Below are positions 1 through 42,801 of a stretch of 42,801 nt of DNA, one piece after another; the stretch's first letter is position 1; each line of letters starts with the position of its first letter. Both the position numbers and the translations under genes were made by a program. The stretch covers positions 1-42,801 of the forward strand of contig CAMCFA010000015.1 of the NCBI GenBank assembly GCA_945873955.1, written 5' to 3'. This DNA is from an uncultured Clostridia bacterium (lineage in GTDB: Bacteria > Bacillota > Clostridia > Oscillospirales > Ruminococcaceae). The notes below the pieces were generated by a model that was not told the origin of the DNA, made no database searches, and saw only the letters and a list, made by a program, of their open reading frames with translations.

Positions 1-58
1 TCGAACCTATGACCCTCTGCTTGTAAGGCAGATGCTCTCCCAGCTGAGCTAAACTCCC
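1..58 (-). tRNA. tRNA-Val (anticodon UAC), 3' end cut by window
   Basis: Read on the minus strand, the acceptor 5' side begins GGGAGTT at 58. It is followed by a D arm with GCTCAGCTGGGAGAGC, an anticodon stem CTGCC/GGCAG-type with loop CTTACAAGC (anticodon TAC, valine), and the T-loop start GGTTCGA at the window edge. About 18 bases of the 3' end, including the acceptor 3' strand, lie outside the window. A consensus promoter lies just upstream. Confidence 0.93.
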
Positions 59-106
59 ATCTTTTCCTGCCGTCGGAGGTTTGTCCTTTCTCCCGGCGAC
101 TATTGT

Positions 107-135
107 ATTATACACTATTTCACCGAATTTGTCAA
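107..135 (-). promoter_or_regulatory. sigma-A promoter for the tRNA-Val transcript
   Basis: On the minus strand TTGACA (135-130) and TATAAT (112-107) are separated by exactly 17 bases, a perfect vegetative promoter. The predicted start lies near 100, about 40 bases before the tRNA 5' end at 58. This fits a stable-RNA promoter. Confidence 0.9.
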
Positions 136-246
136 GCGGTTTCTGAAAATTTTTTTGATTTATTTTTTATGCACATAATCTCACCCGGAAATACTGTCAG
201 AGTTATGCACAACCGACAAAAACGAAGCATATCGCGAAAAAACAGA

Positions 247-279
247 AAACTGCCGGGAAGTCACGCTTACCGGCAGTTA
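247..279 (-). terminator. Distal copy of duplicated hairpin; probable galM terminator
   Basis: A 9-bp stem AACTGCCGG/CCGGCAGTT (248-256 with 270-278) has a 13-base loop. On the minus strand it is followed directly by a T-rich tract (TTTTCTGTTTTTT), as an intrinsic terminator should be. An identical 33-base copy lies at 468-500. Confidence 0.7.
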
Positions 280-467
280 CAGCTTGTCGAAAAACCTAGA
301 TTTGCCCGCGAAGCGGGCTTTTGAAATCCGTTTTTTGCCCCAGCTCTGCCGGGGCAAAAAACACTTCTATCCGCACAAGTGTGCGGTTTGGCGGCAATAC
401 CGCCAAACCGTGCGCGCAGTGCGGATGTTCGGCGGAAAAGTCCCAACGGAACTTTTTCGACGGTCTG

Positions 468-500
468 AAACTGCCGGGAAGTCACGCTTACCGGCAGTTA
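468..500. repeat. Proximal copy of the 33-bp hairpin repeat
   Basis: This copy is identical over 33 bases to 247-279. It starts 6 bases beyond the galM stop codon. It keeps the 9-bp stem but has no T-run after it on the minus strand, so it is a poorer terminator than the distal copy. The two copies bracket about 190 bases of hairpin-rich sequence. Confidence 0.8.
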
Positions 501-505
501 ATTTG

Positions 506-1546
506 TTATCTTACAGAGAACTCGTAGCTGGTCGTAAAGCGGTAGGTCTGCCCTGCCTTATAAACGCAGCTCGGGAACTGGGGCTGGTTAGGCGTGTCGG
601 GAGAGTACTGGCTCTCAAGGCACAGCCCGGCGTACTGCTCATACTTCTTGCCGCCCTTTCCGGTCTCGCCGTTAAGCCCGATACCGATATAGAACTGAAT
701 AGCGGGCTTGTCGGTCTTGACGGTCATAACACGTCCGCTCTCCGGCTCGTAAACCTCCGCCGCAGTACGCATAACTCCCGGCTCGCCGAGAATGAAGTTG
801 TGGTCGTAGCCTGCGGGAAGTCTGCCGTTATCCATGTCCTCGCGTACCTTCTTCGGGTTCTTGAAGTCAAACGCTGTTCCGGCAACGTAAGCGATCTTTC
901 CAGTGGGGATCAGCAGCTCGTCTACCGGGGTGTACTGGCTGGAATTTATCTGAACGACATGATCCTTGATATCGCCGTTTCCGGCGCCCTTGAGGTTGAA
1001 GTAGGAGTGGTTTGTCAGATTGATGACCGTATCAGCATCGGAAACCGCGGTGTAATCAATAACCAGCGCATTTGCTTCGGTGAGAGTGTACTTCACGGAG
1101 ATCTTCAGCGTGCCGGGGAAGTTTTCCTCGCCGTCCGGGCTGGTGTAGCCGAAGGTCACAGAAGGCTCGTCGCCGCCGTCCATTGCCTCGATAGTCCACA
1201 CGCGCTTGTTGTAGCCGAAGAAGCCGCCGTGCAGGTGATTTACCTTGTTGTCGTTGCGGGAAAGCTGATACTCCTTGCCGGAAACATTGATCTTCGCCTT
1301 GCCGATACGGTTAGCGTAGCGTCCGACAAGAGCGCCGTGGGTGGAATTTCCGTCTATGTACTCCTGAAGTGTGTCATAGCCAAGAACTACATCTGCGTTA
1401 TTGCCGTTTCTGTCCGGAACTTCCAGACCTACGACTGCGCCGCCGAAGTTGGTGAGCTTTGCCACCGCGCCCTTGCTGTTCGTAAGGGTCAGCAGCCAGC
1501 ACTTGTAGCCTCTGAAAAAGCCGAACTCTGTTTTTGAAATGCTCAT
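506..1546 (-). CDS. galM: Aldose 1-epimerase (galactose mutarotase)
   Basis: The product (346 aa) interconverts alpha and beta anomers of aldoses such as galactose and glucose in the cytoplasm, the entry step to the Leloir pathway. The family motifs are present in order: NHLHGG with the binding histidine, NLTNHSYFNL with the catalytic histidine, and CLESQYSPDTPN with the catalytic glutamate. The length matches the family. I place the start at the ATG at 1546, because GGAGGAAAATACCC sits directly before it; an upstream in-frame ATG at 1579 would overlap the chemoreceptor gene and has no good ribosome site. It follows the chemoreceptor by 19 bases on the same strand and is probably co-transcribed with it. 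No gal operon partners (galK, galT, galE) are nearby. Confidence 0.93.
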   Translation of the reverse strand: MSISKTEFGFFRGYKCWLLTLTNSKGAVAKLTNFGGAVVGLEVPDRNGNNADVVLGYDTLQEYIDGNSTHGALVGRYANRIGKAKINVSGKEYQLSRNDNKVNHLHGGFFGYNKRVWTIEAMDGGDEPSVTFGYTSPDGEENFPGTLKISVKYTLTEANALVIDYTAVSDADTVINLTNHSYFNLKGAGNGDIKDHVVQINSSQYTPVDELLIPTGKIAYVAGTAFDFKNPKKVREDMDNGRLPAGYDHNFILGEPGVMRTAAEVYEPESGRVMTVKTDKPAIQFYIGIGLNGETGKGGKKYEQYAGLCLESQYSPDTPNQPQFPSCVYKAGQTYRFTTSYEFSVR

Positions 1547-1565
1547 GGGTATTTTCCTCCGTTGA

Positions 1566-3779
1566 TCAATATTTGTCATCGTCTAAAACGATGGTTCTCT
1601 TGGGTGGTGCGCTCTCGGTCTTGACCGGTTCTGCCGGGGTCTTTGCTTCCGGTTTTGCCGCCGGTGAAGCAGGTTTCTCCGCTGCGGGTATGTCGGCAGG
1701 GGCTTTTACCTCCGGCTTGTTTTCCTTTGCGGGAGCGGGCTTTTCAGCAGGTTTCACGGGTTTCTCCGTCTTATCAGACGCGGTTTTCTTTGCAGACTTC
1801 GGCTTTGCCGGTTTCTCAGACTTTTCAGCCTTATCCGCCTTCTCAACGGGCTTCTCGGTAGGCTTTTCAGCGGGAGCTTCTGTCTTGGTCTCTGCGGGAA
1901 CTACCGGGGCTGCGGGAGCTGCCGCTACTTCCGGCTTGTTCTCCATTGAGGGAGCTTCCGGCTTTGCCTCTGCGACATTTCCGGTGGGTCTTGGTTTTTT
2001 TCTCCGTCTGCCGGGAGGCGAAACCTTGAAGTTCTGCACCAGCTCAAGCAGCACCTTTGCCTGTGCGGAAAGCTCCTCTGCGGAGGCAGCGCATTCTGTG
2101 GTAGAACCGCTGGTCATCTGCACCGAATTGGAGATCTGATCCATTCCCACAAGTATCTGCTTTACGCTGTCAGCCTGTTCCTGCGAAGCTGCGGCGATCT
2201 GGTCGATCACCTGCGCGGTATCGTCGGTTTCCGCTACGATCTTCTTCAGCATTTTCGCGGTCGCGTTCGCCATGACTGTGCCGTTTTCCACCGCAACAAG
2301 CGCGGTCTTGATAAGGGAGGTGGTGTTCTTCGCAGCTTCCGCGGTCTTTCCGGCAAGCTGTCCGACCTCTCCCGCAACAACTGCGAAGCCCTTTCCAGCT
2401 TCACCGGCTCTTGCGGCTTCAATAGACGCATTAAGGGACAGGATATTCGTCTGGAATGAGATATCCTCGATAGTTTTTATGATGTTCGCGATCTGGGCGG
2501 AGGTCTCGTTTATCTCCTCCATTGCGCGTACCATGTCGTTCATTTTTACGTTGCCCTCGTCCACGATAGCGCGGCAGTCGTCGGCAAGCTCCTTCGCCTT
2601 TGCAGCGCTCTCGGCGTTGGCAGTGATGTTGGAGGATATCTCCACAACAGAGGCGTTCAGTTCCTCAACGGTAGCCGCCTGTTCAGTCGCCGCCTGCGAC
2701 AGCGTGGTGGAGTTCTCGCTCATTCTTGCCGAACCGTCGGAAACCAGCCTGCTGGACGCCTCTATCTGGCGTACAACGTTGCTGGTGCTGTTGATTATGC
2801 CAAGAAGCGCGTCCCTTATCGGGATATAGTCGCCGATATAATCCGCTTCCGGCTCGGCGGTGAGATCCTCCGCGGCGATCTTCGCGGCAACGCTCTTGAT
2901 GTCGCCGATGATATTCTCGGTGTAGTCCGCCATTGAGTTTACAGCCTCCGCAAGGGTCTGTATCTCGTCGCCGGTATGTACCTCTACGCTACCGGAGGAA
3001 AGGTTTCCTGCCGCCATGTCAAGTATCTTGCTGTTCACCGACTCCAGCGGAACGATGATCCGCTTTACGAACCTGCGGATAATTATCGCGCCGACTACGA
3101 AAGCAACAGCCGTAGAACCTATCATTATCAGAAGCGCCTGCGTGGAGCTGCTGTTGAACTCGCTGGAGTCGCAGATAACGAGCGCTGTCCAGTCTGTGCC
3201 GGCAACCTGCGTTGCGTAAAGTATCCGGGACTTGCCGCCTATCGACGCGCTCTGGATCCGGCTGCTGTCAAGGTACTTCGCGATGTCCTCGGCTGCGAGA
3301 GTTCCGTTCACCGCCGCAAGGATAGAACCGGAGCTGTTCACCAGATAAAACTCGGTGGTGTCGGCGATGTGCATGGTGCTGATGACCTCCGCCAGCCAGT
3401 CGGTGTTGGTGGTTATAGAAGCCACACCTTTGGCAAACGCCGCCGTGATCACGATATACCCGTCAGAGTTCGTGGTGACTCCGGGGGCGCTTGTGGAACG
3501 GGTGTTGATCTCTACGATAGAGGGGTCGGTCGCAATGATGTTGTTCGCCTGCGCGGTGGTTCCGTCAAGCACCGCGATAAGGCTTGTGTAATGCGACACG
3601 GTGGAGCTTACAAGATTTGAAGCCGCCGAAACTCTTTCCATCATTGAGTTATTCATATCGTTCTGGCTCTGCTTGTTAAGACACACCATTCCGGTTATCC
3701 CGGCGGATAGTATGCCGTAAGCCAGCACGAGCATTACCGCCAGCGTTATCCTCGTGCCAAGTGACTTTTTCTTTTTCAT
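1566..3779 (-). CDS. Methyl-accepting chemotaxis protein with long charged C-terminal tail
   Basis: This 737-aa transmembrane chemoreceptor has a first membrane helix at about residues 12-33 and an extracellular sensor at about 35-213, with a Cache-like look but no assigned ligand. A second helix lies at about 215-235, followed by a HAMP region to about 300 and a long coiled-coil signalling domain. The tip (residues about 441-470, [20 protein letters not shown] then AGKGFAVVA) is the hallmark CheA/CheW contact hairpin. After about residue 586 there is an unusual tail of some 150 residues. It is rich in Pro, Ala, Lys and Glu, ends in VLDDDKY, and replaces the short flexible linker seen in most receptors. 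A consensus promoter lies upstream. galM follows at 19 bases. No che genes are in the window. Confidence 0.93.
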
Positions 3780-3817
3780 AAGAATGACCTCGCTTCGGGT
3801 GTATTGATATTATTTTT

Positions 3818-3846
3818 ATTCTAGCACAATTTTGCCAAAATGTCAA
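3818..3846 (-). promoter_or_regulatory. sigma-A promoter for the chemoreceptor-galM operon
   Basis: The minus strand has TTGACA at 3846-3841 and TAGAAT at 3823-3818 with a 17-base spacer. Predicted transcription starts about 30 bases before the chemoreceptor ATG at 3779. No motility-type (sigma-D) promoter was seen here. Confidence 0.82.
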
Positions 3847-3919
3847 CCGATTTCCGGTGGATTTTCGTGTAAATTTTACATTACAGTATGACTATCAGCC
3901 GGTGTCGGGTTGCCAAAAA

Positions 3920-4555
3920 TCACCCTATCAAACCCTTGACCGCCTGCGGCAGCTCTGCCAGAGCACCTATCTCCGGCACCTCACGGTTCATTGAGCCAAA
4001 GCCGTATGCCGCGCGGATAAACGGCACCTCCGCGAAGTCCGCCGAGTCAAGGTCGCCTTGGGTATCACCGACATAGACCGCGCTGTCCACCGCGTTTCGC
4101 CGGATAACCAGCCGGATATTCTCCCCCTTTGAAAGCCCCGTGCCGCCGGCGCTCTCGAAATCGTCGAACAAGTCCCCCATGCCGGAATATTCCAGAAAAC
4201 ACTGAATATATCCGTCCTGACAGTTGCTGACTATTATCAACAGATATTCCCGGCGGAGCAGCTCCAGCGTTTCGCGGAGTTTCGGGTAAAGCACGCCGCC
4301 GTGCTGTGCGATGTACTCCTGCTCAAACCTCACGCACTCTCTCATTATCTCCATGCGGCCCGGCTCCGGGACGTCTGGCAGCGCCATTGCCGCTATAACG
4401 TCCAGCGTTTTGCCCATGAAGCCGTGCATATCCTCAATGGTTATCCGGCGGGTGATGTCCGAGTGCTTCTCCAGCACGATATTCCACGACTCTGCGCAGC
4501 TTTTGGAGCTGTCCCACAGCGTTCCGTCAAGGTCAAAGATAACTGCTTTTTTCAT
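3920..4555 (-). CDS. HAD-family hydrolase, phosphoglycolate phosphatase-like
   Basis: This 211-aa protein is probably a small-molecule phosphatase. The N-terminal motif FDLDGTLWD carries the nucleophile and acid aspartates (residues 8 and 10). A helical cap follows, then motif II (IIVSNC) and the motif III/IV region with YVGDTQGDLDSA, whose aspartates bind magnesium. I take the ATG at 4555, since GAAAGGAACACC precedes it; the frame stays open upstream to 4660, but that extension is AT-rich and lacks family similarity. It is transcribed divergently from the next gene. The substrate cannot be told from sequence. Confidence 0.82.
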   Translation of the reverse strand: MKKAVIFDLDGTLWDSSKSCAESWNIVLEKHSDITRRITIEDMHGFMGKTLDVIAAMALPDVPEPGRMEIMRECVRFEQEYIAQHGGVLYPKLRETLELLRREYLLIIVSNCQDGYIQCFLEYSGMGDLFDDFESAGGTGLSKGENIRLVIRRNAVDSAVYVGDTQGDLDSADFAEVPFIRAAYGFGSMNREVPEIGALAELPQAVKGLIG

Positions 4556-4679
4556 ATACAAGGTGTTCCTTTCAATCATAATATATAAATTATACCTGCT
4601 TTCGGGAATTTTTGCAATACTATATATAATCTGCATAAAAATTTTATTTTTCCGCCCCATTTCATGGAATTGTTACCGC

Positions 4680-4708
4680 TTGAAACATCGGCGATATTAT
4701 GTTATAAT
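4680..4708 (+). promoter_or_regulatory. sigma-A promoter for the 4762-8391 gene series
   Basis: TTGAAA at 4680-4685 and TATAAT at 4703-4708 have a 17-base spacer. It lies about 50 bases before the ATG at 4762 and probably drives the closely spaced plus-strand genes that follow. Confidence 0.85.
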
Positions 4709-4761
4709 TGTATACAGGGAGATATCCCATACAGACAGAAGAACAAAAGCGAGGAATAATT

Positions 4762-5565
4762 ATGATAAAGCTGATCGCAAGCGATATGGACGGCACTCTG
4801 CTGAACGACAGAAAAGAACTGCCCGCGGACTTTTTCGCGGTGCTTGACGAGCTGGTAAAGCGGGACATAAAATTCACCGTGGCAAGCGGGCGTACCTACG
4901 ACGCGGTGGCGCACCTCTTTCCGGAGGAATACCGCGGCAAGCTGGACTTTATATGCGACAACGGTGCGAACGTTATCCACGAGGGCAGACAGGTGAGTCT
5001 CACGCCGCTTGACCGACAGACCTTTGAGCAGCTCATAAGAGCGTGCAGCGATATCGGCGGACTTCGGGTGCTGGTGTGCACTGCCAAGGGTACATATCAC
5101 CTTGACGCAGACCCGGAATTCAATGAGGAGATCGCCAGATTCTACAAGAACCACTTCCCCTGCAAAAATCTGCTGGAGGTGGACGACACGATATACAAGC
5201 TGGCGGTGTGGGACAGCATGGGTACTCAGCAGCACGCAAAGCCCGCCATTGACGCGATATTTGGCGACCGGCTGAATGTTCAGGTGTCCGGACCGGTCTG
5301 GATGGACGTCATGGCTGCGGGAGTCAGCAAGGGCAGCGCCCTCATGAAACTCGGCAAGATACTGAACATCAGCCCGGAGGACACTATGGCTTTCGGTGAC
5401 TACTACAACGACATGGATATGCTGCGCTATGCCCGCTGGAGCTTCGCTATGGAAAACGGCAGCCCGGACGTAAAAAAAGCCGCCGGCTTCCTCGCCCGGA
5501 GCAACAACGACAGCGGAGTCACCCGCGCTATAAGACAGTACGCATTACAGGAGCAGACAGAATGA
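4762..5565 (+). CDS. Cof-type HAD-IIB phosphatase
   Basis: This 267-aa cytoplasmic sugar-phosphate or cofactor phosphatase has the motif ASDMDGTLLNDRK with catalytic aspartates at residues 8 and 10. It also has the type IIB cap in the middle and the motif IV stretch MAFGDYYNDMDML near residue 210. The length is typical of Cof/YidA proteins. The start at 4762 follows GCGAGGAATAATT; an in-frame ATG at 4708 lies in the promoter and is rejected. The TGA stop overlaps the next ATG (ATGA), so the two genes are translationally coupled. The substrate is unknown. Confidence 0.88.
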   Translation: MIKLIASDMDGTLLNDRKELPADFFAVLDELVKRDIKFTVASGRTYDAVAHLFPEEYRGKLDFICDNGANVIHEGRQVSLTPLDRQTFEQLIRACSDIGGLRVLVCTAKGTYHLDADPEFNEEIARFYKNHFPCKNLLEVDDTIYKLAVWDSMGTQQHAKPAIDAIFGDRLNVQVSGPVWMDVMAAGVSKGSALMKLGKILNISPEDTMAFGDYYNDMDMLRYARWSFAMENGSPDVKKAAGFLARSNNDSGVTRAIRQYALQEQTE

Positions 5566-5897
5566 ATATACAGATATTCGGGAAAGCAAAGTGCTTCGAC
5601 ACAAAGAAAGCAGAGAGATATTTCAAGGAAAGAGGAATAAAATATCAGTATATCGATATTCTTTCCAAAGGACTGAGCCGCGGGGAGCTGGACAGCGTTG
5701 TCCGGGCACTGGGCGGAGGTATCGACTCGGTGATAGACGAGAACTCAAAGGACTACGCCGAAATAAAGTACCTTCTTGACAGCGCCAAGCCGGATAAGCT
5801 GGCGGAAAACCCAAAGCTCTACAAGACCCCGATAGTCCGCAACGGCAGGCAGGCTACCACCGGCTACTGCCCGGACGTCTGGAAAAACTGGGAGTAA
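5562..5897 (+). CDS. ArsC/Spx-family thioredoxin-fold protein
   Basis: This 111-aa protein matches the ArsC family in length and layout: a beta strand, then GKAKCFDTKKAERYFKERGI with a single cysteine at residue 11, and the closing motif KTPIVRNGRQATTGY seen in the YffB/ArsC group. Members include arsenate reductases and the Spx regulator. The single active-site cysteine followed by FDT rather than the CxxC of Spx argues against a classic redox-switch regulator, and no other ars genes are present. I therefore call only the family. It overlaps the upstream phosphatase gene by 4 bases. Confidence 0.8.
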   Translation: MNIQIFGKAKCFDTKKAERYFKERGIKYQYIDILSKGLSRGELDSVVRALGGGIDSVIDENSKDYAEIKYLLDSAKPDKLAENPKLYKTPIVRNGRQATTGYCPDVWKNWE

Positions 5898-5900
5898 TTT

Positions 5901-7154
5901 ATGCAGATAGCAGTTTTAGTTATTTTAGTAGTTTTGTCGGCGTTCTTTTCCGCCACGGAAACAGCGCTGAACAGCGTGAACAAGATACGCCTTAAAAGCA
6001 TGGCTGAAAACGGCAGCCACGCGGCGGAGCGCACTCTTAACATACTCAACAAGTACGACAAGGCTCTGACCACTATCCTTATCGGAAACAACATCGTGAA
6101 CATTGCCACCTCCTCTATTGCTACGATACTTGCGATAAGTATCGTGGGGGAACAGTACGGCTCGCTGGTTTCTACTATCGTCACCACCGTCGTGGTGCTG
6201 ATATTCGGCGAGGTATTGCCAAAGAGCATTGCAAAGGACTTCGCGGAGCCGTTCTGCATGTTCGCTTCGGCGATAATTTCGTTTCTGATGACTATTTTCA
6301 CGCCGTTCTCGGCGCTGTTCCTGCTGCTGAAAAAGGGAGTGTCAAAGCTATTTCACCGCAGGGAGTCCGTCAGCATGACCGAGGAGGAACTTAAAGTCAT
6401 GATCGACGAGATCGAGGACGAGGGCGTGCTTGAAACGCAGGAAAGCGACCTTGTGCGCAGCGCGCTTGAATTCGACGAGATCACCGTGGACGAGATAATC
6501 ACCCCGCGGGTGCGTATAACCGCGGTGGAGATCACCGAGGACGTCAACGAGGTGCGCAGAAAGTTCTTGCAGGAGGAATACTCCCGCATGCCGGTGTACG
6601 AGCGCACTCTTGACAATATCGTGGGTATCATCACCGAAAAGGAGTTCTTCAAGCAGTACGAAAAGGGCGCGGATTTCACGATCAGCAGCATAATGCAGGA
6701 AACCCTGTACATTCCGCAAATGCAGAAGCTGTCGGAGGTGTTCCGCACCATGCAGAAGCAGAAATGCCACCTCAGCGTGGTGCTGGATCAGCACGGCGGA
6801 ACGCTGGGTATCGTCACCATGGAGGATATCCTAGAGGAGCTGGTAGGCGAGATCTGGGACGAAAGCGACGAGGTGAAATCCCCGGTAACGGTGGTCGGAC
6901 ATAATGTGTTCGAGGTGTACGGCGACGTTTCGCTGAACTCACTGCGGCGCTTCTTTACCGCGCGGGATATCCCGGCGGAGCTTGAAAGCGAGGCGCACAC
7001 CGTCGCCGGGTGGGTGCTGGGATTGTTCGGCAGGATACCCAAAAGCGGCGACGTTACAGAAACCGAGGACTTCACTGTTACCGTACTTGAAGCCGCGGAG
7101 CTTCGGGTAAACAGAGTACGAATAGAAGTGAAAGAAAAGAAAGACGAGGAATAG
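5901..7154 (+). CDS. CNNM/HlyC-CorC family transporter (DUF21, paired CBS, CorC_HlyC)
   Basis: This 417-aa inner-membrane protein is probably a divalent-cation (magnesium or cobalt) exporter or regulator. An N-terminal DUF21 membrane domain (about residues 1-150) begins with the hallmark SAFFSATETALNSVN and holds several hydrophobic helices plus the motif FGEVLPKSIAKD. A CBS pair follows at about 195-315, with SRMPVYERTLDNIVGIITEK and GTLGIVTMEDILEELVGEIW. The C-terminal CorC_HlyC domain begins near VYGDVSLNSLRRFF. The length and order fit the family fully. GGGAG precedes the ATG, which lies 3 bases after the previous stop codon. Confidence 0.92.
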   Translation: MQIAVLVILVVLSAFFSATETALNSVNKIRLKSMAENGSHAAERTLNILNKYDKALTTILIGNNIVNIATSSIATILAISIVGEQYGSLVSTIVTTVVVLIFGEVLPKSIAKDFAEPFCMFASAIISFLMTIFTPFSALFLLLKKGVSKLFHRRESVSMTEEELKVMIDEIEDEGVLETQESDLVRSALEFDEITVDEIITPRVRITAVEITEDVNEVRRKFLQEEYSRMPVYERTLDNIVGIITEKEFFKQYEKGADFTISSIMQETLYIPQMQKLSEVFRTMQKQKCHLSVVLDQHGGTLGIVTMEDILEELVGEIWDESDEVKSPVTVVGHNVFEVYGDVSLNSLRRFFTARDIPAELESEAHTVAGWVLGLFGRIPKSGDVTETEDFTVTVLEAAELRVNRVRIEVKEKKDEE

Positions 7155-7157
7155 CAC

Positions 7158-7409
7158 ATGCTGGAATTCAGATACGACACTCAGCTCCTCATTGACGGCG
7201 AAAACCTTGACGAGGACGCGATCAACGACTACATCAGAGAGAATTTCAAGGGCGACAGCCTGCTTGCGGTGGGCGACGAGGAGCTTATCAAGATACACTA
7301 CCACACCAACGAGCCGTGGAAAGTTCTGGAATACTGCGCGACGCTGGGCGAAATATACGATATCGTGGTAGAGGACATGGACAGGCAGTCCCGCGGACTA
7401 AAGGGCTGA
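7158..7409 (+). CDS. Stand-alone FakA-like (DAK1_2) middle domain
   Basis: This 83-aa protein consists of one domain resembling the central/C-terminal segment of fatty-acid kinase FakA. The stretch GDSLLAVGDEELIKIHYHTN, then EPWKVLEY and a GEIYDIVVEDMDRQ-type end, parallels the FakA pattern (GDSLvVvgDdelvKvHvHT, pGKVLeY, GEL, I.nMreQ) as I recall it. The DAK2 kinase domain that should precede it is absent, and no fakB/degV gene is near. GAGGAATAGCAC precedes the ATG, and the gene sits 3 bases after the transporter stop. Its role is unknown; it could bind a carrier or acyl ligand. The domain match is from memory of the family, not a search. Confidence 0.68.
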   Translation: MLEFRYDTQLLIDGENLDEDAINDYIRENFKGDSLLAVGDEELIKIHYHTNEPWKVLEYCATLGEIYDIVVEDMDRQSRGLKG

Positions 7410-7422
7410 CAGGAAGGACATC

Positions 7423-8391
7423 ATGAAAACAGTAATTACAGACAACAGTCTTTGCACCCTGCCGATAGACGAGCATGCAAAGCCGGAGCACATCTACAAA
7501 TACATACAGGCGCTGGCGGAGACCGGCGTGAAATATGTCGAGATAGACTTCCGCACGGTGATGAAAATGCACGAGCTGCCGGACGGGATAGGATATATAT
7601 TCCGGCTGGGCGACCCCATGTTCCGGGAGCTGACCTCGGTGTTTGATTTCAGCTATGTACTGGTGACTATACACGACCTGAAAGAGGAAATAAACGTCGG
7701 CAATACCCCGGTGATCATGGAATTCCCGGCGCTGCGGGGAGTTTCAAGGCAGCTCCTGCGGCTGGCGCAGGGGCAGATATCCGGTCCTATCTCTATGATA
7801 AGACTGAGGGGCAGCTACCCCGTCATGGAGGACAACGAGGTCGCACAAATGGTGTGGCATGCGAAGAACGCCGTCACCGTGCCGATAGACCTCTGTCCCA
7901 TGAACGGCAAGAAAGCCGCTCTCGACCTCGCGATAAAGTCCTCAAAAGCCGGTGTGGACTGCCTTACTATGTGCATGGGCAGGGCGAAAAACTACGCTTC
8001 TATTGAGGACTACCTGTTCGCGCTGATGACTATCCACGACGTTCTGCCGAAGGAGTTCAGCCTGTCCGCAATGTGCAGGGCTGAGATATACCACCGGCTT
8101 GTTTTCGGTGAGCGCAGCACCAACTGCATAACCGACATCATGAAGCTGATAGACTACGATATACAGAACCTTATCAATGCAGACACCGGCGAGCGGGTCA
8201 AGCTGCGGGTGACTCTCAAGGACAAAATGCTGCTGAAGCACACCTACGTCACCGCACTCCAGAAATTCGCCGAGGAGGAAGATATCCCGGAGGACATTGC
8301 CGCCGATATTTTCGACGCGATAGACCATTTCGACAGCAACTGCTTCAACCCGGAGCTTATCAACTCCCCGAAGAACAAGATACTTAACTGA
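7423..8391 (+). CDS. TIM-barrel-like protein, distant from HMGL/homocitrate-synthase enzymes
   Basis: The function of this 322-aa protein is not recognised. It alternates predicted strands and helices like a TIM barrel: VKYVEIDFRTV near residues 37-47, VLVTIHDLKEE, VIMEFPALRG, PISMIRLRGSYPV, TVPIDLCPMN, then GVDCLTMCMGRAKNYASIED. The last two segments resemble strands 7-8 of HMGL-type aldol lyases, where a GxGERxGN motif would be expected. The typical N-terminal LRDG motif is missing, so the classic chemistry is doubtful. GGAAGGAC precedes the ATG at 7423. It probably shares an operon with the FakA-like gene 13 bases upstream. Confidence 0.6.
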   Translation: MKTVITDNSLCTLPIDEHAKPEHIYKYIQALAETGVKYVEIDFRTVMKMHELPDGIGYIFRLGDPMFRELTSVFDFSYVLVTIHDLKEEINVGNTPVIMEFPALRGVSRQLLRLAQGQISGPISMIRLRGSYPVMEDNEVAQMVWHAKNAVTVPIDLCPMNGKKAALDLAIKSSKAGVDCLTMCMGRAKNYASIEDYLFALMTIHDVLPKEFSLSAMCRAEIYHRLVFGERSTNCITDIMKLIDYDIQNLINADTGERVKLRVTLKDKMLLKHTYVTALQKFAEEEDIPEDIAADIFDAIDHFDSNCFNPELINSPKNKILN

Positions 8392-8401
8392 GCACAAGCA
8401 A

Positions 8402-8428
8402 AGGCTGCCGCGATATTCGCAGCAGCCT
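8402..8428. terminator. Bidirectional hairpin between convergent genes
   Basis: AGGCTGC (8402-8408) pairs with GCAGCCT (8422-8428), with further pairing GCGA/TCGC inside. It lies between the stop at 8391 (plus strand) and the mazF stop at 8447 (minus strand). The flanking T content is modest, so efficiency is uncertain. Confidence 0.6.
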
Positions 8429-8446
8429 GAAAGTGTTTTGAGAAAT

Positions 8447-8788
8447 TCACAGTCCGAAGCTGACCGAAAGGGCGTTGTTCACCTGCGACATAGCGTCGCT
8501 GTCAAGCTCGCCCATGCGCTCCTTCAGCCGCCTTTTATCCAATGTACGAACCTGTTCCAGAAGCACTATGGAGTCCTTCGCAAGCCCACAGGAAGCGGCA
8601 TTCAGCGAAATATGTGTCGGCAGCTTTGATTTGTCCTTCTGGCTTGTGATAGCCGCTGCTATCACCGTGGGGCTGTGCTTGTTCCCGATGTCGTTCTGCA
8701 CGATCAGAACGGGTCTAACACCGCCCTGCTCTGAGCCGACTACCGGGCTGAGATCAGCATAATATATTTCTCCTCGTTTTACCTGCAT
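8447..8788 (-). CDS. mazF: MazF/PemK-family endoribonuclease toxin (EndoA-like)
   Basis: This 113-aa sequence-specific mRNA interferase begins [20 protein letters not shown]. It has R25 in [11 protein letters not shown] and T48 in AAAITSQ, which correspond to the catalytic Arg25 and Thr48 of Bacillus EndoA. The length is normal and the fold looks intact. In most genomes an antitoxin gene (mazE/ndoAI) sits just upstream, but the 314 bases above this ATG contain only a 22-codon open frame and repeat elements. AAAGGA lies 11-12 bases before the ATG at 8788. It is either controlled by a distant antitoxin or, as in some Firmicutes, acts in RNA regulation without a linked partner. Confidence 0.9.
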
Positions 8789-8877
8789 TTAACGATCATT
8801 CCTTTCATATTCATTCCGCCTGATGTACAGGTCATCTGTGTATTCATATTATTGCCTGCTGCGGTGAAGTTATACAA

Positions 8878-8922
8878 GAGAAACGCTGAATAAATTACGC
8901 TTCGCTTATTTCAGTGCTGCCC
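8878..8922. repeat. Degenerate short copy of palindromic repeat family A
   Basis: GAGAAACGCTGAATAAA at the left and TTATTTCAGTGCTGCCC at the right echo the ends of the full repeat that follows 2 bases later, with the middle reduced to TTACGCTTCGC. It looks like a deleted relative of the 91-bp unit. Confidence 0.6.
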
Positions 8923-8924
8923 AA

Positions 8925-9015
8925 GGGAAACGCTGATTAAACCAAATTCGCCCCGCTCAAACCCGCATACTCGCGCGGCTGAATTTGGTACGCTTCGCTT
9001 TAATCAGCGTGTCCC
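8925..9015. repeat. Palindromic repeat family A, copy 1 (MITE-like)
   Basis: This 91-bp unit has terminal inverted repeats: GGGAAACGCTGATTAAA at the left and the complement of GGGACACGCTGATTAAA at the right (16 of 17 match). Inside, CAAATTCGCC and GGCTGAATTTG pair further, so the whole unit can fold into one long hairpin. Matching copies are at 10537-10629 (opposite orientation) and 27550-27640. There is no open frame inside, which fits a non-autonomous element. Confidence 0.85.
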
Positions 9016-9102
9016 AAGCAATATCCACAAAAACCGGAAGCTCCGGTGTTATATTTTATTCCAGTTATAATATAAGAGTTACAGCAAACAGGGAGGTAAA
9101 AC

Positions 9103-10533
9103 ATGCCGGAAATGACATGGGACAGGCTTCTGTCCCCGAAAAGAAGCCGCGATATAGTCAGTCCCCGCCCCGGCGACGTGCGCTCAGAATTCGCGAAGGA
9201 TTACCACCGGATACTCAGCAGCCCGTCTTTCCGAAGGCTTCAGGACAAAACGCAGGTGTTCCCGCTGGACAGAGGGGATTTCGTACGGACAAGGCTCACC
9301 CACTCGCTGGAGGTGTCCTCCTTTGCCGGGTCTATCGGCGACACGGCTTTCACCGGGCTGATGAAAACTCACCCGGAGATAACCCCGCAGGTACGGCAGG
9401 ACTGCATTGAAATTCTGCGCTGCTCCGGGCTTATCCACGATATCGGGAATCCGCCATTCGGGCATTTCGGCGAGAACACTATCCGCCAGTGGTTCGGGGA
9501 GCATTTCGGCGAGCTGAGCTTCAAAGGCAGACCGGCGAAAGAGCTTCTCACGGAACAGATGATAGGCGACTTCCTGCACTTTGAGGGCAACGCGCAGGCG
9601 CTTCGTGTGCTGACCAAACTGCATGTCCTTATAGACATCGGCAACGGCATGAACCTCACCTACGCGCTGCTGAACACTATAATAAAGTACCCCGTTTCCT
9701 CCCTGAATATCAACAAGAAAAGCGGGAATATCAAGGACAAAAAAATGGGGTACTTCACTGCGGAGCAGCAGATATTTGAGGACGTGACCCGCTCCACCGG
9801 GGCGGTCGGCTGCCGCTATCCGCTGACGTTCCTGCTGGAAAGCGCCGACGACATTGCCTACAAGACCGCGGATATCGAGGACGCGGCGGTAAAAAAGCTC
9901 ATCTCCTACAACCAGCTTCTTGAGGAGATAAGCAGCAGGAAATACCTTGAACGCTGCGAAAACGAGCAGGAGCGGACAGCGCTGAACTCCGCGGCGGAGA
10001 ATTTACGGCACTGCCTTGACTCCGCGCAGAATCGCGGGCTTCCGCTGGCAGAAAAGAAAGCGGTGCAGCGCTGGGTCGTGAATCTTCAAAGCACGCTTAT
10101 TTACGCGGTTTCCGACGCGTTTTCGGAGAATTACGACGCTATTATGAACGGGACATTCACCCGGGAGCTGCTGGCGGCTTCCCCGGTGCAGGTGCTGGCG
10201 GACGCACTCAGCGATATCGCGTACAGATACGCGTTCCAGTCGCCGGGGGTGCTCAAGACCGAGCTTTCCGCCTGCGCCATGATGAACCTCCTGCTGGACA
10301 GCATAACCGGCGCGGCGCTGCGCTTCGGCACTGACGAGCAGCGTATCACCGACAGCAACCTTATGTCCCTGCTTCCGGAGGAATTCCTCATGGTTTGCCG
10401 GAAAAGCTGCGAGGGAAAAAGCAACGCTGAGCAGGCGTACCTCCGGCTGCTGCTGGCAACAGACTGCGTATGCAGCATGACCGACGGCTACGCAAGGGAG
10501 CTGTTCCGCACGCTGAGCGGCATTGAGTCGTGA
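9103..10533 (+). CDS. dgt: Deoxyguanosinetriphosphate triphosphohydrolase-like HD protein
   Basis: This 476-aa cytoplasmic enzyme cleaves dNTPs to the deoxynucleoside and triphosphate, which trims dNTP pools and can limit phage DNA synthesis. It has the full HD metal-site set: H67 in RTRLTHSLEV, H112-D113 in SGLIHDIGNPPFGHFGENTI, H121 in that same stretch, and a later aspartate in ESADDIAYKTADIEDA. The length is close to E. coli Dgt (about 505). AGGGAGGTAAAAC precedes the ATG. The gene is monocistronic and is bracketed by inverted copies of a palindromic repeat (8925-9015 and 10537-10629). Confidence 0.92.
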   Translation: MPEMTWDRLLSPKRSRDIVSPRPGDVRSEFAKDYHRILSSPSFRRLQDKTQVFPLDRGDFVRTRLTHSLEVSSFAGSIGDTAFTGLMKTHPEITPQVRQDCIEILRCSGLIHDIGNPPFGHFGENTIRQWFGEHFGELSFKGRPAKELLTEQMIGDFLHFEGNAQALRVLTKLHVLIDIGNGMNLTYALLNTIIKYPVSSLNINKKSGNIKDKKMGYFTAEQQIFEDVTRSTGAVGCRYPLTFLLESADDIAYKTADIEDAAVKKLISYNQLLEEISSRKYLERCENEQERTALNSAAENLRHCLDSAQNRGLPLAEKKAVQRWVVNLQSTLIYAVSDAFSENYDAIMNGTFTRELLAASPVQVLADALSDIAYRYAFQSPGVLKTELSACAMMNLLLDSITGAALRFGTDEQRITDSNLMSLLPEEFLMVCRKSCEGKSNAEQAYLRLLLATDCVCSMTDGYARELFRTLSGIES

Positions 10534-10536
10534 ATT

Positions 10537-10629
10537 AAGGACACGCTGATTAAAGCGAAGCGTATCAAATTCAGCCGCATGAGTATGCGCGTTTGAACGG
10601 GGCGAATTAGATTTAATCAGCGTTTCCTT
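10537..10629. repeat. Palindromic repeat family A, copy 2 (inverted relative to copy 1)
   Basis: This 93-bp unit starts 3 bases after the dgt stop. Its ends are AAGGACACGCTGATTAAA and the complement of AAGGAAACGCTGATTAAA, with 17 of 18 positions matching. The interior (GCGAAGCGTATCAAATTCAG onward) is the reverse complement of copy 1 in most positions. It may also act as the dgt 3' hairpin. Confidence 0.85.
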
Positions 10630-10634
10630 AACTA

Positions 10635-10664
10635 TTGACATTCAGCAAGTTTGTATGGTATTAT
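10635..10664 (+). promoter_or_regulatory. sigma-A promoter for the 10720 gene
   Basis: TTGACA (10635-10640) and TATTAT (10659-10664) have an 18-base spacer. It starts 6 bases after repeat copy 2 ends and about 55 bases before the ATG at 10720. Confidence 0.72.
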
Positions 10665-10719
10665 ATAGGAAAGGTCAGTGAATATCTGAACAGTAAGTTT
10701 CACAGCGGAGGGGACAGCA

Positions 10720-11388
10720 ATGGAGAACGAAACTAACGAAATACAAGCAATCAGAAAAACAAACGAAAAAGACGCAAAGATCCAGTCCCGCCGCGGCAGC
10801 TTCCGTGTCGGGTACAACAACGAGAGCCGGCTCATCATTTTCTGCGCTGTCGGGGCGCTCCTCTGCCTGTGCATGTTCGTGGTGGGGCTGGTGCTGTTCG
10901 GCGCGCCGGACAGCTTTCTGGACTTCATGGGCGGGGTGTTCTGGGTGATACCGGCGGTGGTATGCCTTGTGCTTATCCCGGTCATAATCTACGGCAGGAA
11001 CTGCTCCTACTACGCCGGAGATAAGGAAATGGAGATAATATCCCCCCGCGGGAGCGACTACCTCTATTACAGCGAGATCTCAGAGGTGATATACAAGCCC
11101 ATGACGCTGTTCAAGAAACGGCGGGGCTATCTTGTCACGGTGGTGACAGGGGTGAGGGATTTCACGTTCCGCTACCTTATCGACAGCGGCTCTGAGCTGA
11201 CCGAACCGAAGCACACGCCGTTCTTCCTGCTGGAACTGAACGCAGGTCTGAAAGAACAGGAGCAGGCTAACCCGGAATTCGCCGCGGCGGTAATGGCGCA
11301 GTTCGCAGTAATGCAGGAAAAGCAGGAGGACAGGCTTTCCAAAAAGCGCAAAAAGAAAACATGGGAGAACCTGTTCGACGATAAATAA
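10720..11388 (+). CDS. Membrane protein of unknown function with PH-like cytosolic part
   Basis: This 222-aa protein is not recognised. The N-terminus (1-36) is charged. Two hydrophobic helices follow at about 38-60 and 72-91, and then a soluble part whose pattern (YYAGDKEMEIISPRGSDYLY, then EISEVIYKPM and GYLVTVVTGVRDFTFRY) resembles bacterial PH domains that follow a membrane hairpin; that is an inference from pattern only. The end is strongly basic (KKRKKKTW). GGAGGGGACAGCA lies just before the ATG. It has its own promoter and is followed directly by a 160-bp palindromic repeat. Confidence 0.75.
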   Translation: MENETNEIQAIRKTNEKDAKIQSRRGSFRVGYNNESRLIIFCAVGALLCLCMFVVGLVLFGAPDSFLDFMGGVFWVIPAVVCLVLIPVIIYGRNCSYYAGDKEMEIISPRGSDYLYYSEISEVIYKPMTLFKKRRGYLVTVVTGVRDFTFRYLIDSGSELTEPKHTPFFLLELNAGLKEQEQANPEFAAAVMAQFAVMQEKQEDRLSKKRKKKTWENLFDDK

Positions 11389-11548
11389 TACTAATAACCA
11401 TTTAAATTCAGGAAACCTTTGCAGAAATCCAGCACCGCTATCGTCGTCAAAGAAACTTGACGTACATACAGTACGCCTGCGTTTCTTTTCCTAGATATCG
11501 GTACTGTCTTTCCGCAAATCTTTTCCTTCGTTCAAACGGTTATTAGTA
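11389..11548. repeat. 160-bp imperfect palindrome (MITE-like family B)
   Basis: The ends are perfect inverted repeats, TACTAATAACC at 11389-11399 and GGTTATTAGTA at 11538-11548. Similarity between the arms continues inward almost to the centre, for example TTTGCAGAAATCCAGCACCG against the complement of CGGTACTGTCTTTCCGCAAA. The centre has AAAGAAAC (11449-11456) with GTTTCTTT (11481-11488). No open frame is seen. It follows the 10720 gene stop codon directly. Confidence 0.8.
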
Positions 11549-11555
11549 TAAAAAT

Positions 11556-11594
11556 CAGCCTAAGAAGAACTCACGTTCCTCTTAGGCTGTTTTT
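11556..11594 (+). terminator. Strong intrinsic terminator, bidirectional
   Basis: A long stem, CAGCCTAAGA with TCTTAGGCTG around a loop containing CTCACGTT, is followed by TTTTT on the plus strand. On the minus strand it is followed by ATTTTTAT. It lies between convergent transcripts: the 10720 gene, and the lgt-folD operon. Confidence 0.88.
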
Positions 11595-11604
11595 ATATGT
11601 AATT

Positions 11605-11778
11605 TTAGTGCTTTCTCATGTAGATGAACAGCCCCCACTGCCCCGCCGAAAGCAGCGCCAGCAGCACGGAAATTATCACCTGCGCGGGTCCCCATGAGTT
11701 CATCAGCAGAATGATGATAACGGTAGCCAGCGTTAATATCACGGCGTTGCGCAGGAACACCTTTGAATTTCTATTCAT
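11605..11778 (-). CDS. Small two-helix membrane protein (57 aa)
   Basis: The product is MNRNSKVFLRNAVILTLATV onward. It has two hydrophobic segments (about residues 11-26 and 33-52) separated by NSWGPAQ and ends in YMRKH. It starts 4 bases after the folD stop codon and ends 11 bases before the terminator, so it is the last gene of the folD transcript. The Shine-Dalgarno match is weak (GAGCAAG). I do not recognise a family. GC content and codon choice look like the neighbours. Small size makes the call less certain. Confidence 0.65.
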   Translation of the reverse strand: MNRNSKVFLRNAVILTLATVIIILLMNSWGPAQVIISVLLALLSAGQWGLFIYMRKH

Positions 11779-11782
11779 AGGC

Positions 11783-12625
11783 TTACTTGCTCTGGATACG
11801 CTTTGCCATGACGGTGTTTTTCATCAGCATTGCGATAGTCATAGGACCTACCCCGCCGGGAACAGGGGTTATCCAGGAGGCTTTCTCGGCGCACTCGTCA
11901 AACACACAGTCGCCGCAGAGCTTTCCCTCGGCGCTGCGGTTGATACCCACGTCTATGACTACCGCGCCGGGCTTCACCATGTCCCCGGTGACGAACCCTG
12001 CCTTGCCTACCGCGGCTACCAGAATGTCCGCGCGGCGGCATACCTCGGCAAGATTCTTAGTGCGGGAATGGCATACCGTGACTGTGCCGTTCTCATGCAG
12101 CAGAAGCATTGCCATAGGCTTGCCCACGATATTAGAGCGCCCTATTACCACGCACTCCTTGCCGGAAACCTCGATACCGGTGCTGTGGATAAGCTCCATG
12201 CAGCCCGCCGGGGTACAGGGCAGGAACGCGTAGTTCCCTATCATTATCTTACCGACATTGGAAGCGGAGAACGCGTCCACGTCCTTCAGCGGGGAAATAC
12301 GGGCAATGACCGCCTCCTCGTTGAGGTGCTTCGGCAGCGGGAGCTGCACCAGTATGCCGTTCACCTTGTCGTCCTCGTTCAGCGTGTCGATAAGCTCCAT
12401 GAGCTGCGCTTCGGTGGTCTCCGCCGGGAGCGCATATTCGTAGCTCTTTATCCCGCAGACCTCGCACGCCTTTTTCTTGTTGTTGACGTACACCCGGCTC
12501 GCCGGGTCGTCCCCGACGATCACCACCGCCAGCCCGATATCCAGACCGTCGTGCTGGATCTCCAGCCGGATCTCCTCCTTTACCCTCGCGGATACTGCCT
12601 TGCCGTCAATTATCTGTGCTGCCAT
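11783..12625 (-). CDS. folD: Bifunctional methylenetetrahydrofolate dehydrogenase / methenyl-THF cyclohydrolase
   Basis: This 280-aa enzyme interconverts 5,10-methylene-THF and 10-formyl-THF, feeding purine and formyl-Met synthesis. It shows SRVYVNNKKKACEVCGI with catalytic Tyr46 and Lys50, GILVQLPLPKHLNE, FLPCTPAGCMELI, the nucleotide-binding VVIGRSNIVGKPMAMLL, and TPVPGGVGPMTIAMLM. The length is typical. Its ATG lies 2 bases after the lgt stop, so the genes are coupled. Confidence 0.96.
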   Translation of the reverse strand: MAAQIIDGKAVSARVKEEIRLEIQHDGLDIGLAVVIVGDDPASRVYVNNKKKACEVCGIKSYEYALPAETTEAQLMELIDTLNEDDKVNGILVQLPLPKHLNEEAVIARISPLKDVDAFSASNVGKIMIGNYAFLPCTPAGCMELIHSTGIEVSGKECVVIGRSNIVGKPMAMLLLHENGTVTVCHSRTKNLAEVCRRADILVAAVGKAGFVTGDMVKPGAVVIDVGINRSAEGKLCGDCVFDECAEKASWITPVPGGVGPMTIAMLMKNTVMAKRIQSK

Positions 12626-12627
12626 GT

Positions 12628-13773
12628 TTATTCCTCGCTTTCACTGCTTTCTTTGATCTCACTGTCGTCTGTGTTTTCGTCCGTTTCCGGAGCGGTTTCC
12701 TCCGCGGGAGCTTCGCTTTCCGGCTCGTCGGTTTCTTCCGGCTCTGCGCCGTCAAGGGTTATCTCGTCTGCGTCCTCGGCAAGTATGCTGGGAGCCTCCT
12801 TTTCCTCTTTCTTTTCAGTCTTTTTGCGGGCGCACTCCTCTGCCGCCTTGTCCTGCTCCTGTAATTCACGGCAGGCGTCAGAGTTAACATACAGTGGTAT
12901 CTGCTTCTTTTCGGCGAGTATCTTGAACACGATCACCAACGCAGTTCCCACAATGAACGAAGCCGCCGCCACAAGCTGGGAAACCCTGAACTGCCCTATC
13001 ATAAGGCTGTCGGTGCGAAGTCCCTCTATCCAAGCTCTGCCAAGACCGTACCACGCGGCGTACAGCAGCGCGATCTCGCCGTCGAAGGTGCGCAGCTTCT
13101 TTGAGTAGAAATGCAGCGCGATAAAGCCCACCAGACACCATACGCTCTCATACAGGAAGCAGGGGTGTACCAGCGTGCCTGCGTCGAAGCCGCTCCTGCG
13201 GATAATATCGGTGCTTGTCATGCCGAAGATCCAGTCCGGGCTGCACGCCGCGCCGAATGCCTCCTGATTGATGAAGTTGCCCCAGCGCCCTATGCACTGC
13301 CCGATAAGGAAGCCCATTGCGGCAAGGTCAGCCATGGCGCGGAAGTTCACCTTGCGCACCCTGCACGCAATGAATCCGCACAGGAAGCCGCCGATAATGC
13401 CGCCGTAAATCGCAAGACCGCCGTCCCTTATCGTCGTGAAGGTGGTGATGAAGTCAAAGCTCATGCCGGAGTTGGGGTCAAGGGTCTGGAACACGCAGTA
13501 GTAAATTCTAGCCCCTAAGAACCCTCCGATAAGCGCCACGAACACAACGTCGAACATTCTGTCCTTATTCAGACCGAAGTCCTTTGCGCGGTGCATTGCG
13601 TATAAATACGCCAAAACAACGCCCAGCGTTATCAGCACGCCGTACCAGTAGATCTTTATCCCGAACAGCTCGAAGCCCTGATAGTAGCTCAGCGTGATAC
13701 CGCCGAACAGGTTCGGGAAAGTCAGCTCCACCTCCGGAAAGGCGGAAGCCGTTGAAATAAGTGAAGAAACCAT
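12628..13773 (-). CDS. lgt: Prolipoprotein diacylglyceryl transferase with acidic C-terminal extension
   Basis: This polytopic membrane enzyme (381 aa) moves diacylglycerol from phosphatidylglycerol to the lipobox cysteine of prolipoproteins. It carries the family segments IRDGGLAIYGGIIGG (about 115-129), the signature IGRWGNFINQEAFG with the essential arginine at 163, and HPCFLYESVWCLVGF. Normal Lgt proteins have about 260-290 residues. Here roughly the last 100 residues form a soluble, strongly acidic tail (many Glu, Asp, Ser, Pro and Thr) after EEKKEEKEAPS-like sequence. It sits between the peptidase pair and folD with gaps of 2 bases on each side, clearly one operon. Confidence 0.95.
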   Translation of the reverse strand: MVSSLISTASAFPEVELTFPNLFGGITLSYYQGFELFGIKIYWYGVLITLGVVLAYLYAMHRAKDFGLNKDRMFDVVFVALIGGFLGARIYYCVFQTLDPNSGMSFDFITTFTTIRDGGLAIYGGIIGGFLCGFIACRVRKVNFRAMADLAAMGFLIGQCIGRWGNFINQEAFGAACSPDWIFGMTSTDIIRRSGFDAGTLVHPCFLYESVWCLVGFIALHFYSKKLRTFDGEIALLYAAWYGLGRAWIEGLRTDSLMIGQFRVSQLVAAASFIVGTALVIVFKILAEKKQIPLYVNSDACRELQEQDKAAEECARKKTEKKEEKEAPSILAEDADEITLDGAEPEETDEPESEAPAEETAPETDENTDDSEIKESSESEE

Positions 13774-13775
13774 TG

Positions 13776-15047
13776 TTATTCCTCCGTGGGATTTATGATA
13801 GAAATGCAGTAGTTGCTTTCGTCAAAGCTCATGAGCCGTTCCAGCATACCGTCGTAGCCGGCGTTCGCCGCAAGTTCCGCGTAATCGAACGCAGATGTGC
13901 CGGTCAGCGCCGCGTCTGAGAGATTCTGCGCAACGCTTTCGACGTTGTTGTACATGCGAATGTTGTCGCCGTAGAGGTACTTCTTCGCCCGCAGGAACGC
14001 CTCCTTTGACGGGGGGCAGCTTTTCAGCCGCCGGTACTCTCTGCATACCTCCTCGGCTACCCTGTCCGGCTCGTCCGATTCGCCGTAGATACCCGGGATA
14101 AAGAAGCCCCTGCCCATCATTATGCTGCTTTCAAAGGTTTCGTTTATCAGACCGCTGTCCCTCATGCGGCGGTAGAACTCGGTGCTTGCGCCGACTGCGG
14201 TGTCGTTCATCAGCGTGCGGTAGATGTACTCCTCCGTCATCTTTCCGCCGGGATACGCCGGGGATTTGAAGCCCATTGCAAACGTAGTCTTGCCAAGCGG
14301 CATGGACATCTCCATTCGGCGGGTGATCACCTGCGGCGGTTCTTCATCAATAATATGCCGCATGTTCACCGCTCTGCCCGGTTTCAGGCAGCGCTCGCAG
14401 ACCTCTATCGCGCTTTCCAGGTCGAAATTTCCCGCAATGCACAGGTACATGTTCGACGGATTGTAGAACGCCTCGTACACGTCGTACAGCAGCTTGTCGG
14501 TTATCTTCGCTATGCTTTCGGGAGAGCCGGCGATGTCGTTTCTCACCGGGCTGCTGCGGAACATTCCCTTGTACAGCTCCATGCAGACCCGCCAGCCGGG
14601 GCTGTCGAGATACATGGTGATCTCCTGCGTGATTATCCCGCGCTCCTTTTCTACGTTCTCCGGCGTGAAATAGGGGCTTTGCACAAAGTCCAGCAGTATT
14701 TCAAGGTTCTTCTCAAAATTGGAGGAACAGCTAAAATAATACCGCGTGCTGTCGTAGGAAGTCCCTGCGTTGCAGGAGGCTCCTGTTTCCGCGAAGCGCT
14801 CGAACGCTTCCTTTTCCGGGGACTCGAACAGCTTGTGCTCCAGATAATGCGCCGTGCCGTCGGGAATGTATATCGGACTGCCGCCGTCAATGCTGTAACA
14901 GTTGTCCACAGAGCCGAACTTCACCGAAAACTGAGCCGTCACCGTGGAATACCCCGCCATGGGATAAAGCAGCACCGTCACCCCGCTGCTGTGGGTGTAT
15001 TTATAATATCTCTCGCCAAGTCTTGCGCTGACTATTTCTTCCAGCAT
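13776..15047 (-). CDS. M16-family zinc peptidase, YmfH-like (active subunit)
   Basis: The product has 423 aa. The inverted zinc motif HxxEH is intact at residues 67-71 (HYLEH), and the third ligand region ERGIITQEITMYLDS follows about 65-75 residues later, as in M16 enzymes. It is the second gene of a pair; its ATG shares one base with the TAA of the upstream M16-like gene (TAATG). In Bacillus the paired YmfF/YmfH and AlbE/AlbF proteins work as a hetero-oligomer with one active and one inactive partner, and that layout is reproduced here. Substrate is unknown; peptide maturation is possible. Confidence 0.9.
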   Translation of the reverse strand: MLEEIVSARLGERYYKYTHSSGVTVLLYPMAGYSTVTAQFSVKFGSVDNCYSIDGGSPIYIPDGTAHYLEHKLFESPEKEAFERFAETGASCNAGTSYDSTRYYFSCSSNFEKNLEILLDFVQSPYFTPENVEKERGIITQEITMYLDSPGWRVCMELYKGMFRSSPVRNDIAGSPESIAKITDKLLYDVYEAFYNPSNMYLCIAGNFDLESAIEVCERCLKPGRAVNMRHIIDEEPPQVITRRMEMSMPLGKTTFAMGFKSPAYPGGKMTEEYIYRTLMNDTAVGASTEFYRRMRDSGLINETFESSIMMGRGFFIPGIYGESDEPDRVAEEVCREYRRLKSCPPSKEAFLRAKKYLYGDNIRMYNNVESVAQNLSDAALTGTSAFDYAELAANAGYDGMLERLMSFDESNYCISIINPTEE

Positions 15048-16309
15048 TACTGCACCTCCTCAGTGGAAAGGGTGTATACCGTGTCCAGCGAATACAGCCG
15101 GCAAGCCTCCATAACGCGCTGGGCGGTCACCTGCTGAACTCCCTCGGCAAACTGCTCCGGGGTGAGCATTTCCGGGTCGGTTATCTGTGAGGAATACCAG
15201 CTTGATATCGCCCCAGCGGAATCGTACACCGCCCGCGCATTCTCGGTAAGCTCCAGCCTGGCATGCTCCAGCTCCTCGTCGGTCACGCCTTTCATGCAGA
15301 TATTCATGAACTCGGACATCACCGCGCGCTCGGTCTTGGCAAGATTCGCCGCGTCAACGCCTGCGTATACGGTGATAGTTTTCTTGAACCGGTTGGAATA
15401 GCTGCTGCAATAATAGCACAGCGACTGCTTCTCGCGGATATTGGTGAAGAACCGTGAGGTGGTCATTCCGCCCAGAATAAGCGACAGTATCGCCCCGGCG
15501 TAACGGTCTTTCAGTTCCGGCGCTTTGAAGTACATGCGCAGGATAGACTGCTGCATTGGCATATTTTCGGTGACGCGGTATACGTCTGTTTTTAGCTTGC
15601 TTACCTTCGGCGACAGGGTGAAGATCCCGCTGCGGTAAAGTCCGCCCAGCCGCTCCCGGAACACTCTCTCACTGGCGGTGAACTCGCTGCACCCGGCGCA
15701 GAATATCTCTATCCTGCCCTGCTCCAGCATGCTTTTCCACGCTCTGTACGCAGACTGGGGAGTTACCGCCCGCGCCTGCTCAACAGTGCCGTTCACCGGA
15801 AGTCCGCAGGGTTCGCCGGGGAACGCAGCCATTGCGCCCTGCTGCGCCGCGTAGCTGCGCTTGTCGCCCTTTACGCTCTCGATAGCGTCGATAAGCTCCT
15901 GCCGCATGATGTCCACCGCCGCAGGCTCGAAGCCGTCGCCGTCGGTCTTGGGGTCAAGCAGGCAGTCCAGCAGAAGCTGGCAGCACTCCTCCTCCAGACG
16001 CTCGCCGTCCAGCGTGTAGCGGTCGTCAATGCAGCTTATGCTGAACGTCATGGAACGGCTGTCGAAGTTGCAGGAGAGGCTGTCCGACACGGCAGCGCCG
16101 TACAGGTCGGAGTACTTCTCGGTAAGCCGGGTGAGGTTGGGGTACTTCCGGCAGCTATCTGTGAGAATGTACGGCAGTATCGCAAAGTCGCCGCGGCGAT
16201 CCTCTGTGAATTCCGTGTAGAATGTTATTGCAATGCGGTTTGTCTTGAATCGTCCGTCGGTTATCTTGGAGAAATATATACCGTCGGAAAGTTGTTTTCT
16301 ATCTAAAAT
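15047..16309 (-). CDS. M16-like peptidase partner, YmfF-like (inactive subunit), apparent ATT start
   Basis: The reading frame encodes 420 residues, the usual size for YmfF. It lacks HxxEH; the matching site is a PNLTRLTEKYSDLYG segment. It retains the M16 C-terminal half, including GGMTTSRFFTNIREKQSLCY. The first ATG/GTG/TTG in frame is a GTG at 16090, which would remove about 73 conserved N-terminal residues (LSDGIYFSKITDGRFKTNRI and onward). No ATG, GTG or TTG exists between there and the upstream stop region. A perfect AAAGGAGG (16325-16318) stands 8 bases before an in-frame ATT at 16309, so I place the start there. A base-call error is the alternative. Confidence 0.85.
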   Translation of the reverse strand: MLDRKQLSDGIYFSKITDGRFKTNRIAITFYTEFTEDRRGDFAILPYILTDSCRKYPNLTRLTEKYSDLYGAAVSDSLSCNFDSRSMTFSISCIDDRYTLDGERLEEECCQLLLDCLLDPKTDGDGFEPAAVDIMRQELIDAIESVKGDKRSYAAQQGAMAAFPGEPCGLPVNGTVEQARAVTPQSAYRAWKSMLEQGRIEIFCAGCSEFTASERVFRERLGGLYRSGIFTLSPKVSKLKTDVYRVTENMPMQQSILRMYFKAPELKDRYAGAILSLILGGMTTSRFFTNIREKQSLCYYCSSYSNRFKKTITVYAGVDAANLAKTERAVMSEFMNICMKGVTDEELEHARLELTENARAVYDSAGAISSWYSSQITDPEMLTPEQFAEGVQQVTAQRVMEACRLYSLDTVYTLSTEEVQ

Positions 16310-16325
16310 TTTGATTACCTCCTTT
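16309..16325 (-). promoter_or_regulatory. Ribosome binding site that decides an ATT start
   Basis: AAAGGAGG at 16325-16318 is followed by 8 bases (TAATCAAA) and the codon ATT at 16309-16307. Spacing is ideal for initiation. The codons before (ATC, AAA) and after (TTA, GAT) offer no standard start. Confidence 0.75.
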
Positions 16326-16341
16326 AAGTATAAATTGTAAT

Positions 16342-16752
16342 TTATAAACTATATTTTGAGTATGAATAATACAATTCATTAGCGAATTCTTTTAAGAATG
16401 TTTGGTCAAATGAATTGCTGAAAAAAATCTCGTTTTCTTTTAGAATATCACATAAATATCCTTTAACAAGTATGTGTCCGTTTTTACTTGAAGAAAATGA
16501 TATGTATTTGTGATATCCGTATGGTTCTTGAATTATTGCTGATCCACTTAAATTATCATATATAGTTTTCAAATTTGTTGAGAACAAAACAAATTGCTTA
16601 ACATCTATATCCATATCGGAAACAGCAGAAAAACCATCGCTTGCTACGTATACAGACATAGCAGTGTTGGAAGGATACATAATATCTTCTTCAAAGATTT
16701 CAAGTTCCAATGATATAGAAAAGTCGTTTGTATTTAAGGTGTGCTTCGCCAT
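16342..16752 (-). CDS. WapI-type immunity-like protein (orphan)
   Basis: This 136-aa AT-rich gene differs sharply from the GC-rich genes on both sides. The sequence fits the small WapI/DUF6228 immunity pattern as I recall it: an N-terminal strand region, VLFSTNLKTIYDNLSGSAII, then YHKYISFSSSKNGHILVKGY, and the closing FDQTFLKEFANELY. Such proteins normally neutralise a contact-dependent toxin, yet no toxin, Rhs or LXG gene is near. AAGGAG precedes the ATG at 16752, and a TATAAT box lies at 16804-16799 on the minus strand. It ends 32 bases before the peptidase start, so it could be co-transcribed with the lgt operon. The family call is from memory of the pattern. Confidence 0.6.
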   Translation of the reverse strand: MAKHTLNTNDFSISLELEIFEEDIMYPSNTAMSVYVASDGFSAVSDMDIDVKQFVLFSTNLKTIYDNLSGSAIIQEPYGYHKYISFSSSKNGHILVKGYLCDILKENEIFFSNSFDQTFLKEFANELYYSYSKYSL

Positions 16753-16849
16753 TTCATATCGCTCCTTAAAATTCCGATTTACAACATAATACTTTATAAT
16801 TATATCACATCTTGTTTCGTTTTTCCACCCCCTTTATGTGAAAATTAGT

Positions 16850-16872
16850 AAAAAAAAAGACCCTTGCGGGTC
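16850..16872 (-). terminator. Intrinsic terminator of the small RNA
   Basis: GACCC (minus 16872-16868), loop GCAA, GGGTC (16863-16859), then nine consecutive T on the minus strand. It lies 98 bases upstream of the WapI-like ATG, so it separates the RNA from that gene. Confidence 0.85.
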
Positions 16873-16979
16873 CGGCGCAGATAACTGCCAAGTAAAATGA
16901 TAATTATGTGTAGAACAAAAGAAAGGAGACAACTAAACAAAACAAATGAACGGAGATTATGAACTCTGACCATTTATTT
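16850..16979 (-). ncRNA. Candidate small RNA of about 130 nt
   Basis: A complete minus-strand transcription unit: TTGACA (17014-17009), 17-base spacer, TATAAT (16991-16986), predicted start near 16979, and a terminator hairpin GACCC/GGGTC (16872-16859) followed by nine T (16858-16850). The RNA would contain a pyrimidine-rich CTCCTTTCTTTTG stretch (about 16926-16914), complementary to ribosome binding sites. A frame beginning ATGGTCAGAG at the very 5' end runs through the terminator, but it has no ribosome binding site. No known RNA family was recognised. Confidence 0.6.
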
Positions 16980-16985
16980 GTCTAT

Positions 16986-17014
16986 ATTATACCGTGAATT
17001 AGCGGATTTGTCAA
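16986..17014 (-). promoter_or_regulatory. Perfect sigma-A promoter of the small RNA
   Basis: Both hexamers match consensus exactly (TTGACA, TATAAT) with a 17-base spacer on the minus strand. No protein gene starts downstream within the unit before the terminator at 16850-16872. Confidence 0.88.
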
Positions 17015-17225
17015 TAACTTTTTGGCAATTTAATATAATTCGTGCAAATCACACAAAAATGACTTCTTATCTTTGATAGACATTTAGTGTTTTAAATACA
17101 ATAATGTATTTTTCTGGTATTTATCGGCGTATTTTTACCGTGAAAACAGCCAATGCGGCTCTGCGGCATTGCCTATATTCTGTGCGAATGTCACAAAGCC
17201 GCCGCTAAGATACTCCCGGAGAGGG

Positions 17226-17435
17226 TCACGCGTGCTCCGGCGAGGTGGTGTCCCGGAACAGCAGTGATATGCACCACGCCGCCGAAAGCGCCACCAAAAT
17301 ATAGACGATACGGCTGATAACAGCGCCCTGTCCGCCGAAGAGCCACGCCACGAGGTCAAAGCTGAAAATACCTACAAGACCCCAGTTCAGCCCGCCGATT
17401 ATCAGCAGCGTGAGCGCCAGCTTATCTATCCACAT
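17226..17435 (-). CDS. DUF378 small membrane protein (YuzA-like)
   Basis: This 69-aa integral membrane protein has two hydrophobic helices. The hallmark LALTLLIIGGLNWGLVGIF in the first helix, then FDLVAWLFG and IVYILVALSA in the second, match DUF378. I choose the ATG at 17435 because AAAGGTGG stands 7 bases before it; the ATG six codons upstream is less well supported. Function is unknown in the family. It is a single gene, transcribed away from minD. Confidence 0.85.
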   Translation of the reverse strand: MWIDKLALTLLIIGGLNWGLVGIFSFDLVAWLFGGQGAVISRIVYILVALSAAWCISLLFRDTTSPEHA

Positions 17436-17847
17436 ATTGTTTCCACCTTTCATCTTCCTGCGGAACTACGTTCAGCAGAGGTTTGCCGCGCCGGTCGTGC
17501 GGCGCATATCTAGTATTCGCATATTTCCCGGCGATATTACAGCCGGGACATTCCATTTTATGCCTGTTTCTGGTTCTATATCAAACATCTTGTGCCATTC
17601 TACACAAGCAAGACAATAGTTGTCCTGCATAAATAACGCCCCAACAATTATTGTTAAAAACTATGCTAAAATATGCACAAAAAATCGCCGTGAAATTACA
17701 GATTTTTCACAAAATTTTGAATTATGCAAAAAAACGCTTTCATTTAGCAGTCTTTTGTGATAGAATATATATTAAGAAATATTATGTTCATTATGGGTGC
17801 ATAATCTCATTCAAGGTGTGCCAATAATACAGCGAGAGGGGAATTGT
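17436..17847. other. AT-rich intergenic region upstream of the minD-like gene
   Basis: No gene is seen. The left part (17460-17560) is GC-rich. A perfect 6-1-6 palindrome AACAAT-T-ATTGTT at 17643-17655 could be an operator. An extended -10 element (TG at 17758-17759, TAGAAT at 17761-17766) is the best promoter candidate for minD-mgsA, with a poor -35. Confidence 0.5.
17758..17766 (+). promoter_or_regulatory. Possible extended -10 promoter for minD-mgsA
   Basis: TG, one base, then TAGAAT. The sequence 17 bases upstream (TTTCAT) does not match TTGACA, so recognition would rely on the extended -10 element. The ATG at 17848 lies about 75 bases downstream. Confidence 0.45.
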
Positions 17848-18585
17848 ATGTCACAGATAATTGCGGTAACGGCAGGCAAGGGCGGTACCGGTAAATCCAC
17901 CACATCTGCTAACGTGGCTACGGCGCTTGCGGCGCTGGGCAAAAAAACTCTGGTAGTCGAGCTGGACTTCGGTCTGAGATGTCTTGATATCATGCTTGGT
18001 ATCAAGGACAAGGTAAAGCACGATATCGGCGAATACCTTGAGGGTAAAATAGATATCCTCACCGCGACCACAAAGGTCGACCGGGTGGATAACCTCTATC
18101 TTGTCTGCGCGACCAGAAACCCGTTTATCGATATCAACCCCGAAAAGATAATGGAAGTCTGCGAGGAAATGCGCAAGCACTTTGATTACATAATCATGGA
18201 CACCGCCGGTATCGGCAGCTCCGTGTTCAGCGTGATCAAGGCTGCGGAGCTTATCCTTATGGTAACCACCCCGGATACCGTGTGCGTACGCGACGGCGCT
18301 ATCCTGTCCGACTTCCTTTATGTCAAGAACTGCACCAACCAGCGTCTTGTCATCAATAAGGTCAGCCCCAACTTCAAGGACGAGGATATCCTCTACGACC
18401 TTGACGAGGTAATGGACAACGTCGGTATACCGCTTATCGGCGTAGTTCCGGAGGATATGAACATCAAAATCTGCGGAGCAAAGGGACAGCCCCTGCCGCC
18501 GAGCTGCGGCGGAGCAAAGGCTTACGCAGCTATCGCAAGACGTATACTTGGTGAGGAAGTTCCGCTCACCATCAACATAAACTAA
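17848..18585 (+). CDS. minD: MinD/ParA-family ATPase
   Basis: This 245-aa deviant-Walker ATPase probably acts in placing the division septum or other polar structures. It shows the P-loop TAGKGGTGKSTTSANVATAL (residues 8-27), LDFGLRCLDIMLG like the MinD switch region, the Walker B strand YIIMDTAGIG, VTTPDTVCVRDGA, and VGIPLIGVVPED. The start at 17848 follows GCGAGAGGGGAATTGT. The C-terminus (GEEVPLTININ) lacks the basic amphipathic helix that tethers typical MinD to membrane. Neither minC nor minE is in the window. It is followed 13 bases later by mgsA. Confidence 0.85.
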   Translation: MSQIIAVTAGKGGTGKSTTSANVATALAALGKKTLVVELDFGLRCLDIMLGIKDKVKHDIGEYLEGKIDILTATTKVDRVDNLYLVCATRNPFIDINPEKIMEVCEEMRKHFDYIIMDTAGIGSSVFSVIKAAELILMVTTPDTVCVRDGAILSDFLYVKNCTNQRLVINKVSPNFKDEDILYDLDEVMDNVGIPLIGVVPEDMNIKICGAKGQPLPPSCGGAKAYAAIARRILGEEVPLTININ

Positions 18586-18598
18586 GGAGGGAGCAGTC

Positions 18599-18997
18599 TT
18601 GAATATAGCACTTATTGCTCACGATTCCAAAAAAGAGCTTATGGTTCAGTTCTGCATTGCATACTGCGGGATCCTCAGCCATCACGAAATACGCGCCACC
18701 GGCACCACCGGCAAGCTGGTAGCAGAGGCTACCGGGCTTCATATACAGCGATTCCTCAGCGGCTCTCAGGGCGGCGACCAGCAGCTTGCCTCCAGCATTT
18801 CCTGCAACGAGATCGACCTGCTGATCTTCTTCCGCGACCCGCTGAACGCGAAGTCCCACGAGCCTAACGACATCAATATCCTGCGTCTGTGCGACGTTCA
18901 CAATATTCCCGTCGCGACTAATATCGCTACCGCCGAAGCGCTTATCCACGCGCTTGAACGCGGCGACCTCGACTGGCGCGAATATATGCGAAGCTGA
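18599..18997 (+). CDS. mgsA: Methylglyoxal synthase, TTG start
   Basis: This 132-aa enzyme converts dihydroxyacetone phosphate to methylglyoxal and phosphate, a glycolytic bypass when phosphate is short. The E. coli active-site elements are present: H8 in LIAHD, ATGTTGKL, SGSQGGDQQ with catalytic D60, FFRDPL with D80, H87 in KSHEPN, and NIPVATNIATAEA. The start is a TTG at 18599, preceded by AAGGAGGG at good spacing; no ATG or GTG fits. Pairing with minD recurs in Clostridia, to my knowledge. A terminator follows. Confidence 0.94.
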   Translation: MNIALIAHDSKKELMVQFCIAYCGILSHHEIRATGTTGKLVAEATGLHIQRFLSGSQGGDQQLASSISCNEIDLLIFFRDPLNAKSHEPNDINILRLCDVHNIPVATNIATAEALIHALERGDLDWREYMRS

Positions 18998-19016
18998 TTT
19001 ACGACCGCTAATAATA

Positions 19017-19054
19017 AAGCCTGAGAAGATCATTCCTCTCAGGCTTTTCTTTTT
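19017..19054 (+). terminator. Terminator between mgsA and the U32 peptidase gene
   Basis: A 10-bp stem AAGCCTGAGA/TCTCAGGCTT (19017-19026 and 19037-19046) with a 10-base loop is followed by TTTTCTTTTT on the plus strand. The genes converge here. On the minus strand A/T flanks are weaker but the hairpin could serve both. Confidence 0.87.
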
Positions 19055-19065
19055 GTACAAACAAG

Positions 19066-21114
19066 CTACTCCGCGCCCCGGAAATACAGCCCTCTGGTCA
19101 GCGCCCCGGAGGGCTTCCCGTTATTGAGGTACATATCCAGCACCGGCTTCAGTTCACGCTCGTCGGTGAATTTCAGCACGGCAAAGTCGAATTGCCGGAG
19201 CGCCTGTCCCCGGTCGCTCATTATGAGCCGGTCGGGGTTCAGCACCTCCACGGAGTTACCGCCGCACAGCACCGGCATTTCGTTGCCCCGGCGGTCAATG
19301 ATAAACTTCCCACAGGGAGCGCCGGAACATTCCAGCGGGCTTACCCTGCCGCAGGGCTTCCCGCCGGAAACCGGGCAGCGCCGCATTATCATCAGCGGCA
19401 GTCTGCCATAGGCGATAATTCCCGTCGGTATCGGTGAATCTATCTGCGCAAGATGCGTCGCCGTCCCCTCAAAGGACAGCGTAACGTCCTCAAAGCCGAA
19501 GTCCGCGCACACCTCCGCCGAACGGCTGTTTATGACGTTCATTCTGTGACCGCCGTGCAGCGTGAAGCCCTCCTCCCGCAGCAGCAGCGCATGTCCCATG
19601 GTCTGAGCCATGCCGCGGGTGAATCCGGCTTTTCGCAGCTCAGAGAGCCGCTGCCGCACCTCGTCCTCGCAGTCTGCCAGCACGAACGGCGGCATGACAG
19701 CTATCCTATCCTTGCCGGGAGTTTCTGCGTTAAGCAGCCGCATGGGGGCGTATATCAGCGAAAACGGCAGCCGGAGCGCCTGTTCAAGCTGCTCGGCGGA
19801 GTACACCTCGCATCGCCATTCCAACGGGTTTCTGCTTCGGGAATGACATTCCGCCGGTGCAATATTCTTTACTCCGTAATGCGGCGTGTTTTCCGCAAGA
19901 AGCGCGCCGTCCAGCGCCGAAACCAGCTCCCGCCGCAGCGAATTCAGCGCGGACGCCGGAAGATTCAGCCCCTCGTCTACCTCCGCCGTGACCTTTCCCG
20001 CATAGAACTGCGTGCCGCCCAGCTTTGCCATTCGTCCGCACACGCTTTCGGCGGTAAGCGGAGCGTTCTGCGCAGGCTGGGGTATCTCACCGGAAACCTC
20101 CGCCGTGATGTCCCCGCATTTCCCGCATGCCGTTATCGGCTGCCCGCTGCGCAGCACAGTGTGGATATCAGCGCTGAACCTCGGCAGCTCGGACTTGTAC
20201 AGCGCCTTTATGCCGTTCAGCGCCTTCGCGGAGTTCTCAACGTCCTCGCGGCTGCGTATACCCTGCATGTCCCGCATTTGCCCGGTGTAGTACTCGTCGG
20301 TAAGCCCGCTGCGGGAGAACACCCCCGCAAGCCTGTCGTAGTCGTAGTTCCCGCCGTGCAGCGACTTATAGCAGGAGTCCACCGCGCAGGCGATGTACTC
20401 CGGGCGCTTCATTCTGCCCTCGATTTTAAGGGACGATATGCCCATTTCTTCCAGCTCCGGCAGGTGAGGTATCAGCGAGCTGTCTTTCAGCGAAATGACG
20501 TTGTGCCGCTCCCCGCAGGAGAAATCCAGCCGGCAGGGCTGGGCGCAAAGTCCGCGGTTGCCGCTCCTGCCGCCGAAAATGCTGCTCATATAGCACTGTC
20601 CGCTTATCGAAACGCACAGCGCCCCATGCACGAACACCTCAAGCTCAATGTCGGAATTGTCGGCGATATGCCGTATTTCCTCCCGGGAAAGCTCCCGCCC
20701 GACCACCGCCCGGCAGAAACCCAGCTCCCCCGCCGCCTTAACGCCCGCAAGACTATTCAGCGACATCTGCGTAGAGGCGTGCCGCGGCAGCTCCGGGCAG
20801 ACCTGCTTAGCAAGCTTCGCCGCGCCGAGATCCTGTATTATCAGCCCGTCCACGCCGCATTCTGCCGCTCTCCTCACGCACTCCGCGTAGTCCGGCAGCT
20901 CGCTGTCGTACACCAGCGTGTTGAGCGCCGCGTAGACCCTGACTCCCCGGCGGTGACATTCGACGCAGACCGTTTTTAAGTCCTCAACAGAAAAATTTTC
21001 GGCATTTTTGCGTGCCGAAAATTTCATTAAGCCAAGATAAACCGCGTCGGCGCCTGTGTTGAGCGCCGCCGCCAGATCTGAAATACCCCCAAGGGGCGCA
21101 AGAATTTCACTCAT
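19066..21114 (-). CDS. U32-family peptidase-like protein (RlhA/TrhP type, with DUF3656-like C-terminal region)
   Basis: The product has 682 aa. The N-terminal half has the U32 layout: MSEILAPLGGISDLAAALNT, GADAVYLGL, then the signature EVFVHGALCVSISGQCYMSS and GNRGLCAQPCRL, whose cysteines could hold an iron-sulfur cluster. KIEGRMKRPEYIACAVDSCY closes the core. The family includes proteins needed for hydroxylation of 23S rRNA C2501 (RlhA) and of tRNA wobble uridine (TrhP); which of these applies is not clear. The long C-terminal half fits the extended form seen in Clostridia. Its ATG overlaps the stop of the ZapA-domain gene (ATGA). Confidence 0.88.
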   Translation of the reverse strand: MSEILAPLGGISDLAAALNTGADAVYLGLMKFSARKNAENFSVEDLKTVCVECHRRGVRVYAALNTLVYDSELPDYAECVRRAAECGVDGLIIQDLGAAKLAKQVCPELPRHASTQMSLNSLAGVKAAGELGFCRAVVGRELSREEIRHIADNSDIELEVFVHGALCVSISGQCYMSSIFGGRSGNRGLCAQPCRLDFSCGERHNVISLKDSSLIPHLPELEEMGISSLKIEGRMKRPEYIACAVDSCYKSLHGGNYDYDRLAGVFSRSGLTDEYYTGQMRDMQGIRSREDVENSAKALNGIKALYKSELPRFSADIHTVLRSGQPITACGKCGDITAEVSGEIPQPAQNAPLTAESVCGRMAKLGGTQFYAGKVTAEVDEGLNLPASALNSLRRELVSALDGALLAENTPHYGVKNIAPAECHSRSRNPLEWRCEVYSAEQLEQALRLPFSLIYAPMRLLNAETPGKDRIAVMPPFVLADCEDEVRQRLSELRKAGFTRGMAQTMGHALLLREEGFTLHGGHRMNVINSRSAEVCADFGFEDVTLSFEGTATHLAQIDSPIPTGIIAYGRLPLMIMRRCPVSGGKPCGRVSPLECSGAPCGKFIIDRRGNEMPVLCGGNSVEVLNPDRLIMSDRGQALRQFDFAVLKFTDERELKPVLDMYLNNGKPSGALTRGLYFRGAE

Positions 21115-22532
21115 AGTGTAAGCTGACCGTCCTCCAGCATTTCGTTGAGCTGCTTGTTGAGGGAAGTGTTGGTCTTTTTCAGCTCCCTGACCTCCGCGAG
21201 GGCTTCGTTGAGCTGCTTTTTCAGCGTTTCAAGCTGCTTTGCCTGCTCCTCGTTCTGCTCCGCTGAGCCGTTGTTATCCTCCGCAGCCTGCTTCAATGCG
21301 GCATTTTCGCTCTCTATCTGGGAGTACTTCACACTCAGCTCCTCGAACTTACCTGCCTTTTCACGCAGCTCGGCAAGGTCGCCGCTCTGGGTTTTGAGCG
21401 TGGAATTCTCCTGCTCCAGCCCTGCGATATCGGAATGTACCTCCGCAAGTCTGCGTTCCAGTTCGCTGTTTTTTCCCTGCTCTGCGGCAAGGGACTTTTT
21501 CACCTCTGCAAGCTCTGCGGCGGCCTTCTCCGCTGCGGACAGCTTCTTTTCGAGGTCGGAGTTCCTGCCCTTTTCAGCGGAAAGCGACTGCTTTATCTCC
21601 GCAAGCTCTGCGGCGGCCTTCTCCGCTGCCGCCAGCTTCTTTTCAAGGTCGGCATTCCTGCCCTTTTCAGCGGAAAGCGACTGCTTCACCTCTGCAAGCT
21701 CGGCAGAGGTTTTCTCCGCTGCCGCCAGTTTCTTTTCAAGGTCGGCGGTCTTGGACTGCTCCGCGGCAAGGGACTTCTTCACGTTTTCAAGCTCCACGGC
21801 GCCGGCTTTCAGCTTCTCGCGGTCTTTTTCAAGGGTAGCCGCGCGCTCCTCTGAACGGCGGAGAGCCTCCTCGGTGTTTGCCGCCTTGTCCAGCTTTTCC
21901 TGCAGCTTTTTGTTCTCCTCGGTGACTGCGGACAGCTTATCCGCCTGCTTTTTCAGGTCGGCGTTCTGCGATGTAAGCTCGTTTATCTTCTTTTCCAGAC
22001 CCTCGCTCTTTTCCCCGGCGGACTTCACCGTATCGGCGAGCTGGGCGTTTTTCTCACCGAGGGAGTTAATCTGCTCCTGCGCCTTTGAAAGCTCCTCCTT
22101 GGCAAAAGCGTTCTCCTCCGCACGGGAGTTGGCTTCGTTCAGAGTTTCGGTGAGCTGGGCGTTCTTGCCTTGAAGCTCCGAAAAGCTCTTCTGCAATGCA
22201 GCCAGAGCCTCGCTGTCCTTTTTGAGCGCCTTGTTCTCCTCGGCAAGCTGCCTGTTCTCGGCGAGCGCCTTTTCTCCCTGCTCCGCAGAGTTTTTGAGCG
22301 CAGCGTTGGACTTAGCAAGACTGTTTCTTTCAGCGGAAACGGTTTCCAGCTCTCCCAGCAGGTCAAGCACGGTGAAAACGCAGGCGTCGTCCTTCGACAG
22401 CGACATGCTGCGGCAGTATTCGGTTATGCGCCGGTCGGTCTCCTCCCCTTGACGGAGCAGCGCGGCGGCGTTATCGGTGCGGAGATTATAGGGCTTCCCA
22501 CAAATCGTTACAGTGACCTTTTCGTTAAGCAT
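21111..22532 (-). CDS. ZapA-domain protein with a long repetitive coiled coil
   Basis: The product has 473 aa. Residues 1-65 match the ZapA division-protein pattern: VTVTICGKPYNLRTDNA, then ITEYCRSMSLSKDDACVFTV and LDLLGEL. Standard ZapA has about 90-110 residues and binds FtsZ. Here the remaining 400 residues are an almost continuous heptad coiled coil, rich in Ala, Glu, Lys, Leu and Ser. Between residues 254 and 374 there are three near-identical 31-residue units and a partial fourth, each built on SLSAEKGRN.DLEKKL-type sequence. A consensus promoter lies upstream and GAAAGGAACACG before the ATG. Coupling with a U32 gene downstream is common for zapA in Firmicutes, to my knowledge. Confidence 0.82.
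   Translation of the reverse strand: MLNEKVTVTICGKPYNLRTDNAAALLRQGEETDRRITEYCRSMSLSKDDACVFTVLDLLGELETVSAERNSLAKSNAALKNSAEQGEKALAENRQLAEENKALKKDSEALAALQKSFSELQGKNAQLTETLNEANSRAEENAFAKEELSKAQEQINSLGEKNAQLADTVKSAGEKSEGLEKKINELTSQNADLKKQADKLSAVTEENKKLQEKLDKAANTEEALRRSEERAATLEKDREKLKAGAVELENVKKSLAAEQSKTADLEKKLAAAEKTSAELAEVKQSLSAEKGRNADLEKKLAAAEKAAAELAEIKQSLSAEKGRNSDLEKKLSAAEKAAAELAEVKKSLAAEQGKNSELERRLAEVHSDIAGLEQENSTLKTQSGDLAELREKAGKFEELSVKYSQIESENAALKQAAEDNNGSAEQNEEQAKQLETLKKQLNEALAEVRELKKTNTSLNKQLNEMLEDGQLTL
21411..21773 (-). repeat. Tandem 93-bp coding repeats in the ZapA-domain gene
   Basis: The stretch encodes units at residues 254-284, 285-315, 316-346 and 347-374. Each unit is 31 residues (93 bp). 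The second and third differ at only a few positions, and the DNA is also closely similar, which suggests recent duplication or contraction in register with the coiled coil. Confidence 0.82.
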
Positions 22533-22601
22533 TTTGGCGTGTTCCTTTCATGATTTTTTATTGAAACGTACTTTTACATAACGGATAATTCCCATATATT
22601 T

Positions 22602-22630
22602 ATTATAGCTTAATTCCGCAGTTATTGCAA
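22602..22630 (-). promoter_or_regulatory. sigma-A promoter for the ZapA-domain gene and U32 gene
   Basis: On the minus strand TTGCAA (22630-22625) and TATAAT (22607-22602) are 17 bases apart. The ATG at 22532 lies about 65 bases downstream. Confidence 0.82.
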
Positions 22631-22733
22631 GACTTTTTTTAAAAATATTGCAGCCGGGTGGGACAATTGATGCTATCCCGAAAAATAGCCAAAAAAAAGT
22701 CCCGAAATGACGAATTTTTATGATAATAATATA

Positions 22734-22762
22734 TTGCGCACGGCGCACAATAATGGTATAAT
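22734..22762 (+). promoter_or_regulatory. sigma-A promoter for the mreB operon
   Basis: TTGCGC (22734-22739) and TATAAT (22757-22762) have a 17-base spacer. It is the best promoter ahead of mreB (ATG at 22854). Confidence 0.75.
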
Positions 22763-22853
22763 TATAATTGTACTATTGTGTATATAGGGTATGTGCAATT
22801 CACACAAAGCATACTGTTAAACATCACTAAATATATTTTCGGAGGCAGCATTT

Positions 22854-23873
22854 ATGTTTGGAATCAACAAGGACATCGGTATTGACTTAGGAACAGCGAA
22901 CACGCTTGTATATATGCGCGGCAAGGGCATTATTATCCGCGAGCCGTCGGTAGTCGCAGTGGACAAGAAGCTCCAGTGCGTGCGCTACGTTGGCCAGGAA
23001 GCCAAGGACGTGATCGGACGCACCCCCGGCTCTATCGTTGCGGTAAGACCGCTGAAGGACGGCGTTATCGCGGACTTCGACATGACCTCCAGCATGCTGG
23101 AGCAGTTCATAAAGAAGGCGCTCAAGGGCAGAGGCAAGGCGAGAGTTATTATCTGCATTCCCTCCGGTGTTACCGAGGTAGAGCGCCGCGCCGTTAAGGA
23201 AGCCGCTCAGAACGCCGGCGCAAAGCGCGTTTCTATCATTGAGGAGCCTATGGCCGCCGCTATCGGCGCGGGACTTCCCGTTGCAGAGCCGGTAGGCAGC
23301 ATGATCGTCGATATCGGCGGCGGCACCAGCGAGGTCGCTATAATCTCCCTCGGCGGTATCGTTACTGCGCGCTCCGTAAGGGTAGCAGGCGACGAGTTCG
23401 ACTCCGCTATCATCAACTACATCAAGAAGAAATACAACCTGCTCATCGGTGAAAGAACCGCTGAGAACATCAAGGTCGGCATAGGCTCTGCATACAAGAC
23501 CAGCGAAAACGAGCCGGTCATGGACATCAAGGGACGCAACCTGCTCAATGGTCTGCCGGAGAACATCACCGTCACCAGCGAGGAGATCCGCGAGGCAATT
23601 TCCGAGCCGCTGTCCCACGTTATCGACGCGATCAAGACCACCCTTGAAAAGACCCCCCCGGAGCTTGCGGCGGACATTATCGAGTCCGGCATTATGCTGG
23701 CGGGCGGCGGAGCGCTGCTGCGCGGTCTTGACCAGCTTATCCATGAGGAGACCGGTATGCCCGTAAAGATCGCAGAGCGCCCGCTTGACTGCGTTGCAGA
23801 CGGCACCGGAAAGGTACTTGAGAACATCGACAAGCTGGAGGACGTACTCAGCGAGGACGAGAGCATTTATTGA
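22854..23873 (+). CDS. mreB: Rod-shape actin homologue MreB
   Basis: This 339-aa cytoplasmic actin-like ATPase forms membrane-bound filaments that guide lateral wall synthesis. It has the phosphate-1 motif [19 protein letters not shown] (from residue 8), [10 protein letters not shown], the second phosphate motif [30 protein letters not shown], and the adenosine motif [15 protein letters not shown]. The length is standard. GGAGGCAGCATTT precedes the ATG. It is the first gene of mreB-mreC-mreD-PBP2. Confidence 0.97.
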
Positions 23874-23896
23874 TCTAACGGCAGCTAGGAGCGGTT

Positions 23897-24763
23897 ATGA
23901 AGGAGTTTTTCCACAGCGTCAGATTCAAGATAATTCTATGCATTGCGGCGCTGCTGCTGGGACTTATGACCTACGTTGCGGTGGCTGCCGGCACCCAGAC
24001 GCTTCCCGAACAGGTGATAAACACTGTGACCTATCCCTTTGTGACGGCGGCGAACGCTATCTCAAACGGCGTGAACGGCTTTATCGACAAGCTGGTGAAC
24101 GCTGATACCTACAAGTCGCAGAACGACGAGCTGCGCGAGCTTGTCACCCAGATGTACGAGCGCACCGCCGACTACGAGGAGCTTCAGAAGGAAAACGAGC
24201 AGCTCCGGCAAATGCTTGAACTCAAACAAAAGCACGAGGACTTCAAGTTCTCCGAGCCGTGCAGCATTATCGCGAGAAACGCGAACGACATTTACGGCGG
24301 CTTCACGATAAACCACGGAAGCAGCTCCGGTATCTCCCTAAACGACCCGATAATCACATCTGTGGGGCTTATCGGCAGGGTGACGGAGATCGCGCCGAAC
24401 TACGCCAGAGTTTCCACGATACTTTCGCCGCAGGTGAACGTGGGCGTCTACACCATGCGCACCAAGACCACCGGCGTGCTGGAGAACGACATCTCCGCCG
24501 CCGACCAGAAGCAGTGCTTGATGAGCAACATCTTAAAGGACGCGGACATCACCCCCGGCGACGTAATTGTGACTTCCGGTCAGAGCGGTCTGTTCCCGGA
24601 GGGGCTTATCGTCGGCACAGTCAAGGAGGTCTACGACGACCCGAACGGGCTGTCCAAGCACGCGCTTATCGAGCCGTCTGAGGACTGCTTCAGCATTACC
24701 TCGGTGTATGCGGTGGTGGATTTCGACGGCAAGGGACTTTCTTTCGACGACGAACAAGAGTGA
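23897..24763 (+). CDS. mreC: Rod-shape-determining protein MreC
   Basis: This 288-aa bitopic protein of the elongasome has a single membrane helix at about residues 12-33, then a coiled coil (about 70-115, QNDELRELVTQMYERT and onward). The extracytoplasmic beta domains show the family patterns GGFTINHGSSSGISLNDPII, GLIGRVTEIAPNYARVSTIL and GDVIVTSGQSGLFPEGLIVG. It links MreB to the wall-synthesis enzymes. It starts 23 bases after mreB. Confidence 0.95.
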   Translation: MKEFFHSVRFKIILCIAALLLGLMTYVAVAAGTQTLPEQVINTVTYPFVTAANAISNGVNGFIDKLVNADTYKSQNDELRELVTQMYERTADYEELQKENEQLRQMLELKQKHEDFKFSEPCSIIARNANDIYGGFTINHGSSSGISLNDPIITSVGLIGRVTEIAPNYARVSTILSPQVNVGVYTMRTKTTGVLENDISAADQKQCLMSNILKDADITPGDVIVTSGQSGLFPEGLIVGTVKEVYDDPNGLSKHALIEPSEDCFSITSVYAVVDFDGKGLSFDDEQE

Positions 24764-24768
24764 TTAAC

Positions 24769-24792
24769 GGTGCAGCTTCAACAGGCTGCACC
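24769..24792 (+). terminator. Hairpin between mreC and mreD (possible attenuator)
   Basis: An 8-bp perfect stem GGTGCAGC/GCTGCACC with an 8-base loop sits 6 bases after the mreC stop. Only three T follow directly, with AATTTTAAGG later. It may give partial termination or protect the upstream mRNA rather than end the operon. Confidence 0.55.
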
Positions 24793-24817
24793 TTTGCTGA
24801 AATTTTAAGGTACAACA

Positions 24818-25438
24818 ATGGTAAAACGTATTTCCAGAGGTAAGACCTCCTACCGCGCCAGAACGCGCCGCGCAATGTTCCGCGCGTTTCTGAAATGGTT
24901 CTGCTACGCGGTGGTACTGCTGATATTCTATCTGTGGGAGGTCGCCCCGATGATCCGCGGCTGGTGTCCGCTGCTGATAATCCCGCTGGCGACTGCTGCT
25001 GCCATGCGCGAGGGCGAGCTTGCCGCCGGCGTTTTCGGGGTATTCTGCGGACTTATGCTGGACGTGGCAAGCGGCACGATACCCGGTTTCACCTCTCTGT
25101 GGCTGCTGCTTTGCTGCCCTATGATATCCCTGCTGTCAAGGTTCTGGCTGAAGTCCAACTGGCTTAGCCACCTTGTCATGAACACCGCAACAGTGCTGAT
25201 CATCTGCGGAATGGATTTTCTGTTCCTGCACTGGGTGTGGGAGCGGGAAGCCTCCGGCATTTCATTCATGAGATCTCTGCTACCCGCCTACGCTTGGGCG
25301 ATAGCCTTTTCTGTTCCGGTGTACTTCCTCGTGGTGTTCATCTCCAAGCTGTTCCGTCCGAAGGAGGAGCGCCGGCTTGAAGAAGCTGCCGCAGAAAGCG
25401 CCGCCGAGGAGGAGATCACCAAAGGCATTGAGAAATAG
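24818..25438 (+). CDS. mreD: Rod-shape-determining protein MreD-like
   Basis: This 206-aa polytopic membrane protein has about five hydrophobic helices from residue 25 to 185, for example FCYAVVLLIFYLWEVAPMI and the conserved stretch EGELAAGVFGVFCGLMLDVA, which matches the MreD pattern of a glycine-rich second helix ending in D. A basic N-terminus (KRISRGKTSYRARTRRAM) and an acidic C-terminus frame it. The position between mreC and the PBP gene supports the call strongly; sequence conservation in this family is low. Confidence 0.88.
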   Translation: MVKRISRGKTSYRARTRRAMFRAFLKWFCYAVVLLIFYLWEVAPMIRGWCPLLIIPLATAAAMREGELAAGVFGVFCGLMLDVASGTIPGFTSLWLLLCCPMISLLSRFWLKSNWLSHLVMNTATVLIICGMDFLFLHWVWEREASGISFMRSLLPAYAWAIAFSVPVYFLVVFISKLFRPKEERRLEEAAAESAAEEEITKGIEK

Positions 25439-25468
25439 CAAGCCCGTATCAGTTTTTTCGGAGGAACA

Positions 25469-27565
25469 ATGTCAAAGTTTTCAAATATACTTCGTTCTGC
25501 AATACTTGCGGCGCTGGTTATCGCAGCTTCATTCCTGTGCGGGCTGAGGCTGCTGGAGATACAGATTGCCGACGGCGGGAAGTATCTTGCCATGACCCAG
25601 AGCAGCCATACCTTTACCCAGCCTATCGAAGCGGCGCGGGGAAAGATTGCGGACAGCACCGGAAAGATACTTAACACGAACGAGCTGAATTGCAGTGTGA
25701 ATCTGCAAAAATCCTACCTTGAAGCCGGCACGGAGAACGAGGTCATCTACCGTATCCTCACCGTGCTGATAAAGAACGGCGAGGAATGGAACGAATCCCT
25801 GCCGATAACCCGCACCCAGCCCTACCAGTTTGAAAAAGACCGCGAAAACGCTGTGGATTCCCTCAAAATACGCATGAAGCTAGGCGTTTACGCCACCGTT
25901 GAGAACTGCATGAACGCGCTGTACGAAACCTACGATATCTCCGACAAGTACGAGGAGCCTATGCGCCGCTACATTGCCGGGGTGCGCTATGAGATGTCCC
26001 TGAAGGATTTCAGCACCGAGAACAAGTTCGAGCTTGCCTCCGGGATATCCAGCGACACCGTGCTTGAGCTGAAAGAGCTGTCCTCCCTCATGTCGGGAAT
26101 GGAAATATCCGAGGGCTGGAACAGGCTCTACCTTGACGGAACGACTGCGCCGCATATCCGCGGAACTGTGGGCGCGATATCCGCCGAGAAATACGCAGAG
26201 CTTAAAAGCTCCGGCTATAACATGAACGATATAATCGGCACCTCCGGGATTGAGCTGGCGCTGGAAAGCACCCTCCGGGGCGAACGCGGCGTCCGGGAGA
26301 TCACCCGAAACAGCGACGGCATGAAGGTTTCCGACGAGATAATCCAAGAGCCGCAGTCCGGCAACTCTGTAATGCTGACTATCGACTCAAAATTCCAGAA
26401 CATGGTGGAGCAGATCGTGCAGTACCAAATGGACTTCCTGCACTCCCCCTACTACACCACCGCAATGGACGCTACCCTCCGCGGCAACCAGACCGAGGTA
26501 GGCTCTGCGGTAGTGCTGAACGTTAAGGACGGCTCTGTGCTTGCTATGGTGACGCTCCCCAGCTACGACATCAACGACCTTGTGGAGAACTACGGCGCGG
26601 TGCTGAACGCTAAAAACTCGCCGCTGCTGAACCGCGCTATCAACGGTGAATACCGCCCCGGTTCGACCTTCAAGACGATAACCGCAACCGCAGGTCTTGC
26701 GGAGGGAGTTATTACCCCTTCGACTACGATCACCTGCAATCAAGTGTACACTTATTACGCCCCCAGTTTCACCCCGAAATGCACCGGATATCATGGCGCT
26801 ATAACTGTTCAGTATGGTCTAAAGCACTCTTGCAACATCTTCTTCTATGAAACAGCCAGAAGAATGGGTATCGACCGGCTTGCGTACTGGGCTTCGCGCT
26901 TCGGCGTTGGGCAGGATCTAGGCTTTGAAATACCGATGTCCACCGGGCGCATGACTTCCCCGGAGATATTCGACAAGCTGGGTCTTGAATGGAACGCCAG
27001 CGATACTATCCAAGCCGGCATAGGGCAGTCGGAAACACTGCTCACGCCGCTTCACCTTGCTACGCAGGCTATGACTATCGCTAACAACGGCGTTCGCTAC
27101 CGCCCGCATGTCGTCAAGGCGATATACAACTACGACTTCACCGAGCTTATCGAGGAGATCCAGCCGGAGATATTGGACGAAATGACCGGAATGGACGATA
27201 TCTTCGCCGAGGTAAAGGCGGGCATGAAAAGGGTAAGCGAAAACGCGAACTTCCTGCTGGACGGTGGCTGGTACAACATCTACGACTACAAGGGTATCGG
27301 CAAGGAAAACGTCTGCACCAAAACCGGTACGCCGGAGGTCATTGCAATGACCCGGTTCAACTCCACGATAGTGGGCTTCTACCCCGCTGACGACCCAGAG
27401 ATTGCGTTCGGCGTCTGCATGGAGAACAGCGAATACAGCCGACATATCGCCTGCAACATCATTTCCGCTTATGTCACCGGTGAATTCAACCCGGTTTACG
27501 ACGAGGACGGCAACGCTATGTACCCGCTGGGCGAATCCAACAAGGCCAAGGGAAACGCTGATTAA
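25469..27565 (+). CDS. mrdA: Class B penicillin-binding protein (PBP2/SpoVD type transpeptidase)
   Basis: This 698-aa bitopic peptidoglycan transpeptidase has a membrane helix at about residues 9-27 and a dimerisation domain at about 50-300, with NDIIGTSGIELALESTLRGE. The transpeptidase domain has all three motifs: S399-TF-K402 (YRPGSTFKTI), S454-C-N456 (KHSCNIFFYE) and KTG at 618-620 (CTKTGTPE). Its place after mreBCD marks it as the elongasome enzyme; rodA is not in the window. GGAGGAACA precedes the ATG. The last five codons and the TAA (27551-27565) lie within a palindromic repeat element, so the native C-terminus has probably been altered. Confidence 0.95.
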   Translation: MSKFSNILRSAILAALVIAASFLCGLRLLEIQIADGGKYLAMTQSSHTFTQPIEAARGKIADSTGKILNTNELNCSVNLQKSYLEAGTENEVIYRILTVLIKNGEEWNESLPITRTQPYQFEKDRENAVDSLKIRMKLGVYATVENCMNALYETYDISDKYEEPMRRYIAGVRYEMSLKDFSTENKFELASGISSDTVLELKELSSLMSGMEISEGWNRLYLDGTTAPHIRGTVGAISAEKYAELKSSGYNMNDIIGTSGIELALESTLRGERGVREITRNSDGMKVSDEIIQEPQSGNSVMLTIDSKFQNMVEQIVQYQMDFLHSPYYTTAMDATLRGNQTEVGSAVVLNVKDGSVLAMVTLPSYDINDLVENYGAVLNAKNSPLLNRAINGEYRPGSTFKTITATAGLAEGVITPSTTITCNQVYTYYAPSFTPKCTGYHGAITVQYGLKHSCNIFFYETARRMGIDRLAYWASRFGVGQDLGFEIPMSTGRMTSPEIFDKLGLEWNASDTIQAGIGQSETLLTPLHLATQAMTIANNGVRYRPHVVKAIYNYDFTELIEEIQPEILDEMTGMDDIFAEVKAGMKRVSENANFLLDGGWYNIYDYKGIGKENVCTKTGTPEVIAMTRFNSTIVGFYPADDPEIAFGVCMENSEYSRHIACNIISAYVTGEFNPVYDEDGNAMYPLGESNKAKGNAD

Positions 27566-27640
27566 ATCAAATTCGCCCCGTTCAAACGAGCGTACTCACG
27601 CGGCTGAATTTGATACGCTGCGCTTTAATCAGCGTGTCCC
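27550..27640. repeat. Palindromic repeat family A, copy 3, covering the PBP2 stop codon
   Basis: This 91-bp unit matches copy 1 in orientation and length. Its ends are GGGAAACGCTGATTAAA and the complement of GGGACACGCTGATTAAA. The first 16 bases encode the final PBP2 residues GNAD and the TAA. Interior differences from copy 1 include TTCAAACGAGCGTACTCAC where copy 1 has CTCAAACCCGCATACTCGC. Confidence 0.87.
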
Positions 27641-27681
27641 TAAGGCGCAAAACGAAGCAAACACTGCTTCTTGAGAAAACA

Positions 27682-27711
27682 AATGCCGCATTTAAACAAT
27701 GCGGCATTTTT
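27682..27711 (+). terminator. Intrinsic terminator of the mre-PBP2 operon
   Basis: AATGCCGCAT (27682-27691) pairs with ATGCGGCATT (27699-27708) around a 7-base loop and is followed by a T-run. It lies about 40 bases after repeat copy 3. Confidence 0.88.
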
Positions 27712-27784
27712 ATGCGGAATTCAGCGCCCGATCGCTTTATCCCGATATCCCGTCATTGGCTTTGCCTTTCGGCAGACGGTTTTT

Positions 27785-27955
27785 CTATCTCATTACTCCG
27801 TTAACGCGGCTTATAATTGAAGCTATTGCAAGACCTTGTTCTGCTTTTCGCTGATACTCTGCCGCTTGTCCGGAGCGCTCAGGACGTTCCTCAATTGATT
27901 CTTCGTCCTTGAAAATTCGTTCCCCCGACAGATTCCGGAGGATATCGCCGCTCAT
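27785..27955 (-). CDS. Small ORF coupled to the DUF1540 gene (56 aa)
   Basis: The predicted product begins MSGDILRNLSGERIFKDEES and ends ASIISRVNGVMR. It is hydrophilic with a helical look, and no family is recognised. The ATG at 27955 lies 2 bases after the DUF1540 stop codon, and the last codons of that gene contain AAGAAGG at 7 bases, a good ribosome binding site. That coupling is the main support. It could instead be a chance frame or a relic. Confidence 0.5.
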   Translation of the reverse strand: MSGDILRNLSGERIFKDEESIEERPERSGQAAEYQRKAEQGLAIASIISRVNGVMR

Positions 27956-27957
27956 TC

Positions 27958-28131
27958 TCAGCCCTTCTTCAGCTTGAAGGAAAGACAGTCAGTGCACTGG
28001 CACTTTGTGGGGTCAGCCTCATGTGTGCCTACCTCGATCTTGTCGAGGGAGCAGTATTCCTCGCCGCAGCAGTGGTGCTCGCAGTTGTGAACAGTACAGC
28101 CGATGTGCTTGTTTGCAAATTCAGTTCCCAT
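27958..28131 (-). CDS. DUF1540 cysteine-rich small protein
   Basis: This 57-aa protein has eight cysteines and two histidine pairs in a metal-site-like order: HIGCTVHNCEHHCCGEEYCS, then KCQCTDCLSFKLK. This is the DUF1540 pattern (CxVxNCxxxxxxxxC with a later CxTxC-type motif), found in Clostridia and Bacillus, sometimes linked with spores; metal binding is inferred. AAAGGAATGTTATC precedes the ATG. It is below the size usually picked up by gene callers but is well supported. Confidence 0.85.
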   Translation of the reverse strand: MGTEFANKHIGCTVHNCEHHCCGEEYCSLDKIEVGTHEADPTKCQCTDCLSFKLKKG

Positions 28132-28158
28132 GATAACATTCCTTTCTTAAAAGAAATT

Positions 28159-28192
28159 ACTGCGGCTTTCGGACTTCTCCGTCAGCCGCAGT
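28159..28192 (-). terminator. Terminator after the HAD phosphatase gene
   Basis: On the minus strand ACTGCGGCT (28192-28184) pairs with AGCCGCAGT (28167-28159), followed by AATTTCTTTT. It separates the phosphatase (stop at 28244) from DUF1540 (ATG at 28131). Confidence 0.75.
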
Positions 28193-28243
28193 TATAGTAT
28201 CTGCGATTATGTTTTTGTTATTCAATCGGCAGAATTTGGATTT

Positions 28244-28879
28244 TTAAACGTATTTCAGCACATCAGCAAGCGTTTCCGCAACGTAGTCCGCCTTGTACTC
28301 CGCGAATTCCTCCCGGCTGCCGAAGCCCACCAGAACCGCGGCGCATTTCATTCCCGCGTCGTGAGCGCCGATGATGTCGTGCATTCTGTCGCCCACCATA
28401 AGGCACTCCTGCGGCGACGCTCCCGTGGAACCCAGCACATACTGTATCACCGCCAGCTTGCTGTCGCGGCTGCCGTCCATTGCCGCCGCGCCGATAAAGT
28501 CAAAGTACTGCGCAATGCCGAACCGCTCCAGTATCCGCACGCTGAACTGCTCCGGCTTTGAGGTGGCAAGGAACACCCGCTTTCCGCGCTGTTTCAGCTC
28601 CCGCAGGAACTCCACCGTGCCGGGGATAAGCTCGTTCTCAAACAGCCCGGTTTCGCCGTAGTACTCCCGGTACAGCCGCACCGCCTCCCGCGCCTGCTCC
28701 TCCGGTAGCCCGCGCCGGGTGAATTCCACGATAAGCGGCGGACCTATAAAGCTGCGCAGACTCTCCCGCTCCGGGACTTCAAGTCCGAGGTGCTTGTATG
28801 CGTACATCACGCCGTTTGTTATGCCGATATAAGGGTTTGTTATCGTCCCGTCAAGGTCTAATAGGATAGTTGAGAACAT
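28244..28879 (-). CDS. HAD-family hydrolase, phosphoglycolate phosphatase-like (Gph/PpaX group)
   Basis: This 211-aa protein has motif I LLDLDGTITNP (nucleophile D8, acid D10), a helical cap, motif II FLATSKPEQF and motif IV MVGDRMHDIIGAHDAGM. This is the Gph/PpaX subgroup layout. CAAGGAGCAGCAG precedes the ATG. It lies 32 bases after the uridine phosphorylase gene and probably shares its transcript, so a nucleotide or sugar-phosphate substrate is possible but unproven. Confidence 0.85.
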   Translation of the reverse strand: MFSTILLDLDGTITNPYIGITNGVMYAYKHLGLEVPERESLRSFIGPPLIVEFTRRGLPEEQAREAVRLYREYYGETGLFENELIPGTVEFLRELKQRGKRVFLATSKPEQFSVRILERFGIAQYFDFIGAAAMDGSRDSKLAVIQYVLGSTGASPQECLMVGDRMHDIIGAHDAGMKCAAVLVGFGSREEFAEYKADYVAETLADVLKYV

Positions 28880-28911
28880 CTGCTGCTCCTTGTGTTTAAT
28901 TTGCCGCTTTT

Positions 28912-29700
28912 TCAGCCGCGGTCAGACTTTATCAGCCGCCGGATAGCTCCCACCGCGCACTGGATAGCCCGCTCGCTGCTCTCGCAGCGCTTGTCGGGAA
29001 GCCCCGCGTTGGTGCGCTCGACATTCCACAGGGCGGTGAGGACTGCCCCCGCTCTAACGCCCCGCAGCAGAGCCACGGAGAATATCGCCGCCGCCTCCAT
29101 TTCAGAGGTAAGGCAGCCGCATTTCAGATAGCCCTCCCACGCGCTGCACAGCTTCGCCGCGACTGCGGTATCCTTTGGGTCTATCTCGCCGTAGAAGTTG
29201 TCTTTGGAGTGAACTACCCCGACATGGCAGCGATTTCCGTCCTCGTCGGTGGAAAGCTCGTCCGCAGCGGCTTTCAGAGCGCTCACTACCTCGAAATCCG
29301 CCACCGCCGGGTAGTCGTCCGGGATATACTCGTGGCTGGTACCCTCGCTGCGCACCGCCGCGCTCGCGATAAGCAGGTCGCCGCCGACTACCTTGAGGTT
29401 AATGCCGCCGCTTGTACCTACGCGGATAAAGGTGTCCGCGCCGCACTGAATAAGCTCCTCCACCGCGATAGCCGCCGACGGACCTCCTATGCCGGTGGAG
29501 CAGACGCTCACCATTTCGCCGTCAAGATAACCGGTGTAGGTGGTGTATTCGCGGTTGCTGGCTATCAGCTTCGCGTCGTCCAGCTTCGCCGCTATCTTCG
29601 GCACTCTGCCGGGGTCTCCGGGCAGGATAACATATCTGCCGATGTCGCCCTTCTTCGTCCTGAGATGAAACCTGATGTCCTCGGAAATAATGCTCTCCAT
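28912..29700 (-). CDS. udp: Uridine phosphorylase-like nucleoside phosphorylase
   Basis: This 262-aa PNP/UDP-family enzyme cleaves uridine with phosphate to uracil and ribose 1-phosphate (pyrimidine salvage). It has the phosphate site GDPGRVPKIA near residue 29, the sugar site CSTGIGGPSAAIAVEELI, GTSGGI near 95 and the ribose-binding CLTSEMEAAAIF near 200. The short length and FIRVGTSGGI point to uridine rather than purine specificity, though this is not certain. AAAGGAGGAGC precedes the ATG. It follows a membrane-protein gene by 18 bases. Confidence 0.88.
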   Translation of the reverse strand: MESIISEDIRFHLRTKKGDIGRYVILPGDPGRVPKIAAKLDDAKLIASNREYTTYTGYLDGEMVSVCSTGIGGPSAAIAVEELIQCGADTFIRVGTSGGINLKVVGGDLLIASAAVRSEGTSHEYIPDDYPAVADFEVVSALKAAADELSTDEDGNRCHVGVVHSKDNFYGEIDPKDTAVAAKLCSAWEGYLKCGCLTSEMEAAAIFSVALLRGVRAGAVLTALWNVERTNAGLPDKRCESSERAIQCAVGAIRRLIKSDRG

Positions 29701-29718
29701 AAAGCTCCTCCTTTACAT

Positions 29719-30264
29719 TCAGTCCTCGTCGTCCTCCTTGATAATGGACGGCGCTTTTGCGTTAGCTTTCTGAGCCTGCTTTTCCAGCCACTTGGGGATA
29801 TTGATAAGCATTGCGATTATGAACGCCAGAACCGTCAGCGCTATGCAGGGCATGTACAGCATTGTAGGTCCAACGCTGATGTCCGGGTCAGCGGCAAGCG
29901 ACACGAACAGATAGTAGGTCACAAGCGACCCCACCGCCGCCACGCAGTCTATCACCGCCGCGATACGGGAATGACCCAGCATTATCACAAACGTTCCCAC
30001 GATATACACGCAGGAGGTTATGAACCATGTAAGCACCGCCGGATTATCCGCGACCTCCGACTGCATATCCGGGTTCCAGATTATCAGCGGTCCGAAAATG
30101 CCGAAGCACAGCGCGCATATCGACGTGATTATCAGCATGATCACTTTCAGTATGATAACAATGACCTTCGCCGCGCCCTCGCCCTGATCCGGGACAAAGA
30201 ACATGAACCCCTCGTCCTTTTTCTGCTTCTTAACTTTTCCGGTACTTTTGCTCTTTTTGCTCAT
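29719..30264 (-). CDS. Four-helix membrane protein of unknown function
   Basis: This 181-aa protein is not recognised. It has a basic N-terminus (KKSKSTGKVKKQKKDEG), hydrophobic segments at about residues 31-58, 75-98, 103-122 and 132-155, and an acidic end (IIKEDDED). It is translationally coupled to YesL, whose TAA shares one base with this ATG (TAATG). Conserved pairing with a DUF624 protein would suggest a shared membrane role. Confidence 0.75.
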   Translation of the reverse strand: MSKKSKSTGKVKKQKKDEGFMFFVPDQGEGAAKVIVIILKVIMLIITSICALCFGIFGPLIIWNPDMQSEVADNPAVLTWFITSCVYIVGTFVIMLGHSRIAAVIDCVAAVGSLVTYYLFVSLAADPDISVGPTMLYMPCIALTVLAFIIAMLINIPKWLEKQAQKANAKAPSIIKEDDED

Positions 30265-31082
30265 TACTTGATCACCTTTCCGCCCTTGTCCTGCTTTTTG
30301 AGCTTCAGAGGAGCTTCCTCGCCGCCTCTGTCCTCAAAGATAACTTCCTCGTCATCATTGTCATAATCCGGTATCTCCGGGTTTTTAAGTCCCTGCGACT
30401 CGTAAAACGGGTTGATTATGAACTTCTGTATCGCCGGGTAGCTTGTGAACATAGAGGTGAACGACAGCCACGCCAGCGGAACCAGCGGAAGCAGAAGCAG
30501 TACCGGCAGGCAGAACATCACCAGCGCGATATACGCAAGGTACACTGCCAGAGAGATAAGATTGCCCTTGAGGTTCAGAAACGCCAGAATAAAGGAGTTC
30601 TTAAGTATCTGCGGCAGCTTGAGATTCAGCGCCACTATCTGCGGGAAGATGTAGAAATTCATCAGCAGAATGATTATCTCCACCGCCATTACCATTGCAT
30701 AATACAGCCAGTAGGGGTCCTCGTTGTTATCCATATTTGCGGAGAAAAAGAAGAAGCTGAACACCGCCATAACGATGAACCACACGTCCAGCAGACCTAC
30801 CACAAAGGACTGCTTGAAGTTCTTCTTGAACGCCTGCCAGAAATCGTGAAAAACGAACTGCGGTCTTTCAAGGTAGATGTTCCGCATGAGCGCCGTCATT
30901 GCCGCCGTAGCCGGTCCGAAGGTCACTATCGGGATACAGAACACGAAATAGATAAGGTTTATCTTGAAGAACGTCCAGAACTTGTTGCCGAATATCTCCC
31001 AGTATCTGAAAAACGGCTTCTTCTGTTTCCCGTGCTTTGCTACACCGGGGCCTGCTACATTGTTGTTATAAAATAATCCCAT
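30264..31082 (-). CDS. YesL-family (DUF624) membrane protein
   Basis: This 272-aa multi-helix protein begins MGLFYNNNVAGPGVAKHGKQ and then FFRYWEIFGNKFWTFFKINL, the YesL opening. The family hallmark IPIVTFGPATAAMTALMRNI follows near residue 50 and about four further hydrophobic helices to residue 225. The end is charged and contains DYDNDDEEVIFED. YesL proteins often accompany sugar ABC transporters and polysaccharide use, but their role is unknown. AAAGGAACAAT precedes the ATG. It follows a 34-residue membrane peptide gene by 21 bases. Confidence 0.85.
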   Translation of the reverse strand: MGLFYNNNVAGPGVAKHGKQKKPFFRYWEIFGNKFWTFFKINLIYFVFCIPIVTFGPATAAMTALMRNIYLERPQFVFHDFWQAFKKNFKQSFVVGLLDVWFIVMAVFSFFFFSANMDNNEDPYWLYYAMVMAVEIIILLMNFYIFPQIVALNLKLPQILKNSFILAFLNLKGNLISLAVYLAYIALVMFCLPVLLLLPLVPLAWLSFTSMFTSYPAIQKFIINPFYESQGLKNPEIPDYDNDDEEVIFEDRGGEEAPLKLKKQDKGGKVIK

Positions 31083-31103
31083 ATTGTTCCTTTCCTGCCG
31101 AAA

Positions 31104-31208
31104 TCAAAGAAATGCGTCCAGAATTATCCCCAGTATCATCGCAGCTGCGATTATCAGCGCGACCACCCGGAATATCTTTATCAAGCGTGCTCTTTTCTTT
31201 TCGTCCAT
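31104..31208 (-). CDS. Single-helix membrane peptide (34 aa)
   Basis: The sequence starts MDEKKRARLIKIFRVVALII and continues with AAAMILGIILDAFL. It has a charged head and one hydrophobic helix that would cross the membrane once. AAAGGACATAAC stands just before the ATG, and the peptide lies 21 bases before yesL on the same strand. No family is recognised. The good ribosome site and location make it credible despite its size. Confidence 0.68.
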   Translation of the reverse strand: MDEKKRARLIKIFRVVALIIAAAMILGIILDAFL

Positions 31209-31302
31209 GTTATGTCCTTTCTTAAGGCAACACCGCACAATTAACGGCTAACGCCTTTTCCGTCCGCTTGCTTGCATATTGTCCAAATTTTCCTTGACGG
31301 AC
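31209..31302. other. Spacer between the CotH gene and the 34-residue peptide gene
   Basis: It is 94 bases long. It contains GGCAACACCGCACAATTAAC, the edge of a sequence I associate with dispersed repeats in related Clostridia, but no second copy occurs in this window. No clear terminator or consensus promoter is seen. Confidence 0.35.
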
Positions 31303-33654
31303 TTAGCTCAGCCTGTACCCGCCGTAACTCTGGAGCTTATACACCTTTCCTGCGGGTATATCCGGCACCTCAACGCTGGATATGATGTTGCCCTCTGCAT
31401 CGGACAGGATAAGCGTTTCGCCTTTTTTCAGGCTGAAATTCGCCTGCACCTGCCGCAGAGCCTCCTGAGTTTTGTTGTTGTCCGTCACAATAAGCAGCTC
31501 GCTGTACGGCTCGATAGTGAGCGCCGGGAGCTGCCACCGCTGGAGCTCCTCCGGCTTATCAGTGAGATAAAGTCCGCCGGTGGACGCCGCAGTGCTGTTC
31601 GGGTTGTACAGAACGAAATACCCCGCTTTCTTCTCGGTACATATCGTCTTTATCTGAAGCGGCGCACCGGTGGTTTCTTTCTGCTGAGTTACCAGCTTCG
31701 CGATCACCCTGCCGTCGCTGTCCGCCATATCCGCGGAAATGGTGATCTCCGGCGTATCGTAGCTCTGCCCGTTTATCTCCCAGCATACGAACTCCCAACC
31801 GTCTGCGATTTCCGCCGACAAGGGCACGCTGCAATTGACGTGATACTCCGCTGAAAGAACTCCCCTGCCCTTTTTGCGCTGGGTATTCAGCTTTGTCACG
31901 GCGCAGTCCGCTGAGGTGACTGAAACGCTGTAACGCTCGTCCTCCCATTCGTAAAGCCGGAACATATCCCGGAACACCACGAATTCTCGCATATCCGCGA
32001 AGCTGCGTATCTGCTCGCGGCTCTCCGCGAAGTTTTCCCTGCGCGCCCACGTTGAGGTTATCCCCTTGTCCAGCGCGTAGAACTGCTCGTTATCGCTGAT
32101 CTCGCAAAGCTCGTCAAGCACTTCCTTGATGTGGGTCTCCTCAAAGGCGTACGCGGTGAGGTCGCTCATCACTGCCGCGAACTTCTCGCGCATGTCCTCC
32201 CGCTGGAGCAGCGCTTTCAGCACCTTGCTCTCGCCGCTCATGTGGGTGCCGTCAAGAAGATCCTTTATGGTGTTGAGGTTTGCACGCTCGCCGTACAGGC
32301 TCCATGCAAACTCCGCGTCAAAGAACATGAACCGCCAGCGTCCGTCCATGTATTCGCCGGTGATCTCCTCGCCCTCCGCCGGGTAATACCGGAACGCTTT
32401 GTAGTTGTTCCCCGGCCAGTCCTTGTTTGATATGAATATCTGCATACAATAATACTGCACCAGATTATCTATGTCCACAAGGCTGCACAGCTTGTCGAAC
32501 ACCTTGTCGTCGGTAAGATCCTCGTCGTAGAGGGCGTACATCTCCGCGTAGTCCGCCAGCGCACGCTCGCTGCCCTCGTCGGCGTTCTCTGTGTTGCTCA
32601 CTATCTCATAATTGTCACGGTTCCCGCCGAAATAGGTCGCAAGGTAGTCTTGATTGTAATTCTCGTGCAGCCACGAAAAACCGTAATACTCGCCGTTCAG
32701 GAACACCGCCGCCGGCGTGCAGTGCTGCGTCACCGGGTAGCCGTAGTCCTGAGCCAGATTCTGCGAAAGCTCGTCCCGCACCCCTGCGAACTCACGGTCG
32801 TTTGCGCCGTTTCGCAGCACCAGCCGGTCGAACTCCGTCACCGGAACGCCGTCCTCGGTTTCAGCACCGGGGAAAAACGCATACTTGAATTTGCCGTTCT
32901 CCGGGTCGTAGTCCTTTCGGGCGATAAGCCGCAGCGACTTCTGGTCGGGAACTCTGGAATAGCCGCCGGAGAGCCTTACCCCCGCTGCCTGATCTATCAC
33001 CTTGGTGCCGTCGTTCTCGAACACCTCGACGTATATCGGGCGCTCCCACTCCCTGCCGGTCATGTAGTAGTTGCCCGGCGCGTTGTAGGGTATCTCCTCG
33101 CCGGGGTGTTCCTTGACGTAGTCGTCGTAAATCTTGCCCGGCACGGCAATGCCGTACTCGTAATCGTACAGATTATACGGGTCGGTGCTCAGCACGAAAA
33201 CCAGCGTGTCGTCGTCGAAACGGCTGTCAACGTCCTGCCCTATTACATAGCTCACGGTGTAAACCGCACCCAGAGTTCCGTCCTCCGCGGCGGCTGCCGC
33301 CTTTATCGTGGAGGCGCGCACCTCTGACGTGGCGTTTATCTCTATCGGCTGGGTGTATACTTTCCCGGACTCCGGCTTCGGATCGGAGCCGTCGGTGGTG
33401 AAGTATATCTGCTGATCCCCCTCGGCGGTAAGCTCCACCGAGATATTCTCCGAATAAAACCCGGAGGGCAGCGAGAATCCCACTCTGTCAGATATTGTCT
33501 GCGGCTGCTCCTTCACTGTTTCGGTGACTGTCATCTCGCCGTCCTCGGCGACCTCGGCGATCACCTGAACGTCCTGCGGCGGAAACAGCGTGAACATCAC
33601 CGCCGAAACCACCCCCAGCGCAGCCACTGCGCCGAGAATAATTAATCTTTTCAT
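31303..33654 (-). CDS. CotH-kinase-family surface protein with chitobiase-like and lamin-tail-like domains
   Basis: The product has 783 aa. An N-terminal hydrophobic anchor or signal (LIILGAVAALGVVSAVMFTL) is followed by a chitobiase/FN3-like beta domain at about 58-125 (ENISVELTAEGDQQIYFTTD). A CotH domain spans about 135-570, beginning FVLSTDPYNLYDYEYGIAVP, with AGVRLSGGYSRVPDQKSLRL and the later FMFFDAEFAWSLYGERA. Near 670-783 is a lamin-tail-like domain (YFVLYNPNSTAASTGGLYLT). CotH of Bacillus phosphorylates coat proteins; many homologues in gut Clostridia are exported and of unknown substrate. The ATG at 33654 overlaps the GH5 stop (TGATG). Confidence 0.88.
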   Translation of the reverse strand: MKRLIILGAVAALGVVSAVMFTLFPPQDVQVIAEVAEDGEMTVTETVKEQPQTISDRVGFSLPSGFYSENISVELTAEGDQQIYFTTDGSDPKPESGKVYTQPIEINATSEVRASTIKAAAAAEDGTLGAVYTVSYVIGQDVDSRFDDDTLVFVLSTDPYNLYDYEYGIAVPGKIYDDYVKEHPGEEIPYNAPGNYYMTGREWERPIYVEVFENDGTKVIDQAAGVRLSGGYSRVPDQKSLRLIARKDYDPENGKFKYAFFPGAETEDGVPVTEFDRLVLRNGANDREFAGVRDELSQNLAQDYGYPVTQHCTPAAVFLNGEYYGFSWLHENYNQDYLATYFGGNRDNYEIVSNTENADEGSERALADYAEMYALYDEDLTDDKVFDKLCSLVDIDNLVQYYCMQIFISNKDWPGNNYKAFRYYPAEGEEITGEYMDGRWRFMFFDAEFAWSLYGERANLNTIKDLLDGTHMSGESKVLKALLQREDMREKFAAVMSDLTAYAFEETHIKEVLDELCEISDNEQFYALDKGITSTWARRENFAESREQIRSFADMREFVVFRDMFRLYEWEDERYSVSVTSADCAVTKLNTQRKKGRGVLSAEYHVNCSVPLSAEIADGWEFVCWEINGQSYDTPEITISADMADSDGRVIAKLVTQQKETTGAPLQIKTICTEKKAGYFVLYNPNSTAASTGGLYLTDKPEELQRWQLPALTIEPYSELLIVTDNNKTQEALRQVQANFSLKKGETLILSDAEGNIISSVEVPDIPAGKVYKLQSYGGYRLS

Positions 33655-35246
33655 CAATGCTCCCTTTGTAATTTCTCCATAAAGAGTTTTGCCAGCGCTT
33701 CATTACGCTCCTGCGGAAAACTGCTGGTATCCTCCGGGTAAAAGCCGAACATCGGCTCATGATATGCGTGATAGCTGAAACTCAGCCCATTTTCTACACA
33801 GAAATCCAGGACGTCCTCCACCCAGCGTTCACCGCCGCGGTTTTCCTTGAAGCTCTCCGCGTCTGAGCCGAACTCGCCGAGAAATACCGGTACGTTGTTC
33901 TTCCTGCCGAACTCAATGACCGCAGACAGCCTGTTGTTGATAAGCTCCCTGCCGCTGCTGAATATGTTCTCCGCCAATGCGAAGTCCGCGCGGATATCGG
34001 CAGCGCCGCCCTGCGTGATATCTCCGGAAATACAGCCGCTTATCTTATATCGGCAGCCCTCTTTCAGCTCGAATCGGCGCAGCGTAAGTACATGATCATC
34101 ATTAGAACCGCTTAACGTACAGCAGCCTCCGTCAGTGCGTATCTTGCCGCTGCCGTCGCTGCTCCACTCGCCGATGATATCAAGATCTCCGTCGGAGAAG
34201 TCCTCATGCCAGATCACTCTGGAGCTTCCGTCCGGTGAATACTCCGTCACCGTGATATTGTCAAAACTAGCGCTGCCCGAACCGATCTTCCATGTATGGA
34301 GCGCCGGAGAAAACAGATTATATTCCTCAGTCCTCTGGAAGTAGTCTGTTTCGTAATACTGGCTGCCCCCGACCTGTTTGGCTGAAATACAATCCACCCA
34401 ATAGCTCAAATAATCCGCATAGATGTCTTCCGTTTGGTATTCAGCCGTATTCTGCGCTGTCTGATGTGTTAATGCCATAGGCTCGTAGAAATGCGTTTCA
34501 TAAACTACATTATGGTCGTCAATGAGATACCACAGCATATCCGCCGTATACTCACCCCAGAGCGTTTCTCCCGTGCTGACATTCTGAACCCCCGCAACGC
34601 GTTCCGCAAAAATGATGTGATCATCATCATACCTGCGTATCTCGTCAGTGCAGCGCTGAACCAAACTGCGGCACTGCCCCACCGTTTCCTCAACAGTGTT
34701 TTTCTCCGGCACGACAGGCTCATTTACGATCCCATAACCGATTATACATGGTTCGTTGGCATACCGGCGGGCAATCTCTCCCCAAAGCGAAACCAGCCGT
34801 TTCTGGTTTTCAGCGTCGGTCCACAGAGCTGTTCCCTTTCCCTGCGACTGATATCCGCCCTGCGGATAATGCATATTCAGCACCAGACCGATCCCGTACT
34901 TCTTCGCCCACGCAATGCTCTGATCCAGAAAATCGAACCCTTCCTGCTTATAGGTATAAGGAGCGGAATCGTCCTCAAACCAGCGGTAATTCAGCAGAAA
35001 TCTGACCGAATTGAAGCCCAGCTCCGCCATTTCTTTAAAGCTGTCCTCATTGTGGTGAAGTCCCACTTTGTCAAGGCTGCCTTCCCACACATCGTTGCCA
35101 AAACCCATGCTGTACAGTACGACCGGCTCTCCCGTCGGACTTATTATGCTGCTCCCGGCGGTATGATAATAACCGGTCGCCGTTTCGGGAAGTTTTGATA
35201 TCAACAGCGGTATAGCCGCCAGCAAAGCAAGTATTTTCTTTAACAT
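33654..35246 (-). CDS. Secreted GH5-like glycoside hydrolase with an inserted beta-rich domain
   Basis: The product has 530 aa. A signal-like N-terminus (KKILALLAAIPLLISKLP) precedes a TIM barrel with the acid/base Glu176 in YGIVNEPVVP, His252 in VVYETHFYEP and the nucleophile Glu458 in PVFLGEFGSD. Between them, residues about 275-430 hold an extra region with a beta-sandwich look (ALHTWKIGSGSASFDNITVT, then WHEDFSDGDLD and LTLRRFELKEGCRYKISG), like a carbohydrate-binding module. The catalytic glutamates are thus 282 residues apart instead of about 110-150. No dockerin is seen. GGAGGTTCGGAT precedes the ATG. The GC content is lower than in neighbours, which suggests transfer. Likely substrate is a beta-glucan or mannan. 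Confidence 0.86.
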   Translation of the reverse strand: MLKKILALLAAIPLLISKLPETATGYYHTAGSSIISPTGEPVVLYSMGFGNDVWEGSLDKVGLHHNEDSFKEMAELGFNSVRFLLNYRWFEDDSAPYTYKQEGFDFLDQSIAWAKKYGIGLVLNMHYPQGGYQSQGKGTALWTDAENQKRLVSLWGEIARRYANEPCIIGYGIVNEPVVPEKNTVEETVGQCRSLVQRCTDEIRRYDDDHIIFAERVAGVQNVSTGETLWGEYTADMLWYLIDDHNVVYETHFYEPMALTHQTAQNTAEYQTEDIYADYLSYWVDCISAKQVGGSQYYETDYFQRTEEYNLFSPALHTWKIGSGSASFDNITVTEYSPDGSSRVIWHEDFSDGDLDIIGEWSSDGSGKIRTDGGCCTLSGSNDDHVLTLRRFELKEGCRYKISGCISGDITQGGAADIRADFALAENIFSSGRELINNRLSAVIEFGRKNNVPVFLGEFGSDAESFKENRGGERWVEDVLDFCVENGLSFSYHAYHEPMFGFYPEDTSSFPQERNEALAKLFMEKLQREH

Positions 35247-35270
35247 ATCCGAACCTCCTGCCGCATTATA

Positions 35271-35702
35271 TCAGACAGCCCCGTCCCCGATCGCCTCTTG
35301 CAGGATCCTTTCATATACCTCCGGCATTGCTTTTTTTAAATTCAGCGGACGAAAATCCTGCGAATCCACAAAACCATGAGAGCTTGTTCCCTCGCAGAGG
35401 ACTTGCGTTTCACCTTTCCGCGTCACTGTGTAGCCAAATTCAATACGCGCCGGGGTAAACCGGGTGATCCTTGCTGTGACGACAAGGCAGTCGTCATACT
35501 TTGCCGGCAGCCGGTATTTACAGGATATCCCCGTAACCGGGAGCATTACCCCCCGCTTTTCCATTTCGGAATAGCTTATTGCGGCGTTTTTAATATAATC
35601 CGTGCGCGCTATCTCGAACCATACCGGATATACGGCGTGATGTACCACTCCCATACAGTCTGTTTCAGCGTAGCGCACTGTGATCTCGCTTGTTGAAGCC
35701 AT
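35271..35702 (-). CDS. YbgC/FadM-type acyl-CoA thioesterase
   Basis: This 143-aa hot-dog fold thioesterase has the 4HBT-family opening VRYAETDCMGVVHHAVYPVW and FEIARTDYI, with the catalytic aspartate at residue 15 and the following histidine pair. GVMLPVTGISCKYRLPAKYDD and RITRFTPARIEFGYTV complete the fold. It cleaves acyl-CoA thioesters; chain length is not predictable. It starts 3 bases after the SDR gene stop and ends 24 bases before the GH5 gene. Confidence 0.9.
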   Translation of the reverse strand: MASTSEITVRYAETDCMGVVHHAVYPVWFEIARTDYIKNAAISYSEMEKRGVMLPVTGISCKYRLPAKYDDCLVVTARITRFTPARIEFGYTVTRKGETQVLCEGTSSHGFVDSQDFRPLNLKKAMPEVYERILQEAIGDGAV

Positions 35703-35705
35703 ATT

Positions 35706-36473
35706 TTACAGCCTTTCCCGTCTGCTCTGGAACTGCCCGGCGAAGAACGCCAGAACGCAGTCCGGAACAAGCCGTTCAAGATATATTCCCGCTTTCATCA
35801 CCGGGCTTGGAACTATGGTAAGCTCCCCGGCGAACAACTGCCGCACCGCGTATTCCGCGACATATCTGCTGTCCTGCGGCGGCGCTGTGAAGTCCACCCG
35901 CGCCTTGTCCATGAACTCGGTCTTTACCGGTCCGGGACAAAGCATTGACAGCGAAACCTTGCTGTGCGCCCGGCGAAGCTCCTCGTGGACTGCCTGCGTC
36001 ATGCGGACAACATAAGCCTTGCTCGCGTAATAGGACGAAAAGTACGGTCCCGGCAGGAATCCCGCGCTGCTCGCGACATTTAGGATATAGCCGTAGTCAC
36101 GCTTTTTGAAGTCCTGCAAAAACAGCTTGAACAGCGTATGGAACGCCTTTACATTGACGTCCAGCATTTCCAGCTCCCGGTCAAGATCGCTCTCGGTGAA
36201 CTCGCCGAATTCACCGAATCCGGCATTATTCACGAAGATGTCGATACCGTACTTCTTCACCCGGCGGTGAAGCTCGATACACTGCTTTGTATCAGAAAGA
36301 TCCGCCGCGATTATCTGCACCTTTACGCCATACTCCCGTATAAGCTCCTCTTTCAGCGCTCTGAGCCGGTCTTTCCTGCGGGCGGTGATTATGACGTTTA
36401 TGCCGTGCTTCGCCAGCGACCTTGCAATGTCCCTGCCGATACCGGAGCTTGCCCCGGTGACTAATGCTATCAT
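35706..36473 (-). CDS. Short-chain dehydrogenase/reductase (classical SDR)
   Basis: This 255-aa NAD(P)-dependent oxidoreductase has the cofactor motif TGASSGIG (6-13), NNAG near 82-85, catalytic Ser near 135 (NVASSAG) and YxxxK at Y148/K152 (SYYASKAY). Arg residues after beta2 (TARRKDRL) favour NADP. The C-terminal part resembles the DltE/YqjQ group. The ATG overlaps the DUF896 stop (ATGA). Substrate unknown. Confidence 0.9.
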   Translation of the reverse strand: MIALVTGASSGIGRDIARSLAKHGINVIITARRKDRLRALKEELIREYGVKVQIIAADLSDTKQCIELHRRVKKYGIDIFVNNAGFGEFGEFTESDLDRELEMLDVNVKAFHTLFKLFLQDFKKRDYGYILNVASSAGFLPGPYFSSYYASKAYVVRMTQAVHEELRRAHSKVSLSMLCPGPVKTEFMDKARVDFTAPPQDSRYVAEYAVRQLFAGELTIVPSPVMKAGIYLERLVPDCVLAFFAGQFQSRRERL

Positions 36474-36694
36474 TTCTTGTCCTCCGTTTTCTTACCCGGC
36501 TTTACAGCCTTGACAAGACTGCCGTCCGGCATTTTGTAGTACACCCTGTCAAGCTGCTGCTCCATGTTGCTGCGGAACATCGCGCGGTACTCGTCGCGGA
36601 GCTGCTGCTGTTCCAGCTTTTCTTCCTCGGTAAGACCCTCGCTGCGGTGCTTGCGCGCAAGGTGATTTATTCTGTCTATCTTTTCCTTTTCCAT
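36470..36694 (-). CDS. DUF896 protein (YnzC/YneR-type)
   Basis: This 74-aa protein opens EKIDRINHLARKHRSEGLTE and continues EEKLEQQQLRDEYRAMFRSN, the standard two-helix DUF896 pattern. It is a cytosolic protein of unknown role; Bacillus YnzC is under SOS control. It is 15 bases after the SASA gene and overlaps the SDR gene by 4 bases. Confidence 0.92.
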   Translation of the reverse strand: MEKEKIDRINHLARKHRSEGLTEEEKLEQQQLRDEYRAMFRSNMEQQLDRVYYKMPDGSLVKAVKPGKKTEDKK

Positions 36695-36709
36695 TGAATT
36701 ATCCTCTAA

Positions 36710-38299
36710 TCAGCCCTTGTACCCCGGCTTTGTCAGAACGAACGGCGGCAGCGGCACTCCGTTTTCACTGTCGAACAGCGGGATATCGTCGGTGTAATTC
36801 GTCCAGAGGTAGCGCACGCCGCAGGGACACTCCACCCCGGTGATGTGAAGAATTTCAGAACCCTCTCCGGCATTCCAGCGTTCGCGCTCGGAAAGCTCCG
36901 CCTGCGCCTTATGCCATTCGCCGTCAGCGTCCATAAGCTCAAAGCCTGTCATCTCGCCGGAAGCGTTCTTTACTTCAAGGCTCATGCCGGTGGACACGAA
37001 AACGTCCACGCTGTCGGAGTTCCACAGAGGGTCGTATACCTCCGGATTGAAAGTGGAGAAGCCCGGTTCTTCCTCGGTGTCATCGGTGAACTCCACATGG
37101 TAGAAGCCGTTCAGCGCCGCAAGGCAGAAACGGTGTCCCGGGGTCTTTTTGTCCTTAGGGTGTATCTCGCTGAACTCGCCGCAGTCTGTGAGAACGGCAA
37201 GCGCGGTGTTCTGAACGGTGCGGCAGGTCTTAGCCTGCGCCTCGCGTATTTTGCACCAGTTCTTGAAGTCCGGGTCCGCCTCCCACTTGTGCATAGGGAG
37301 CTGCCCGATAACGAAGAACAGGTCGTCATCATTCCAGTCGTCACGCCAGCAGCGTATCATCTGATTAAGCAGCTTGTAGTACATATCCGGGCGGTGGTCG
37401 TCGCTCTCGCCCTGATACCAGATAACGCCGGACATCGTGTAGGGCGCGACGCGCTCCACCATGCTCTTATGAAGCACTCCCGGCGACATCGGGTTCAGCG
37501 GGGAGGGCGGTCCGGGGTACTTGTTCTCACCGCAGTATTCAAGGCAGCCGTCCCATGTGGGGTTCGGCGCGGTGGTGTAGTACTCAGCGCTCTTGCGCTC
37601 CCACTCCGCGTGGTACGCTTGGTAGTCTAGGTACTCCTGCTTTAGCTGTTCAAGGCTCTTACCCTCGGTCGCCTTGTCGTATTCGTCGAAATATATTGAA
37701 GTTTCTCCGTCGGCGTATTCGCGTTTCAGCCACGCGCTGGCGGAAGTCCCTCCCCAGTTGCAGCCGACTATTCCCACAATGACGCCCAGCCGCTCCGAAA
37801 GCTCCTTTGCGAAATAGTAGCCGACAGCGCTCCAGTGCTTGGCGCTCTCCTTGTTGGAGAAATCGCACCAGCCCATTTGCTTCTCGCTCTCGAAGAAGCT
37901 GTCGTCCGCGATAGATTTCTTCATGGTGTAGTAGAAACGGACGTTCGGGGTATCGTCGTTTTCAAGGCTCTCCGGGCCGCTGTTGCAGGTCTGGAGCTCC
38001 AGTTCCATGTTGCTCTGACCGCCCGCCAGCCACACCGCACCAACCGCGACATTCCGGAAAACCGTGGTATCCGCGCCGTCGGTGACGGTAAGCTCAACGC
38101 AGTCCTGCGCAGGCTGCGGCGGCAGCATGGCAAGCCACCTGCCGTCCTTGACGACTGTGGTAGTCTGGGCGGCTTCCTCGCCGGTTATGCTGACGGTTAT
38201 CTTAGTGCCGTCAACCCCTGTGCCGAACACGGAAAGCGGCTTGCTGAACTGCAAAACCATGTTATCACTGAAAATTCTTGCCGTACTGAAATTACTCAT
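36710..38299 (-). CDS. Sialate O-acetylesterase-like (SASA/DUF303) carbohydrate esterase
   Basis: This 529-aa enzyme of the SGNH type removes acetyl groups from sialic acids or plant sugars. Motifs: the nucleophile serine 96 in VWLAGGQSNMELELQ, GVIWYQGESDDHRPDMYY, and the catalytic Asp/His block FSEIHPKDKKTPGHR. A beta domain precedes the catalytic part, and a second beta-rich part ends it. No signal peptide is apparent, so it likely acts on imported oligosaccharides. It has its own consensus promoter at 38353-38381. Confidence 0.9.
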   Translation of the reverse strand: MSNFSTARIFSDNMVLQFSKPLSVFGTGVDGTKITVSITGEEAAQTTTVVKDGRWLAMLPPQPAQDCVELTVTDGADTTVFRNVAVGAVWLAGGQSNMELELQTCNSGPESLENDDTPNVRFYYTMKKSIADDSFFESEKQMGWCDFSNKESAKHWSAVGYYFAKELSERLGVIVGIVGCNWGGTSASAWLKREYADGETSIYFDEYDKATEGKSLEQLKQEYLDYQAYHAEWERKSAEYYTTAPNPTWDGCLEYCGENKYPGPPSPLNPMSPGVLHKSMVERVAPYTMSGVIWYQGESDDHRPDMYYKLLNQMIRCWRDDWNDDDLFFVIGQLPMHKWEADPDFKNWCKIREAQAKTCRTVQNTALAVLTDCGEFSEIHPKDKKTPGHRFCLAALNGFYHVEFTDDTEEEPGFSTFNPEVYDPLWNSDSVDVFVSTGMSLEVKNASGEMTGFELMDADGEWHKAQAELSERERWNAGEGSEILHITGVECPCGVRYLWTNYTDDIPLFDSENGVPLPPFVLTKPGYKG

Positions 38300-38352
38300 T
38301 TTCTATAATATCCTTTCGGGAAATTGAACAAAAAAACAGTGCCTCATCTTAT

Positions 38353-38381
38353 ATTTTACAGCAAGAAGTCCCTCTTGTCAA
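38353..38381 (-). promoter_or_regulatory. sigma-A promoter for the SASA operon, overlapping a hairpin
   Basis: On the minus strand TTGACA (38381-38376) and TAAAAT (38358-38353) have a 17-base spacer. The -35 box lies inside the loop and stem of an inverted repeat AAGTCCCT/AGGGACTT (about 38367-38389), which could also act as a hairpin at the end of ruvX. Confidence 0.75.
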
Positions 38382-38396
38382 GGGACTTCACACAAT

Positions 38397-38825
38397 TCAC
38401 ACATTATCCGGGTGATTCTTGCGGTATGCAAGGTAGCTTTCCAGAATCACCGCCGCCGCTGCGGAATCCAGCACCTCCTTGCGCTTTTTGCCGCGCTTGT
38501 TGGCTTCGTTCATGTAGCCTATCGCCGTCACGGTGGAGGAACGCTCGTCCCACATCACCACGTCAACGTCCACCAGCTCCTTCAGCCGGTCTGCAAACAG
38601 CCGGCACTTCTCGGAGCGCGGACCCTCCGTGCCGTTCATGTTTATGGGATTCCCGACAACGATAAGCTCCGCCTTGTTCTCCTTTGCCGCCTGCGCGGTC
38701 ATTTCAAGGCAGCGGTCGAAGTCCCGCATATTTATCGTGTACAGCGGCGAAGCTAGAATTTCGCTCTTGTCGCACATCGCAAGCCCGGTGCGGCTGTCGC
38801 CGTAGTCTACTGCCATTATTTTCAT
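38397..38825 (-). CDS. ruvX: RuvX/YqgF RNase H-fold nuclease (Holliday junction resolvase-like)
   Basis: This 142-aa enzyme takes part in 16S rRNA 5'-end processing and possibly recombination. It shows MAVDYGDSRTGLAMCDKSE with catalytic Asp7, LIVVGNPINMNGTEGPRSEK, VVMWDERSSTVTA and the closing LDSAAAAVILESYL. I choose the ATG at 38825, which follows AAAGGACAAGCA; an ATG five codons upstream lies on the ribosome site. Confidence 0.93.
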   Translation of the reverse strand: MKIMAVDYGDSRTGLAMCDKSEILASPLYTINMRDFDRCLEMTAQAAKENKAELIVVGNPINMNGTEGPRSEKCRLFADRLKELVDVDVVMWDERSSTVTAIGYMNEANKRGKKRKEVLDSAAAAVILESYLAYRKNHPDNV

Positions 38826-38886
38826 TGCTTGTCCTTTCACCCTTTTTCGTTCACCCGCGGTGCGAAGTAATATACCGGCTTTTCTC

Positions 38887-39798
38887 TCACCACGGTTTAA
38901 CCTGTCCGGTTATCTCAGAAAGGCTCTTTATACCGTTCTTGTCCATATAGTCGTTCAGACCCTCGATGACCTTTATCGGCGACCACGGATCGGTGAATAT
39001 CGCAGTACCCATTTGGATAGCAGTTGCGCCGGCGAGCATTATCTCCACCGCGTCCTCCCAAGTGGAGATACCGCCCATGCCGATTATCGGGATCTTGACC
39101 GCATTGTAGCACTGCCATACCATTCTCACCGCCACCGGGAACACCGCAGGACCGGAAAGTCCGCCTACATTATTGTGCAGTATCGGGCGCTTGGTGCGGA
39201 TATCTATCCGCATGCCGAGAAGCGTGTTGATAAGCGAAATGCTATCCGCGCCCTCCGCCTCGACCGCCTTTGCGATCTCGGTGATGTTGGTGACATTCGG
39301 GGTGAGCTTCACGATAAGCGGCTTGCTGGTCGCCGCTCTCACTGCCTTTGTCACGGAAGCCGCGCCCTCGCAGGTAACGCCCCATGTCGCGCCCCCCGCC
39401 TTGACGTTCGGGCAGGAGATGTTCAGCTCTATCATGTCAACGTCGGTGGCGTCAAGAGCCTCCGCCGCCGCGATATAGTCGTCGATAGTAGCCCCCGCAA
39501 CGTTCGCGATAATGACGTTGCCCTCCTCCTTGAGGGTAGGCAGGTAGTAGTCAATGAAGCCGTGAACGCCGATATTCTGAAGTCCCACGCTGTTCAGAAT
39601 TCCGCTCGGAGTTTCCGCGATACGGGGCGGGACATTGCCCATTTTCGGCTCGATAGTCATGCCCTTGCAGGAAACGCCGCCAAGCCTTGACAGCGGGTAC
39701 AGGTCGGTGAAGCACTCACCGTTGCCATAAGTGCCGGAAGCCGCAATGACCGGGTTCGGGAACTCCACCCCGGCAATTTTTACGCTCAGATCAGCCAT
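38887..39798 (-). CDS. pyrD: Dihydroorotate dehydrogenase B, catalytic subunit (NAD-linked type)
   Basis: This 303-aa FMN enzyme oxidises dihydroorotate to orotate in UMP synthesis. It carries NPVIAASGTYGNG, LNSVGLQNIGVHGF, the catalytic cysteine 129 in IELNISCPNVKAGG, IIGMGGISTWEDAVEIMLAG and AIQMGTAIFTDPW. Cysteine as the base and the adjacent pyrK mark it as the class 1B enzyme. It overlaps pyrK by 8 bases. Confidence 0.96.
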   Translation of the reverse strand: MADLSVKIAGVEFPNPVIAASGTYGNGECFTDLYPLSRLGGVSCKGMTIEPKMGNVPPRIAETPSGILNSVGLQNIGVHGFIDYYLPTLKEEGNVIIANVAGATIDDYIAAAEALDATDVDMIELNISCPNVKAGGATWGVTCEGAASVTKAVRAATSKPLIVKLTPNVTNITEIAKAVEAEGADSISLINTLLGMRIDIRTKRPILHNNVGGLSGPAVFPVAVRMVWQCYNAVKIPIIGMGGISTWEDAVEIMLAGATAIQMGTAIFTDPWSPIKVIEGLNDYMDKNGIKSLSEITGQVKPW

Positions 39799-40567
39799 TG
39801 AATTTTACCTCCTTTGCGTCGAATACAGGTCCGTCCTTGCAGACTCTGGAATAATATTCCTGACCGTTCCTTACCGTCAGGCAGGAGCATACAACGCACG
39901 CTCCCACGCCGCAGCCCATACGCTGCTCCATTGATACCTTGCAGGGAACGTCGTTCTCCGCGCATACCTGCGCGATAGCTTTCAGCATAGGCATAGGACC
40001 GCAGGCGCAGACCAGATCAGTGCCAACGTTTTTCAGCGTGTTGGCAAGAGGCTCAGTCACCAGCCCGTGGAATCCCACAGAACCGTCGTCGGTGCATATC
40101 GCAGTGTTAGCGCCGTATGCCTCGAACTCGTCCGCAAGGATTATCCTGCTGTAATCCCGGAAGCCCAGAATCGCGGTGCTGCGGTCGCCCAGCTTCTTCG
40201 CAAGCGCAAGCAGCGGAGGTACGCCGATACCGCCGCCGACAAGGATCACCCTTCTCGCGGAGTCCGGCACGGTGAAGCCGTTGCCGAGCGGACCTAAAAC
40301 GTCCAGATTATCGCCGGGGTTCAGCCTTGAGATAGCCTCGGTGCCCTTGCCCCTTACCTCGAAAACGAAGCGCAGCGTTCCCTTTGAACGGCTGAACTCA
40401 CAGATAGAGATCGGGCGGCGCAGGGTAAATCCAGGCGCGGATATCGTTGCAAACTGCCCGGCATGTGCCGCTTTCGCAGCCTCCGGCGCGTAGATCGTGA
40501 TGGAAAAGGTGTCCCGTGAGAGGGTCTTCTTCTCGATTATGGGATACCTGTCGCAATAGTAACTCAT
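39791..40567 (-). CDS. pyrK: Dihydroorotate dehydrogenase B, electron transfer subunit
   Basis: This 258-aa FAD and 2Fe-2S protein passes electrons from PyrD to NAD. It has the FAD motif RRPISICEF, the nucleotide motif VILVGGGIGVPPLLALAKKL, and the iron-sulfur cysteines C219, C224, C227 and C243 (CGVGACVVC then SRVCKDGPV). The ribosome site AAAGGAGC lies within the last codons of the preceding membrane-protein gene, and only one base separates the two genes. Confidence 0.96.
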   Translation of the reverse strand: MSYYCDRYPIIEKKTLSRDTFSITIYAPEAAKAAHAGQFATISAPGFTLRRPISICEFSRSKGTLRFVFEVRGKGTEAISRLNPGDNLDVLGPLGNGFTVPDSARRVILVGGGIGVPPLLALAKKLGDRSTAILGFRDYSRIILADEFEAYGANTAICTDDGSVGFHGLVTEPLANTLKNVGTDLVCACGPMPMLKAIAQVCAENDVPCKVSMEQRMGCGVGACVVCSCLTVRNGQEYYSRVCKDGPVFDAKEVKFNG

Positions 40568-40568
40568 G

Positions 40569-41195
40569 TTAGCTCCTTTCGGTATCGTTATTGTTGTTAT
40601 CGGCGGGTGTTTCCGGCTCGTCGGACTTCACCACCGCTTTTACCTTTATCGTGTTTTCCTCCGGGGTCTGCTCCGGCTCTGTTATCCTCTGCAACATTCT
40701 GCGGAAAAATGCGATCAGCAGCGCGATTATCAGCAGATCCAGCACGATCTGCACCGTGAACCAGCTCTCCTCGGACATCATCATTTTATTGTGAGTGATC
40801 ATCATCATCTCGCTTATCAGCATAAGCGCCGGGATCTTGCACAGTGAAACGCACATAGCGTACATGTCGTAGACCTTCTGGGCGTTCCGCTTGGTGACAT
40901 TCAGCTCCTTTAAACGGTGGCTTTTCAGCACCAGAATGAGATACGCCGCGAACACCGCCAGCACCAGCGCCGGGAATATCAGCGTGAGCCAGTGCTTCCA
41001 GCCGATAGAGCCGTCCGTCTGCGCCAGCGTCTGGAGCTGCTCCTCGCCGATGTACCGGGTCAGAGTGTCCTCGTAAACAGTGAGGAACATTATCTCCACC
41101 GAACATATAAACACCGCCAGCCCGACGGAAAACACATCGGAAATGATTCTGGGGATCTTGTAGCTGTGCTTTACTGGATATTTGCCGATTTTCAT
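40569..41195 (-). CDS. Membrane protein of unknown function within the pyrimidine operon
   Basis: This 208-aa protein is not recognised. Hydrophobic segments lie at about residues 17-42, 69-92, 120-135 and 147-167. A polar region ends it with several acidic residues and a run of asparagines (PADNNNNDTERS). The start at 41195 follows GAAAGGACTTCTC; an ATG 13 codons upstream overlaps a T-rich leader. It is coupled to pyrK by a one-base gap. Nothing in the sequence suggests a pyrimidine permease (too short, no UraA-like motifs). Confidence 0.78.
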   Translation of the reverse strand: MKIGKYPVKHSYKIPRIISDVFSVGLAVFICSVEIMFLTVYEDTLTRYIGEEQLQTLAQTDGSIGWKHWLTLIFPALVLAVFAAYLILVLKSHRLKELNVTKRNAQKVYDMYAMCVSLCKIPALMLISEMMMITHNKMMMSEESWFTVQIVLDLLIIALLIAFFRRMLQRITEPEQTPEENTIKVKAVVKSDEPETPADNNNNDTERS

Positions 41196-41233
41196 GAGAA
41201 GTCCTTTCAATATTATGCCGATCACAAGTGCCA

Positions 41234-41276
41234 AAATAAAACTAAAACTCTGGGGCAGTTATAGATCGCCCCGGAG
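41234..41276 (-). terminator. Hairpin with T-rich tail after carB
   Basis: On the minus strand CTCCGGGGC (41276-41268) pairs with GCCCCAGAG (41256-41248; one mismatch) and is followed by TTTTAGTTTTATTTT. It looks like an intrinsic terminator 18 bases after the carB stop, inside what otherwise looks like one operon. Confidence 0.7.
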
Positions 41277-41293
41277 CGTCAGTTTTTGGTTGC

Positions 41294-42801
41294 TTAAATT
41301 TTAGTGATATCTACCAGCTCAACGTCGTTGACGGTCTTGTGCATTTCAAGGCAGTCAAGAAGCGCGTTTGCGGTGTCGATAGAGGTCAGGCAGGCAATGG
41401 AGCGCTCCACAGCCTTGCGGCGCATTTTTACGCTGTCGCGGGAGGGCTGTCTGCCGGTCTCGGAGGTGGAGATAACGTACTGTATCTTGCCGCTCTCCAG
41501 AAGCTGGATAACGTCCGGATCGCCCTTGCCTATGCGGTATGCGTGGCTCGCCGCGATCATGTTTCTGTTCAGCACCGAAGCCGTACCGCTGGTGGCGTAG
41601 ATCTTGAAGCCCAAGTCCTCGAAGCGGCTCGCGATCTCGATAACGTCGTTCTTGTCGCCGTCCTTGACGGAGATAAGCACGCCGCCCTCGTGGTACAGCT
41701 TGTAGCCCGCCGCGACAAGTCCTTTTAACAGCGCCTCGCTGAACGTCCTTGCGATACCGAGGCACTCGCCGGTGGACTTCATCTCCGGCCCTAACTGATT
41801 GTCCACGTCGTGCAGCTTCTCAAAGCTGAACACCGGAACCTTTACCGCGATATAGTCCCCGACAGGATAAAGCCCGCTCTTGTAGCCCATGTCCTTCAGC
41901 TTTGCGCCGAGAATGATCTTTGTGGCGATATCCACCATGTTCACGCCGGTGACCTTGCTGATATACGGCACGGTTCTGGAGGAACGCGGGTTCACCTCGA
42001 TAACGTACACCTCATGATTGTAAACAACATACTGGATATTCACCAGACCCACAACGTGCAGCGCCTTCGCCAGCTTCTCGGTGTAGTCGATTATCACGCG
42101 CTTGATGTGCTCCGACAGGGTCTGGCAGGGGTAGATCGAGATTGAGTCGCCGGAGTGTATGCCCGCGCGCTCGATATGCTCCATGATACCCGGAATGAGG
42201 AAGTCCTCGCCGTCGCAGATAGCGTCTACCTCCACCTCAGTACCCATCATGTACTTGTCGATAAGCACGGGGTTTTCCAGCTTGTGTGAGGTGATTATCG
42301 TCATATATTCCTGCACGTCGCTGTCGCAGTGCGCGATTATCATGTTCTGACCGCCGAGAACGTAGGACGGGCGCAGCAGCACCGGATATCCCAGCTCGTT
42401 CGCGGTTTTCAGCGCTTCCTCGGTGGTGAACACGGTTCCGCCCTTAGGACGCGGGATCCCGCACTTTTCAAGCAGCTCGTCGAACAGCTCTCTGTCCTCT
42501 GCCGCGTCAACGTCCGCGGCAGACGTGCCAAGAATACGCACGCCTAGCTTGGTGAGGTGCTTTATCAGCTTGATCGCGGTCTGTCCGCCGAACTGAACCA
42601 CAACGCCATAGGGCTTTTCGGTCGCGATAAGCGCTTCAACGTCCTCTTTGGTGAGCGGGTCGAAGTACAGCCTGTCGCCGGTGTCAAAGTCGGTGGAAAC
42701 CGTCTCCGGGTTGTTGTTGCAGATGATAGCCTCGCAGCCCTCTTCCTTCAGCGTCCATACGCAGTGAACGGAGCAGTAGTCGAACTCGATACCCTGTCCT
42801 A
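41294..42801 (-). CDS. carB: Carbamoyl phosphate synthase large subunit, C-terminal half (cut by window end)
   Basis: This is the large subunit of the enzyme making carbamoyl phosphate for pyrimidines and arginine. The frame is open to the window edge, so the N-terminal half is missing here only because of the cut. Visible are the linker segment CNNNPETVSTDFDTGDRLYF, VVQFGGQTAIKL, the second ATP-grasp with VLLRPSYVLGGQNMIIAH and VIEVNPRSSRTVPYISKVTG, and the C-terminal methylglyoxal-synthase-like regulatory domain (KIYATSGTASVLN, then VISTSETGRQPSRDS). It heads the pyrK-pyrD series. Confidence 0.96.
   Translation of the reverse strand, partial: GQGIEFDYCSVHCVWTLKEEGCEAIICNNNPETVSTDFDTGDRLYFDPLTKEDVEALIATEKPYGVVVQFGGQTAIKLIKHLTKLGVRILGTSAADVDAAEDRELFDELLEKCGIPRPKGGTVFTTEEALKTANELGYPVLLRPSYVLGGQNMIIAHCDSDVQEYMTIITSHKLENPVLIDKYMMGTEVEVDAICDGEDFLIPGIMEHIERAGIHSGDSISIYPCQTLSEHIKRVIIDYTEKLAKALHVVGLVNIQYVVYNHEVYVIEVNPRSSRTVPYISKVTGVNMVDIATKIILGAKLKDMGYKSGLYPVGDYIAVKVPVFSFEKLHDVDNQLGPEMKSTGECLGIARTFSEALLKGLVAAGYKLYHEGGVLISVKDGDKNDVIEIASRFEDLGFKIYATSGTASVLNRNMIAASHAYRIGKGDPDVIQLLESGKIQYVISTSETGRQPSRDSVKMRRKAVERSIACLTSIDTANALLDCLEMHKTVNDVELVDITKI

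Follow-up and report, generated by a model that had tools for sequence, protein, structure and literature searches.

Start site of the ymfF-like gene

In a 42,801-nucleotide stretch of DNA from an uncultured, gut-type Clostridia bacterium of the Ruminococcaceae (hereafter, the window), a gene resembling ymfF has an ATT codon behind a Shine-Dalgarno (SD) sequence where an ordinary start codon would stand. The question raised by this locus is whether translation begins at AUU and, if so, why such a codon has been kept. The relevant features are as follows.

12628..13773, minus strand: lgt (prolipoprotein diacylglyceryl transferase), which follows in the apparent operon, with Pfam and NCBIfam matches
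13776..15047, minus strand: gene for the ymfH-like active M16B subunit, with an ATG start, the zinc motif HYLEH and a match to NF047421
15047..16309, minus strand: gene for the ymfF-like M16B subunit, frame of 420 residues starting at ATT, with a match to Pfam PF05193, the R/Y region kept and a zinc site without HXXEH
16307..16309, minus strand: predicted AUU start codon, in frame, 8 nt after AAAGGAGG
16318..16325, minus strand: SD sequence AAAGGAGG, assigned from the sequence and followed by TAATC toward the start codon
16342..16752, minus strand: WapI-like immunity-family gene (Pfam PF24716, E 5.4e-09)

The minus strand around the start of the ymfF-like gene reads ...tatacttAAAGGAGGtaatcaaaATTttagatagaaaacaa... 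in the window. The nearest upstream stop lies 13 codons before the ATT, and the frame is open in between. No ATG, GTG, TTG or CTG occurs between this stop and the ATT, and there is no ATG, GTG or TTG from the stop to codon 73, where a GTG at position 16090 is the earliest downstream NTG. The original prediction, that an in-frame ATT lies 8 nt after a perfect AAAGGAGG and that ATG, GTG and TTG are absent from the 73 codons upstream of the first GTG, was correct in both coordinates and counts.

A profile of 36 relatives was aligned with the solved homologue 3d3y_A. Profile position 6 aligned with chain residue 7, and the alignment extended to position 417 of 418, that is, over nearly the full length. 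Because 3d3y_A aligns near its N-terminus, the start of the ymfF-like protein should lie close to the ATT codon; initiation at the ATT gives the complete N-terminus that the family leads one to expect, whereas initiation at codon 73 does not. This bears out the earlier claim that the stretch upstream of the GTG fits the N-terminus of the family.

Gene products and neighbourhood

The 420-residue product matched the M16 C-terminal domain (PF05193) in Pfam. It scored 262.9 bits against NCBIfam NF047422 (YmfF, printed 'YfmF'), for which the cut-off of 285 is a naming threshold and not a biological feature; since the score is below this cut-off, we call the product YmfF-like. The ymfH-like product scored 358.3 bits against NF047421, above the cut-off of 250. 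Its ATG start, described as normal in the original prediction, was found as stated, and this ATG shares one base with the stop codon of the ymfF-like gene. Directly upstream of the ymfF-like gene and on the same strand lies the WapI-like gene, which ends 32 bases from the AUU.

The YmfF-like protein of the window contains no HXXEH anywhere. The string was found in 3 of the 38 YmfF-like proteins of the genus, at residue 195 or 196, far from the zinc site, and HXXEH was present in all 36 of the YmfH partners that could be called at the 38 loci. On the other hand, R292, Y299 and Y300 were invariant in 36 aligned YmfF-like proteins. The accessible text on a published M16B pair assigns the R/Y region to substrate binding and describes YmfF-type subunits as carrying this region and binding the HXXEH subunit (PMC8960859). 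The product had been described as an inactive, regulatory subunit. Its zinc site lacks HXXEH, but 'regulatory' is too weak a word for a protein that keeps the R/Y substrate-binding region.

The NCBIfam name alone ties this family to the 5-aminopentanol modification of EF-P. In the accessible text of an EF-P genetic screen, ynbB, gsaB, ymfI, yaaO, yfkA and ywlG are named, and YmfH and ymfF do not appear (PMC5885033). The link to EF-P, being a database name only, was kept out of the argument on the start codon.

Elsewhere in the window, genes for a CotH kinase, a GH5 cellulase and a SASA-type esterase lie on one strand (31303-38299, minus strand), and 11 dockerin matches were found in the genome to which the window belongs. 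Based on these genes and matches, the host bacterium may be a fibre degrader.

Conservation of the AUU codon in the genus

The ymfF-like gene was present in 39 of 43 genomes of the genus. One locus was dropped because its contig ends before the start (G032), the four genomes with no match (G006, G010, G023 and G026) were 73-77% complete, and L002, which is the same contig as L003, was not counted. In the 38 genomes with a readable start, the codon was ATT in 35, ATA in 1 (L015, in which the preceding codon is ATT) and ATG in 2 (L063 and L065, in which the start lies two codons upstream). The original prediction had proposed comparing this codon among close relatives and had named ATG there, together with reads supporting a sequencing error, as grounds for abandoning the AUU; AUU or AUA stands at the codon in 36 of these 38 genomes. 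Across the genus, the identity of the YmfF-like proteins to that of the window goes down to 42%.

In a tree of 66 proteins, calculated with the first alignment columns left out, the genus was set apart by a branch with full support. ATT occurred in each of its four basal groups, and the two ATG species formed a nested sister pair. By this distribution, the AUU dates far back in the genus, and parsimony gives a single loss. The ATG pair forms a natural comparison pair for the AUU species.

For the other genera of the family, the gene was read in 88 of the 137 genomes with a match. In every one of these 88 genes, an ATG, GTG or TTG lay between codons −8 and +5 relative to this place. The same was true of 6 of the 36 AUU or AUA genes of the genus, where the NTG occupies codon −3 or −5 and falls within the SD. 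No upstream in-frame ATG, GTG or TTG was present in 25 of the 36 AUU or AUA genes; in the other 11, the nearest one was that inside the SD (6 genes) or was at least 13 codons away (5 genes). As the 36 species are related, these counts are not independent of each other. Among the family genomes read, no AUU start of ymfF was found outside this genus.

Shine-Dalgarno sequence, spacing and leader

The predicted energy of the duplex between the SD of the window gene and the anti-SD was −13.1, a value equalled or exceeded by 12 of 243 ORFs of the same genome. In most species of the genus, the SD is split and weaker (AAGGACTGAT); what the species mostly share is AAGGA and TGAT. By this energy measure, a strong extended SD throughout the genus was rejected: the 36 AUU or AUA starts had a median of −6.7 (range, −13.1 to −6.0), and most of the genus, at −6.0 to −6.7, fell on the weaker side of the median for ORFs of this genome (−8.6, n = 243). 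The median for NTG starts of the other genera was −8.85 (n = 28).

From GGA to the ATT or ATA, the gap was 9 nt in 26 and 10 nt in 6 of the 36 genes, the remaining 4 having GAGG or GGG in place of GGA. A gap of 9 was also the commonest among the 199 SD-led genes of this genome (27 genes; 39 had no GGA). Of the 36 genes of the genus, 28 carried TGAT at −8 to −5, versus 5 of the 199 SD-led genes of the window's genome.

Reinitiation from an upstream gene was considered as a general cause of the AUU start and rejected. Only 11 of the 38 genomes of the genus have a small Lys-rich ORF that terminates 12 bases ahead of the start codon, and the upstream gene in the window is a different one. The small basic ORF (for example, ..ARKTGIPTTKAGLERKVG..KKKK), with its stop joined to the SD, was seen at L013, L015, L016, L020, L022, L024, L027 and L066 and was recognised by the same stop at L014, L019 and L023. 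A 45-residue piece of the small basic protein matched no Pfam family.

Substitution pattern around the codon

The conserved ATT could be a start codon or an internal isoleucine codon. ATT made up 25% of the isoleucine codons (251 of 996) in 38 genes of the genus, with the first three columns left out. In 10 other columns with isoleucine in at least 30 rows, the commonest codon reached at most 81%. The start column showed 1 codon change on the tree among the 36 non-ATG rows and 3 over all 38. We compared this column with others holding a conserved amino acid with at least three codons, counting only the rows carrying that amino acid. It had the fewest changes of 70 such columns, the next having 2 and the median being 12.

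Changes were then counted base by base on the genus tree in 36 rows, the two ATG species being left out. The counts were 9-13 at −20 to −15, 0-6 at −14 to −5 (at most 4 at nine of these ten positions, the sole higher value being at −9), 7-10 in the spacer from −4 to −1, and 0, 0 and 1 in the ATT itself. The coding bases +7 and +12 also had 0 changes and were as quiet as the ATT, so the base counts alone are no proof; the weight is carried by the ATT's third base, together with a quiet SD standing before a fast spacer. Codon −1 encoded nine amino acids with 13 changes in the 36 rows, and codon −5 was a stop in 12 of 36 species. The stretch before the ATT thus does not behave as a coding sequence.

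One explanation accepts AUU initiation and regards the codon as fixed in the genus by neutral drift and devoid of regulatory function. It is consistent with the strong start that the downstream partner ymfH has of its own. However, the single codon change in 36 rows, set against a median of 12 in other conserved columns, is difficult to reconcile with drift. A change from ATT to ATG takes one step, yet ATG arose once, in the nested sister pair. We therefore consider drift unlikely.

A different start site was also examined, three codons earlier, with the ATT as an internal isoleucine codon. Codon −3 is CTG in 25, TTG in 3 and ATG in 2 of the 36 species (30 in all), and the aligned place is where the gene starts in most other genera. 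However, 6 species in several lineages, that of the window included, have GTA, GAT or TGT at this codon. Codon −3 directly abuts the SD core with a spacer of zero, and a gap of 0 after GGA occurred in 2 of the 199 SD-led genes of this genome. The variable codon −1 beside a constant ATT and the stops at codon −5 speak against it as well, and an internal isoleucine codon is unlikely to be ATT in 35 of 36 rows, given the usage above. The NTG at codon −3 is most simply read as belonging to the TGAT motif, which would lengthen the pairing with the 16S rRNA tail, and a start at this codon is quite improbable.

An error in sequencing or assembly, or decay of the start in a gene no longer expressed, would suit the rarity of AUU starts in the genome and the distance of 73 codons to the first downstream NTG, but can be dismissed: ATT in 35 genomes of different species excludes an error, and the genus matches contain no internal stops and encode a protein conserved throughout.

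The AUU start proposed in the original prediction is thus supported by the conserved codon, the SD spacing and the full-length family N-terminus. We conclude that translation of the ymfF-like gene very probably starts at an SD-placed AUU, which selection would have kept to hold translation of the substrate-binding M16B subunit low, as for infC, pcnB and staphylococcal cvfC1. What the sequences show directly is that AUU occurs in each of the four basal groups of the genus as sampled, although AUG is a single base change away.

Non-NTG starts in the genome and the start of infC

A sample of 442,801 bases, made up of the window and 20 stretches of 20 kb, gave 243 confident ORFs. The best NTG choice for these was ATG in 218, TTG in 14 and GTG in 11. 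Eight of the 243 ORFs were flagged for a non-NTG codon, among which the ymfF-like gene stood alone by a wide margin: 27.7 score units for its ATT, compared with 9.8 for the runner-up, at an AAC codon. A genome-wide habit of AUU initiation was rejected, as the ymfF-like gene was the sole clear non-NTG start in the 243 sampled ORFs.

The start of infC was examined as a known case (loci L069-L098 and L179-L208). In this genus, ATC was found at the aligned place in all 26 readable loci of 30 examined; an in-frame GTG was present inside the SD region in 2 of the 26, and an ATG or GTG further upstream in a few. In the other genera, an AUH codon (AUU, AUC or AUA) stood behind an SD in all 27 readable loci of 30, as judged by eye, some of these loci also having an in-frame GTG in the SD. 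From these sequences, AUH initiation looks normal for infC in these bacteria.

Start of the partner gene ymfH

The start of ymfH could be called in 36 genomes of the genus, L017 and L024 being the uncallable loci; it was ATG in 34, GTG in 1 and TTG in 1. The median SD energy was −11.5 for ymfH versus −6.7 for the AUU or AUA starts of ymfF, a difference that is inflated because the ymfH start was chosen partly by its SD. Given the ATG and the stronger SD of ymfH, less YmfF than YmfH would be made, unless coupling levels the two out. Overlap between the start of ymfH and the stop of ymfF was seen in the window and in 23 of these 36 genomes of the genus. This overlap suggests that the two genes are translated together, and it speaks partly against independent dosing of the two subunits. 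It is plausible that the codon sets the YmfF:YmfH ratio, and control of the ymfF-like gene by IF3 is likewise plausible.

Discussion

AUU initiation has known precedents. pcnB of E. coli starts at AUU. According to the accessible text, pncA of Borrelia burgdorferi combines an AUU start with a truncated database annotation (PMC13398362). Both resemble the present gene in the codon, and pncA probably in the annotation as well; they are different genes in other phyla, and genus-wide conservation is not among the features given for them in the text available. AUU initiation is also described as working in clostridia in the portion available of PMC11040787.

The closest parallels come from Staphylococcus. 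In the accessible part of PMC13009471, the mapped starts of S. aureus include AUU (cvfC1) and AUA (ccpN, citZ and infC), with extended SDs at cvfC1, ccpN and infC, and the AUU of cvfC1 with its extended SD is conserved in staphylococci. In poor medium, the reporters of cvfC1, ccpN and citZ reached some 10% of the level obtained with AUG; rich medium raised the ccpN reporter, whereas the AUU-bearing cvfC1 reporter showed no medium-dependent change. As far as this text goes, cvfC1 and ccpN share with the ymfF-like gene a conserved non-canonical start in a Gram-positive bacterium and start-proximal extended SD pairing. The genes themselves differ, the staphylococcal starts were mapped by ribosome profiling and reporters while that of ymfF is predicted from sequence, and the extended SDs there contrast with the split, weaker ones (AAGGACTGAT) of most of this genus.

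infC likewise starts at an AUH codon preceded by an SD, and many species share this start. It differs in that it encodes the factor that senses the codon, which makes for obvious autoregulation, whereas a peptidase gene has no such loop. Moreover, AUH at infC runs through the family sample, and AUU at ymfF is confined to this genus among the genomes read. With respect to its product, the pair resembles the M16B heteromers YmfF/YmfH and PttP1/PttP2 in having adjacent genes for an R/Y subunit and an HXXEH subunit; the accessible text on these makes no mention of start codons (PMC8960859). The parts of the literature surveyed on AUU starts, ymfF, ymfH, 5-aminopentanol and EF-P gave no AUU start in this gene family, and the few conserved bacterial AUU-start genes found there include no peptidase gene and no genus-wide case in Clostridia. 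The present case is unusual for the depth of its conservation and for the gene concerned.

How the AUU start would work can be outlined as follows. The SD about 9 nt upstream would position the ribosome on the AUU, and the start-proximal TGAT or TAAT present in most of the species would lengthen the pairing with 16S rRNA, so that the weak codon is still found. AUU is read by the ordinary initiator tRNA, and the protein would still begin with formyl-methionine. By analogy with the S. aureus starts, the AUU would keep YmfF output low; the weak codon may have been selected because slow synthesis of the R/Y-bearing M16B subunit is required. Since this subunit would bind the substrate as well as its HXXEH partner, a shortage of YmfF would cap the activity of the enzyme as a whole, an effect that goes beyond regulation. 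With less certainty, rejection of AUU by IF3 may make the rate dependent on IF3 and on the condition of the initiation machinery, as is the case at infC. The stronger proposal, that the AUU makes the R/Y subunit rate-limiting for the YmfF/YmfH peptidase and that output thereby depends on how stringent initiation is (through the IF3 level and extended SD pairing), is tentative and in our view rather unlikely to hold in full; because the AUU of cvfC1 is blind to the medium, a sensor role is not favoured.

The start also has a bearing on annotation. A gene caller admitting only ATG, GTG and TTG would lose 10 to 112 residues in the 36 AUU or AUA species, unless it took an upstream NTG; database N-termini of this protein are therefore probably wrong. 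If the R/Y subunit is indeed rate-limiting and its output follows initiation stringency, a maturation peptidase of this genus would have come to sense the translational state of the cell, through a signal shared with infC. With its genus-wide AUU, this gene lends itself to asking, in a natural setting, whether selection favours weak start codons as throttles of expression.
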